Shown: positions 1 through 41,919 of the stretch, in pieces
How positions within the stretch are numbered: position 1 is the stretch's first letter
Layout: every line of letters begins with the position of its first letter
Assembly: GCA_947623175.1 (NCBI GenBank)
Contig: CANQGK010000022.1
Coordinates: forward strand, 1-41,919
DNA length: 41,919 nucleotides
DNA from: an uncultured Clostridia bacterium
Lineage (GTDB): Bacteria; Bacillota; Clostridia; Oscillospirales; Acutalibacteraceae
Direction: 5' to 3'
The notes under the pieces: model-generated
Database searches by the model: none
What the model was told of the DNA's origin: nothing
Seen by the model: the letters and a program-made list of their open reading frames with translations, nothing else
Position numbers and translations under genes: made by a program

Positions 1-3
1 CAT
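1..3 (-). CDS. Start codon of a gene that runs off the left edge
   Basis: Only the ATG (positions 3 to 1, minus strand) is inside the window. It is supported by a canonical Shine-Dalgarno GGAGG about 7 bases upstream and by a good promoter further upstream (47-75). Nothing can be said about the product. Confidence 0.6.
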
Positions 4-46
4 ATCTCTTCCTCCAAAAATAAAAAAATTCGGTTTCACCACCTTT

Positions 47-75
47 ATTGTACTACATTTTACCGTTTGGTACAA
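47..75 (-). promoter_or_regulatory. Sigma-A type promoter for the gene leaving the left edge
   Basis: Minus-strand TTGTAC-N17-TACAAT, with the -10 at 47-52 and the -35 at 70-75. It lies between the terminator of the serine hydrolase and the start codon at position 3. Confidence 0.55.
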
Positions 76-84
76 AATTTCTTT

Positions 85-134
85 TAAAAAACGCAAACAG
101 GCTGCGGCAAAACAGAAAGTTCGCCGCAGCCTGT
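85..134 (-). terminator. Rho-independent terminator of the serine hydrolase gene
   Basis: Inverted repeat ACAGGCTGCGGC / GCCGCAGCCTGT (97-108 and 123-134), followed on the minus strand by a T-rich run. It starts about 30 bases after the stop codon at 165. Confidence 0.8.
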
Positions 135-164
135 ATTTTGTTATATTTTGAAAATGTCGGTATT

Positions 165-1298
165 TCAGCCGAGGTTTTTGTAGACGTCTTCTTCGAAGCG
201 GCAGGCGGACAATGCGCCGGAGCCGCCATCGTAATATGAATTTTTCATATATACGGCAATGATTTTATTTTGGTCGTCCACCCAAAAATGCGTGCCGTAA
301 GCGCCGCTCCAGCCATAGGCTCCCTCGGGCAAATTTTTGTCCTTTAAAATAACCCGTACGCCGAGCCCCCAATTTTCGTTATTCCGCCAAAGGCGGTAGG
401 GCGTTTTCATTTTAAGCAGCGAATCTTCGCTCAAAATACGGACGCCGTTGTATTCGCCACCGTTTAAGAGCATCGAAGCAAAAGTCGCATATGCCTCCGC
501 CGTGCCCACAAGGCATGCTCCGCCGCTGAAATACTCAATATTCTCAAAGCGCTTACGATATAAATTATCGTTGGTATGCCCCGCGCCGTTTTCATCTCGA
601 TAATGCATTTTTACCGTGCGTTGCCACTGCTCGTCGGTGGGGGTACAGGTAATATCCGAAAGTCCGAGCGGCAAAAGAATATTTTGATCGATAAATTCGT
701 TGAACGGCATTTCCGTCACGATTTCCACAATTCGCGCCGCTAAGTCAAACGCCGCAACGCCGCTGTATGCCGCCATAGTATCGGGCATGAAATCAAGCAT
801 CAGATTTTTATCATACCATTCGGTTGCGGATTTTAAGCTTACGCGGTCCTTTTCGGTCATAGAATCGAACTGCTTATGGCCCACCTGCCCCGTAACTATG
901 CCGTTTGAATGCGTGAGCAGATTTACAATACGAAGAATGTCGCCTACGGGCTCACCCTTTACTATATTGCCGTTTTCGTCCATTTTGCCGACGTATTTAT
1001 TTTTAAATCCCGGGAAATATTTCGATATTTTATCGTTCAAAGAAAGCAGTCCGCGCTCCTCGCAGATAAGTACCGCCGCCGCCGTAATCGGCTTGGTCAT
1101 GGAAGCGAGGCGAAAAATCGCGTCCGACGCCAAGGGGATTTTATTTTCCATATCGGCATACCCTTCGCAAACGTCCGCCAAAACCTTGCCCTCCTGCATT
1201 ACAATCTCTCTTGCGCCCGCAACCCTTCCGCTTTCGATATCGTTAAGCAAGCGTTCTTTAAGCGCGATATTAAGGCTTTTTGCATTGATTTTTTTCAT
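165..1298 (-). CDS. Serine hydrolase of the beta-lactamase class C / esterase family
   Basis: A 377-residue protein of the penicillin-binding-protein-like serine hydrolase fold. The active-site Ser-x-x-Lys motif is SMTK at residues 66-69, the second motif YSG is at 178-180, and a GWSGAYGT stretch near the C terminus fits the third motif in its esterase-like form rather than the KTG of true beta-lactamases. No signal peptide or membrane segment is seen, so the enzyme is probably cytoplasmic. The start was placed at 1298 because GGAG lies at the right distance there; a longer reading to 1337 has no such site. Members of this family include esterases, D-aminopeptidases and beta-lactamases, so the substrate cannot be assigned. 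It is monocistronic, with its own terminator. Confidence 0.85.
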   Translation of the reverse strand: MKKINAKSLNIALKERLLNDIESGRVAGAREIVMQEGKVLADVCEGYADMENKIPLASDAIFRLASMTKPITAAAVLICEERGLLSLNDKISKYFPGFKNKYVGKMDENGNIVKGEPVGDILRIVNLLTHSNGIVTGQVGHKQFDSMTEKDRVSLKSATEWYDKNLMLDFMPDTMAAYSGVAAFDLAARIVEIVTEMPFNEFIDQNILLPLGLSDITCTPTDEQWQRTVKMHYRDENGAGHTNDNLYRKRFENIEYFSGGACLVGTAEAYATFASMLLNGGEYNGVRILSEDSLLKMKTPYRLWRNNENWGLGVRVILKDKNLPEGAYGWSGAYGTHFWVDDQNKIIAVYMKNSYYDGGSGALSACRFEEDVYKNLG

Positions 1299-1377
1299 TA
1301 TAATAAGCTCCGTAATTTTTTTATTATTATATAGCAAACCGCATAATTAGTCAACACAAAAAAGGCGCAAAAATATA

Positions 1378-1406
1378 TTGATTCGGTAAGATTTTCATGT
1401 TAGAAT
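1378..1406 (+). promoter_or_regulatory. Sigma-A type promoter of the aldo/keto reductase operon
   Basis: TTGATT (1378-1383), 17-base spacer, TAGAAT (1401-1406), about 57 bases before the start codon. Confidence 0.6.
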
Positions 1407-1462
1407 GTAAAAAATAAAGATCCGACGGCGATTACGGCGCCCGAGCCGGACGGGAGGATAAT

Positions 1463-2641
1463 ATGTTATACAGAAAAGATAAATACCAAAATGAAATTTC
1501 GCAGCTCGGTTACGGGTGTATGCGTTTTACCAAAAAGGGAGCCTCGATAGATTATGAAAAAGCCGAAAGCGAAGTGCTTTACGCCATAAAAAACGGCGTA
1601 AATTATTTCGATACGGCGTATGTGTATATGGGAATAGAGGAAACCCTCGGCAAAATACTCGCAAACAACAAGTTGCGCGAAAAGGTATACATCGCCACCA
1701 AGCTGCCGCAGTACATTACGCGCAGCATGGACGCTGTCAACAAGATCTTTGCCGAAGAGCTCCGGCGTTTGCAGACCGATTATATAGATTACTATCTTTT
1801 TCATATGTTTACCGATTATTCCGAATGGGAACGCTTAGAGTCGCTCGGTATAAGGCAGTGGATAGAAGATCATAAAAAAGACAGCAGTATAAAAAATATC
1901 GGCTTTTCCTACCACGGTGAGCGGGAAATGTTTTTGAAAATTTTAAACGCTTACGATTGGGATTTTTGCCAAATACAGTATAATTATCTCGACGAATACT
2001 CGCAGGCGGGTAAAACCGGACTTAAAGCGGCGGCGGAAAAAGGAATACCGGTAATTATTATGGAGCCTTTACGCGGAGGCAGGCTTGTAAACATTCCGGA
2101 TAAAGCCAAGAAAAAAATCGCCGAAAACGACAGAGGCTACTCCCCCGCGGAGTGGGGACTTCGCTGGCTTTGGAACCAGCCGGAGGTTACCTGCGTGCTT
2201 TCGGGTATGAACTCGGCGGATATGGTAAAAGAAAATATCCGCGCGGCGTCCGAAGCCGAAGCCGGAAGCTTCACCAAAGCGGATTTTGCGCTTATAGAGG
2301 ACGTTAAACAAATAATCCGCGAAAAGGAAAAGGTAGGTTGTACGGGCTGCAGGTACTGTATGCCCTGCCCCAAAGGCGTGGATATTCCGGGTACCTTTTA
2401 TTACTATAATTTAATGTATATGGAAGCGAAAAAATACAAATCAAGGTTTGAATTTGCCCAAAATATCGGGATCCGCAAAACGCCGGGCTTTGCCACCCAA
2501 TGTATCGGCTGCGGCAAATGTGAACAGCACTGCCCGCAGAAAATAAACATACGCGAAAAATTGGTTGAAGCCGACCGTAAATTGCGGCCGCTCCCCTATA
2601 AAATCGGCATAAATGTCGCAAGGAAATTTATGATCAAGTAA
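1463..2641 (+). CDS. Aldo/keto reductase with C-terminal 4Fe-4S domain
   Basis: A 392-residue protein of the AKR superfamily branch that carries a ferredoxin-like tail. The N-terminal TIM barrel shows the usual residues: Asp and Tyr in NYFDTAYVY, Lys in ATKLP and His in LFHMF. The C-terminal part has two cysteine clusters, CTGCRYCMPC near residue 293 and CIGCGKCEQHCP near residue 352, each able to hold a 4Fe-4S cluster. Such proteins are predicted NAD(P)H- or ferredoxin-linked oxidoreductases; no substrate can be assigned. The SD GGGAGG sits just before the ATG. The next gene, an MFS transporter, follows after three bases, so the two are very likely co-transcribed and may handle the same small molecule. 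Confidence 0.9.
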   Translation: MLYRKDKYQNEISQLGYGCMRFTKKGASIDYEKAESEVLYAIKNGVNYFDTAYVYMGIEETLGKILANNKLREKVYIATKLPQYITRSMDAVNKIFAEELRRLQTDYIDYYLFHMFTDYSEWERLESLGIRQWIEDHKKDSSIKNIGFSYHGEREMFLKILNAYDWDFCQIQYNYLDEYSQAGKTGLKAAAEKGIPVIIMEPLRGGRLVNIPDKAKKKIAENDRGYSPAEWGLRWLWNQPEVTCVLSGMNSADMVKENIRAASEAEAGSFTKADFALIEDVKQIIREKEKVGCTGCRYCMPCPKGVDIPGTFYYYNLMYMEAKKYKSRFEFAQNIGIRKTPGFATQCIGCGKCEQHCPQKINIREKLVEADRKLRPLPYKIGINVARKFMIK

Positions 2642-2644
2642 AGT

Positions 2645-3901
2645 GTGAATGTAATGGACAAAAATATTAAAAATTTCAAAAAAACGAAATACGCCTGCTT
2701 TTATACATATCTTGCAATGGCGTCGGTATTCTGCCTGCCGCCCATGCTCTTTGTAACCTTTCACGATACTTACAAGGTTTCCTATACCCTGCTCGGCACC
2801 CTGGTTTTGATAAATTTTTGCAGTCAGCTTATTATAGATTTGATTTTTACCTTTTTCAATAAGCATTTCAACATCCGCACCGTCTTACGGCTTATGCCGC
2901 TGCTCACTTCGACGGGACTTACAACATATGCCGTCGTTCCCGCCCTTTTGCCGAAATACGCTTATGCGGGGCTGGTTGCGGGAACGGTTATATTTTCCGT
3001 AGCATCCGGGCTTTGCGAGGTGCTTTTAAGCCCTATAATAGCGGCGCTGCCGTCGGATAATCCCGAGCGGGATATGAGTACCCTGCATTCGCTTTACGCT
3101 TACGGCGTCGTAGGCGCGGTTATCATATCCACGGCGTTTTTAAAGCTTTTCGGCACCGAAAATTGGATGTATTTAACCCTCTTTTTCGCCGCTTTGCCCT
3201 TGATATCCTTTGCGTCGTTTTTGGTTTCGCCTTTGCCCGATTTAAAGCTTTCAAATGACAATACCGCGAAATTTCCTAAAGCCAAGCTCAAATTTCTCAC
3301 CCTTTGCGCCCTGTGTATTTTTTTGGGCAGCGCCGCGGAAAATATTATGACCAATTGGATATCCGGTTACATCGAACGGGCGGTGGGTATTCCCAAAGCC
3401 ACGGGAGATATTTTGGGGCTTGCCCTGTTTGCGGTTTTGTTGGGGCTTGGCAGAACGTTATACGCAAAGTACGGCAAAAAAATTACCGCGGTTTTGCTTT
3501 GCGGTATGGCGGGCTCCGTGGTTTGCTATCTTGCGGCGGGAATTTCGTCCGTACCCGTAATTTCCGTAATCGCCTGCGTACTTACGGGGCTTTGTACCTC
3601 TATGCTGTGGCCCGGAACGCTTATTATGATGGAGGAAAAAATCCCTAATCCGGGCGTAGCCGCTTATGCACTCATGGCGGCAAGCGGCGATTTCGGCGCG
3701 TCCGTGGCGCCCCAGCTTGTAGGCGCTATAGCCGATAAAGTAATGCTCAGCGATTGGGCGGAGCGTTTAAGCGGCAGATTGTCGCTTTCCTTAGAGCAAA
3801 TAGGCATGAAAACGGCAATGCTCACCGGAGTTATATTCCCCTTACTCGGAACGGTTTTGTTATTGTACATTACGCTTTTGAATAAAAGGATTAAAAATTA
3901 A
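2645..3901 (+). CDS. MFS transporter
   Basis: A 418-residue, strongly hydrophobic protein with about 12 predicted membrane segments and the general look of the major facilitator superfamily. It begins three bases after the stop of the aldo/keto reductase. No clear SD is present, so translational coupling is likely. The start could be the GTG at 2645 or the in-frame ATG at 2654. The substrate is unknown; pairing with an oxidoreductase suggests uptake or export of the reductase substrate or product. Confidence 0.8.
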   Translation: MNVMDKNIKNFKKTKYACFYTYLAMASVFCLPPMLFVTFHDTYKVSYTLLGTLVLINFCSQLIIDLIFTFFNKHFNIRTVLRLMPLLTSTGLTTYAVVPALLPKYAYAGLVAGTVIFSVASGLCEVLLSPIIAALPSDNPERDMSTLHSLYAYGVVGAVIISTAFLKLFGTENWMYLTLFFAALPLISFASFLVSPLPDLKLSNDNTAKFPKAKLKFLTLCALCIFLGSAAENIMTNWISGYIERAVGIPKATGDILGLALFAVLLGLGRTLYAKYGKKITAVLLCGMAGSVVCYLAAGISSVPVISVIACVLTGLCTSMLWPGTLIMMEEKIPNPGVAAYALMAASGDFGASVAPQLVGAIADKVMLSDWAERLSGRLSLSLEQIGMKTAMLTGVIFPLLGTVLLLYITLLNKRIKN

Positions 3902-4158
3902 ACCGCAGAGTTTTTGCGGCAGAAAGAGCAAAAGAAATACGCCTTCCCGCTTGCAGTCGGTCGGCGACGGTGTTGCCGTAACTCTTGCACAAGCCATTCG
4001 TCCTTATTGTTCGAATTTTCATATAAAACATATGTATGTCAATGCTTTTTCGAAATCTTTTGAATATTTTTCGGAAATTTGGTCATAATAAATTGTTTTG
4101 CAAAAATCAAATACACATACCTTTGCGAAGAAGCCAAATGGATATTATTTCCCATTTC
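3902..4158. other. Intergenic stretch without a recognised gene
   Basis: I see no convincing gene here. A short open frame around 4036-4221 runs through the following hairpin and lacks an SD, so it is not called. Composition shifts to AT-rich along this stretch, marking the left border of the island. Confidence 0.4.
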
Positions 4159-4205
4159 AAGCACACTGTCAAATTAGTTGTCAAATTTGACAGTGTGCTT
4201 TTTTA
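4159..4205 (+). terminator. Strong hairpin with T run before the AT-rich island
   Basis: A perfect 17-bp inverted repeat (4159-4175 with 4184-4200), 8-base loop, followed by TTTTTT on the plus strand. It probably terminates transcripts coming from the MFS operon and insulates the following genes. Confidence 0.75.
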
Positions 4206-4227
4206 CTTAAATTTTTATTAAAGTCAA

Positions 4228-4256
4228 AAAAGACCACAAAAGTTGTCGTAAAAGAC
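4228..4256 (+). promoter_or_regulatory. Possible operator: two AAAAGAC direct repeats
   Basis: AAAAGACCAC begins at 4228 and AAAAGACTACC at 4250, 22 bases apart (about two helical turns), just upstream of the -10 element. They could be binding sites for the HTH protein encoded next, but this is inference from spacing and context only. Confidence 0.25.
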
Positions 4257-4275
4257 TACCATTTTTCTTTTTTTG

Positions 4276-4284
4276 TGATATAAT
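4276..4284 (+). promoter_or_regulatory. Extended -10 promoter of the island operon
   Basis: TGATATAAT matches an extended -10 element 31 bases before the ATG at 4316. A clear -35 is lacking, as is usual for extended -10 promoters. Confidence 0.5.
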
Positions 4285-4315
4285 AACAGAAAATACAAGT
4301 CATGGAGGTAAACTT

Positions 4316-5422
4316 ATGAAAAATCTTAAAAACAATATTGACCATTACATGAAATTAAAAGGAATTAGGAGGTATCGCGATTTACTTTTTGATATTGCGC
4401 ACGAATTAGGAATCAAAGGACAAGAAGCATATGAATATGCAGATAACGAAAAATCCAACTTTTCAAAAATGCTAAAAGAAGAAAGACCGCTTAAAAACGA
4501 ATTTATTATCCCTTTAGAAAAAATATTTGGTATTTCATTGGCTCGGTTACTATATGAAGATGCGTACAAATTACCTGTTGAAAAGGAAAATGTACCGTTC
4601 AATAAAGGCTTTAGATATTACGCATATTTAGATGATCCGAAATTATATAGAGATGAATTTGATGTGTTGCTTGCAAATGATGGGAAATCTATCCTCACTC
4701 AAACCGATGAATTTGGAAAAACCTTTCTTGATTATGTAGTTGAATATAATTCAGTTAATGGCGTTAGATATCTTCATGATACCTATGGAATAAAATTGAA
4801 ATGGCATCACAATCAATTTGAGTTTAGGAAAGATAAAGGTATAACATGGATTCATTTTGAAAACTGCATTGAGTTTGCAAGACTTGTTGCGAGTATGAAC
4901 GATGCAGATATGTTCAATGATATTTATGATTCTTATAATATGTTTTTATCAAACGGACACTATGTCTCAAATGATACTATTTTTTGCCAAAGTGAATATT
5001 TAGAAATAATGTTGGATAGCGATACTTTATTCAATTCAATATTTGAAATAAAACCATATGAATATGTGTTGACGGGAAGCCGTGTCAAGCGAGAAAAACA
5101 AGTTGATTCTATTACATATTATTCAATTAACCCGATAATAAATAATTGTCTAAGATATGCATTAGAACACTTGGAGAAATATAAGCACAGGGCAACTGAT
5201 ATATTAAAATTCGGAATACAACATAACACAAAAATTATAAACGAAGTTGGCGCAGATACATATTGCATTTGTAATGAACTTGGCGGAGTAATAGATTCCA
5301 GAAAAACGAATTGGTTTAATTGCGATGTTGATAATATTGCCGTCTATGTTGACACAGAAGTAAACGACGATGAAATAAACGCTTTAATAGAACAATTGCC
5401 AACATTCAAAAAAACATACTAA
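4316..5422 (+). CDS. HTH-domain protein of unknown function
   Basis: A 368-residue protein not recognised as a known family. Residues 1-85 look like a helix-turn-helix domain: the stretch FSKMLKEERPLKNEFIIPLE followed by KIFGISLARLL has the spacing of an XRE-type domain, where the C-terminal helices close the fold. The stretch after residue 115 (TDEFGKTFLDYVVEYNSVNG) resembles a single ankyrin-like helix pair, and the rest is alpha/beta without recognisable catalytic motifs. There is no signal peptide or membrane segment. GGAGG precedes the ATG. It is the first gene of a low-GC operon and could regulate it, or act as the sensor part of a defence or stress module; neither is shown by the sequence. 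Confidence 0.6.
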   Translation: MKNLKNNIDHYMKLKGIRRYRDLLFDIAHELGIKGQEAYEYADNEKSNFSKMLKEERPLKNEFIIPLEKIFGISLARLLYEDAYKLPVEKENVPFNKGFRYYAYLDDPKLYRDEFDVLLANDGKSILTQTDEFGKTFLDYVVEYNSVNGVRYLHDTYGIKLKWHHNQFEFRKDKGITWIHFENCIEFARLVASMNDADMFNDIYDSYNMFLSNGHYVSNDTIFCQSEYLEIMLDSDTLFNSIFEIKPYEYVLTGSRVKREKQVDSITYYSINPIINNCLRYALEHLEKYKHRATDILKFGIQHNTKIINEVGADTYCICNELGGVIDSRKTNWFNCDVDNIAVYVDTEVNDDEINALIEQLPTFKKTY

Positions 5423-5439
5423 GAAATGGAGTGACAAGC

Positions 5440-6081
5440 ATGTATCATTTTCAATATGTATCGAAAAATGAAATTGCACCTCTAAAAAATCAAATTATAG
5501 AATTGATTGGATTGGTACAAGACGAAATTAGAAACTATTTTACATTTCAATACGAATTTATCGGTAGTGTAAAGCGAAATATGGTAACCTGCGATGTGAA
5601 AAGCAATATTGGTTTTGATTTTGATGTGAATATCATAGTTCATGACGATGACCAAGAATATTCTGCTAAAAAAATCAAGCAGATACTCATGAAAGCATTT
5701 AACAAATATGCATACAAATATCATTATGATTTTTGCGAGGACAGCACACGAGTGTTTACCATTAAAGTTAAAGACAGAAAAAATTCTCGAATATTGCACA
5801 GTTGTGATTTTGCAATCGTAAAAAATTATGGCGAAAATCAGCAAGAGTATATCCGGTTTAACAAAAAATCAAATTCATACAATTGGGTGGAGCAGTCGTA
5901 CGGGTTTTACCTTCTGCCGGAAAAAATAGAATTTTGTAAAGATAATTCTTTATGGACAGAAGTCCGAGAGATATACATAGAAAAGAAAAATTGTAATACA
6001 GACAAAAATAAAAAATCAAGGTCAATTTTTGCTGACACTATACATCAAGTTTGCCAGCAAAACGGATACTTTGAAGAATAA
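5440..6081 (+). CDS. Pol-beta-like nucleotidyltransferase-fold protein
   Basis: A 213-residue protein with the signature of the DNA-polymerase-beta nucleotidyltransferase superfamily: helix-turn GS at residues 42-43, the metal-binding pair in GFDFDVN (Asp60, Asp62) and a third acidic residue in SCDFAIV (Asp123). All three acidic positions are kept, so activity is plausible. The C-terminal half (GFYLLPEKIEF, LWTEVREIYI) has a helical look. I recall similar proteins among Firmicute accessory genes, but know no experimental function. An NTP-dependent role such as nucleotide second-messenger synthesis or NMP transfer is possible. The ATG at 5440 is preferred over GTG 5431 because GGAG at 5428-5431 is well placed only for the ATG. 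It follows the HTH gene by 17 bases. Confidence 0.7.
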   Translation: MYHFQYVSKNEIAPLKNQIIELIGLVQDEIRNYFTFQYEFIGSVKRNMVTCDVKSNIGFDFDVNIIVHDDDQEYSAKKIKQILMKAFNKYAYKYHYDFCEDSTRVFTIKVKDRKNSRILHSCDFAIVKNYGENQQEYIRFNKKSNSYNWVEQSYGFYLLPEKIEFCKDNSLWTEVREIYIEKKNCNTDKNKKSRSIFADTIHQVCQQNGYFEE

Positions 6082-6101
6082 GAAGAAAAGAGGATTTTGG
6101 A

Positions 6102-6845
6102 ATGGGATTAACAAGTTGTCCAAAATGCGGGGAAACAATCAGTGAAAAAGCAACTGTATGTCCGCATTGTAATTCAGATGTTTCAAAAAACAACATAGTT
6201 ATGTGCGAAGATTGCAAAAAGGAATATGATATATCAATGGATGATTGTCCTAATTGCGGATGCCCTAATTCGGCTGCCAAACCAAAGAAGAAAAAACACA
6301 AAGGCGTAATTATATCCATAGTTGTGTTTGCTCTGATTGTTATCGGTGTATTGGGAATAGGTATTTTGCAAAAATTAAAAGAACCGGACTATTATTCAAA
6401 TATGGAAAAAGTATCTTTTGCGATGCTTGACGGAGCCGCCAAAGCAGAAAATGCCGGAAACCTTATTAAGAGCGTGTGGTATAATGCTATTTATGAAAAA
6501 CGAAATAGTGAAACAGATCAATATACCATGAAAAAAGGAAAGTTTGTCGATGATTTTAATGATGCACTTTCCGAGCTGTTTGCAGATGAAAATTTCACCA
6601 ACAGTATTTTTGAAATAGAAACTAACCAATCCCAAGTTATCGATTTAATGAAACAATTAAAAAATCCACCTAAAAAGTATGAGGAAGCTTACTCCGTTTT
6701 AATGGCATATTATGATAATTATTTGAAAATGACAAAAATCGTTATAAATCCAACCGGAAGTCTTAATACATTTTCAGAAGATTTTGACACATACGATAAT
6801 GATACTGTTGATTCATATGAAAAAATGAAACTATATTTAGATTAA
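6102..6845 (+). CDS. Double zinc-ribbon membrane protein
   Basis: A 247-residue protein with two zinc ribbons at the N terminus: CPKC/CPHC (Cys 6, 9, 20, 23) and CEDC/CPNC (Cys 35, 38, 49, 52). A lysine-rich linker (about 59-67) leads to one membrane segment at about 68-89; the remaining 155 residues would then be outside the cell. This matches the widespread zinc-ribbon plus transmembrane helix layout, whose functions are mostly unknown. The SD is weak (AGAGGAT, about 10 bases upstream). It is third in the AT-rich operon. The extracytoplasmic part has no recognisable motif. Confidence 0.75.
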   Translation: MGLTSCPKCGETISEKATVCPHCNSDVSKNNIVMCEDCKKEYDISMDDCPNCGCPNSAAKPKKKKHKGVIISIVVFALIVIGVLGIGILQKLKEPDYYSNMEKVSFAMLDGAAKAENAGNLIKSVWYNAIYEKRNSETDQYTMKKGKFVDDFNDALSELFADENFTNSIFEIETNQSQVIDLMKQLKNPPKKYEEAYSVLMAYYDNYLKMTKIVINPTGSLNTFSEDFDTYDNDTVDSYEKMKLYLD

Positions 6846-6868
6846 AAGTCAAAAGGGAGATACAATTT

Positions 6869-7048
6869 ATGAGTAAACATTTTTTTGATTATGACAACGG
6901 CGATTTTGCGCATCCAATCTCTCATAATATGGCAATAGATTACGACGGAGATTTTTTGATGCGAATAGGAGATCATATGGCAATGGATATGGATTCCGGG
7001 GAGTTGCACATGATATCCGGTTGGACGAGCGACGAAGATGATGACTAA
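6869..7048 (+). CDS. Small acidic protein, 59 residues, unknown
   Basis: A complete small frame with a strong SD (AAAGGGAGA) 23 bases after the zinc-ribbon gene. The product is acidic and rich in Met, Asp and His, with an internal semi-repeat: HNMAIDYDGDFLMRIG followed by DHMAMDMDSGELHMISG, and an all-acidic tail (DEDDD). The repeated Met-Ala-x-Asp pattern suggests a beta-hairpin repeat or metal contact, but no family is recognised. Its position at the end of the operon argues that it is a real gene. Confidence 0.6.
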   Translation: MSKHFFDYDNGDFAHPISHNMAIDYDGDFLMRIGDHMAMDMDSGELHMISGWTSDEDDD

Positions 7049-7052
7049 AGTG

Positions 7053-7088
7053 ACGGCGACAGAGAGGTGTTAGTCTCCCTGTCGCCGT
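7053..7088 (+). terminator. Hairpin at the end of the AT-rich operon
   Basis: ACGGCGACAG at 7053-7062 pairs with CTGTCGCCGT at 7079-7088, with further inner pairing. It starts five bases after the stop codon of the 59-aa gene. There is no clean T run, so termination strength is uncertain. Confidence 0.5.
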
Positions 7089-7280
7089 GCTTCGGTTAAA
7101 AGACCGTTGCTTTCATCATAAATGTACTTATCCATTTTGTAATCAGCCGAAGGGAGAAACCACTTTCTTATGCAGCCTCTCCCTTGCGGGAGATTTTGTC
7201 AAAGATTTCGAATATTTAACCGAAAAGATTATATAATAAAACCGAGAAGCAGGCTTAAAACGCCGATTTGAGGGGATAAC

Positions 7281-7451
7281 ATGGGTATAATTCAGTGCTC
7301 GCAGGACTGCAAATATCAGATTGACGGCTATTGCAATTTGGACTTTTGCGCTCCCGTAAATTCGCTGAACGGCGAATGTCCGCATTTTTTGGCGGCGTCA
7401 ACGAATAAGGGAAACGGCTTCGCCGAGCTTTCTTACACCGATAAGCTCTAA
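7281..7451 (+). CDS. Cys-rich mini-protein, 56 residues
   Basis: A complete short gene with AGGGG a few bases before the ATG. The protein has five Cys and one His in a pattern of CSQDCKYQ, GYCNLDFC and ECPHF, which suggests a small metal-binding or disulfide fold. Similar 50-60 residue proteins are common in Clostridia and are often mislabelled hydroxymyristoyl-ACP dehydratase; I know of no real function. Its 3' end overlaps the 3' end of radA on the other strand by 54 bases. Confidence 0.6.
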   Translation: MGIIQCSQDCKYQIDGYCNLDFCAPVNSLNGECPHFLAASTNKGNGFAELSYTDKL

Positions 7452-8762
7452 CGACGCGGGGCAGGAGGATATCTGTTTCATACAAGATCTCGGCATTATG
7501 CATTTTGTAAAGCCGAGTCTTGCCGCCTCGTTGAGTCGCGTCTGAGCGCGGGGCACCGAGCGCAGCTCGCCCGAAAGTCCTATTTCGCCGAAAGCGATGA
7601 GATTTTCGTCTATAGGTATATCTCTGAGTCCGGATACGAGCGCCATGGCGACCGCCAGATCGGCGGCAGGCTCGTCAAGCCGCATTCCGCCGACGATATT
7701 TACATAGGTATCCAAATCGGAAAACCGCATCCCCAACCTTTTTTCGAGCACAGCTATCAATAAATTAAGCCGGTTATAATCGAAGCCCGTAGCGGTTCGT
7801 CGCGCGTTTCCGAAGCCCGAGGAGGTAACAAGCCCCTGCACCTCGGCTAAAATCGGTCTGGTACCCTCGATAACGCAGGTGATGCATCCGCCCGAAACGT
7901 CGCTCATTCTGCCAGAAAGCAGCATAGCAGAAGGATTTTCGACTTCGCAAAGCCCCTTATCGGTCATTTCAAAAACGCCGATTTCATTGGTCGAGCCGAA
8001 ACGGTTCTTGATTCCGCGAAGGATCCGGTAGGATTGATTTCGCTCCCCTTCAAAATAAAGCACGGTATCGACGATATGCTCCATAACCTTGGGGCCGGCA
8101 ATCTCGCCGCCCTTGTTTACGTGACCTACGATAAAAATCGGAATCCCAAGCTCCTTGCCGGTTTTAAGCAGCATGTTGGTGCATTCCCTCACCTGTACTA
8201 TACTGCCGGGCGAAGAGGTTATTTCGTTTATCTGCATGGTTTGAATGGAATCTATCATAACAAGTCCGGGCTTTGCGGATCTGATGTATTCGCATACCGA
8301 TTGTACGTCGGTCTCGGTCATGACCGAGACGCTGTCGCTTTCAACTCCCAATCTGCCGGCGCGCATTTTAATCTGCATGGCCGATTCCTCGCCCGAAACG
8401 TAGAGCACCTCGAGCTTTTCCTGTAAAGCGCTGCATATTTGCAGAAGAATCGTGGATTTGCCTATACCGGGATCTCCGCTTAAGAGTATTACGGAGCCCT
8501 TTACGATACCGCCGCCGAGCACGCGGTCAAGCTCGGATATGCCGGTTTTGTACCTTGTTTCGTCCGTGAAGCTTATTTTCGAAAGCGGCTTTGCGGCGGC
8601 GGATTTTAATGCGGCGCCCGCATAAGGCGCGGATTTGACGCTTGGCGCCGTTTCTTCCTCCATACTGTTCCATGCGCCGCAGCCGGTACATCTGCCGAGC
8701 CATTTTGACGATTCGTAACCGCATTCGCGGCATATATAAACCGTTTTTGTTTTGGTGGGCAT
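7398..8762 (-). CDS. radA: DNA repair protein RadA (Sms)
   Basis: A 454-residue protein of the usual RadA length. Domains in order: N-terminal four-Cys zinc finger (CRECG near residue 11, CTGCG near 28), RecA-like ATPase with Walker A GDPGIGKST near residue 95, the RadA-specific motif KNRFGSTNEIGVFEM near residue 252, and a Lon-protease-like C-terminal domain. RadA is a helicase-like branch migration factor acting in recombination and repair. The start begins with MPTKTKTVYICRECG, typical of the family. It is followed upstream by cwlD in the same direction. Confidence 0.97.
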   Translation of the reverse strand: MPTKTKTVYICRECGYESSKWLGRCTGCGAWNSMEEETAPSVKSAPYAGAALKSAAAKPLSKISFTDETRYKTGISELDRVLGGGIVKGSVILLSGDPGIGKSTILLQICSALQEKLEVLYVSGEESAMQIKMRAGRLGVESDSVSVMTETDVQSVCEYIRSAKPGLVMIDSIQTMQINEITSSPGSIVQVRECTNMLLKTGKELGIPIFIVGHVNKGGEIAGPKVMEHIVDTVLYFEGERNQSYRILRGIKNRFGSTNEIGVFEMTDKGLCEVENPSAMLLSGRMSDVSGGCITCVIEGTRPILAEVQGLVTSSGFGNARRTATGFDYNRLNLLIAVLEKRLGMRFSDLDTYVNIVGGMRLDEPAADLAVAMALVSGLRDIPIDENLIAFGEIGLSGELRSVPRAQTRLNEAARLGFTKCIMPRSCMKQISSCPASLELIGVRKLGEAVSLIR

Positions 8763-8765
8763 AAA

Positions 8766-9482
8766 TTAAATCTCCTTATCGTTTGAAAAATATTCCGTTA
8801 TTCCGCAAAATATGCAGAATGCCATTTTATTTTGGTATTCTTCCTCTTTTAAAAGCTTAAGCTCCGCCGAATTGCTCAAAAATCCGCATTCCACAAGCAC
8901 GGCGGGAAGCGTCGCGTTGTATAAAATATAGGTACTGCTGGTAGCCTTTTTGTTGACTCGCGTATTGTCGGGCTGTAAAAGCGAAATTATATTTTTTTGA
9001 ATAGCGTCGCCCAAAATATGCGATTTTTCGTTTGTTCCGCTGTAAAAAACCTGCGAACCGTTGGCGGCGGACGTGGTGAATTTATTAAGATGTATACTCA
9101 CAAAAACCGCGTCGGGATAGTCGCGCATAAGCTCAAGCCGGTTTTTGAGGTCGCTTTTTTTTCGGGTCGTGATTTTGTCGGTTTCGACGTCGTCGGTCGA
9201 AACGTCCGTCTCGCGAGTCAAAATAACGTCGTACCCGGCGGCTTTTAAAAAATTCGACAGCGAAAGGGTGATTTTAAGGTTAATATCCTTTTCGACCGTG
9301 CCGTCGCTTGCCACCGCGCCGCCGTCAAATCCGCCGTGGCCCGCGTCAAGTATAACCTGCGGTTTTGTTTCGGTTTTTGAAAAGGTCGGCGTCGTTTTCG
9401 CCCGTTTTTCGGCAAAAAGGGTGAGAACGCATATCAAAACGAGCAAAACGAACGAAATTATTTTCTTTTTTTCAAGAATCAT
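8766..9482 (-). CDS. cwlD: N-acetylmuramoyl-L-alanine amidase, CwlD-like
   Basis: A 238-residue Amidase_3 family enzyme. The zinc ligands and catalytic residues are visible: His in DAGHGGFDGG, Glu in TVEKDINL, His in SIHLNKF and Glu in VECGFLSN. An N-terminal hydrophobic segment (IISFVLLVLICVLTLF, about residues 7-22) is a signal anchor. Length and domain layout match CwlD, which acts with PdaA to make the muramic delta-lactam of spore cortex peptidoglycan; this fits a spore former with sigG. The start at 9482 is preferred because GGAG is just upstream; the longer version to 9530 has no SD. The gene ends 3 bases before radA begins, suggesting co-transcription. Confidence 0.85.
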   Translation of the reverse strand: MILEKKKIISFVLLVLICVLTLFAEKRAKTTPTFSKTETKPQVILDAGHGGFDGGAVASDGTVEKDINLKITLSLSNFLKAAGYDVILTRETDVSTDDVETDKITTRKKSDLKNRLELMRDYPDAVFVSIHLNKFTTSAANGSQVFYSGTNEKSHILGDAIQKNIISLLQPDNTRVNKKATSSTYILYNATLPAVLVECGFLSNSAELKLLKEEEYQNKMAFCIFCGITEYFSNDKEI

Positions 9483-9654
9483 ATTATCACTCCGTAATAA
9501 AATATGATTTTTGAAATTAATGTAGAACAAAATATCCGTTATTTATTATATTCCAAACCCGCCGCAATTTCAAGCTCGGTTAATAAAAATGCTGCCTATT
9601 TTGGGTATATTTTGGTTTTTAAGTCAAAATTTTCAAATTTCGGGTTTCACGTAA

Positions 9655-9683
9655 TTGACAAGCTTTCAATATTGTGGTAAAAT
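9655..9683 (+). promoter_or_regulatory. Sigma-A promoter of hppA
   Basis: TTGACA (9655-9660), 17-base spacer, TAAAAT (9678-9683), 34 bases before the start codon. Confidence 0.8.
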
Positions 9684-9716
9684 TAACAAAGTCAAATTTT
9701 TATCGGAGGTAATTTT

Positions 9717-11801
9717 ATGGAAAAATTGCTCATCGCCTTAACCTTCGCCTGTTCGGTTTTGGCATTGCTGTTTGCGCTCTTTACCGCGCGGAAAGTGCTT
9801 AAGTTTTCCGAGGGAACGGATTTAATGAAAAAAATCTCCGCTTCCATCTGCAAGGGCGCCAACGCTTATCTCAAACGACAGTATAAAATCGTGGTCGTTT
9901 TCTTTGCCGTCCTGTTCGTCATACTCGGCGTAATGGCGTTTTTGGGACTGCTCACGCCCTACGTGCCCTTCGCCTTTATTACCGGCGGCTTCTTCTCCGC
10001 CCTTTCGGGCTTCATCGGTATGAAAATCGCCACTTCCTCCAACGCGCGGACTGCCAATGCCTGCCGAGAGGGGTTAAATAAGGGGCTTCGCGTCGCCTTT
10101 TCCGCCGGAAGCGTTATGGGCTTCACGGTTGTGGGGCTCGGGCTTCTTGATATATCGATTTGGTTTTTCCTTTTAAAGTTCGCCTTTAAGCTGCCGAACG
10201 AGGCGATTACAAGCGCGATGCTTACCTTCGGTATGGGTGCTTCGTCTATGGCGCTCTTTGCCCGCGTGGGCGGCGGCATATTTACAAAAGCCGCGGACGT
10301 CGGCGCCGATCTTGTCGGCAAGGTCGAGGCGGGTATTCCCGAGGACGATCCGCGCAACCCCGCCGTTATTGCCGATAATGTAGGCGATAACGTGGGCGAC
10401 GTCGCGGGTATGGGCGCCGACCTTTACGAGTCATACGTGGGCTCGGTAATTTCCGCCTGCGCGCTGGGCGTCGCCGCGCTTCACAGCATAACCGCAATGG
10501 CTTTGCCGCTTATTCTTGCGGCTGTGGGGGTAATTTGCTCCATTTTGGGCACCTTTTTGGTAAGAACCAAGGAGGGCGCGTCGCAAAAGCAGCTGCTCGG
10601 CGCGCTTTCTCGCGGAACGAATTTTTCCGCCGTTTTGATAGCGATTATTTCCTTCCCGCTTGTATATTTTGTGTTGGGTAAGGCTAATTGGACGGTTTAC
10701 TTCGCCATTTTGGCGGGGCTTATAAGCGGCGTGCTTATCGGTCAGTCTACCGAATATTTCACCTCGGACAGTTACAAGCCCACCCGTAATTTAGCGGCTA
10801 CCTCCGAGACGGGTACCGCGACGATCATCATAGGCGGTCTGTCGGTCGGAATGCTCTCAACGCTCATTCCAATAGTTATTATTTCGGTTTGCATCCTTGC
10901 GGCGTACTTCGTTTCGGGCGGCGGCACAAGCGCTTCAATGGGGCTTTACGGCATTGCCCTCGCCGCGGTCGGAATGCTCTCAACCCTCGGTATAACCCTC
11001 GCTACCGACGCTTACGGGCCTGTAGCGGACAACGCCGGCGGCATAGCCGAAATGGCGGGGCTCGAGAGCAGCGTCAGGGAGCGCACCGACGCGCTCGATT
11101 CGCTCGGAAATACCACCGCCGCTACGGGTAAGGGCTTTGCTATAGGCTCCGCGGCGCTCACGGCGCTCGCGCTTATGGCGTCGTATATCGATAAAATCAA
11201 GAGCATCGACGGCGGCGCTGCCAAAATCGCCAATCTCAATATCACCAATCCCACGGTGCTTATCGGCCTGTTTATCGGCGCGTGCCTGCCGTTTGTATTC
11301 GCGGCGCTTACGATGAATTCCGTAGGCAGAGCGGCTCAGAGCGTCGTCAAGGAGGTTCGCCGTCAGTTTAAGGAAATAGCCGGGCTTATGGACGGCAAGG
11401 CCGAGGCGGATTACGCAAGCTGCGTCGACCTTTGCACAAAATCGAGCCTGCACGAGATGATACTTCCCACCGTGGTGGCGGTTATCGTGCCGATAATCGT
11501 CGGTCTTATTCTCGGCTGTACCGGCGTTGTCGGAATGCTTGCCGGAGCGACGGCTTCGGGCTTCCTTATGGCGGTATTTATGTCCAATTCGGGCGGCGCA
11601 TGGGATAATGCCAAAAAGTACATCGAAAGCGGCGTTCACGGCGGCAAGGGCTCCGAAAATCACAAGGCCGCCGTCGTGGGCGATACCGTCGGCGATCCGT
11701 TTAAGGACACCTCCGGCCCGTCGATAAATATTCTTATAAAATTGCTTTCCATGGTTTCGATAGTATTTGCGGCGGTTATAGTTAATTATTCCCTGCTTTG
11801 A
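9717..11801 (+). CDS. hppA: Membrane-bound ion-pumping pyrophosphatase
   Basis: A 694-residue polytopic protein with about 16 membrane segments, the normal size for this family. It hydrolyses pyrophosphate and pumps H+ or Na+. Active-site motifs are present: [12 protein letters not shown] near residue 196, the repeat [19 protein letters not shown], the loop [13 protein letters not shown], and the C-terminal [15 protein letters not shown]. In the motif [18 protein letters not shown] the alanine after GNTTA is the mark of the K+-dependent subfamily (K+-independent enzymes carry lysine there). Whether Na+ or H+ is moved cannot be decided by eye. A good SD (GGAGG) and a clear promoter precede it; the gene is monocistronic with a terminator shared with the facing gene. 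Confidence 0.95.
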
Positions 11802-11817
11802 TTTAAATTAAAAAAAG

Positions 11818-11860
11818 ACTGCCGTGCGGGTGATTTGTGTGCCCGCGCGGCAGTTTTTTT
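11818..11860. terminator. Bidirectional terminator between hppA and the AbrB-type gene
   Basis: ACTGCCGTGCGGG (11818-11830) pairs with CCCGCGCGGCAGT (11842-11854). It is followed by a T run on the plus strand and preceded by an A run that serves the minus strand. Confidence 0.9.
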
Positions 11861-11862
11861 CG

Positions 11863-12153
11863 TTATTTGAGGCCTACCATCTCGCCGAATTCCTCGATAA
11901 AATCTTCTTTTGCCTTTGTCATTTTATCGATGCAATCGAGGCAAACGGTGTAACCGCCGTAGCTCACGCTTTCGCCTACGGAATCGCAAAATATGCAGGA
12001 GGGCTGATATTTTTTAAGAATTACCCGGTTACCCTCGGTGTAAATCTCGAAGCAGTCGCGATTGTTTTCAATTTCGAGCGCTTTGCGGATTTCCTTCGGA
12101 ATAACCACCCTGCCCATTTTGTCTACCGGACGTACCATACCTGTTGATCTCAT
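11863..12153 (-). CDS. AbrB/SpoVT-type transition-state regulator
   Basis: A 96-residue DNA-binding protein. The N-terminal swapped-hairpin AbrB domain is clear (STGMVRPVDKMGRVVIPKEI, then RKALEI), followed by a C-terminal segment with two CxxC pairs (CIFCDS and CLDCID) that probably binds zinc. Proteins of this build in Clostridia regulate transition-state and sporulation genes. The start is at 12153, where GGGAGG lies 7 bases upstream; the longer start at 12168 would place the SD inside the gene. Confidence 0.85.
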   Translation of the reverse strand: MRSTGMVRPVDKMGRVVIPKEIRKALEIENNRDCFEIYTEGNRVILKKYQPSCIFCDSVGESVSYGGYTVCLDCIDKMTKAKEDFIEEFGEMVGLK

Positions 12154-12235
12154 AACGAAACCTCCCACTAATATAATTTTTCGTTTTATAAAGGTATTAT
12201 AACACGCTTGTCATAATTTGTCAACAGTTGATTTT

Positions 12236-12895
12236 TTACCATTTGATTTCTTCGAGACCGTTTTGGCGTAAAATTTCGTTTGTTTTGGAAAAATGCTTAC
12301 AGCCGAAGAAGCCGCGGCTTGCCGAGAGGGGGCTCGGGTGCACGCTCGAAAGCTTTTTATGTATGGGATTGGTGATGATCTGCGCCTTTTTTTGGGCATA
12401 GGCGCCCCAAAGCAAAAATACCACGGGCGTCTGCTTGGCGTTAATTTCCGAAATAACCCTGTCGGTAAAGATTTCCCAGCCGGCGTCCTTGTGACTGTTA
12501 GGCAAGCCCTCGCGCACGGTGAGGACGGCGTTTAAGAGCAGCACTCCCTGCCGCGCCCAGGCGGTAAGATCGCCGCTTTGCGGTATTTCCTTGCCTATAT
12601 CGGCATTAAGCTCCTTAAATATATTTTTAAGTGACGGCGGCGGCTCGACGCCCTCCTTCACCGAAAAGCAGAGTCCATGTGCCTGTCCGGGCCCGTGGTA
12701 AGGGTCCTGGCCGATTATCACGACCTTCGTGTCTTTGTAAGGCGTGTATTTAAGCGCGTTGAAAATATCGTACATATCGGGATAAACCGTATGCGCGGCG
12801 TATTCTTTTTTCAGAAAAGCGCGCAAATTTTTATAATACGTTTTTTCCCACTCGTCGGCTAAAATCTCATCCCAATCGTTGCCTATGTTTACCAT
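12236..12895 (-). CDS. ung: Uracil-DNA glycosylase
   Basis: A 219-residue family-1 UDG. The water-activating loop [18 protein letters not shown] (catalytic Asp in GQD) and the minor-groove loop [11 protein letters not shown] with the catalytic His are intact. It excises uracil from DNA to start base-excision repair. It starts 12 bases after dapA ends, so it is probably co-transcribed with dapA. Confidence 0.97.
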
Positions 12896-12907
12896 AATAT
12901 CACATTC

Positions 12908-13795
12908 TTATATTTTTATGCCGACTTTGCGCATTTCGGCAAAGAGCTTTTCGCGGTTTTCCGGCTCCATCGGGGTAAGCGGCAGACGCAGATAATCCTC
13001 GCAGAAGCCCATTGCCGCCATCGCCGCCTTTACGGGGATGGGGTTCACCTCGCTGAAAAGCGCGTTTATGAGCGGCAGATATTTAAGCTGCATCCGAGCC
13101 GCGCCCTTTATATCGCCTTCGGAGAATTTTTTGCACATTTCGGCGCACTCATGCGGGAGCAGGTTTGAGAGCACCGAGATACAGCCCTTGCCGCCGAGCG
13201 ACATTATCGGAACGGTCTGGTCGTCGTTGCCCGAATAGATGTTTATATCCTCGCCGCACAGCGCCGCGGTTTGGGCGATTTGCGAAATGTTTCCGCAAGC
13301 GGCCTTTACGGCGTTAATGTTCGGATGTTTCGCGAGGGCGGCGACGGTGGCGGGGGCGATATTGACGCCGGTACGCGAGGGAACGTTGTAGAGGATCACC
13401 GGAACGGTGGAAACGTCGGCTATCTGGGTGAATAATTTAATAAGCCCGTTTTGCGTAGCCTTGTTGTAATAGGGGGTAACCACCAGGACGCCGTCAACGC
13501 CTACCGAACAGGCGTAGCTCGTAAGCTCGAGCGCGTAGGCGGTGTCGTTGGAACCGGTGCCGGCGATTATCGGGATGCGCTTGTCCGCGCGCTCTACGGC
13601 ATACTTTATCGCCGCGCGGTGCTCCTCGTCGGTAAGCGTCGAAGATTCGCCGGTGGTGCCGCAGATCACGAGGGCGTTTATCCCCTCGTCTATCTGCCAA
13701 TCGATAAGTCTGCCGAAGGCCTCGTAGTCGACGCCTTTCTCGGTAATGGGGGTAATAAGCGCGGTTGCCATGCCTTCAAAAATGGGTTTTTTCAT
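12908..13795 (-). CDS. dapA: 4-hydroxy-tetrahydrodipicolinate synthase
   Basis: A 295-residue aldolase of the DapA family that condenses pyruvate and aspartate semialdehyde in lysine and diaminopimelate synthesis. Key residues: GTTGES at about 46-51, Tyr136 in LYNVPSRTG, and the Schiff-base Lys164 in NAVKAACGN. The last motif differs from the common VGIKEASGD form, with Ala after the lysine, which is mildly unusual for a true DapA, but the lysine riboswitch directly upstream supports the assignment. AAGGAGAG precedes the ATG. Confidence 0.95.
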   Translation of the reverse strand: MKKPIFEGMATALITPITEKGVDYEAFGRLIDWQIDEGINALVICGTTGESSTLTDEEHRAAIKYAVERADKRIPIIAGTGSNDTAYALELTSYACSVGVDGVLVVTPYYNKATQNGLIKLFTQIADVSTVPVILYNVPSRTGVNIAPATVAALAKHPNINAVKAACGNISQIAQTAALCGEDINIYSGNDDQTVPIMSLGGKGCISVLSNLLPHECAEMCKKFSEGDIKGAARMQLKYLPLINALFSEVNPIPVKAAMAAMGFCEDYLRLPLTPMEPENREKLFAEMRKVGIKI

Positions 13796-13811
13796 AAAAT
13801 CTCTCCTTAAA

Positions 13812-13838
13812 ATAAAAAACAGCCGATTGCTCGGCTAT
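13812..13838 (-). terminator. Terminator of the lysine riboswitch expression platform
   Basis: Minus-strand hairpin GATAGCCGA-GCAA-TCGGCTG followed by TTTTTTATTTT. It begins with GATAGC, a repeat of the last riboswitch strand (GAGAGCTATCG), consistent with alternative pairing. Confidence 0.8.
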
Positions 13839-13881
13839 CAAAATCAGAACCGGTATGGGCATACCGCGTTATAACTGTTTT

Positions 13882-14044
13882 CGATAGCTCTCCGCAAATG
13901 CGACAGTAAAACAAATCTTATTTCGTTTTACCAGCGGGACGCCTGCCGACGTCCTACTTCGGCGGCAGCCCCTTTTGCGGGCGGCATTTTCCTGCCGGAA
14001 TTAACATTCGCCCGTTACTGATGACTAACCGCGCCTCTATCTTT
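13882..14044 (-). promoter_or_regulatory. Lysine riboswitch (L box) controlling dapA
   Basis: On the minus strand this region has the marks of the L box: the 5' strand AAAGATAGAGGCGCGG with AGTCATCAGTAA, an internal GCCGAAGTAGGACG, and the closing strand GGAGAGCTATCG which pairs with the 5' strand. It is followed by a GGTATGCCCATACC hairpin (13851-13866), an intrinsic terminator and then dapA. Lysine binding would be expected to favour the terminator and lower dapA (and probably ung) expression. Confidence 0.9.
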
Positions 14045-14056
14045 AAAATTTATTAT

Positions 14057-14085
14057 ATGTTACCACAAAACCGCCGATTTGTCAA
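14057..14085 (-). promoter_or_regulatory. Sigma-A promoter of dapA
   Basis: Minus-strand TTGACA-N17-TAACAT (-35 at 14080-14085, -10 at 14057-14062), a few bases upstream of the riboswitch. The -35 overlaps the stop codon region of the S24/S26 peptidase gene. Confidence 0.75.
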
Positions 14086-14546
14086 CCCCTGTTTGCCGGC
14101 TTTCCGAAAAGCGCGTGTTTAACCTTTACAAGCGGCGGAAGCAGGGCCTTTCGCCACAGGCGGCGGAAGGGGTAGGAGTGCATAATGTAAAAGGTATAAA
14201 GGCGGTATTTCGCGCTTTTGAGGTTTACATACTTGCCGTCGCGGTAAAATTCCTTGAGAATGCCGATAACGGAGGTTTTTTTGACATTTTCGGTAAAGAA
14301 ATTATTGTCGCCGCGCATAATGAAGCGGTCGCTTTTTTGGGCGACTATGCGGTGCAATATAAACTTGTCCTTGCCGGGATACAGTACGACATCGCCTTTT
14401 TTGAGCGGGCGGTCGACGCGCTTTATTACGACGACGTCGCGGTGCTCTCTTAGCATCGGTCTCATGCTGTTGCCGGCGGTAAGCACCGAGATCTCGTCCG
14501 AGTCTCTGAGCGCTTCGCCGGCGGTTTTAAAGGTTTCGCAATTCAT
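14082..14546 (-). CDS. S24/S26 family peptidase of the RiPP-like operon
   Basis: A 154-residue signal-peptidase-like protein. The serine motif GNSMRPM places the nucleophile at Ser27, and the second motif FILHRIV has His65 where many signal peptidases have lysine, as in the SipW/ER-type branch. Unlike a normal signal peptidase there is no N-terminal membrane helix, which suggests a cytoplasmic or peripherally bound protease; the basic C-terminal part (residues 100-154) could touch the membrane. Its start overlaps the stop codon of the pqqD-like gene (TAATG), so it belongs to that operon. The likely job is removal of the leader from the modified precursor peptide. It could alternatively be a regulator-like member without protease activity. 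Confidence 0.75.
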   Translation of the reverse strand: MNCETFKTAGEALRDSDEISVLTAGNSMRPMLREHRDVVVIKRVDRPLKKGDVVLYPGKDKFILHRIVAQKSDRFIMRGDNNFFTENVKKTSVIGILKEFYRDGKYVNLKSAKYRLYTFYIMHSYPFRRLWRKALLPPLVKVKHALFGKPANRG

Positions 14547-14812
14547 TATGCTACGATTCCGGCGTCGGTCAGCTGTTTTACAAAGTCGGTTACGGTCTCG
14601 GCGGCTTCCTCTTTGGTCGCCTCGGGGTGCTTCTCGAGCATTTTTTCGGTTATCTCGTCTAAGGTGATATCGGTTTTTAAAAGCTCGAAAATCTCGGCGC
14701 CGACGTCGTTCATTTTGATAAATCCGCCGAATTTTTCGGCTTCGTCGCCTACGGAGACCGCGACCATTTTATCCGCGACGCGGTTTACGACAAAATTGTA
14801 CTTTAATTTCAT
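14546..14812 (-). CDS. PqqD-like peptide-binding protein
   Basis: An 88-residue protein of the PqqD family (RiPP recognition element). Features of the fold are visible: N-terminal beta strands, then FIKMNDVGAEIFELLKTD and a helical end with TDFVKQLTDAGIV. PqqD proteins bind the leader of a precursor peptide and present it to the radical SAM enzyme. The start is at 14812, where GAGGAG is 7 bases upstream; the frame extends further upstream without SD. It lies 4 bases after the kinase-like gene and overlaps the peptidase start. Confidence 0.88.
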   Translation of the reverse strand: MKLKYNFVVNRVADKMVAVSVGDEAEKFGGFIKMNDVGAEIFELLKTDITLDEITEKMLEKHPEATKEEAAETVTDFVKQLTDAGIVA

Positions 14813-14816
14813 AATA

Positions 14817-15533
14817 TTACTCCTCGGAATTAAAAATTGTTTTGTAAGCAACCTCGGCGGCATCCGGCTCCATGTTGCAGTGAATTATCCACAGCCTGCA
14901 GGAGGACAGGAGCCTGTCGATAAGCTCCATTGTTTTTAACATCGCGTCGGGGGCAGTCGGCATATATACCTGATTCATAATTTTCTCGATAACCTCGTTT
15001 TTATCTGCCGGGGTTACAAAATTTGTTTCGCTTCGCTCGATAAAGCAGAGGTGCTTTAGGGGGGTGCGCATATTACAGCCGAATTTTTCCTTGCCGTTCC
15101 AAGGGGTGCCGTAGGCGTAAGGTACGGGTTTGCCGTCAAAAAAGCGGACGATCGGCTTGTCGCCGTTTACGACCGTCATTTTATCGCCGAGATATTTTTG
15201 CCAAAGCTGCATATGCGTGGTTTTCCCCGTACCCGACTGCGCTGCAAAAGCAACTCCGGTACCGGCAATGTCGAAAGCCACCGAATGTAAAACAAAGGCA
15301 TTATTAAGGGGGAGCCATTCCGCTAATTTTCTGAATGCGGTGAATACGGCGTAATAGCCCAAAAACTCATTTTTCTTTTCGGCTTTGCTTTTTTCAAGCT
15401 CGGCATCCTCTACGGTAATATGAATATTAAAGTCGGAAATATCCGAATCACAGATATAAGATTTTAGCGTTTCAGTAAAATTATAACCGGTGTTTTGGAA
15501 ATCTATAAAAAAATCCGCAATTTTACAAATCAT
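14817..15533 (-). CDS. HPr kinase-like ATPase of the RiPP-like operon
   Basis: A 238-residue protein with Walker A AQSGTGKTTH at residues 98-107 and the fold cues of the HPr kinase / PEP carboxykinase group (NGDKPIV and PWNGKEKFG further on). It is shorter than true HPr kinase and lacks the N-terminal DRTGG domain. Such proteins recur in RiPP clusters; in some lasso peptide pathways a related kinase phosphorylates a serine on the precursor. Here the precursor has Ser19, Ser20 and several Thr that could be targets. It starts 9 bases after the radical SAM gene ends. Confidence 0.8.
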   Translation of the reverse strand: MICKIADFFIDFQNTGYNFTETLKSYICDSDISDFNIHITVEDAELEKSKAEKKNEFLGYYAVFTAFRKLAEWLPLNNAFVLHSVAFDIAGTGVAFAAQSGTGKTTHMQLWQKYLGDKMTVVNGDKPIVRFFDGKPVPYAYGTPWNGKEKFGCNMRTPLKHLCFIERSETNFVTPADKNEVIEKIMNQVYMPTAPDAMLKTMELIDRLLSSCRLWIIHCNMEPDAAEVAYKTIFNSEE

Positions 15534-15542
15534 AATCTCACC

Positions 15543-16898
15543 TTAATTTTCGACCTTATTTTTTGAGTAAAAGGTATTCAGCATGAATTTTTGCAAATCG
15601 CTTATCAGGATATTTCGCTCATAATCCTCGCAATCGCGAGTATAATACGGGCATTTTTCAAGTCTTGCGCAGTTGGGATATAAGGGGCAATTATCGCAAT
15701 TTGCAACCGGTTTTTTGTATACTAGAAAATCGTCGATTACCTTGGCGTCGGTTATGCCGTTGTATATATCGCCGTATATATATTTGTCTATATGATTGTT
15801 ACACATTCCGAGTTTACCGTCCGGCATTATTACAACGCCGTGCTTGCTGGAACCGATGCAGTTGTTGAGTTTGTAAACAGATCGGAGATTTTGAAAATGA
15901 TACATGTTTTTTTCGGAAAGATAATCCTGAAGCTTGGCAAGATCGTCATATAGTTTTTTGCGATCTTCGTCGGAGCGTTCCGTTTGCAATTTTCCGGTAT
16001 TGTCAAAGAGGGTTCTTACATAAACGGAAACGTATTCATTTCCGGAAAATCTTTCATAAAGATAATCGATAAGGCGGTACAAATTATCTTTATTGAATAA
16101 ATCCATATTGATACGAATAATTACGTTAATCTGCGCTTCGGAAAGGAGTTTAATATTATTTATAACCCGCAAAAAGGGGCTGATCTCGTTTTTATAGATA
16201 TAATTTTTCGTTTTATTGTATATTTCTTCGGTACCGTCGAGGGTAATTTGTACGGATTTTAAATTCCATTTTTCTTTTGCCGTTTCGATGATTTTTTCAT
16301 CGAACAAATAGGCGTTTGTAACCATATTTGCGCCGAATTTAATTCCCGACTTTTCCAAATAATCGGAAATCAGATTTATCGGCTCTATATTATAAAGCGG
16401 TTCTCCACCGAACCATGTAATTGCCACTTTTTTATTTTTGGCATTTTTAACTATATACTTTGCAACGTCGATCGCCTTTTCGGAGGTGAGGGATATTTTA
16501 GCCTGTCCGCGCTCAAAGCAGTAAAAGCAGCGGGCGTTACAATCGGAAGTAGTGAAAATAACGTACGACGTTATCGAATCGTCGTTATCCAATAATTTAA
16601 ATAAATTTTTTAATTGATCGCAGCATTCTCTTTCGTTAAAATCCTGCGTTACCAAAAAATACTGTTCGATTAACCGTTTATTTTCGGATATATCGATATC
16701 CTTTCCGCTTTTTAAAACGGCGCATTCGTTTGAATCGGTTAAAATCAATTCCTTTGTGAGTGTATTATAAACAAGAATGCCCCGAGGGCATTCCGAAAAG
16801 ATCAAATATTTAATAGGACGATATTTTTCGGTTTCGACAACAGCCTGCTTACCCAAAGCTGCAACAATAAAACCGGGCTGTTCAATAATGGTTTTCAT
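15543..16898 (-). CDS. SPASM-domain radical SAM peptide maturase
   Basis: A 451-residue enzyme. Residues 1-100 form an N-terminal region of the type that binds a peptide leader; the radical SAM signature CNARCFYC has Cys120, Cys124 and Cys127; the C-terminal SPASM domain is rich in Cys (CIGSSKHGV, CNNH, CDNCPLYPNCARLEKCPYY and DCEDY). This is the layout of maturases that make sactionine, ranthionine or other links in RiPPs. The start is at 16898, where GGGAG lies upstream; a longer frame to 16928 runs into a hairpin. It is preceded by a small precursor gene and followed by kinase-like, PqqD-like and peptidase genes in one operon. Confidence 0.92.
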   Translation of the reverse strand: MKTIIEQPGFIVAALGKQAVVETEKYRPIKYLIFSECPRGILVYNTLTKELILTDSNECAVLKSGKDIDISENKRLIEQYFLVTQDFNERECCDQLKNLFKLLDNDDSITSYVIFTTSDCNARCFYCFERGQAKISLTSEKAIDVAKYIVKNAKNKKVAITWFGGEPLYNIEPINLISDYLEKSGIKFGANMVTNAYLFDEKIIETAKEKWNLKSVQITLDGTEEIYNKTKNYIYKNEISPFLRVINNIKLLSEAQINVIIRINMDLFNKDNLYRLIDYLYERFSGNEYVSVYVRTLFDNTGKLQTERSDEDRKKLYDDLAKLQDYLSEKNMYHFQNLRSVYKLNNCIGSSKHGVVIMPDGKLGMCNNHIDKYIYGDIYNGITDAKVIDDFLVYKKPVANCDNCPLYPNCARLEKCPYYTRDCEDYERNILISDLQKFMLNTFYSKNKVEN

Positions 16899-16929
16899 AA
16901 GTTTCTCCCAAAAAACTCCGTTATACAAT

Positions 16930-16960
16930 TATGAGGAATGATTAAAAATCATTCCTCATA
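16930..16960 (-). other. Hairpin between the precursor and radical SAM genes
   Basis: A perfect 13-bp stem (16930-16942 with 16948-16960) and a short loop, without a T run. Such hairpins often protect a short abundant precursor mRNA or partly stop transcription before the maturase genes. Confidence 0.6.
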
Positions 16961-16981
16961 ACTTGACTGTGAATATATTTA

Positions 16982-17107
16982 TTAAAATGTGTCGTCACAA
17001 ATTACAATCGGATTACATACCTCGCCGCCAGGTCCGGGCGGAGTAACCGAACTTTCTGTAACAATGTCATTAATATTAAATTTCACGATTTCACAAATTG
17101 CTTTCAT
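16982..17107 (-). CDS. Candidate RiPP precursor peptide, 41 residues
   Basis: A short frame directly before the radical SAM gene, in the same direction. The product starts MKAICEIVKFNINDIVTESS, a leader-like stretch of the type (VKF...DIVT) seen in small Clostridial precursors, and ends PPGPGGEVCNPIVICDDTF, a Gly/Pro segment then two Cys (31 and 37). Cys5 lies in the leader. The SD is weak (GGTG 6 bases upstream). There is no good promoter in the 42 bases before it, so it may be read from the promoter of the cohesin-like gene. The core boundary is not certain; PPGPGG is a reasonable cleavage region. Confidence 0.75.
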   Translation of the reverse strand: MKAICEIVKFNINDIVTESSVTPPGPGGEVCNPIVICDDTF

Positions 17108-17149
17108 ATTAATCACCATATAAATGCTAATAATTTAAAATCAAATTAA

Positions 17150-18673
17150 TCACGAAAGACCAGCATAGGCACGAACGGAATCACCGTACTTGGCAAGAGC
17201 TTTACACAAATTGTTCAAATTTTGATCTACACCCTCAAGATTATTTTTGAGGAAAGATTCTATGCTGTATGTTATTGTATTACTTACCGTTTCTCTTGAA
17301 TCTTTTTTAATCACTTTAGCGGTAACAACAGTACCAAGCTCTGTTGAGAATAAAGTATCCAATTCAGCACGGTTATTTTCGTTTATTTCGAGTTCAAAGG
17401 ATTTTTTTCGCTTTGCGGCGTCTTCATATGTTACCTGAACAGCGTAATTCTCTTTGTCGGCAAGTACAGCATTACCCTGAGCATTAGTAACGCCGAAATA
17501 CATAATAACATTTGACGAAAGGATTAGACCTGCAGAACTAATTTTTGCAGTTGCGGTGTCAAGTGTAGCTGTTGTAGCCTTACTGTTTACTAAATCGCGT
17601 ACAAGTTCGCCTGAAGCATGAGTCTGCCAATCAGGAGAAAGTTCATCTGCAGCACTTGAAATTGGTTTTTCAGTATTATATTTAGCATACGTCTGAACTG
17701 CCGAACCGTACATAATGAGATCTGCACAAACCGTCTTTAAATTAGCATCATTTTCCGACTTCTTAATTTGATTTATTGCAAATTGCAAAACGCTGTAAGT
17801 AACGTCTTTAGCGCATTTGTAAAGAACGCCATCTTTAGTTCCATAGATAACAGCAGTAATAGTTGTACCTATTTCCTGAGGCTGTACACCCTTTAATGTG
17901 TAATAATAGTTTGTAGCATCTTCGGTTCTTTCACTTGCTTGAACCGTAGTTTTTTCTGCTGTTTCAACCTCAGTATCATAACGCGGCTTGGAAAACTCTA
18001 CATAGATATCATTATAACCATTTGTGGTTTCCATGGTTTTCTCAACTCTAAAGTTAATATCAAAACCATTAGCTAACGCTATATTTGCGCCTTTTATTGC
18101 AAGATCATCTGCCGGCACCGGTTCCTGCGGTCCGGGTTCGCTTGCTTCTACGATAATGTCGCCGAATGAACCGGTAACATCATAGAGGACTTCTTCGTCG
18201 CCCGCCATATCCATGGTAACCGTCTCGTCAAAGGGATAGTTGCCGGGGCTTGCTTCTGCACCAATGGTAACATTGATATCAAAAACAGCGGTTGTGGCGG
18301 AATCTAACTCACCGGAAAAGCCAAAGAGTGATAAGAAAGTGAATTTATTACCGTCAATTTTGTATTGACCGTTGCCTTCTTCATCATTGTACTTCTCTAA
18401 GGGCTTTTCCTCGGTTGTGCCCTTATATATAACGGAGTCAACCGATTGTACAACTTCGGGCAGGGTGAACTTTATCATCGCACCCAAAACGTCATTGAAA
18501 TTTGTGATCTTTAGGGTTACGGTAGCCTGTTCGCCGGCTTTGGCGTGAACTTCTTCAGAAGAATACTCAGCTTTCGGGGCTTCGGCACTGACTGACAGCG
18601 CGCCGGCGAAAACCGTCACACAGAGAAGCGCTGCTAACAAGCATGCCAAAGATTTTTTGACAATTTTTCTCAT
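17150..18673 (-). CDS. Secreted cohesin-like domain protein with duplicated C-terminal module
   Basis: A 507-residue protein with a clear signal peptide (LACLLAALLCVTVFAGALSV, cleavage near SAEA, residue 31). Residues about 35-180 look like a cohesin-type beta sandwich (EVHAKAGEQATVTLKITNF, DVLGAMIKFTLP, TTAVFDINVTI, GSFGDIIVE). A short Pro-rich linker (EPGPQEPVPADD) leads to two tandem repeats of about 150 residues, each ending in a helical pair: NLKTVCADLIMYGSAVQTYA and NLNNLCKALAKYGDSVRAYA. The start has TTAGGAG as SD. No anchoring motif is seen, so it is probably secreted. Its role could be to bind dockerin-bearing enzymes, but that is not shown. Confidence 0.75.
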   Translation of the reverse strand: MRKIVKKSLACLLAALLCVTVFAGALSVSAEAPKAEYSSEEVHAKAGEQATVTLKITNFNDVLGAMIKFTLPEVVQSVDSVIYKGTTEEKPLEKYNDEEGNGQYKIDGNKFTFLSLFGFSGELDSATTAVFDINVTIGAEASPGNYPFDETVTMDMAGDEEVLYDVTGSFGDIIVEASEPGPQEPVPADDLAIKGANIALANGFDINFRVEKTMETTNGYNDIYVEFSKPRYDTEVETAEKTTVQASERTEDATNYYYTLKGVQPQEIGTTITAVIYGTKDGVLYKCAKDVTYSVLQFAINQIKKSENDANLKTVCADLIMYGSAVQTYAKYNTEKPISSAADELSPDWQTHASGELVRDLVNSKATTATLDTATAKISSAGLILSSNVIMYFGVTNAQGNAVLADKENYAVQVTYEDAAKRKKSFELEINENNRAELDTLFSTELGTVVTAKVIKKDSRETVSNTITYSIESFLKNNLEGVDQNLNNLCKALAKYGDSVRAYAGLS

Positions 18674-18765
18674 AAAAATACTCCTAACCGGCTTAAAGCC
18701 GAAAAATTAACAGTGCCACAGAATTTTTGCCGAAAAGGGATAAAAGATATCCTATGACTGTAATT

Positions 18766-18794
18766 ATTATAGCAATTAACTATAAAAATCGCAA
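18766..18794 (-). promoter_or_regulatory. Sigma-A promoter of the cohesin-like gene
   Basis: Minus-strand TTGCGA (18789-18794), 17-base spacer, TATAAT (18766-18771). It leaves an mRNA leader of roughly 85 bases and may also serve the RiPP-like operon downstream, since no terminator was found between them. Confidence 0.7.
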
Positions 18795-18936
18795 TAGCCA
18801 AATAAGAGATTTTAGCCCCGTTTTTCGTACAAAAAAACAATCGGTTTTTGTGAAAATAGTCAAAAAAGGAAATCGGGGTGAATTGATTTAGGTATTTCAG
18901 ACCTAAACCAATCCGCTTCCCGTGATTTTAAAGCCG

Positions 18937-18973
18937 CCGGGGAAATCCGTCTTCCCTCTTCGGATCTCCCCGG
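18937..18973 (-). terminator. Putative terminator of the str operon
   Basis: CCGGGGAAATCCG (18937-18949) pairs with CGGATCTCCCCGG (18961-18973) with one mismatch, 18 bases after the tuf stop codon. The following T run is short (TTT, then AAAA). Confidence 0.6.
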
Positions 18974-18991
18974 AATTTACAAGCCGGTGCG

Positions 18992-20191
18992 TTAGCCGTT
19001 AATTTTGGTAACGACGCCGGAACCGACGGTCCTGCCGCCTTCGCGGATAGCGAAGCGCAGTCCCTCTTCGATTGCAATGGGGGTAATAAGCTCGACGTCC
19101 ATCTCAACGTTATCGCCCGGCATGCACATCTCGGTGCCCTCCGGAAGCGATATTACGCCGGTAACGTCGGTAGTTCTGAAATAGAACTGCGGACGATAGT
19201 TATTAAAGAAAGGTGTATGACGGCCGCCCTCTTCCTTGGTAAGGATATAAACCTGACCGTGGAAGTTGGTATGCGGGTTTATCGAGCCGGGTTTGCAAAG
19301 AACCTGACCGCGCTCAACCTCGTCACGACCGATACCGCGAAGCAACGCGCCTACGTTGTCGCCGGCTTCACAATAATCGAGAGTCTTGCGGAACATTTCC
19401 ATAGAAGTAACAACCGTCTTGGCTCTCTCCTCGGTAAGACCGATGATCTCAACCTCGTCGCCGGCGTTGAGCTTACCGCGCTCAACACGTCCGGTAACAA
19501 CGGTACCGCGTCCGGAAATGGTCATAACGTCCTCGATAGGCATAAGGAACGGAAGATCCGCCTTGCGCTCGGGGGTGGGGATATAGCTGTCAACGGCGTC
19601 CATAAGCTCCTTGATAGGTGCGTAAGCCGGATCGTCAACGCTGTCGGAAGCCTCGAGAGCCTGCAGAGCCGAGCCCTTGATAATCGGGGTATCGTCGCCG
19701 GGGAACTCGTACTTGTCAAGAGTCTCGCGGATTTCCATCTCAACGAGCTCTAAAAGCTCGGGATCGTCAACCTGGTCAACCTTATTCATAAATACTACGA
19801 TATAGGGTACGCCAACCTGACGGGCGAGCAGTAAGTGCTCCTTGGTCTGAGCCATAGGGCCGTCGGTAGCGGCTATAACGAGTATCGCACCGTCCATCTG
19901 CGCGGCGCCGGTGATCATGTTCTTAACATAGTCGGCGTGTCCGGGGCAGTCTACGTGAGCATAGTGACGGTTGTCGGTCTCGTACTCAACGTGTGCGGTA
20001 TTGATAGTGATACCGCGCTCTCTCTCCTCGGGAGCCTTATCGATATTCGCATAGTCCTCGAAAGCCGCCTGACCCTTAAGTGAAAGGTACTTGGTGATAG
20101 CCGCGGTGAGGGTGGTTTTACCATGGTCAACGTGACCGATGGTGCCAATGTTAACGTGCGGTTTGCTACGTTCAAATTTTGCCTTTGCCAT
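18992..20191 (-). CDS. tuf: Elongation factor Tu
   Basis: A 399-residue translation GTPase that brings aminoacyl-tRNA to the ribosome. G motifs: GHVDHGKTT near residue 18, DCPGHADYV near 80 and NKVD near 135; domains 2 and 3 are complete up to the usual end [12 protein letters not shown]. It is the last gene of the rpsL-rpsG-fusA-tuf order, 79 bases after fusA, with a good SD (AGGAGG). Confidence 0.99.
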
Positions 20192-20270
20192 TATAAATTT
20201 CCTCCTTAGAAATCTGTTTTATATAGTTTACCAAATTTTTTTAAAAATTTCAAGCATTATTTCCATTTAT

Positions 20271-22352
20271 TTAATCTTTTTTTGTTCTGGCGGAAATAAT
20301 CTTCTCGGAAATGCTCTTGGGCACTTCCTTATATCCGTCGGGTTCCATTACGTACTGACCTCTGCCCTGTGTCTTGGAACGAAGGTCCGTAGCGTAGCCG
20401 AACATATCGCCGAGCGGCACGCGCGCGTTGATCTGCTTGACGCCCGAGCGGTCCTCGAAGCCCTGTATCTCGCCGCGGCGGGAATTAAGGTCGCCGATAA
20501 CGTCGCCCATATATTCCTCCGGCACGATAACCGAAACCTTCATAATAGGCTCCAAAAGCACCGGATCCGCCAGACGGCAAGCCTCCTTAAACGCCATAGA
20601 GCCGGCAATCTTAAACGCCATTTCGGACGAGTCGACCTCGTGGTAAGAACCGTCGTAAAGGGTAACCTTGACGTCGACTACGGGGTAGTTCGCCAGCACG
20701 CCGGCGCTTAACGCCCCCTTGATACCTGCGTCAACCGCGGGGATATATTCCTTAGGCACGGTACCGCCGGTAACGGCGTTGATAAACTCATAGCCCTTGC
20801 CCGACTCGTTAGGCTCGACGATGATCTTAACATGTCCGTACTGACCGGAACCGCCCGACTGACGCTTATACTTGGTCTCGTGGTCAACCTTCTTACGGAT
20901 GCTCTCCTTATAAGCAACCTGCGGAGCGCCGACGTTCGCCTCAACCTTGAACTCGCGAAGCAGACGGTCGACGATAATCTCAAGGTGTAATTCACCCATA
21001 CCGGCGATAATGGTCTGTCCCGTCTCCTCGTCGGTATACGCCTTAAAGGTAGGATCCTCCTCGGCAAGCTTGGCAAGCGCTATGCCCATCTTTTCCTGGC
21101 CCGCCTTGGTCTTAGGCTCGATAGCGACGCGGATAACAGGCTCGGGGAAGTTCATCGACTCGAGCACGATAGGATGCTTCTCGTCGCAGAGCGTATCGCC
21201 CGTGGTGGTATTCTTAAGTCCTACCGCCGCGGCAATATCTCCCGCGTAGCAGGTCTCGATATCCTCGCGGTGATTGGCATGCATTTGTAAAATTCTGCCC
21301 ATACGCTCGCGGTTCTGCTTAACCGAATTATACACTCCGGAGCCGGCGTCAACCGTACCGGAATAAACGCGGAAGAAGCAAATCTTTCCCACGAAGGGAT
21401 CCGTAGCTATCTTGAACGCCAAAGCGGAGAAAGGCTCGGTGTCGGACGAATGACGCACTTCCTCCTCGTCGGTATCGGGATTTACACCCTTGATAGCCTC
21501 AACGTCGGTAGGCGCGGGCATATAATCGACGATAGCGTCGAGCAAGGGCTGCACGCCCTTATTCCTATAAGAAGTACCGCAGGTGATAGGCACCATGCTG
21601 TTCTCAATAGTGGACTTGCGGATAATCTTTTTAATCTGCTCAACCGTAGGCTCCTCGCCCTCGAAATACTTCTCCATGAGCTCCTCGTCCTGCTCGACGA
21701 TATGCTCTATAAGATTGGTACGGTACTCGCCTACAAGCTCCGCCATATCCTCCGGTATCGGCTCCTCGCGAACGTCCTTTCCGAGGTCGTCGTAGTAAAC
21801 GAGCGCTTTCATCTCGACTAAATCGACGAGCCCCTTAAAGGTGTCCTCGCTGCCTATCGGAAGCTGGATCGGAACGGCGTTACAGTTGAAACGCTCCTTA
21901 ATCATCTTAAGCACGTTGTAAAAATCGGCGCCCATAATGTCCATCTTATTAACATAGATCATACGGGGTACCTTGTATTCATCAGCCTGATGCCAAACGG
22001 TCTCGGACTGAGGCTCAACACCGCCCTTGGCGCAAAGGACGGTCACAGAACCGTCAAGCACGCGCAGTGAACGCTGAACTTCTACCGTAAAGTCAACGTG
22101 TCCGGGTGTGTCGATAATATTGATACGATGGTCCTTCCAGAAACAAGTGGTAGCGGCGGAGGTGATGGTAATTCCTCTCTCCTGCTCCTGCTCCATCCAG
22201 TCCATAGTTGATGCACCGTCGTGAGTTTCGCCCATCTTACGGTTAATACCGGTATAGAAAAGGATACGCTCGGTCGTGGTAGTTTTGCCGGCATCAATAT
22301 GTGCCATTATACCAATATTTCTTGTCATTTCAAGAGATACTTTTCTCGGCAT
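20271..22352 (-). CDS. fusA: Elongation factor G
   Basis: A 693-residue translocation GTPase of normal length. G motifs: [19 protein letters not shown] near residue 17, [12 protein letters not shown] and NKMD. The start is at 22352 (MPRKVSLE) because GGAGG lies 6 bases upstream; the frame itself extends four codons further. Part of the str operon between rpsG and tuf. Confidence 0.99.
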
Positions 22353-22398
22353 ATTTTCCTCCAATTTGAATTATGCGAAAGCAATTTTACGTCTTAAA

Positions 22399-22869
22399 CT
22401 ACCATCTGTAATGGGCAAACGCTCTGTTAGCCTCTGCCATCTTATGTGTATCGTCACGCTTCTTGGCAGCGCCGCCCGCACCGTTGACAGCGTCGAGAAT
22501 TTCGGCGGCAAGACGTTCCTTCATAGTCTTTTCGGAACGGGTGCGGCTGTAAACGGTCAGCCAGCGAAGACCCAACGTAAGCTTTCTCTCGGGGCGAACT
22601 TCAAACGGAACCTGATAGGTCGCGCCGCCCTTACGAACCGCCTTGACCTCTAATTGAGGCATAACGTTTTCCATAGCCTGGTCAAACACCTCAAGCGGGT
22701 TCTTTCCTGTTTTTTCATTGATAATGTCGAAAGCGCCGTATACGATCTTTTGAGCTACGCCCTTCTTACCGTCAAGCATGATATTGTTGATAAGACGGGT
22801 AACTATTTTCGAATTGTACAGCGGATCCGGCAATACGTCACGTTTAGCAATAAAGCCTCTTCTTGGCAC
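22399..22869 (-). CDS. rpsG: 30S ribosomal protein S7
   Basis: 156 residues, exactly the common S7 length, when started at the GTG at 22869 (reads [16 protein letters not shown]). AAGGAGGG sits 6-7 bases before this GTG, and the family start PRRG agrees. An ATG eight codons further upstream overlaps the SD and is rejected. It binds the 3' domain of 16S rRNA. Confidence 0.98.
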
Positions 22870-22999
22870 TTTGCTTCCCTCCTTCATAATAATGATATCA
22901 TAGGTACTCGAGTAACTTCCCCGTTGTACCAAGCGCGGCTCCTATACATATAATATATATAAACCGCTGCCTGATAACGCAGCAGAGATTACCTTTAAT

Positions 23000-23422
23000 T
23001 TACTTCGCACCCGATTTAGGACGCTTCGCACCGTATTTGGAACGTCCCTGCATTCTGTTGGCAACGCCCTGTGTATCAAGGGTTCCGCGTATGATGTGAT
23101 AACGCACACCGGGAAGATCCTTAACACGACCGCCACGAATAAGCACCACGCTGTGCTCCTGTAAATTGTGTCCGATTCCCGGAATGTAGGCGGATACCTC
23201 TATACCGTTGGAAAGACGCACCCTGGCAATTTTACGAAGAGCCGAGTTAGGCTTTTTGGGGGTGGAGGTTTTTACGGCTGTGCACACTCCGCGCTTTTGT
23301 GGAGAATCGTTATCCGTAGCACGGCGCTTCATCGAATTATAGCCCTTTAAAAGAGCCGGCGCTTTTGCTTTTTTCTCCAGAGTCTCACGGCCGCTGCGAA
23401 CCAATTGGTTAAACGTAGGCAC
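23000..23422 (-). CDS. rpsL: 30S ribosomal protein S12
   Basis: 140 residues when started at the GTG at 23422 ([13 protein letters not shown], the conserved S12 beginning). GGAG is 10 bases upstream. The decoding-site motifs [11 protein letters not shown] and [20 protein letters not shown] are intact, with Lys at the streptomycin-related positions, so nothing suggests resistance. First gene of the str operon. Confidence 0.98.
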
Positions 23423-23450
23423 TGTTGCATTACTCCTTTCTTTGGTTACT

Positions 23451-23476
23451 ATGCCGATATAAGCATAATTCGGCAT
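23451..23476 (-). other. Hairpin in the rpsL leader
   Basis: ATGCCGA (23451-23457) and TCGGCAT (23470-23476) form a stem in the 5' leader of the str operon mRNA, between promoter and SD. A regulatory role is possible but not shown. Confidence 0.35.
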
Positions 23477-23484
23477 GCTATATT

Positions 23485-23513
23485 AGTTTAGCACACCGAA
23501 TCAAATATGTCAA
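23485..23513 (-). promoter_or_regulatory. Sigma-A promoter of the str operon
   Basis: Minus-strand TTGACA (23508-23513), 17-base spacer, TAAACT (23485-23490), about 65 bases before the rpsL start. Confidence 0.75.
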
Positions 23514-23584
23514 ATATTTTTTTACTTTTTCCGCTTTTTCGGGAAAATACCGAAAAAAGAGGCACAAAAACGCCCTTTTTGTGA

Positions 23585-24775
23585 TTAATTCTCTAAATTC
23601 TGCGGGTTTTGAGCGCCTTCGCCCGCCGAAGCCTTCGCCTTTTTGCGGGAATTTTTATATTCCACCGCTTCCCGCAGCAGCGTATAAAGCACCGCGCTTA
23701 CGGGTACGGCGATAAGGGTTCCGAAGACGCCGCCTATATTGCCGCCGACCATGACCGCGCTTACCACGATCACGCCCGGCAAACCCACCGCCTTGCCGAC
23801 TACCTTCGGGTAAATGAGGTTACCCTCTATCTGCTGGAGGATAAGCAGGAATATTACGAAAAATACCGCCTTTAGAGGATTTGTTATAACTATCAGCAAA
23901 AATCCGACTATGGCGCCTATGGTTGCGCCCACTACCGGAATAAGGGCGGTAACACATATAATCACGGAAATGATAAGCGCGTTCGGGAAACGGAAAATGT
24001 TCATCCCCACAAAGCAAAGGCTGCCCAATATCACCGCCTCGATAAGCTGACCGCCGATAAAGCGGGAAAACAAATCCTGCGTGGTCGAGGATATGTGATA
24101 TATTACTTTGGTAGCCTTCTCGGGAATAAAGGCGTCGATGACCTTTTTTACAAATCTGCCGATTTTTTCCTTTTGCGCCAATACGTAAACCGAAATGACC
24201 AGGCTGAACAGCGCGTCGAATATACCCGAGAATACCGAGGTGGTAATGCCGACCGCGTTGCCGAAAAGCTTCTTTGTGCTGCCGAAATCGAGCCATTTCT
24301 TAACGGCATTTGCGGCAGAGGCGAAGTTGATCTTAGGCTTCGGCAAAGACTGCTCGATATGAAGCTTGCGAAGCAGCAATTCCGCACGAATGCGCACTTC
24401 CTCTACGAAAGAAGGCATTTTTTCGGCAAGTCTGGTTATGGTCTTTACAATGTCGGGGATAATTACGAGAATCAACATCGATATTATCCCGAACGCCAAA
24501 ATATAGGTGAGCAGCAGGCAAACGGGGCGCTTTAATTTGCGCACAAGCTTTTTGCGGCTTTTGTCCATAAATTTAAAAACCTTATTTTCGAGCGCGCTCA
24601 ATAGTACGTTCAGCACAAAGGCGATGCACAGCGCCGCGATTACCGGCGAAAAAATCGAAATTATCCGATTAAACAACGCAATCACATTGCCGTAATTTTG
24701 AATTGCGGTGAAAATAAGCGCGCCCGCGAAAATTATAAATAAAATCTTTTTTACGTTTTTTGAATTAAGTTCCAT
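23585..24775 (-). CDS. AI-2E family (PerM-like) transporter
   Basis: A 396-residue membrane protein with about eight hydrophobic segments and a large soluble part between the second and third pairs, the layout of the UPF0118/AI-2E exporter family. The typical C-terminal region is present (IEGNLIYPKVVGKAVGLPGV, then VVSAVMVGGNIGGVFG). Family members have been linked to autoinducer-2 export or Na+/H+ transport, so the substrate is open. GGGAGG precedes the ATG. Monocistronic, divergent from sigG. Confidence 0.88.
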   Translation of the reverse strand: MELNSKNVKKILFIIFAGALIFTAIQNYGNVIALFNRIISIFSPVIAALCIAFVLNVLLSALENKVFKFMDKSRKKLVRKLKRPVCLLLTYILAFGIISMLILVIIPDIVKTITRLAEKMPSFVEEVRIRAELLLRKLHIEQSLPKPKINFASAANAVKKWLDFGSTKKLFGNAVGITTSVFSGIFDALFSLVISVYVLAQKEKIGRFVKKVIDAFIPEKATKVIYHISSTTQDLFSRFIGGQLIEAVILGSLCFVGMNIFRFPNALIISVIICVTALIPVVGATIGAIVGFLLIVITNPLKAVFFVIFLLILQQIEGNLIYPKVVGKAVGLPGVIVVSAVMVGGNIGGVFGTLIAVPVSAVLYTLLREAVEYKNSRKKAKASAGEGAQNPQNLEN

Positions 24776-24975
24776 GCTTGCCTCCCGTGAAAAATCAAAT
24801 CGGATACATATTATATATATTATACTTTATATTTTCGAAAACCGCAATCCAAAATAATATATTTTTAAATATTTTGAAAATTCAAGTGAAATCTGTCGAA
24901 ACAAAAAATATTTTTATAGGTTAGCGGCGCCCTATAACGGTAATAATTGTTATATAACAACGGAGGTGCCGCACC

Positions 24976-25740
24976 ATGTACAACAACAAGGTTTTTATTT
25001 GCGGGGTTGATACTTCAAAACTGCCGCTTTTAAAGGAAAAGAAAAAGGAGGAGCTTTTAAAACAGGTCAAAACGGGAAACAGCGCAGCGCGTGACGAGCT
25101 TATAAACGGCAACCTGCGCCTGGTGCTGAGCGTCGTCCAACGCTTCACGGGCAGGGGTGAAAATACGGACGATTTGTTTCAGGTGGGCTGTATCGGGCTT
25201 ATAAAATCGATCGATAATTTCGACGTTACCCAAAACGTGCGCTTTTCGACCTACGCCGTTCCGATGATAATCGGCGAAATACGGCGGTATTTGCGGGATA
25301 ACAATCCGATAAGGGTGAGCCGTTCTATAAAGGACACCGCCTACAAAGCCATGCAGGTGAAGGAAGAGCTTATGCGAAACAATCAAACCGAGCCCACCGT
25401 CGAGGAAATTGCGGCAAAATTGGAAATTTCCACAAGCGAGGTGGTAATCGCCCTCGAAAGCATCGTAAATCCGACCTCACTTTACGATCCGGTTTATTCC
25501 GACGGCGGCGACACCATTTACGTGCTCGACCAGATGGGTGACAACAACGACGACAATAATTGGCTGGGCGAAATTGCCTTAAAGGAATCGATAAAGGAGC
25601 TGAGCGACCGCGAAAAGCTTATTTTGTCGCTCAGATTTATGAAGGGCAAAACCCAAATGGAGGTTTCAAAAGAAATAGGCATATCGCAAGCGCAGGTATC
25701 CCGTCTCGAAAAGGGCGCGCTCGATAAAATAAAAAGCTAA
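24976..25740 (+). CDS. sigG: RNA polymerase sigma-G factor (forespore)
   Basis: A 254-residue group 3 sigma factor. It begins with the SigG hallmark NKVFICGVDTSKLPLL, has region 2 with NGNLRLVLSVVQRF and DDLFQVGCIGLIKSIDNFD, then FSTYAVPMIIGEIRRYLRDN, and a region 4 helix-turn-helix with MEVSKEIGISQAQVSRLEKG. SigG drives late forespore genes, so the organism very likely makes endospores. The SD is GGAGGTG. It stands alone; the usual spoIIG partner genes are not next to it. Confidence 0.95.
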   Translation: MYNNKVFICGVDTSKLPLLKEKKKEELLKQVKTGNSAARDELINGNLRLVLSVVQRFTGRGENTDDLFQVGCIGLIKSIDNFDVTQNVRFSTYAVPMIIGEIRRYLRDNNPIRVSRSIKDTAYKAMQVKEELMRNNQTEPTVEEIAAKLEISTSEVVIALESIVNPTSLYDPVYSDGGDTIYVLDQMGDNNDDNNWLGEIALKESIKELSDREKLILSLRFMKGKTQMEVSKEIGISQAQVSRLEKGALDKIKS

Positions 25741-25749
25741 GCCCGAAGT

Positions 25750-26586
25750 TCAGCGAGGCTTTTGACGGGCGGTTTGAGATTTGACGAAGTTCTGCGGGGA
25801 AAGACCGACGGCATGCTTGAAGGTGCGGCTGAAATGGTAGATGTCGGCAAAGTGCAAATGCTCGGCGATTTCGCCGACGCTCAGCGTGTCCAACAGTAAA
25901 AGCTGTTTTGCGCGTTCGATGCGGTGCGCCTGGCGAAAATCCATGGGATTTTGTCCGCTGTACTCCTTGAACAGGCGGCGAAAATGCCCCTCGCTTACCC
26001 CGCACCGCGCCGCTATTTCGAAAAGGCTTAAATCGCAATCGCTTTCCAACAGATCTATGCCCTCTCTGATACAGGCGTATTTGCCTTTGATAACCCGCCT
26101 GTGCTCTTTTTTACAAATATGGGCGAAAATACTGTAGATCAGGGAATTGACCTCCGGCACGCAGATGATATTTTTCTTAAATTCGTCGGCGGCGGCGCCT
26201 ATGGCGAGGGCTATATCGGGATCGACGTCCGGAATTACTATCTCCGGCAGGGCGGTCGGCGCGATTTCACAGCCGTCTGCGTCGGTCAACTGAAAATGAA
26301 TTACGATGGAATCGACGCTGTCCCGGCGGGTATCGAAAAATTCCACGGTATACTCGAGCCCCTTCGCCATATAAGCGAGCTGATTTTTCCGCGCGCGGAT
26401 AACGTTTTTGTGAGAATCGGTGATCACCGCGCCGCAGTTTTTAAACCAAAGCAGTGTATGCGAGGGCTTAGGTCGCCCGAGACATGAATAAAAATTCTTT
26501 CCGCTGTACCAATTCTGCGCTTTCACAAGCGCCTCGCTTATGAAAAATTCTGTGTCGTAAAGCTTTTCAAATGGGATCCGATTCAT
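25750..26586 (-). CDS. AraC-family transcriptional regulator
   Basis: A 278-residue regulator. The N-terminal part (residues 1-140) is cupin-like and probably senses a sugar; the C-terminal 100 residues hold the double helix-turn-helix (SLFEIAARCGVSEGHFRRLF, then SVGEIAEHLHFADIYHFSRT). The start is at 26586, where GAGGTGG is just upstream; a longer frame to 26694 has no SD. It is divergent from the fucose-isomerase-like gene, which it probably controls. Confidence 0.88.
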   Translation of the reverse strand: MNRIPFEKLYDTEFFISEALVKAQNWYSGKNFYSCLGRPKPSHTLLWFKNCGAVITDSHKNVIRARKNQLAYMAKGLEYTVEFFDTRRDSVDSIVIHFQLTDADGCEIAPTALPEIVIPDVDPDIALAIGAAADEFKKNIICVPEVNSLIYSIFAHICKKEHRRVIKGKYACIREGIDLLESDCDLSLFEIAARCGVSEGHFRRLFKEYSGQNPMDFRQAHRIERAKQLLLLDTLSVGEIAEHLHFADIYHFSRTFKHAVGLSPQNFVKSQTARQKPR

Positions 26587-26788
26587 TTTCCACCTCGTCG
26601 CCCCCCCGTCGGGATTTTTTTCCGAAAGCCGTAAAAAATCGGCTTTTAGGGCGTTAAAACAAGTTATTAAATACAGTATAGCACATTTCGGCAAAAAAAG
26701 ATACGTTTTTTACAAATAAATGCCTAAAATGTACATTTACTTGCCGCCCCGACGAAAAGTACAATAAAAGGCAAAAGGAGGAAAAATT

Positions 26789-28207
26789 ATGTTGGATTAC
26801 AAAGTAAAAATAGGCATTGCGGCAATGCGCCGCAACACCACCGACCGCCCCAAGGGAACCTTTCTTACATGGTATTCCGCGGAACAGCGTGGCAAACGGT
26901 TTACCGATTACATCGAAAGTCATTTTACGGACGATAACGTCGAGTTTGTGGATAACCGCGGCATCGGCATTAACGATTTGATCTTTGACGATGCGTCCGC
27001 CGCAGAGACGGCGAAACGTTTTATAGAGGAAAAGGTGGACGCCGTATTTATAATCAACTGTAATTTCGGCAACGAGGAAGCGGCGGCGGATCTTGCCAAA
27101 GCCGTGGGTAAGCCGGTGCTTTTATGGGCGCCGTTGGATGACGAATATTATAAGGACGGGATGCGCCCCACCGATTCCCAATGCGGGCTGTTCGGAGTAT
27201 CGCGCCAGATGCAGCGCTATCACATTCCCTTTTCCCATCTGCCCTGCTGTCGGGTGGAGTCGGAGGAGTTTCTTACGGGCTTCCGCTCTTTTGTAAGTGT
27301 TGCCTGCATGGTTAAAAATTTCACCGGGCTTCGCATAGGTCAAATCGGGATCAGACCGGCGCCCTTTTATTCGGTTATCTGGAACGAGGGCGAGCTTATG
27401 GAGCGCTTCGGCATACGGATAATCCCAATCAACATGGCGGTGGTCGAACAGCGGATGAAAACGGTCGAAGCCGAACATCCGAAGGAGCAGGACGAAATCG
27501 CCGATTACATACGCGAGAACTATACGCTTGACGAGCAGACAAAGGCGTACGTAGACCGTATGGCGGCGCTTGCGGTCGCCTACAAGCGGCTTTTTGACGA
27601 ATTTTCGCTGGACGTTATTTCCGCCGAGTGCTGGACCGCCACCCCCATCATGTTCGACGGGCTGGCTCCCTGCACGGTTTACGGGATTTTGGCGGATATG
27701 GGATATATCGTTTCATGTGAAAGCGATATGCACGCCGCCCTTACGCAGGTGCTTTTGCGCTCTGCCTCTCTCGGAAAAGGCATTCCGCTCTTCGGCGAGT
27801 TTACCGTGCGCCACCCCGAAAACAAAAACGCGGAGCTTTTGTGGCATTGCGGCCCCTTCCCGCTTTCCCAAAAGGCGGAAACGGGCGTCGACAGTCGGGC
27901 AAGGCTTGTAAATCAGCGCTCCTGGTTCCGAGCAAAGGACGGCGTATATACCGTCGCGCGCATCGATCAGGAAAGCGGCAAATATATGATTTTGCCTCTG
28001 CTTTGCCGCACCGTTCCGGGCCCACAGACTCACGGCACCTACATCTGGGGAGAATTTTCGGATTTGCAAGCGGTCGAGGATCGTCTGATGGACGGCCCGT
28101 ATATCCACCACTTTGTGGAAATAGAGGGCGACTACCGACGCGAGATTGCGGAGTTCTGCAAGTATTTCCCGAACCTGTCCGTAGATGAATTTGCGAAAAA
28201 CCGATAA
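26789..28207 (+). CDS. L-fucose/L-arabinose isomerase family protein
   Basis: A 472-residue cytoplasmic protein. The N-terminal part is a Rossmann-like domain with the family look (VDAVFIINCNFGNEEAAADL), and the C-terminal part has LLWHCGPFP and HGTYIWGEF as in fucose-isomerase-like proteins. It probably isomerises an aldose to a ketose, but the exact sugar is open. Strong SD AGGAGG. It is divergent from an AraC regulator and close to genes for host-glycan breakdown. Confidence 0.8.
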   Translation: MLDYKVKIGIAAMRRNTTDRPKGTFLTWYSAEQRGKRFTDYIESHFTDDNVEFVDNRGIGINDLIFDDASAAETAKRFIEEKVDAVFIINCNFGNEEAAADLAKAVGKPVLLWAPLDDEYYKDGMRPTDSQCGLFGVSRQMQRYHIPFSHLPCCRVESEEFLTGFRSFVSVACMVKNFTGLRIGQIGIRPAPFYSVIWNEGELMERFGIRIIPINMAVVEQRMKTVEAEHPKEQDEIADYIRENYTLDEQTKAYVDRMAALAVAYKRLFDEFSLDVISAECWTATPIMFDGLAPCTVYGILADMGYIVSCESDMHAALTQVLLRSASLGKGIPLFGEFTVRHPENKNAELLWHCGPFPLSQKAETGVDSRARLVNQRSWFRAKDGVYTVARIDQESGKYMILPLLCRTVPGPQTHGTYIWGEFSDLQAVEDRLMDGPYIHHFVEIEGDYRREIAEFCKYFPNLSVDEFAKNR

Positions 28208-28243
28208 TAAAAGTATATATCAAGCAAAAGCTTTATAAGATAA

Positions 28244-28276
28244 GCGCCCCGACGGTCGATTTTGCCGTCGGGGCGC
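28244..28276. terminator. Hairpin between convergent genes
   Basis: GCGCCCCGACGG (28244-28255) pairs perfectly with CCGTCGGGGCGC (28265-28276). It lies 36 bases after the isomerase stop and 22 bases from the stop of the facing dockerin protein. The T run is weak. Confidence 0.7.
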
Positions 28277-28298
28277 CGTTATATTATGCCGAAATCGG

Positions 28299-31200
28299 TT
28301 AAAAAAGCTCAAAAAGCAATTTTCTCAACGAAATGAAGTCTGCGGCATGCTCTGCTTTTCCGCTGCGGTCCACGTCAAGCGCAAGAGCGTCGTAATCTTC
28401 CGTATCGGAAAGCATAACCTTTTTATATCTTATGAGGTCCAATACGTTAATATTTCCGTCGCCGTTAATATCTCCCGCGTGAACGGTATGCGAGAAATTG
28501 GAGAGCTTTACGTAAAGCGAGGTGTCACATCTTTCGCCCGAGGCGTTATTGCAGGTTATGTAGAAATAATACATATTCGCAAAGGAGAACCCGTCCTCTT
28601 TATAAGTGATATCGCTTAATTTTACCCTTATATGATTCCAGCCCGTTTTGGTTATCATATCCGAAATGCCGAAGCTGCAGCGGCTCGCAAATCTGTTTGA
28701 AGGATCGGACGCTATCCACATGGCGAAACTATACCCGAGCCCCGAAAGGCGCTTTACTTCATCGTAATCGTTTATATAAAAATCGAATTCGAAATAATCC
28801 GACGCCGACGCGTCCGCTCCGTCGGAGTTATGCATAAGGTAAAGATCGCCTATATATGCGGTATTGGTGACCGCACCGTAGCTAATTGAGACGCCCATGT
28901 CGGTTACCGAAGCCGTTTTGACAGGGCTCGGAACCTCTTTGTAAGCACCGTAGCTTTCGTTGCCGAGGCTGAACTCGTCGATATAAACCGCGCCTTCGCC
29001 CGAGGTCTTTGTAAAGTATACCCTGATTTCGGTAACGCTGCAAAGCTTGCCGGAATTATTGTAAGATGCGCCCTTGTCGTCCGTAAGACGGTTCAAATTC
29101 GCGGTGACCGATACCCAGCCGCTGTCGGACGGGAGGGATTTATCGATATTCGCATAGTACCAAGTACCATCCGAACAAAAAGCCAATTTATTCAAAGTGA
29201 TTTCGGCACCCTCGTTTTTGACCTTAAAATCAATCCGGTCATAGAACGAGTAGTTATAATTAAGGTCGGTAAAGCGTTCCTCGTTTTCGCCCGTAAGCGT
29301 GGGAGCGGCGTAGAAGGTATCGGCGTCGTTTGTATAGCCGAGCTTCAAAGCGCCTTCGCCGCTCGCCTTTACGTCATTTATTATTTGGGCGGCGGCGCCG
29401 TCGGCGGTCCAGGAATTGTATTCGCCGAACTTAGTTCCCACAAAGTGCGTCAGCTTTTGGTCGTCGACCTCATACCAGCTGTTATTCTGCGCATGCACGG
29501 TTTCGGGATCGTTTGTGGTAATAAAGGGCGCGACCGGCAGAAATACTTCGCCGTTTTGCGTTCCGTAAAGGTTGGAGGTGACGCTTAAATTATCGTAGCA
29601 ATAGGAGACGTCTACGGGGTTTTCGGTCACATCGCTCCATACCTTTACGGTGTTTTCGTCAACTATCTCCGCCTTTGCGTTTACGAATACACCCTTTGCG
29701 TTTGCAACCGAAAATCCGTAAAGGGTAACGCCGTCCGGCGTGGCAAGTGACGAACCCACGTGGTCAAAGTCGAGATATACGTATTTGCCGTCTACCGTTT
29801 TGGTACCGTTCCATACCGGAGCCGTGCTCTCGCCGTAGGAGCCGTCGTAAACCATAGCGTACATCGCCTCGGCAAGCCGTATGCCGACCGGCTTTTTGGT
29901 ATAAGGATGAATGGGATCGGCAATTCCCCAGCCGCCGGGAGTATATCCCGAATAATCCCAATCGGACGGCAGGTCGTAAATGGTTACCGCTCCCATTTTT
30001 TCGTTATTTTCCGCGGCGGCGGTCATTTGATCCCACATCTGCGGCAGTGTAGGATCGGTAAAGCCGTAAGCGTGAAGCTCGGTCAAAATAAAGGGCAGCT
30101 TACCGTCGTCGTAAGAGAAGGTATCCTCATAGCAGTCGCGAAGTACCTTGAGCGCTTCGGCGTAAACGCCGTCCGCAATACCCACCTCGTTACAGCCCTG
30201 GTACCAGATAACGCCCGAAATTTCCATACTGCTCAAGGGCGCTGTTTTTATATTGTAAAGCGAGGTCATTTTCTGCTGTGCGTTGTTAAGCGAATGTTCC
30301 GTTTGCCAATTGCTTTTATCAAAATATCTGTCGCTGTTTTTAAGGTAATCGAGCAATACGTCGTCGGATTCTATGGCTTCGCGCGAAATCCAGGAGAAAA
30401 TCGAGCTGCCGCCCAAAGAAGCGTCCATAACGCCTACGGGTATGCCTAATTTTTGCTGTAAGCGGTCGGCAAAATAATACGCTACCGCCGAAACGTCATA
30501 AAAATCCCTTGTATTGCCCACAGCCCAATAGGTTTCCACCGCGTTGCGGTCGGGTTCGTAAGGAACGTCGGCGCCGTCCCAATAGGTATCGCCCGACGAG
30601 AGGACGCGGATATTCGGATTGCCGTTTCGGTCGTAGGTGTTGTTATTGAACCAATCGGCGCCCTCGGGAGTTTCCCACATCCGAAACGCCATATTCGACT
30701 GACCGGAAGCCAAATAAAGCTCGCCTATAATTACGTTCTTTACCGACTTTTCGGGATCGGATGAGCCGTTTATGTAAAAATTAAGGGTATAGGTATCAAA
30801 GCTTGCCGGCAAGCCCTGCATTTCAATTTCCCAAATACCGTTTTCGGGTATCGTACATTCGCCGGAGCGCACGATCCGGTTATCCTTTTCGGCTGTAAGC
30901 TCGGTTTTAACGAGCGCGCCGGGAGTGCCTGTACCGGTAACGCGTATGGGCTTATTTTGCCCGAAAAGCATATTGTCCGAATAAACGCCGTCCATTTTAG
31001 CGGCGGTATTTACTCCGCAGAAATTAACCGCGCCGATAAAATAATTATTTACCGGAGATATTGCGGCGCCGTTGTTTTCCTGATACATCAATATCTGCGC
31101 CAAATCGGTAAGATGCGTCGACGGAATTGAGGAGGTGGGGATACGCATATGATTGTACCCGGTGTGAAGCTCTTTTGCGTCGATAGACCAATGCCACCAA

Positions 31201-32561
31201 TTTTCGAAGGCGTCGCCCTTTCCGTTTATAAACCGCAGAAAGACCGAGCTCCATACCGGATTGCCCGTATCGGGTATAATCTCGGCTTTTAAGCCCTCGG
31301 CGTCGCTTATGTAAATGTCAAATTCCAAATAATCGTAACCGGATAAATCTATCGGCTTTTCCTTATTTAATACGACGACGTTTGCCCAATTGAAGTTGCT
31401 CACAGGTCTGCCCCACGCCTTGTAAGCGCCGGCGTCGATAAGCTCTCTGCCTATTGCTTCTTCGGTAACGTGAGCCCAAAAATCCGAGGTGGTAAAGGTG
31501 AAATCCGTACCCGACGAGTCGGTATAACCGATGTTTGTATTCGTGTACAGATCTTGAGAATCATGCCAATGTCCGTCCGGCACCGACCTTATACCCACCT
31601 CCGAAAAGGCGGTAAGATCCAAGCCGCATTTTTGCGCGTAATGCAGATCCAGAGTAACGGTGTTGTCGCCCTCGTTTAAATTTTCCGGCATGGGATAAAC
31701 AGCCCATTTGCCGAAAGAGTCCGCAAGGAAAATATAAACGTGGCTTTTCCAATGCTCGTATTCTTCAGTACTTTCGATATTAAGGTTAAAGGTTAAGGTA
31801 TCGTAACCGTAAATATCGGCGGTAATATAGATAAATCGGTTGTTGAAAAAGCTAAACTCGATATCCGAGCCAAAGGTTGCGGTGGGGCTCGGAGTTCCGC
31901 CCGGATGATAAATGGCGCCGTCGGTTCCGTCGCCCTTCAAAAGAAGCAGATCCTTTATTTCGGGTTTCGCATGATTTAACTTTGTAAACGCTACGTTCGA
32001 CACCTTAAAGGTCGCGCTGTTTATACCCGCGTCGGCGATACTTACGGTTCCCTCGAATATAAGGGTTTTGAGCGCCGCCGTATTAAAAACTGCATTTTCG
32101 GTCTCATAAGCGCTGTTAAACGCCGCTATGGGCAGTACATAATGAGTCCATCCGGATTTTATCGCGCTTATATCATATTTTTTTCTGCCCGCATCACTGC
32201 CCTTGCCGCTCGAAAGCCAAACGGCAAAGCCGTTATTCAAATTTGCGCTCGAATATAAATCAAATTCGAGATAATCGGCTTCCGAGACGTCGACGGTTTC
32301 AAGGTCGCTCTCGGTTCCGGCAAATTCCTCAATAAATACACCCGCCCACTGCTTTGTCCAATCGAGCGTGTATTCGCCGTTATTATAGGTGCGTAAAATA
32401 AAATCGCCGCTTTTTTCGAAAACCGAATCGTGTTTATTATTCATCTCCGGCGAAGCCGGCGCTTCCTCGGCAAATGCCGCAAACGGTATGCCGCAAGCCG
32501 ATACGGCAAGCGCGCATATAACCGCCGCTGCCGCCTTTAATCTTTTTTTGAATTTAAACAT
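28299..32561 (-). CDS. Secreted multidomain sialate O-acetylesterase-like protein with dockerin
   Basis: A 1420-residue exported protein. The N terminus is a signal sequence; it contains VSAC, which could be a lipobox, but AFAEE about 10 residues later fits ordinary signal peptidase I, so anchoring is unclear. Residues about 40-600 look like beta-sandwich carbohydrate-binding modules. The SGNH esterase (SASA family) spans about 610-900: nucleophile in ASGQSNM, then GSSIFSWIS, IWYQGCNE and DPIHPYTKKPVG with the catalytic Asp and His. More beta-sandwich modules follow. Residues about 1360-1420 are a type I dockerin with two calcium loops (DINGDGNINVLDLI and DVDRSGKAEHAADF). Predicted role: removing O-acetyl groups from sialic acid or other glycans outside the cell. 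AAAGGAGG precedes the ATG at 32561. Confidence 0.85.
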   Translation of the reverse strand: MFKFKKRLKAAAAVICALAVSACGIPFAAFAEEAPASPEMNNKHDSVFEKSGDFILRTYNNGEYTLDWTKQWAGVFIEEFAGTESDLETVDVSEADYLEFDLYSSANLNNGFAVWLSSGKGSDAGRKKYDISAIKSGWTHYVLPIAAFNSAYETENAVFNTAALKTLIFEGTVSIADAGINSATFKVSNVAFTKLNHAKPEIKDLLLLKGDGTDGAIYHPGGTPSPTATFGSDIEFSFFNNRFIYITADIYGYDTLTFNLNIESTEEYEHWKSHVYIFLADSFGKWAVYPMPENLNEGDNTVTLDLHYAQKCGLDLTAFSEVGIRSVPDGHWHDSQDLYTNTNIGYTDSSGTDFTFTTSDFWAHVTEEAIGRELIDAGAYKAWGRPVSNFNWANVVVLNKEKPIDLSGYDYLEFDIYISDAEGLKAEIIPDTGNPVWSSVFLRFINGKGDAFENWWHWSIDAKELHTGYNHMRIPTSSIPSTHLTDLAQILMYQENNGAAISPVNNYFIGAVNFCGVNTAAKMDGVYSDNMLFGQNKPIRVTGTGTPGALVKTELTAEKDNRIVRSGECTIPENGIWEIEMQGLPASFDTYTLNFYINGSSDPEKSVKNVIIGELYLASGQSNMAFRMWETPEGADWFNNNTYDRNGNPNIRVLSSGDTYWDGADVPYEPDRNAVETYWAVGNTRDFYDVSAVAYYFADRLQQKLGIPVGVMDASLGGSSIFSWISREAIESDDVLLDYLKNSDRYFDKSNWQTEHSLNNAQQKMTSLYNIKTAPLSSMEISGVIWYQGCNEVGIADGVYAEALKVLRDCYEDTFSYDDGKLPFILTELHAYGFTDPTLPQMWDQMTAAAENNEKMGAVTIYDLPSDWDYSGYTPGGWGIADPIHPYTKKPVGIRLAEAMYAMVYDGSYGESTAPVWNGTKTVDGKYVYLDFDHVGSSLATPDGVTLYGFSVANAKGVFVNAKAEIVDENTVKVWSDVTENPVDVSYCYDNLSVTSNLYGTQNGEVFLPVAPFITTNDPETVHAQNNSWYEVDDQKLTHFVGTKFGEYNSWTADGAAAQIINDVKASGEGALKLGYTNDADTFYAAPTLTGENEERFTDLNYNYSFYDRIDFKVKNEGAEITLNKLAFCSDGTWYYANIDKSLPSDSGWVSVTANLNRLTDDKGASYNNSGKLCSVTEIRVYFTKTSGEGAVYIDEFSLGNESYGAYKEVPSPVKTASVTDMGVSISYGAVTNTAYIGDLYLMHNSDGADASASDYFEFDFYINDYDEVKRLSGLGYSFAMWIASDPSNRFASRCSFGISDMITKTGWNHIRVKLSDITYKEDGFSFANMYYFYITCNNASGERCDTSLYVKLSNFSHTVHAGDINGDGNINVLDLIRYKKVMLSDTEDYDALALDVDRSGKAEHAADFISLRKLLFELF

Positions 32562-32758
32562 TATCGAAATCCTCCTTTGCCGCAAAGCGGCGTAAATTAA
32601 AAAAGCGCTGTCGGAAATTTTACGGTGGTAAATCTTGTGTATTTTACCCTTAAATACAAGATTATACTAATAGCTTTTATTTGTTTTGTCAACGTCTTAG
32701 CCGAAAACAAGTGAATATAAGATAACAAACGGTAAATCGAATATAACTATGCAAATTT

Positions 32759-32788
32759 AAAACCGCCGTTTTTGTTTGCGGCGGTTTT
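32759..32788 (-). terminator. Terminator of the GH20-like gene
   Basis: AAAACCGCCG (32759-32768) and CGGCGGTTTT (32779-32788), 10-bp stem, with T-rich sequence following on the minus strand. It lies 33 bases after the stop codon. Confidence 0.8.
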
Positions 32789-32820
32789 GGTTTATTCGTT
32801 TTTTATTATTTTCAAAGCCT

Positions 32821-34422
32821 TTACAATACGTTCGAGGTTACGTTATCCTTCCAGAGATTGTAATCGAGGTGGTCGTTTGTCTCGCGGCAGAGTACGTCGA
32901 GCCGGTTTTCCTCCAATTCCTCAAGTCGGTCGATTTCGCCGTTTATAAATCTTAACAACTGTTTTCTGCAATGCTTTATGCGCTGTAAAAGGCCGCCTAT
33001 GCGGATATCCTGAACGTCAAAGCCGTGCGGCTTGTTTTCGGTCATCCATTGCTTTTCGAAAAGCTCGTAAAAGGCTTCGGTAAGGGATATTACCTTATCG
33101 TATTCGGTTATAAGCGTCTCGAGCTCGGCGGCGCTTCGGGCTTCGTACGCTCTGCGAGTTTTAATGCCCAAATCGGCTTTTACTTCCAATACCCGACAAA
33201 GCGCGGCGGCGGACTCAAACAGATAGGAATATTCGTTTTTCGCGACGTTTTCGAGCGCCTTTGCCGTTTTGCCGAAGCTTTCGCCGTCGTCCGGCTTTAC
33301 GACGCTGTCAAAAAGCCCCATAAAGCAGTCGTTATAAAAAAGGTACTTATCGCTGTTTACTATTTTTTCACTGCCGCTTGGAGTATAGGGCAAATCGAGC
33401 AGCAAAAAGTCGTCGAAAGAGATACCGAATTTTGTTTTGAAGCCCCGCTTTATCGACTCGATATCGTTATTGGCTTTCGCCAGCTGTGACGCATAGTAAA
33501 GCGACGGCAATGCGGCGAATTTGGAGCATTCCGCGCCGTTATCGCCCCACAAGGTAATAAATACGTCGCGCACGCCCTCGTTTACGCAGGCGTCAAAGGA
33601 GGCTTTGAGGGTATCGAGACTGAATTTGTTGTGCGGCGCAAAGCCCGACCATGTCCAGACGCCGCCCGCAAACCAGATATCCTCCTTGAGCGCCGAATGC
33701 GCCCTTATATGTTTTTCGTAATTTTCCGTGGATTTAGAGTAATAATCCCAATAAATAAGCTTTACGTTATCGGGAATAAGCCGCTTTATTTTTTCCGGCG
33801 CGTCTTTTTCGGAATTATAACAGCCGTCGCTCATAAGCTTAAAAAACATATCTCCCCACATAATAAGATTAAAGCCGTACTTTTCCGCTATTTTCGATAC
33901 CTTGTTAAGGTGGGCGAGCAATATATCGAATCTGTCGCAAGCGCCGTATTTATCGTAATATTTTCCCCTGCCGAGCATATACGCTTCGTCCATACCGATA
34001 TTTACGGTACGCGAGGTAAAGCACTTATCAACAGAAGCGAACATATCGTCTATAAGCTTATAGGTATTTTCATCGCCGCAAAGCAAAATATTGTCGCAGT
34101 CGCGTATATTTTCGTAAGTTTGCCAGCGGAAAATGGCGTTAAGGTGCGCCAGAGTCTGAATACAGGGTATAAGCTCTATTCCCTTTGAGGCGGCATATTT
34201 ATCCAAGGCTTTAAGCTCGTCCGCCGAATAGCGCCCTCGGTTATGGCCGAAATAGGGGTGGTTTTCTATCTCGTAGGTATCCTCCGTATAAAGCATAAGG
34301 CAGTTGTAACCGAGATCGGCTATAATATCTATATATTTTTCGACCGAATTAAGGTTCATCACGGCATTGCGCGACATATCGAGCATAACGCCGAATTTTC
34401 GGAATTTTATCTGTTTTTCCAT
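32821..34422 (-). CDS. GH20-like beta-N-acetylhexosaminidase
   Basis: A 533-residue protein with a TIM barrel that begins at once (FRKFGVMLDMSRNAVMNLNS). The GH20 catalytic Asp-Glu pair is seen in NIGMDEAYMLG (Asp145, Glu146). There is no signal peptide, so it probably acts on imported oligosaccharides inside the cell. The start is at 34422 (GGGTG 7 bases upstream). It is followed by the dockerin esterase in the same direction, and both fit breakdown of host glycans. Confidence 0.8.
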   Translation of the reverse strand: MEKQIKFRKFGVMLDMSRNAVMNLNSVEKYIDIIADLGYNCLMLYTEDTYEIENHPYFGHNRGRYSADELKALDKYAASKGIELIPCIQTLAHLNAIFRWQTYENIRDCDNILLCGDENTYKLIDDMFASVDKCFTSRTVNIGMDEAYMLGRGKYYDKYGACDRFDILLAHLNKVSKIAEKYGFNLIMWGDMFFKLMSDGCYNSEKDAPEKIKRLIPDNVKLIYWDYYSKSTENYEKHIRAHSALKEDIWFAGGVWTWSGFAPHNKFSLDTLKASFDACVNEGVRDVFITLWGDNGAECSKFAALPSLYYASQLAKANNDIESIKRGFKTKFGISFDDFLLLDLPYTPSGSEKIVNSDKYLFYNDCFMGLFDSVVKPDDGESFGKTAKALENVAKNEYSYLFESAAALCRVLEVKADLGIKTRRAYEARSAAELETLITEYDKVISLTEAFYELFEKQWMTENKPHGFDVQDIRIGGLLQRIKHCRKQLLRFINGEIDRLEELEENRLDVLCRETNDHLDYNLWKDNVTSNVL

Positions 34423-34611
34423 AATATCACCCTGCTTTGCAGATTTCAAAAGCTTAAAATACCGTAAAATAACCGTATCCGCTATTATTTTATCACTTTT
34501 CCGCCAAAATTCAATACGAATTTTCTATGTCAAAAGCACTTCTTTTCTATGTCAAACGAAACTTCTTCACTATTACCTCTTACATATTACTTGGCGCGAC
34601 AGCGCCTCTGT

Positions 34612-34675
34612 ATCCCCCCACCAACTAACGTTGGTTCCCCTCCCTTTAGGCAAGGGAGGCTTTGCGCAGAGCGCA
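34612..34675 (-). repeat. Partial copy of the AAAGCCTCCCTTGCC MITE
   Basis: On the minus strand it reads GCTCTGCGCAAAGCCTCCCT, TGCCTAAAGGGAGGGG, then an ACCAAC...GTTGGT hairpin, matching the left arm of the full element at 38754-38899 in inverted orientation. The right arm is missing. Confidence 0.7.
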
Positions 34676-34699
34676 CATTGTGGCTCAGCCTATAAAATC

Positions 34700-34735
34700 A
34701 GCCGCACTTTCATAATGAAAATGCGGCTTTTGTAT
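34700..34735. terminator. Hairpin terminator after the first camelysin-like gene
   Basis: AGCCGCACTTTC (34700-34711) pairs with GAAAATGCGGCT (34717-34728). Plus-strand T run follows; on the minus strand it ends TGATTTTAT. It lies 40 bases after the stop codon at 34768. Confidence 0.6.
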
Positions 34736-34767
34736 TTTAGTTTTTCGCCGTCTCGGCGGGGAAATTT

Positions 34768-37062
34768 TTAATGATTGGTGCGGTCGTCTCTTACCGGGGC
34801 ACCGTATATCGTAAACGGATATTCATCGGCAATCAAGTCATTATCGCCGCCTGTCGGGAATACATCGGTAACGGCGTTGTCTTCAATACCAAGAGGAGAG
34901 CCTTGCACGGCACCCACCGCTCTTGCCGTAGCACCTTGTGCGGCTTTGCAATTAATTACTGCATTGTCTCTAACATATCCTCTTGACCATGCCTGTTCGG
35001 TAACAAGCGCTACACCGACTGCAATACCGGCGGTGGGTGTAAGTTCGATTGTACCACCGGTTACAGTCAATACCGCTTCGTCATCGTCCGCCGTCCATGT
35101 TGTTGCTATGCCGAAGCAATAATCTTTAAAATAATTGCCCCAGCTTCCATAAACGGCGCCGCCGCGTCCACCGGAAACATCACCGGTAACCTCAATAGTA
35201 CCGCCGCTCATATTGATCTCGCCGCTGCCACGTGCTACCATAAGCGCGGCGCAGCCGTTGTTGGAGGATATGGTAATATTTCCGCTTGTCATATTAATCG
35301 TACCGTTGCCGGTAGCAAACGGAGTAACGGTGCCGTCGGCGGTTACCTTTGCGCCGTCAATATTCAAAACCGAACTTGAACCGTCGGCATAAGCAACGTA
35401 AGCATCACACTGCAAGGATTTCTCGTCTTTAGCGGTAACTACAGTACCCTCGCCAAAAGTAACGGTAGTATATTTACCGGCATAAACGGCGCTGTAATTG
35501 CCGCTTGCATAAGTGCCACTATATGAACCGTGAGCGGTATTTTCTACCGAAATATCTATATCTTCGAAAGTTACCGAAGCTTTTTTAGAGTTACTGCTTC
35601 CGGCTGCATAAATCGCCTGATTGCTACTCTTCGCCGTATCTAAAATCAGTTTTCCGTCTTTAGACGAATCGGTAAATTTAAGCGACGCGCCGGGGGCTAC
35701 GGAAATACCCTTACCGCTGCTGTTTTTAACGGTTAGATTATGACCGTTAAGGTCGATAGCGCCATTACCGGCAAGCGTGGCGTTTTCGTTCAATTCCATG
35801 TCTTCCACAAGTGAAAGTGAGGCTTCGTTGCCGGCTGTGATATCACCAAGCGCTTCTTTAAGCGCATCTGCGGAAGCAATGCGGTTATCTTTGGCTCTTA
35901 CGGAAAATTTGCTGAAATGGGTGGTGGTGAATATCAGCTCGCCGGTAGCGGGATCATATTTTACAAGCTCGGGCGCGGCGCCGGCGCCGTTGTAAACCAC
36001 CTCAACGCCGCTGAGTCCGGGCATAATTTTGGTGGTGATGGTGGCTTTGCCGTTAAGCTCGTGAATTTGAGCGCCGTCGACAAAGAGCAATACGTCTATC
36101 GTGGCTACGCCGACCTTTTCGTTTCCGGGAATAGTGGTATAATCCTTGTAAGCGGTCTCAACTTGACATTTTATTGTGTGACCGTCACTGCCGGATAAGG
36201 TAATCGCGTCGGCGGGGATTTCTATCTTAGTATCGCCTTCCTCACCCGCGGGCAGGGGCGCGTTGTACGGGTAGTTGAAGTTAAGCTCGCCGCTTGGCCT
36301 TTCACCGGCGGGGATATCCATATCGTCTGTTGTATCGGGGATGTGAATTTTGTCGTCGTCCATGGCGTCGAAGTCGTATTGATCGTTAAAGCTGTCCTTT
36401 TCGTAAGTATATTGCGAAGCGGTGAGCTTCACGCCAAGGTCGATATAGAGCGAACCGGTTGTATCGTCGGCCTCTCTTCCGTTATTAAGGTTGTAATCGT
36501 TGTCATTGTCCGTGGGCTTCCAATAAAGCACGATAGCGAACTGCTCAACGTCCTCCGGAGCTTTACTTGACGGCATAAGAACGCCGCTTTTCGCCATATC
36601 GGACAAATCGCCGTAGGTAAGCCCCAGCGCAGCCTCGCGCTCGCCCGAGAACTCGCCCTTGTAAAAGGCTACCTTGATGACGTCGGCAAGCGATTTTTTG
36701 ACGCCGTCGACCGTTACGGTGTTGTTGCCCATAATGCTCAGCGCCAATTTGTACTTGAGCGCGAGGGTTCCGACGTTTTCCGCCTTGAAGTTCTCATAGG
36801 TGATAACGCCCGGCTCCCACTTCATCTCGCCGCCGTCCTTATCGCGGAAAAGCGGAGTTGTTTCTTCTACCTTTTCATTCTCCACCTTGGCGTTGGAGTG
36901 ATAAAGCTCCACGTCAAGATTGCCCGCGACAATTTGGTTTCTGCCGCTTGTCACGCTGTCGGTAAACCATGCAAAGGTCGAGCCTATAAGCATAGCGACG
37001 CAGACGAGCAGAGAAATCATGCTCGCGAGCAATGATTTTTTGGTGTTTTTGGTTTTTGTCAT
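34768..37062 (-). CDS. TasA/camelysin-like surface protein with SipW-type signal and beta-helix
   Basis: A 764-residue exported protein. The N terminus has the SipW-dependent signal layout: basic start, hydrophobic core (SMISLLVCVAMLIGSTFAWF) and the invariant TSGRNQIVAGNLDVEL segment at about residues 38-53. Residues to about 230 form a camelysin/TasA-like beta domain; 230-400 is another beta-sandwich region. Residues about 410-740 form a right-handed beta-helix-like run with short repeats (GNGTINMTSGNITIS, GSGEINMSGGTIEVTG), as in adhesins. No LPXTG sorting motif is seen. The start at 37062 matches the paralogue at 41116. Its SD lies in a conserved hairpin, so translation is probably controlled by the upstream leader ORF. 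SipW itself is not in the window. Confidence 0.75.
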   Translation of the reverse strand: MTKTKNTKKSLLASMISLLVCVAMLIGSTFAWFTDSVTSGRNQIVAGNLDVELYHSNAKVENEKVEETTPLFRDKDGGEMKWEPGVITYENFKAENVGTLALKYKLALSIMGNNTVTVDGVKKSLADVIKVAFYKGEFSGEREAALGLTYGDLSDMAKSGVLMPSSKAPEDVEQFAIVLYWKPTDNDNDYNLNNGREADDTTGSLYIDLGVKLTASQYTYEKDSFNDQYDFDAMDDDKIHIPDTTDDMDIPAGERPSGELNFNYPYNAPLPAGEEGDTKIEIPADAITLSGSDGHTIKCQVETAYKDYTTIPGNEKVGVATIDVLLFVDGAQIHELNGKATITTKIMPGLSGVEVVYNGAGAAPELVKYDPATGELIFTTTHFSKFSVRAKDNRIASADALKEALGDITAGNEASLSLVEDMELNENATLAGNGAIDLNGHNLTVKNSSGKGISVAPGASLKFTDSSKDGKLILDTAKSSNQAIYAAGSSNSKKASVTFEDIDISVENTAHGSYSGTYASGNYSAVYAGKYTTVTFGEGTVVTAKDEKSLQCDAYVAYADGSSSVLNIDGAKVTADGTVTPFATGNGTINMTSGNITISSNNGCAALMVARGSGEINMSGGTIEVTGDVSGGRGGAVYGSWGNYFKDYCFGIATTWTADDDEAVLTVTGGTIELTPTAGIAVGVALVTEQAWSRGYVRDNAVINCKAAQGATARAVGAVQGSPLGIEDNAVTDVFPTGGDNDLIADEYPFTIYGAPVRDDRTNH

Positions 37063-37073
37063 GTTTTTTAACA

Positions 37074-37143
37074 CACTCCTATTCGATTTTTTCGGCATTT
37101 GGGGTTTAGACGTTACCCCGACAATGCCGTCAAAATCGGAGTG
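37074..37143 (-). promoter_or_regulatory. SD-sequestering hairpin of the first surface-protein gene
   Basis: Long stem-loop in the mRNA leader: CACTC pairs with GAGTG, CGATTTT with AAAATCG, CGGCATT with AATGCCG and GGGG with CCCC around an 11-base loop. The SD (AGGAG on the minus strand, 37076-37080) is in the outer stem and bulge. The stop of the leader ORF is three bases from the 5' base of the stem. The same structure and spacing recur at 41127-41196. Confidence 0.7.
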
Positions 37144-37146
37144 CGT

Positions 37147-37263
37147 CTATCCTGTGATTAAAATTCGGCTTCCTTTATGGGTGTTGACATTAGTCAATAT
37201 ACCCAATAGGGCGGATCTTTGCCCCCCCCCCATGGGATTTTTTGTCAATTGTGCAATTTTCAT
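37147..37263 (-). CDS. Leader peptide ORF 1 with a 10-G tract, 38 residues
   Basis: Starts with AGGAGG nine bases before the ATG. The product begins MKIAQLTKNPMGGGQRSALL and aligns with leader 2 (MKI-Q, K, GGG, AL-G, T-V). The glycines are encoded by ten G in a row (37222-37231). The stop TAG is three bases from the SD-sequestering hairpin. Gaining or losing one G would stop translation some tens of bases earlier. It is in the same frame as the main gene, separated by this stop codon. Likely role: translational attenuation of the downstream gene. Confidence 0.65.
   Translation of the reverse strand: MKIAQLTKNPMGGGQRSALLGILTNVNTHKGSRILITG
37222..37231. repeat. Homopolymer of 10 C (G on the coding strand) inside leader 1
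   Basis: Ten consecutive C. Tracts of this length are typical slippage sites; a matching tract of the same length lies in leader 2 at the same place. Confidence 0.9.
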
Positions 37264-37304
37264 AAGAGGAAGCCTCCTTTCTTTCATAGATTTTTTCGCC
37301 TTTC

Positions 37305-37353
37305 GGCAATTCAAAGGCATATTTTTTACTTTTAAATATGCCCTTGAATCGCC
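37305..37353 (-). other. 5' leader hairpin upstream of leader ORF 1
   Basis: 20-bp stem (37305-37324 with 37334-37353), with two G-U pairs and a 9-base loop. The leader-2 copy (41340-41379) differs in sequence but keeps full pairing, which supports selection on RNA structure. Confidence 0.7.
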
Positions 37354-37398
37354 GCCCTCCGCAGAGGTGCAGATTGTTATAATCAAACTTTTTTAAAA

Positions 37399-37573
37399 TT
37401 GGCTCCATCTGACGAGGGAGCTGTCAGCGTAGCTGACTGAGGGAGAGATTTTTTATTTTCAATTTCCTTTTATTTTTTGGTTTCATCTCGGCTTTACTTT
37501 TTCTCTCCCCTCGTCTTTTGCTTCGCAAAATCCACCCCCCTCGGCAGATGCAGGCAAGGCGCGCATGCGCGCG
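37399..37573. repeat. MITE-like 175-bp repeat, copy 1
   Basis: Begins TTGGCTCCATCTGACGAGGG and ends in GGCGCGCATGCGCGC. Terminal arms CATCTGACGAGGG and CCCTCGGCAGATG are imperfect inverted repeats, and a GTCAGC/GCTGAC hairpin is inside. It abuts the stop codon of the DUF559 gene. It contains no gene of its own. Confidence 0.85.
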
Positions 37574-37574
37574 G

Positions 37575-37937
37575 TTACAGCAAATCGAGAGATTTTTTAA
37601 CGACCAAATCAATATGTTCACATACGCCGTCGAAATTGCGATCAATATCCAAATTTGATATTCTTAAAACCGTTAAATCCATACTTTCTAATTCTTCTGT
37701 ACGAATACGATCTTTTTCTGCTTGTTCTTCGGTATAATGTCCGCCGCCGTCAAGTTCAATTACAAGTTTTGCCTTTGCACAGTAAAAATCTGCTATGTAA
37801 TTGCCGATAGATTTTTGCCGTTGAAAGCGTATAGGATATTCACGCAAAAAATTATACCACAATTTTCTTTCCCATGGCGTCATATTTTGCCGTAAAACTC
37901 TTGCAATCCGGATATTTCCTTTATTGTATTCTTTCAT
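37575..37937 (-). CDS. DUF559 (Vsr-like) endonuclease-domain protein
   Basis: A 120-residue protein matching the DUF559 pattern: RVLRQNMTPWERKLWYNF, then RFQRQKSIGNYIADFYC with Asp50 and KLVIELDGGGHY with Glu61 and Asp63. The fold is related to Vsr and very-short-patch repair nucleases. No activity is established for these small proteins. The SD is weak. The stop codon touches repeat copy 1, and the same junction recurs at 41884/41886 at the right edge, so the gene seems to travel or duplicate together with the repeat. Confidence 0.85.
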   Translation of the reverse strand: MKEYNKGNIRIARVLRQNMTPWERKLWYNFLREYPIRFQRQKSIGNYIADFYCAKAKLVIELDGGGHYTEEQAEKDRIRTEELESMDLTVLRISNLDIDRNFDGVCEHIDLVVKKSLDLL

Positions 37938-37959
37938 AAGCTTTTAATTCGACAATCCC

Positions 37960-38132
37960 TTGGCTCCATCTGACGAGGGAGCTGTCGGCGTAGCCGACTG
38001 AGGGAGAGATTTTTTATTTCAATTTCCTTTTATTTTTTGGTTTCATCTCAGCTTTACTTTTTCTCTCCCCTCGTCTTTTGCTCCGCAAAATCCACCCCCC
38101 TCGGCAGATGGGGGCAGGGCGCGCAAGCGCGC
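37960..38132. repeat. MITE-like 175-bp repeat, copy 2
   Basis: Same core as copy 1, nearly identical. It is followed by a 118-base spacer and copy 3, giving a tandem period of 291 bases. Confidence 0.85.
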
Positions 38133-38250
38133 AAAATCAAGGTGAAGAATGAAAAGTTTTACCGCTAAGAATTATTATAATCGAGTTTGCAGGCTTTGGC
38201 AACAGTAAAAGTTATATTTTCGTGCCGAAGTGCAAAAGCTTGACCTACCC
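38133..38250 (-). repeat. Conserved 118-bp spacer, copy 1, with promoter
   Basis: Repeated almost unchanged at 38426-38543 and 41593-41710. On the minus strand it carries TTGCCA-N17-TATAAT (-35 at 38197-38202, -10 at 38174-38179). A short open frame across it has no SD and is not called. Confidence 0.7.
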
Positions 38251-38425
38251 TTGGCTCCATCTGACGAGGGAGCTGTCGGCGTAGCCGACTGAGGGAGAGA
38301 TTTTTTATTTTCAATTTCCTTTTATTTTTTGGTTTCATCTCGGCTTTACTTTTTCTCTCCCCTCGTCTTTTGCTGCGCAAAAGCCACCCCCCCTCGGCAG
38401 ATGGGGGCAGGGCGCGCAAGCGCGC
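38251..38425. repeat. MITE-like 175-bp repeat, copy 3
   Basis: Same core; the tract before the right arm has seven C. Tandem with copies 2 and 4. Confidence 0.85.
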
Positions 38426-38543
38426 AAAATCAAGGTGAAGAATGAAAAGTTTTACCGCCAAGAATTATTATAATCGAGTTTACAGACTTTGGCAACAATA
38501 AAAGTTATATTCTCGTGCCGAAGTGCAAAAGCTTGACCTACCC
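38426..38543 (-). repeat. Conserved 118-bp spacer, copy 2, with promoter
   Basis: Carries TTGCCA-N17-TATAAT on the minus strand (-35 at 38490-38495, -10 at 38467-38472). Confidence 0.7.
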
Positions 38544-38715
38544 TTGGCTCCATCTGACGAGGGAGCTGTCAGCGTAAGCTGACTGAGGGAGAGATTTTTT
38601 ATTTCAATTTCCTTTTATTTTTGGGTTTCATCTCGGCTTTACCTTTTCTCTCCCCTCGTCTTTTGCTCCGCAAAAGCCACCCCCCTCGGCAGATGGGGGC
38701 AAGGCGCTGTCGCGC
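38544..38715. repeat. MITE-like repeat, copy 4
   Basis: Same core; its right end differs (GGCGCTGTCGCGC), a sequence also seen near the partial MITE at about 34596-34608. Confidence 0.8.
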
Positions 38716-38753
38716 ACGCAGGGAAATTCGGATATAATGAGCTCGCTCTGCGC

Positions 38754-38899
38754 AAAGCCTCCCTTGCCTAAAGGGAGGGGGACCAACCGTGAGGTTGGTG
38801 GTGAGATATCGATTACCCGTGAGGCTGAGAGCTATGCTTTAGCGCCGTTAATCCCTCCGTCGGCTACGCCGCCACCTCCCTTTAGGCAAGGGAGGCTTT
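38754..38899. mobile_element. MITE of a second family, 146 bp with perfect 25-bp inverted ends
   Basis: Left end AAAGCCTCCCTTGCCTAAAG continuing GGAGG, and right end its exact inverse. The interior has an ACCAAC...GTTGGT hairpin and no gene. No clear target-site duplication is visible. Confidence 0.8.
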
Positions 38900-38925
38900 A
38901 TCTTCATGAAATTTTCGCCTTTCAC

Positions 38926-38965
38926 CGATCAAAAGACACAAACCGAAGCTTATGCCCTTTGATCG
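38926..38965 (-). other. Orphan copy of the 5' leader hairpin
   Basis: Identical to the hairpin at 41340-41379 (18-bp stem, C-TTCG-G tetraloop) with homologous flanks (about 38913-38975), but no leader ORF follows on the minus strand; a MITE is next. It lies just behind the second surface-protein gene. It may be a remnant of a third gene copy. A GC-rich hairpin at 38964-38988 directly after the gene could act as its terminator. Confidence 0.65.
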
Positions 38966-38998
38966 CCGCCCTCCGTGGAGGGGCGGCGGGTTTGGATT

Positions 38999-41116
38999 TT
39001 AATATTTTGAGGTTACAACCCATTGACCGTCCTGTTCGGTGACGGTGCTGTATGTTGCAAGGTAAGGAGTGGGATTAAATGAATATGTGCCGGAAACGAT
39101 AATTACCTTGCCATTTATCGCATCAATATTACCGGTTGAAGTGCAATTGCGCAGTATGAAAATCGCACCTGCATTGGTGCTGTGAATAGCGGATTTAGTC
39201 GATTTTGCTTTCATAGTACAATTCTCAAGAATAATATGCGAGTTACCCGTAACTTCAATACCGTACTGTGTAACTGTACTGCCAAAAGCAAGGATACCAT
39301 TTCGGATAAACAAGTTACTGTTGCTTTGTACTTCTATTCCATTTCCGCGGGACCTTATAAAATTTAGTGTATTATTATTTAGATCAATAATGGTGTCCTT
39401 TGCAACAGTTAACCATGATGCACTTACTGATTTTGATGTCAGATAAACTTTTAATGAGTCATCTCTAAAATAACTATTAGCAATGCTGGTATTGTTTACT
39501 GCCTTATATCCAGCTGTATTCAAATTTTCCAAACGATCTGCCTCAATATTTCCCCACGCAATCCTAAACTCCGAGAAATGCTTCACGTACATGGTGATAA
39601 CGCCGGTGTCTATATCGTAGGTATAGCCTTCGTCAGTCCAGCTGCCGCCGTTGTTTAACGTTTCGCCCGCGTGGTCTACGGTGACGTCAAACAGTCCGCC
39701 GCCGATATGCACGCTTACGCGGTACATTTTTTCGGCTACGTTTGCAACCTTTTTATATTTTTCATCCACTAACGAAATATCGAGGTTATAGGAGTGATCG
39801 TCGTCGGCGTCAAGCGTCTTGACTACGAGGAAAACTTGCTTGCCTGCCAAATCGGTCACGTTCTCGGTGGGGATGTCCGCCGTGATATTTTCGTCGCCTA
39901 TGCTGTAGAACTGCTGACTGTCCTCGTTTTGCGGTTCCGAAAGGGTGCCGGGAATTTTGGTTCCGTCGGGTACTTCGGGAACCGTCCAGGTTATCTTAAA
40001 GAGCGAAAAATGCGAAACGTAGAGCGAGAGCATTCCGGTCGCTTCGTCGTATTTAAAGCCTTCCTTCTCCCAGCCGCCGTCGTTTGCAAGCACGGTGCCG
40101 GCGTGGCTTACCGCAACGTCCGTCTTGCCCGCGCCGATATTGAGATTTATGCGGAACATTTTTGCGCCCGTGGCTGTAATGACGTGATCCGCCTGGTCGT
40201 GGAGCGAAATATCCAAATCGTACGAGGTTTCGGTAGCGCCGATAGTCTCAACCACCAGCGAAATCTCGGTTATGTCGGAGCCTAAACTGTCAGCGGGAAC
40301 GTCGGCAGAAATCTCGGCGTCGCCGATATGATAATATCCGTTGTCTAATTCGGCTATATCGTTTTTCTTAGTCTCGGCATTTACCGCGCCGGAGAGGGTT
40401 TTGCCGGTAAATACGGGAAGCTCCAAGCCTGCGTCGTAGTTTTTATCGAAGCTGTCGGACTCGTGAGGAGTCTGCGTAGCGTCAAGATTAACGCCGAGCT
40501 CAATCCACAGCGGCAAGCCGTCGCTTGATTTTTTGCCGTTGTTAAGGTTGTAATCGTTATCCTTGTCGGTCGGCTCCCAATAGAGTATCACGGCGAATTT
40601 TTGCTCGTCGCCGGGCGCCATATCGTCGTTTACTTTTACAAAATCGCGAATGTTATTTGTAAAGCTTTGCCCGAGTGCGGCGTCACGTCCGCCCGCGGCT
40701 TCGAAATGATCCTCTAAAATCGCGACCTTGATAACGTCGGCGAGGGATTTTTGATCGGTGCCGACCGTAACGGTGTTGTTGCCCCAGACGTTCATGGCAA
40801 GTCTGTACTTTAAGGCAAGGGATCCCGCGTTTTTGACCGTGAAATTCTCATACGCCATAACGCCCGGCTCCCAGAGGATCTCCGTGCCGTCGGCGTTTAA
40901 AAACAGCTTGGTGTCGCTGTCGACCTTGTCGGCGGCTGTCATGCCCGTGCCGTGGTAAAGCTCGATATCAAGGTTGCCGGCGGTGATTTTGTTTCGTCCG
41001 CTCGTGACCGAATCGGTAAACCACGCAAAGGTGGTGCCCACAAGCATTGCTATACAGACAAGCAACGAGAGCATGCTCATAAACAACGCTTTTTTGGTAG
41101 CTTTGGTTTTTGTCAT
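38999..41116 (-). CDS. TasA/camelysin-like surface protein, second paralogue
   Basis: A 705-residue exported protein, paralogous to the gene at 34768-37062 over the first 230 residues: hydrophobic core MLSLLVCIAMLVGTTFAWF and the invariant TSGRNKITAGNLDIELYHG. Then two tandem copies of a beta module (about residues 265-380 and 400-515), each starting ADIP and ending near HFSLFKITW and HFSEFRIAW. The C-terminal 180 residues look like a short beta-helix (TVAKDTIIDLNNNTLNF, NSHIILENCTMKAKSTKSAI). No cell-wall sorting motif is seen. The SD is inside the conserved hairpin. Confidence 0.75.
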   Translation of the reverse strand: MTKTKATKKALFMSMLSLLVCIAMLVGTTFAWFTDSVTSGRNKITAGNLDIELYHGTGMTAADKVDSDTKLFLNADGTEILWEPGVMAYENFTVKNAGSLALKYRLAMNVWGNNTVTVGTDQKSLADVIKVAILEDHFEAAGGRDAALGQSFTNNIRDFVKVNDDMAPGDEQKFAVILYWEPTDKDNDYNLNNGKKSSDGLPLWIELGVNLDATQTPHESDSFDKNYDAGLELPVFTGKTLSGAVNAETKKNDIAELDNGYYHIGDAEISADVPADSLGSDITEISLVVETIGATETSYDLDISLHDQADHVITATGAKMFRINLNIGAGKTDVAVSHAGTVLANDGGWEKEGFKYDEATGMLSLYVSHFSLFKITWTVPEVPDGTKIPGTLSEPQNEDSQQFYSIGDENITADIPTENVTDLAGKQVFLVVKTLDADDDHSYNLDISLVDEKYKKVANVAEKMYRVSVHIGGGLFDVTVDHAGETLNNGGSWTDEGYTYDIDTGVITMYVKHFSEFRIAWGNIEADRLENLNTAGYKAVNNTSIANSYFRDDSLKVYLTSKSVSASWLTVAKDTIIDLNNNTLNFIRSRGNGIEVQSNSNLFIRNGILAFGSTVTQYGIEVTGNSHIILENCTMKAKSTKSAIHSTNAGAIFILRNCTSTGNIDAINGKVIIVSGTYSFNPTPYLATYSTVTEQDGQWVVTSKY

Positions 41117-41126
41117 GTTTTTTACA

Positions 41127-41196
41127 CACTCCTATTCGATTTTTTCGGCATTGGGGATTGAGACGTTACCCCGACAATGCCGTCAAAATCGGAGTG
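41127..41196 (-). promoter_or_regulatory. SD-sequestering hairpin of the second surface-protein gene
   Basis: Same stem order as at 37074-37143 (CACTC/GAGTG, CGATTTT/AAAATCG, CGGCATT/AATGCCG, GGGG/CCCC). The loop and flanks vary slightly, the stems do not. The leader-2 stop codon is again three bases from its 5' base. Confidence 0.7.
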
Positions 41197-41199
41197 CGT

Positions 41200-41301
41200 C
41201 TATGCGGATAAAAATTTGCTATCGACTTTGGTTATTTTGCCGAACAAGGCGGGGTATACCCCCCCCCCGTGGGAAATTTTGACAATTTGTTCAATTTTCA
41301 T
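41200..41301 (-). CDS. Leader peptide ORF 2 with a 10-G tract, 33 residues
   Basis: SD AGGAGG is nine bases before the ATG, exactly as for leader 1. The product begins MKIEQIVKISHGGGVYPALF. The GGG is encoded by ten G (41259-41268). With 9 or 11 G the frame would meet an early stop (TAA or TAG). It is not in frame with the main gene, which excludes a simple N-terminal extension as explanation. Confidence 0.65.
   Translation of the reverse strand: MKIEQIVKISHGGGVYPALFGKITKVDSKFLSA
41259..41268. repeat. Homopolymer of 10 C (G on the coding strand) inside leader 2
   Basis: Ten consecutive C at the position matching the tract in leader 1, although the flanking bases differ. Confidence 0.9.
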
Positions 41302-41339
41302 AAGAGTATACCTCCTCTTGTTTTTATTTCGCCTTTCGC

Positions 41340-41379
41340 CGATCAAAAGACACAAACCGAAGCTTATGCCCTTTGATCG
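41340..41379 (-). other. 5' leader hairpin upstream of leader ORF 2
   Basis: 18-bp stem with several G-U pairs and a C-TTCG-G tetraloop on the minus strand. It takes the same place as the hairpin at 37305-37353. Confidence 0.7.
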
Positions 41380-41417
41380 CCGCCCTCCGCAGAAGAAAGT
41401 TTATCATTTGTCTAAAA

Positions 41418-41592
41418 TTAGCTCCATCTGACGAGGGAGCTGTCAGCGTAAGCCGACTGAGGGAGAGATTTTTTATTTTCAATTTCCTTTTATTTTTGGG
41501 TTTCATCTCGGCTCTGCCTTTTCTCTCCCCTCGTCTTTTGCTTCGCAAAAGCCACCCCCCTCGGCAGATGGGGGCAAGGCGCGCATGCGCGC
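41418..41592. repeat. MITE-like 175-bp repeat, copy 5
   Basis: Begins TTAGCTCCATCTGACGAGGG, otherwise the same core. It lies immediately upstream of the leader hairpin of the second surface-protein gene. Confidence 0.85.
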
Positions 41593-41710
41593 AAAATCAA
41601 GGTGAAGAATGAAAAATTTTACCACCAAGAATTATTATAATCGAGTTTACAGGCTTTGGCAACAATAAAAATTATATTCTCGTGCCGAAGTGCAAAAGCT
41701 TTATCAACCC
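41593..41710 (-). repeat. Conserved 118-bp spacer, copy 3, with promoter
   Basis: Minus-strand TTGCCA-N17-TATAAT (-35 at 41657-41662, -10 at 41634-41639). It points through repeat copy 5 towards leader ORF 2 and could drive that gene. Confidence 0.7.
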
Positions 41711-41884
41711 TTGGCTCCATCTGACGAGGGAGCTGTCGGCGTAGCCGACTGAGGGAGAGACTTTTTATTTCAATTTCCTTTTATTCTTTGGTTTCATCTC
41801 GGCTTTACCTTTTCTCTCCCCTCGTCTTTTGCTTCGCAAAATCCACCCCCCTCGGCAGATGGGGGCAAGGCGCGCATGCGCGCG
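41711..41884. repeat. MITE-like 175-bp repeat, copy 6
   Basis: Same core; its right end and the next bases are identical to the junction of copy 1 with the DUF559 gene. Confidence 0.85.
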
Positions 41885-41885
41885 G

Positions 41886-41919
41886 TTACAGCAAATCGAG
41901 AGATTTTTTAACGACCAAA
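41886..41919 (-). CDS. C-terminal end of a second DUF559 gene, cut by the window edge
   Basis: The minus strand reads LVVKKSLDLL then stop, identical to the end of the DUF559 gene at 37575-37937. Only 34 bases are inside the window, so integrity of the rest is unknown. Confidence 0.75.
   Translation of the reverse strand, partial: LVVKKSLDLL

Follow-up and report, generated by a model that had tools for sequence, protein, structure and literature searches.

A poly-G leader cassette in front of surface-protein genes of uncultured Clostridia: a probable slippage-controlled translational attenuator

In the genome of an uncultured gut Clostridia bacterium, surface-protein genes are preceded by a repeated cassette, in which a short leader ORF with a G tract stops at a hairpin that holds the Shine-Dalgarno (SD) sequence of the surface-protein gene. 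Judged from its sequence, this unit is probably a slippage-controlled translational attenuator: slippage at the G tract would determine if the ribosome gets as far as the hairpin and thereby uncovers the SD. An earlier note on this DNA had predicted a slippage switch that acts by translational attenuation. The leader ORF, the G tract as a frame switch and the placement of the stop are borne out by the analysis presented here, while the assumption that 11 G mean off had to be qualified and the claim of novelty corrected.

Two leader cassettes in the window

The window is the whole stretch of DNA that was analysed (41,919 nt). The first of its two cassettes, copy 1, is composed as follows (the basis of each assignment is given in brackets):

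37273-37278, minus strand: SD sequence AGGAGG of leader copy 1 (sequence; most copies have the same or a similar one)
37147-37263, minus strand: leader ORF of copy 1, 38 codons plus TAG (ORF, frame conservation)
37261-37263, minus strand: ATG of leader copy 1 (sequence)
37222-37231, minus strand: 10-G tract in leader copy 1, the proposed slippage site (sequence)
37147-37149, minus strand: TAG stop of leader copy 1 (sequence)
37136-37148, minus strand: element 2, AGACGCACTCCGA, forming the 5' arm of the hairpin, containing the anti-SD CTCC and overlapping the leader stop (fold, covariation)
37123-37129, minus strand: 5' strand of the inner helix, CGGCATT (fold)
37108-37121, minus strand: element 3, the loop segment TCGGGGTAACGTCT, complementary to element 2 and an alternative partner by which the SD would be left free (pairing tests)
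37093-37099, minus strand: 3' strand of the inner helix, AATGCCG (fold)
37071-37080, minus strand: element 4, the SD of the surface gene, AGGAGTGTGT, at the 3' end of the hairpin, paired with element 2 in the minimum-energy fold (fold)
37060-37062, minus strand: start codon of the 764-aa surface gene (sequence)
34768-37062, minus strand: surface protein 1, 764 aa, TIGR04088 and PF12389 (profile matches over the cut-off)

The leader of copy 1 reads MKIAQLTKNPMGGGQRSALLGILTNVNTHKGSRILITG. Every element which the earlier note had listed for this copy is present, namely the 38-codon leader, AGGAGG, the ten G, the stop and the hairpin burying the SD. The stop also adjoins the stem as claimed, but not at a distance of three bases, for its last base is the first paired base of the stem. 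The region 37030-37290 (minus strand) folds with -82.5 kcal/mol (z -6.35), and none of 200 shuffles was as good. If the tract is made one G shorter or longer, the stop moves from -2 to -49 or -45, respectively, relative to the stem base, and thus at copy 1 the leader with 9 or 11 G ends tens of bases early, as had been predicted.

Two other explanations of this arrangement were discarded. That the leader is the ordinary N-terminus of the surface protein is ruled out by its own stop and the separate SD. Further, the stem could be read as an intrinsic terminator, as in Streptococcus gallolyticus. No terminator-like site was found between 36900 and 37700, a region searched at copy 1 only, where SD and ATG follow the stem instead, and this reading was therefore rejected at copy 1.

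Copy 2 has the same layout, its sequence is partly different, and its fold has a z of -5.13:

41311-41316, minus strand: SD of leader copy 2 (sequence)
41200-41301, minus strand: leader ORF of copy 2, 33 codons plus TAG, peptide MKIEQIVKISHGGGVYPALFGKITKVDSKFLSA (ORF; a longer translation from an upstream TTG start is possible)
41259-41268, minus strand: 10-G tract of copy 2 (sequence)
41189-41201, minus strand: element 2 (5' arm, anti-SD) of copy 2 (fold, pairing tests)
41129-41133, minus strand: SD AGGAG of surface protein 2, within the hairpin (sequence, fold)
38999-41116, minus strand: surface protein 2, 705 aa, TIGR04088 and PF12389 (profile matches over the cut-off)

Near-identical MITE-like repeats (CTCCATCTGACGAGGGAGCTGTC...), recognized by eye, flank the leader copies at 37420-38760 and 41400-41919. 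Elsewhere in the window, a lysine riboswitch aptamer (85.3 bits) is located at 13877-14047 on the minus strand.

Copies across the host genome and their surface proteins

The host genome (2.38 Mb, 54 contigs) was searched with the copy-1 element. This resulted in 35 matches and, after extraction, in 32 loci having a leader with a G tract, one of which (C6:84486) is degenerate. Since the main gene was absent from the fetched stretch at C17:149 and C35:2558, these two loci were excluded from all counts over 44 copies. The 46 copies entered were in this way reduced to 44 analysed ones, 30 own copies and 14 from eight other genomes. The tracts comprise 9 to 13 G in the 32 own copies, of which two are interrupted, and 8 to 15 G in the 14 others. 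On both strands of the host genome, there are 34 runs of at least nine G, 30 inside leaders and four elsewhere (totals matched to the known tracts; the places of the runs were only partly listed), and G runs in leaders are thus present beyond chance. Around the tract, most own copies contain the motif ALLGKLTDF. Both copies with an interrupted tract, C38:772 and C38:14724, are in frame.

The four runs outside leaders are L127 (C2:86125), L128 (C2:93363), L129 (C12:39592) and L130 (C5:66189). At L127 an open frame continues past the tract, and this is possibly a classical in-gene phase-variable locus. Several leader cassettes were found at contig ends.

Both proteins encoded in the window match TIGR04088 (SipW-dependent-type signal peptide) and PF12389 (camelysin/TasA-like N-terminal domain) over the cut-off. 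SipW-type N-termini were matched 40 times in the host genome, once weakly (C14:59658), and 31 of the matches belong to leader copies. Matches without a leader copy are located at contig ends at C24, C34, C44:14888, C36, C14:1 and C49. The gene at C5:101444 has a plain SD and no such leader, and C47:28, which starts at a contig end, has a plain and nearly identical SD sequence. The surface-protein paralogues have a common N-terminus and differ in length and in their last 45 residues. A SipW-type signal peptidase (TIGR02228, 64.6 bits, over the cut-off) is encoded at C14:62315-62803, near the leader copies C14:58613 and C14:61394. A weak signal-peptidase-like match to the same profile (38.7 bits, below the cut-off) was seen in the window at 14256-14498 on the minus strand.

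Copies in other genomes

At E <= 1e-4, near DNA similarity to copy L013 was detected in none of 59 relatives, 36 of which are congeners, and copies in other genomes were therefore sought by architecture patterns. With the pattern used for the genus and order scans (SD, ATGAAR, G8), one homologue, G063, was found among 69 other genomes of the genus list, and two, G350 and G297, both belonging to other families, in an order-wide sample of 294 other genomes. A contig collection with one genome per species yielded 14 pattern matches, of which seven are real, all titled Clostridia or Oscillospiraceae; for five of these seven, the titles indicate rabbit, roe deer, water deer and goat, and two appear to be G063 and G297, as the match coordinates are identical. 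In total, 14 copies in eight genomes were found outside the host, among them four tandem copies within 9 kb in G368 and four copies in G362. The distribution of the cassette is patchy. Since the scan patterns require particular SD, start or leader letters and seven or eight G, divergent copies or copies with short tracts would be missed. No additional genome with the cassette was present in a class-level sample of 391 genomes including the host, and no match was obtained in viral contigs scanned with a 22-base stem pattern.

Chance matches were set aside at the order level (L076, L079), in the contig collection (7 of the 14: L088, L091, L095, L096, L098, L099 and L100) and among further pattern matches (L105, L106, L111, L116, L121). 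The loci matched at the class level in G653, G681, G667, G634, G395 and G399 were read and differ from the cassette. In G554, a genome of the same class, 9 to 12 G follow MKMFKMTT-like starts at eight places (L172, L180, L183, L185, L187, L189, L191, L193). At seven of the eight a long surface-type frame (MKMFKMTTGGGQALL...) comes after the tract, at L185 there is no long frame before the stretch ends, and three of the eight are in frame. This is an in-gene version resembling the leader peptide, with the tract at the N-terminus of a surface-type gene; it represents a related idea and a different cassette.

Some peculiarities of individual loci should be mentioned. At L122 a c-di-GMP-I riboswitch (386-467, minus strand, 60.6 bits) is located approximately 3.4 kb from the four-unit tandem cluster of leaders and surface genes, on the opposite strand. 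The G368 copy at L122:6885-7037 is in frame, yet its surface gene stops after 50 aa. In the type-B copies L048, L077 and L078 all three post-tract frames are open to the hairpin, and one or two pass through to near the main SD. The three frames of the type-B copy L093 behave differently: the first stop is at the stem base in one and within the hairpin in another, while the third passes through.

Reading frame and stop of the leader

The sequence marks of the leader support that it is a translated ORF. In 20 own copies pN/pS was 0.48 in the leader frame versus 0.98 and 1.10 in the shifted frames, with the caveat that RNA pairing may constrain the same bases. In an alignment of 30 rows, every gap in the post-tract part of the leader has a length divisible by three, while gaps in the hairpin are mostly 1, 2, 10 or 20 (rows and not events were counted, and the limits of the alignment columns were set by eye). 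An exception to the frame conservation is the own copy C8:43058 with a one-base gap before the tract. Comparison between paralogues and between species revealed that the copies differ in tract length, with the rest of the frame being kept.

To locate the leader stop, the anti-SD CTCC was determined in each copy (the anchors at C6:84486, C35:8523 and G297 were set by hand), and the three frames behind the tract were each read to their first stop. In all 44 copies one of the frames first stops 6-12 nt 5' of the anti-SD, compared to 11.8% per copy in dinucleotide shuffles, and in 37 of the 44 a stop is present at 7 or 8 nt (3.5% per copy in such shuffles); these counts are not independent, because 30 of the copies are duplicated relatives within one genome. 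The stop codons at the hairpin side are TAG, TAA or TGA across the copies, and therefore it is the stop function that is kept and not the letters of the RNA. The earlier claims of a real leader ORF and of a stop set against the anti-SD are in agreement with these data. Homologues with a freely broken leader frame, which had been named as an argument against the switch, were not seen among the 44 copies, each of which keeps one frame ending at the hairpin.

The assembled tract selects the hairpin-stop frame in 26 of 44 copies (22/30 own and 4/14 other copies). With C17:149 (in frame) and C35:2558 (out of frame) added, 23 of 32 own copies are in frame. In G350 and G297 the assembled frame passes through the hairpin. 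Most of the genomes behind the named loci are labelled metagenome assemblies, in which homopolymer length is error-prone, and thus any single off-frame call may be noise.

According to the earlier note, 9 as well as 11 G lead to an early stop. Among the own copies, this is correct for the shorter side: one G fewer results in an early stop in 30 of 30, while 15.5 are expected from synonymous resampling. It is correct for only half of them on the longer side, where one G more results in an early stop in 15 of 30 (18.1 expected); the remaining 15 comprise 13 with a stop shortly behind the anti-SD and two with a stop further on. Based on these sequences, an OFF state on the shorter side looks selected, albeit among related copies. 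There is no sign of selection for OFF with one G more, since early stops do not exceed the expectation, and 11 G need not mean off, as half of the own copies then have no early stop.

The SD hairpin and its alternative pairing

In the minimum-energy fold from the tract to the main start, the SD is paired with element 2 in 38 of 44 copies. Six folds are without SD:anti-SD pairing (C28, C39, G362:C40, G366, G350 and G297), and for this reason CTCC served as the anchor in the further analyses. Comparison of the copies indicates that the SD:anti-SD pairing covaries. In 41 unique sequences, the pair next to GGAG/CTCC is A-U in 25, G-U in six, C-G in four, G-C in three and U-G in one, with two being unpaired, a result not reached by any of 500 shuffles. 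The next SD:anti-SD pair is also above its shuffles and the three outermost are not; over all nine pairs, 295 of 369 cells are paired, the outermost pairs being weak.

When a ribosome at the in-frame (ON) stop was modelled by blocking a ribosome-sized stretch (footprint length from a textbook value), the mean probability of an unpaired SD increased from 0.05 to 0.47 over the 44 copies. The modelled gain in SD accessibility was above 0.3 in 31 copies and 0.3 or less in 13, with practically none in C8:43058 and G366.

Element 2 can also pair with element 3. This pairing beats shuffled loops at p <= 0.05 in 41 of 44 copies (mean z -3.1), element 3 being located by best match, which favours pairing, with equal freedom given to the shuffles. 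Two-sided changes were found at five of six outer pairs, and 207 of 246 outer cells are paired. Examples of covariation are AGACGC/GCGTCT, AGATGC/GCATCT and AACTGC/GCAGTT, and, in the inner part of one copy, CTTTGG/CCAAAG. From prediction and covariation only, the 2:3 and 2:4 pairings should be mutually exclusive, and 2:3 should free the SD. The inner helix CGGCATT:AATGCCG is compatible with 2:4, giving a hairpin with a hidden SD, or, as a pseudoknot, with 2:3, leaving the SD free. If nested folds only are considered, the minimum-energy fold is more stable than the best SD-free one by 1.1 to 12.7 kcal/mol, and by approximately 7 kcal/mol or more in 36 of 44 copies. The 2:3 pairing is not explained by the simple switch model.

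An additional pairing concerns the SD and start region of the leader itself (37261-37275), which is complementary to the 3' end of the leader (37166-37180, minus strand; GGCTTCC/GGAAGCC). It beats shuffles in 29 of 44 copies, which comprise 25 of the 30 own copies and those of all four type-B genomes (G366, G063, G350 and G297), whereas G362, G368, G363 and G365 lack it in all of their ten copies. The leader may thus gate itself, which would be an additional, optional layer and not a defining part of the cassette.

At the gathering score, no Rfam family matched the element, either in the window or in seven loci that were submitted; one microRNA match below the threshold was disregarded.

Proposed mechanism and alternative explanations

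We infer slippage in living cells, the direction of its effect and the role of the 2:3 pairing from this architecture, and propose the following mechanism. With an in-frame tract, a ribosome terminating at the leader stop would cover element 2, the SD would be exposed, and the surface gene would be ON. With one G fewer, the ribosome would in most own copies depart approximately 50 nt before this stop, the hairpin would close, and the gene would be OFF. With one G more, the outcome would differ among the own copies: some would stop early (OFF), while in about half the ribosome would terminate beyond the anti-SD and thereby probably open the hairpin too. By pairing with element 2, element 3 could form a local hairpin or, combined with the inner helix, a pseudoknot; either structure would keep the SD unpaired and may hold it open after the ribosome has left. 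Replication slippage at the G tract would make the state heritable and reversible, and since some 30 loci would switch independently of one another, the surface coat would be combinatorial.

The same DNA could be explained in other ways. Long G runs are slippery, and slippage by RNA polymerase or the ribosome could be constitutive, so that every cell contains a fixed fraction of product per frame and tract length only tunes the level. The 18 of 44 assembled tracts outside the hairpin-stop frame would then be harmless, since slippage at expression supplies the frame. However, the own copies favour one frame (22 of the 30 analysed, which are not independent), copies with different tract ends (AG11, CG10, CG13) keep the frame, off-frame early stops exceed the expectation on one side, and both interrupted-tract copies, although only two, are in frame. 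We regard constitutive slippage as unlikely. Slightly lower still we rate the idea of a coupling device that does not switch, in which leader translation serves as a readout of general translation or growth, with the G run being merely tolerated Gly-Gly-Gly coding. The conservation of the leader peptide around the tract, seen as ALLGKLTDF in most own copies, would suit it, and off-frame tract lengths could be assembly errors. On the other hand, glycine has four codons, yet 30 of the 34 runs of at least nine G are in leaders, and 8 to 15 G stand at the same place in 14 of 14 other copies, in both frame states, although searches requiring seven or eight G favour such recurrence.

An untranslated leader could also act through mRNA decay or Rho-dependent polarity, with exposure to RNases or Rho as the decisive step and the SD hairpin being secondary; indeed, early-stop frames leave up to approximately 50 nt and the hairpin untranslated. 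This fits poorly with the SD itself being the covarying partner of the 5' arm, with a stop 6-12 nt before the anti-SD in every one of the 44 copies and with the lack of an intrinsic terminator at copy 1, and we consider it as improbable as the coupling device. The same low rank is given to a reversed logic, according to which the nascent RNA by default forms the 2:3 hairpin or pseudoknot with a free SD, and a ribosome at the stop disrupts this pairing in favour of 2:4, whereby the gene is shut. The 2:3 pairing is local and would form first, and in its support count the 41 of 44 copies beating shuffled loops and the two-sided changes at five of six outer pairs. Against this stand the energies, which favour the best fold over any nested SD-free one by 1.1 to 12.7 kcal/mol, and the consideration that a ribosome at the stop also blocks 2:4.

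Returning to the slippage-controlled attenuator, it is tempting to go one step further, and we lean slightly towards a bank of about 30 independent, heritable, ribosome-gated RNA switches, in which poly-G slippage in the leader sets if a terminating ribosome displaces an anti-SD that otherwise alternates between the SD and a decoy strand resembling it (pseudoknot versus hairpin), and which together produce a combinatorial TasA-like coat in an uncultured gut lineage. If this is true, phase variation resides in a detachable and reusable control cassette rather than being built into each gene, and the same leader, tract and RNA switch front dozens of divergent surface proteins; thus, copying the cassette could make new genes switchable. 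Cell-to-cell diversity of the surface would be predicted in uncultured gut Clostridia, and the state of the switch would be measurable from metagenome reads as the G length of each leader. Last but not least, the cassette would offer a compact natural model for a terminating ribosome that operates an RNA switch.

Comparison with known systems

In its RNA logic, the cassette resembles the erm and cat translational attenuators, which comprise a leader ORF, a hairpin-buried SD and alternative segment pairing, and respond to drug-stalled ribosomes. The cassette described here shares with them the leader ORF before an SD-sequestering hairpin and a mutually exclusive pairing predicted to free the SD. 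In contrast to stalling by a drug, the position of the stop, set by the tract, would be decisive here. In IncI-alpha repY/repZ and in R1 tap/repA, translation of a leader opens a structure in which the downstream SD is hidden, and in IncI-alpha a pseudoknot favours translation. The opening of such a structure by leader translation is a common feature, but those systems are plasmid-borne, under antisense RNA control and not known to contain a repeat tract. If our interpretation is correct, this would be, to our knowledge, the first slippage-driven switch acting through translational attenuation.

The short upstream ORF of Escherichia coli iraD is coupled to a gene with an SD that RNA structure sequesters (PMC5574718). 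Unlike our cassette, iraD is CsrA-regulated, its ORF stop overlaps the main start, and the accessible part of that paper mentions no repeat tract. In Bifidobacterium breve, slippage at a poly-G tract in the first structural gene turns sortase pili on and off (PMC9187656). This is likewise a G-tract switch for surface structures of a gut bacterium, but, as far as the accessible text of that paper goes, it is the frame of the protein and not of a leader that is switched.

The remark in the earlier note that no described system of exactly this form was known to its author needs correction in view of pil1 and pil3 of Streptococcus gallolyticus, a leader-peptide slippage switch that controls pili and is backed by genetic evidence (Danne et al. 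2014, PMC3894217). According to the accessible part of this paper, the leader ORF contains GCAGA repeats and the hairpin is an intrinsic transcription terminator. A leader stop 4 bp before or inside the hairpin is associated with high expression, and a stop 49 bp before it (39 in a figure legend) with low expression. In both cases the repeat number in a leader ORF moves the stop relative to a hairpin and surface structures are controlled, and the geometry is strikingly alike. The slippage-leader principle is therefore not new, since pil1 works in this way. As far as the two can be likened by layout and from that part of the paper, the cassette differs in its poly-G tract, its SD-sequestering hairpin without a terminator signature at copy 1, its alternative pairing and its approximately 30 loci per genome. 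Among the best matches listed when open-access journal papers were searched for the present combination or its parts, no paper describing this combination was recognizable by title or by the start of its abstract. In summary, what is new compared to S. gallolyticus is the SD hairpin as the output, poly-G as the input, the number of some thirty loci within a single genome, the alternative RNA pairing and the presence in uncultured Clostridia.
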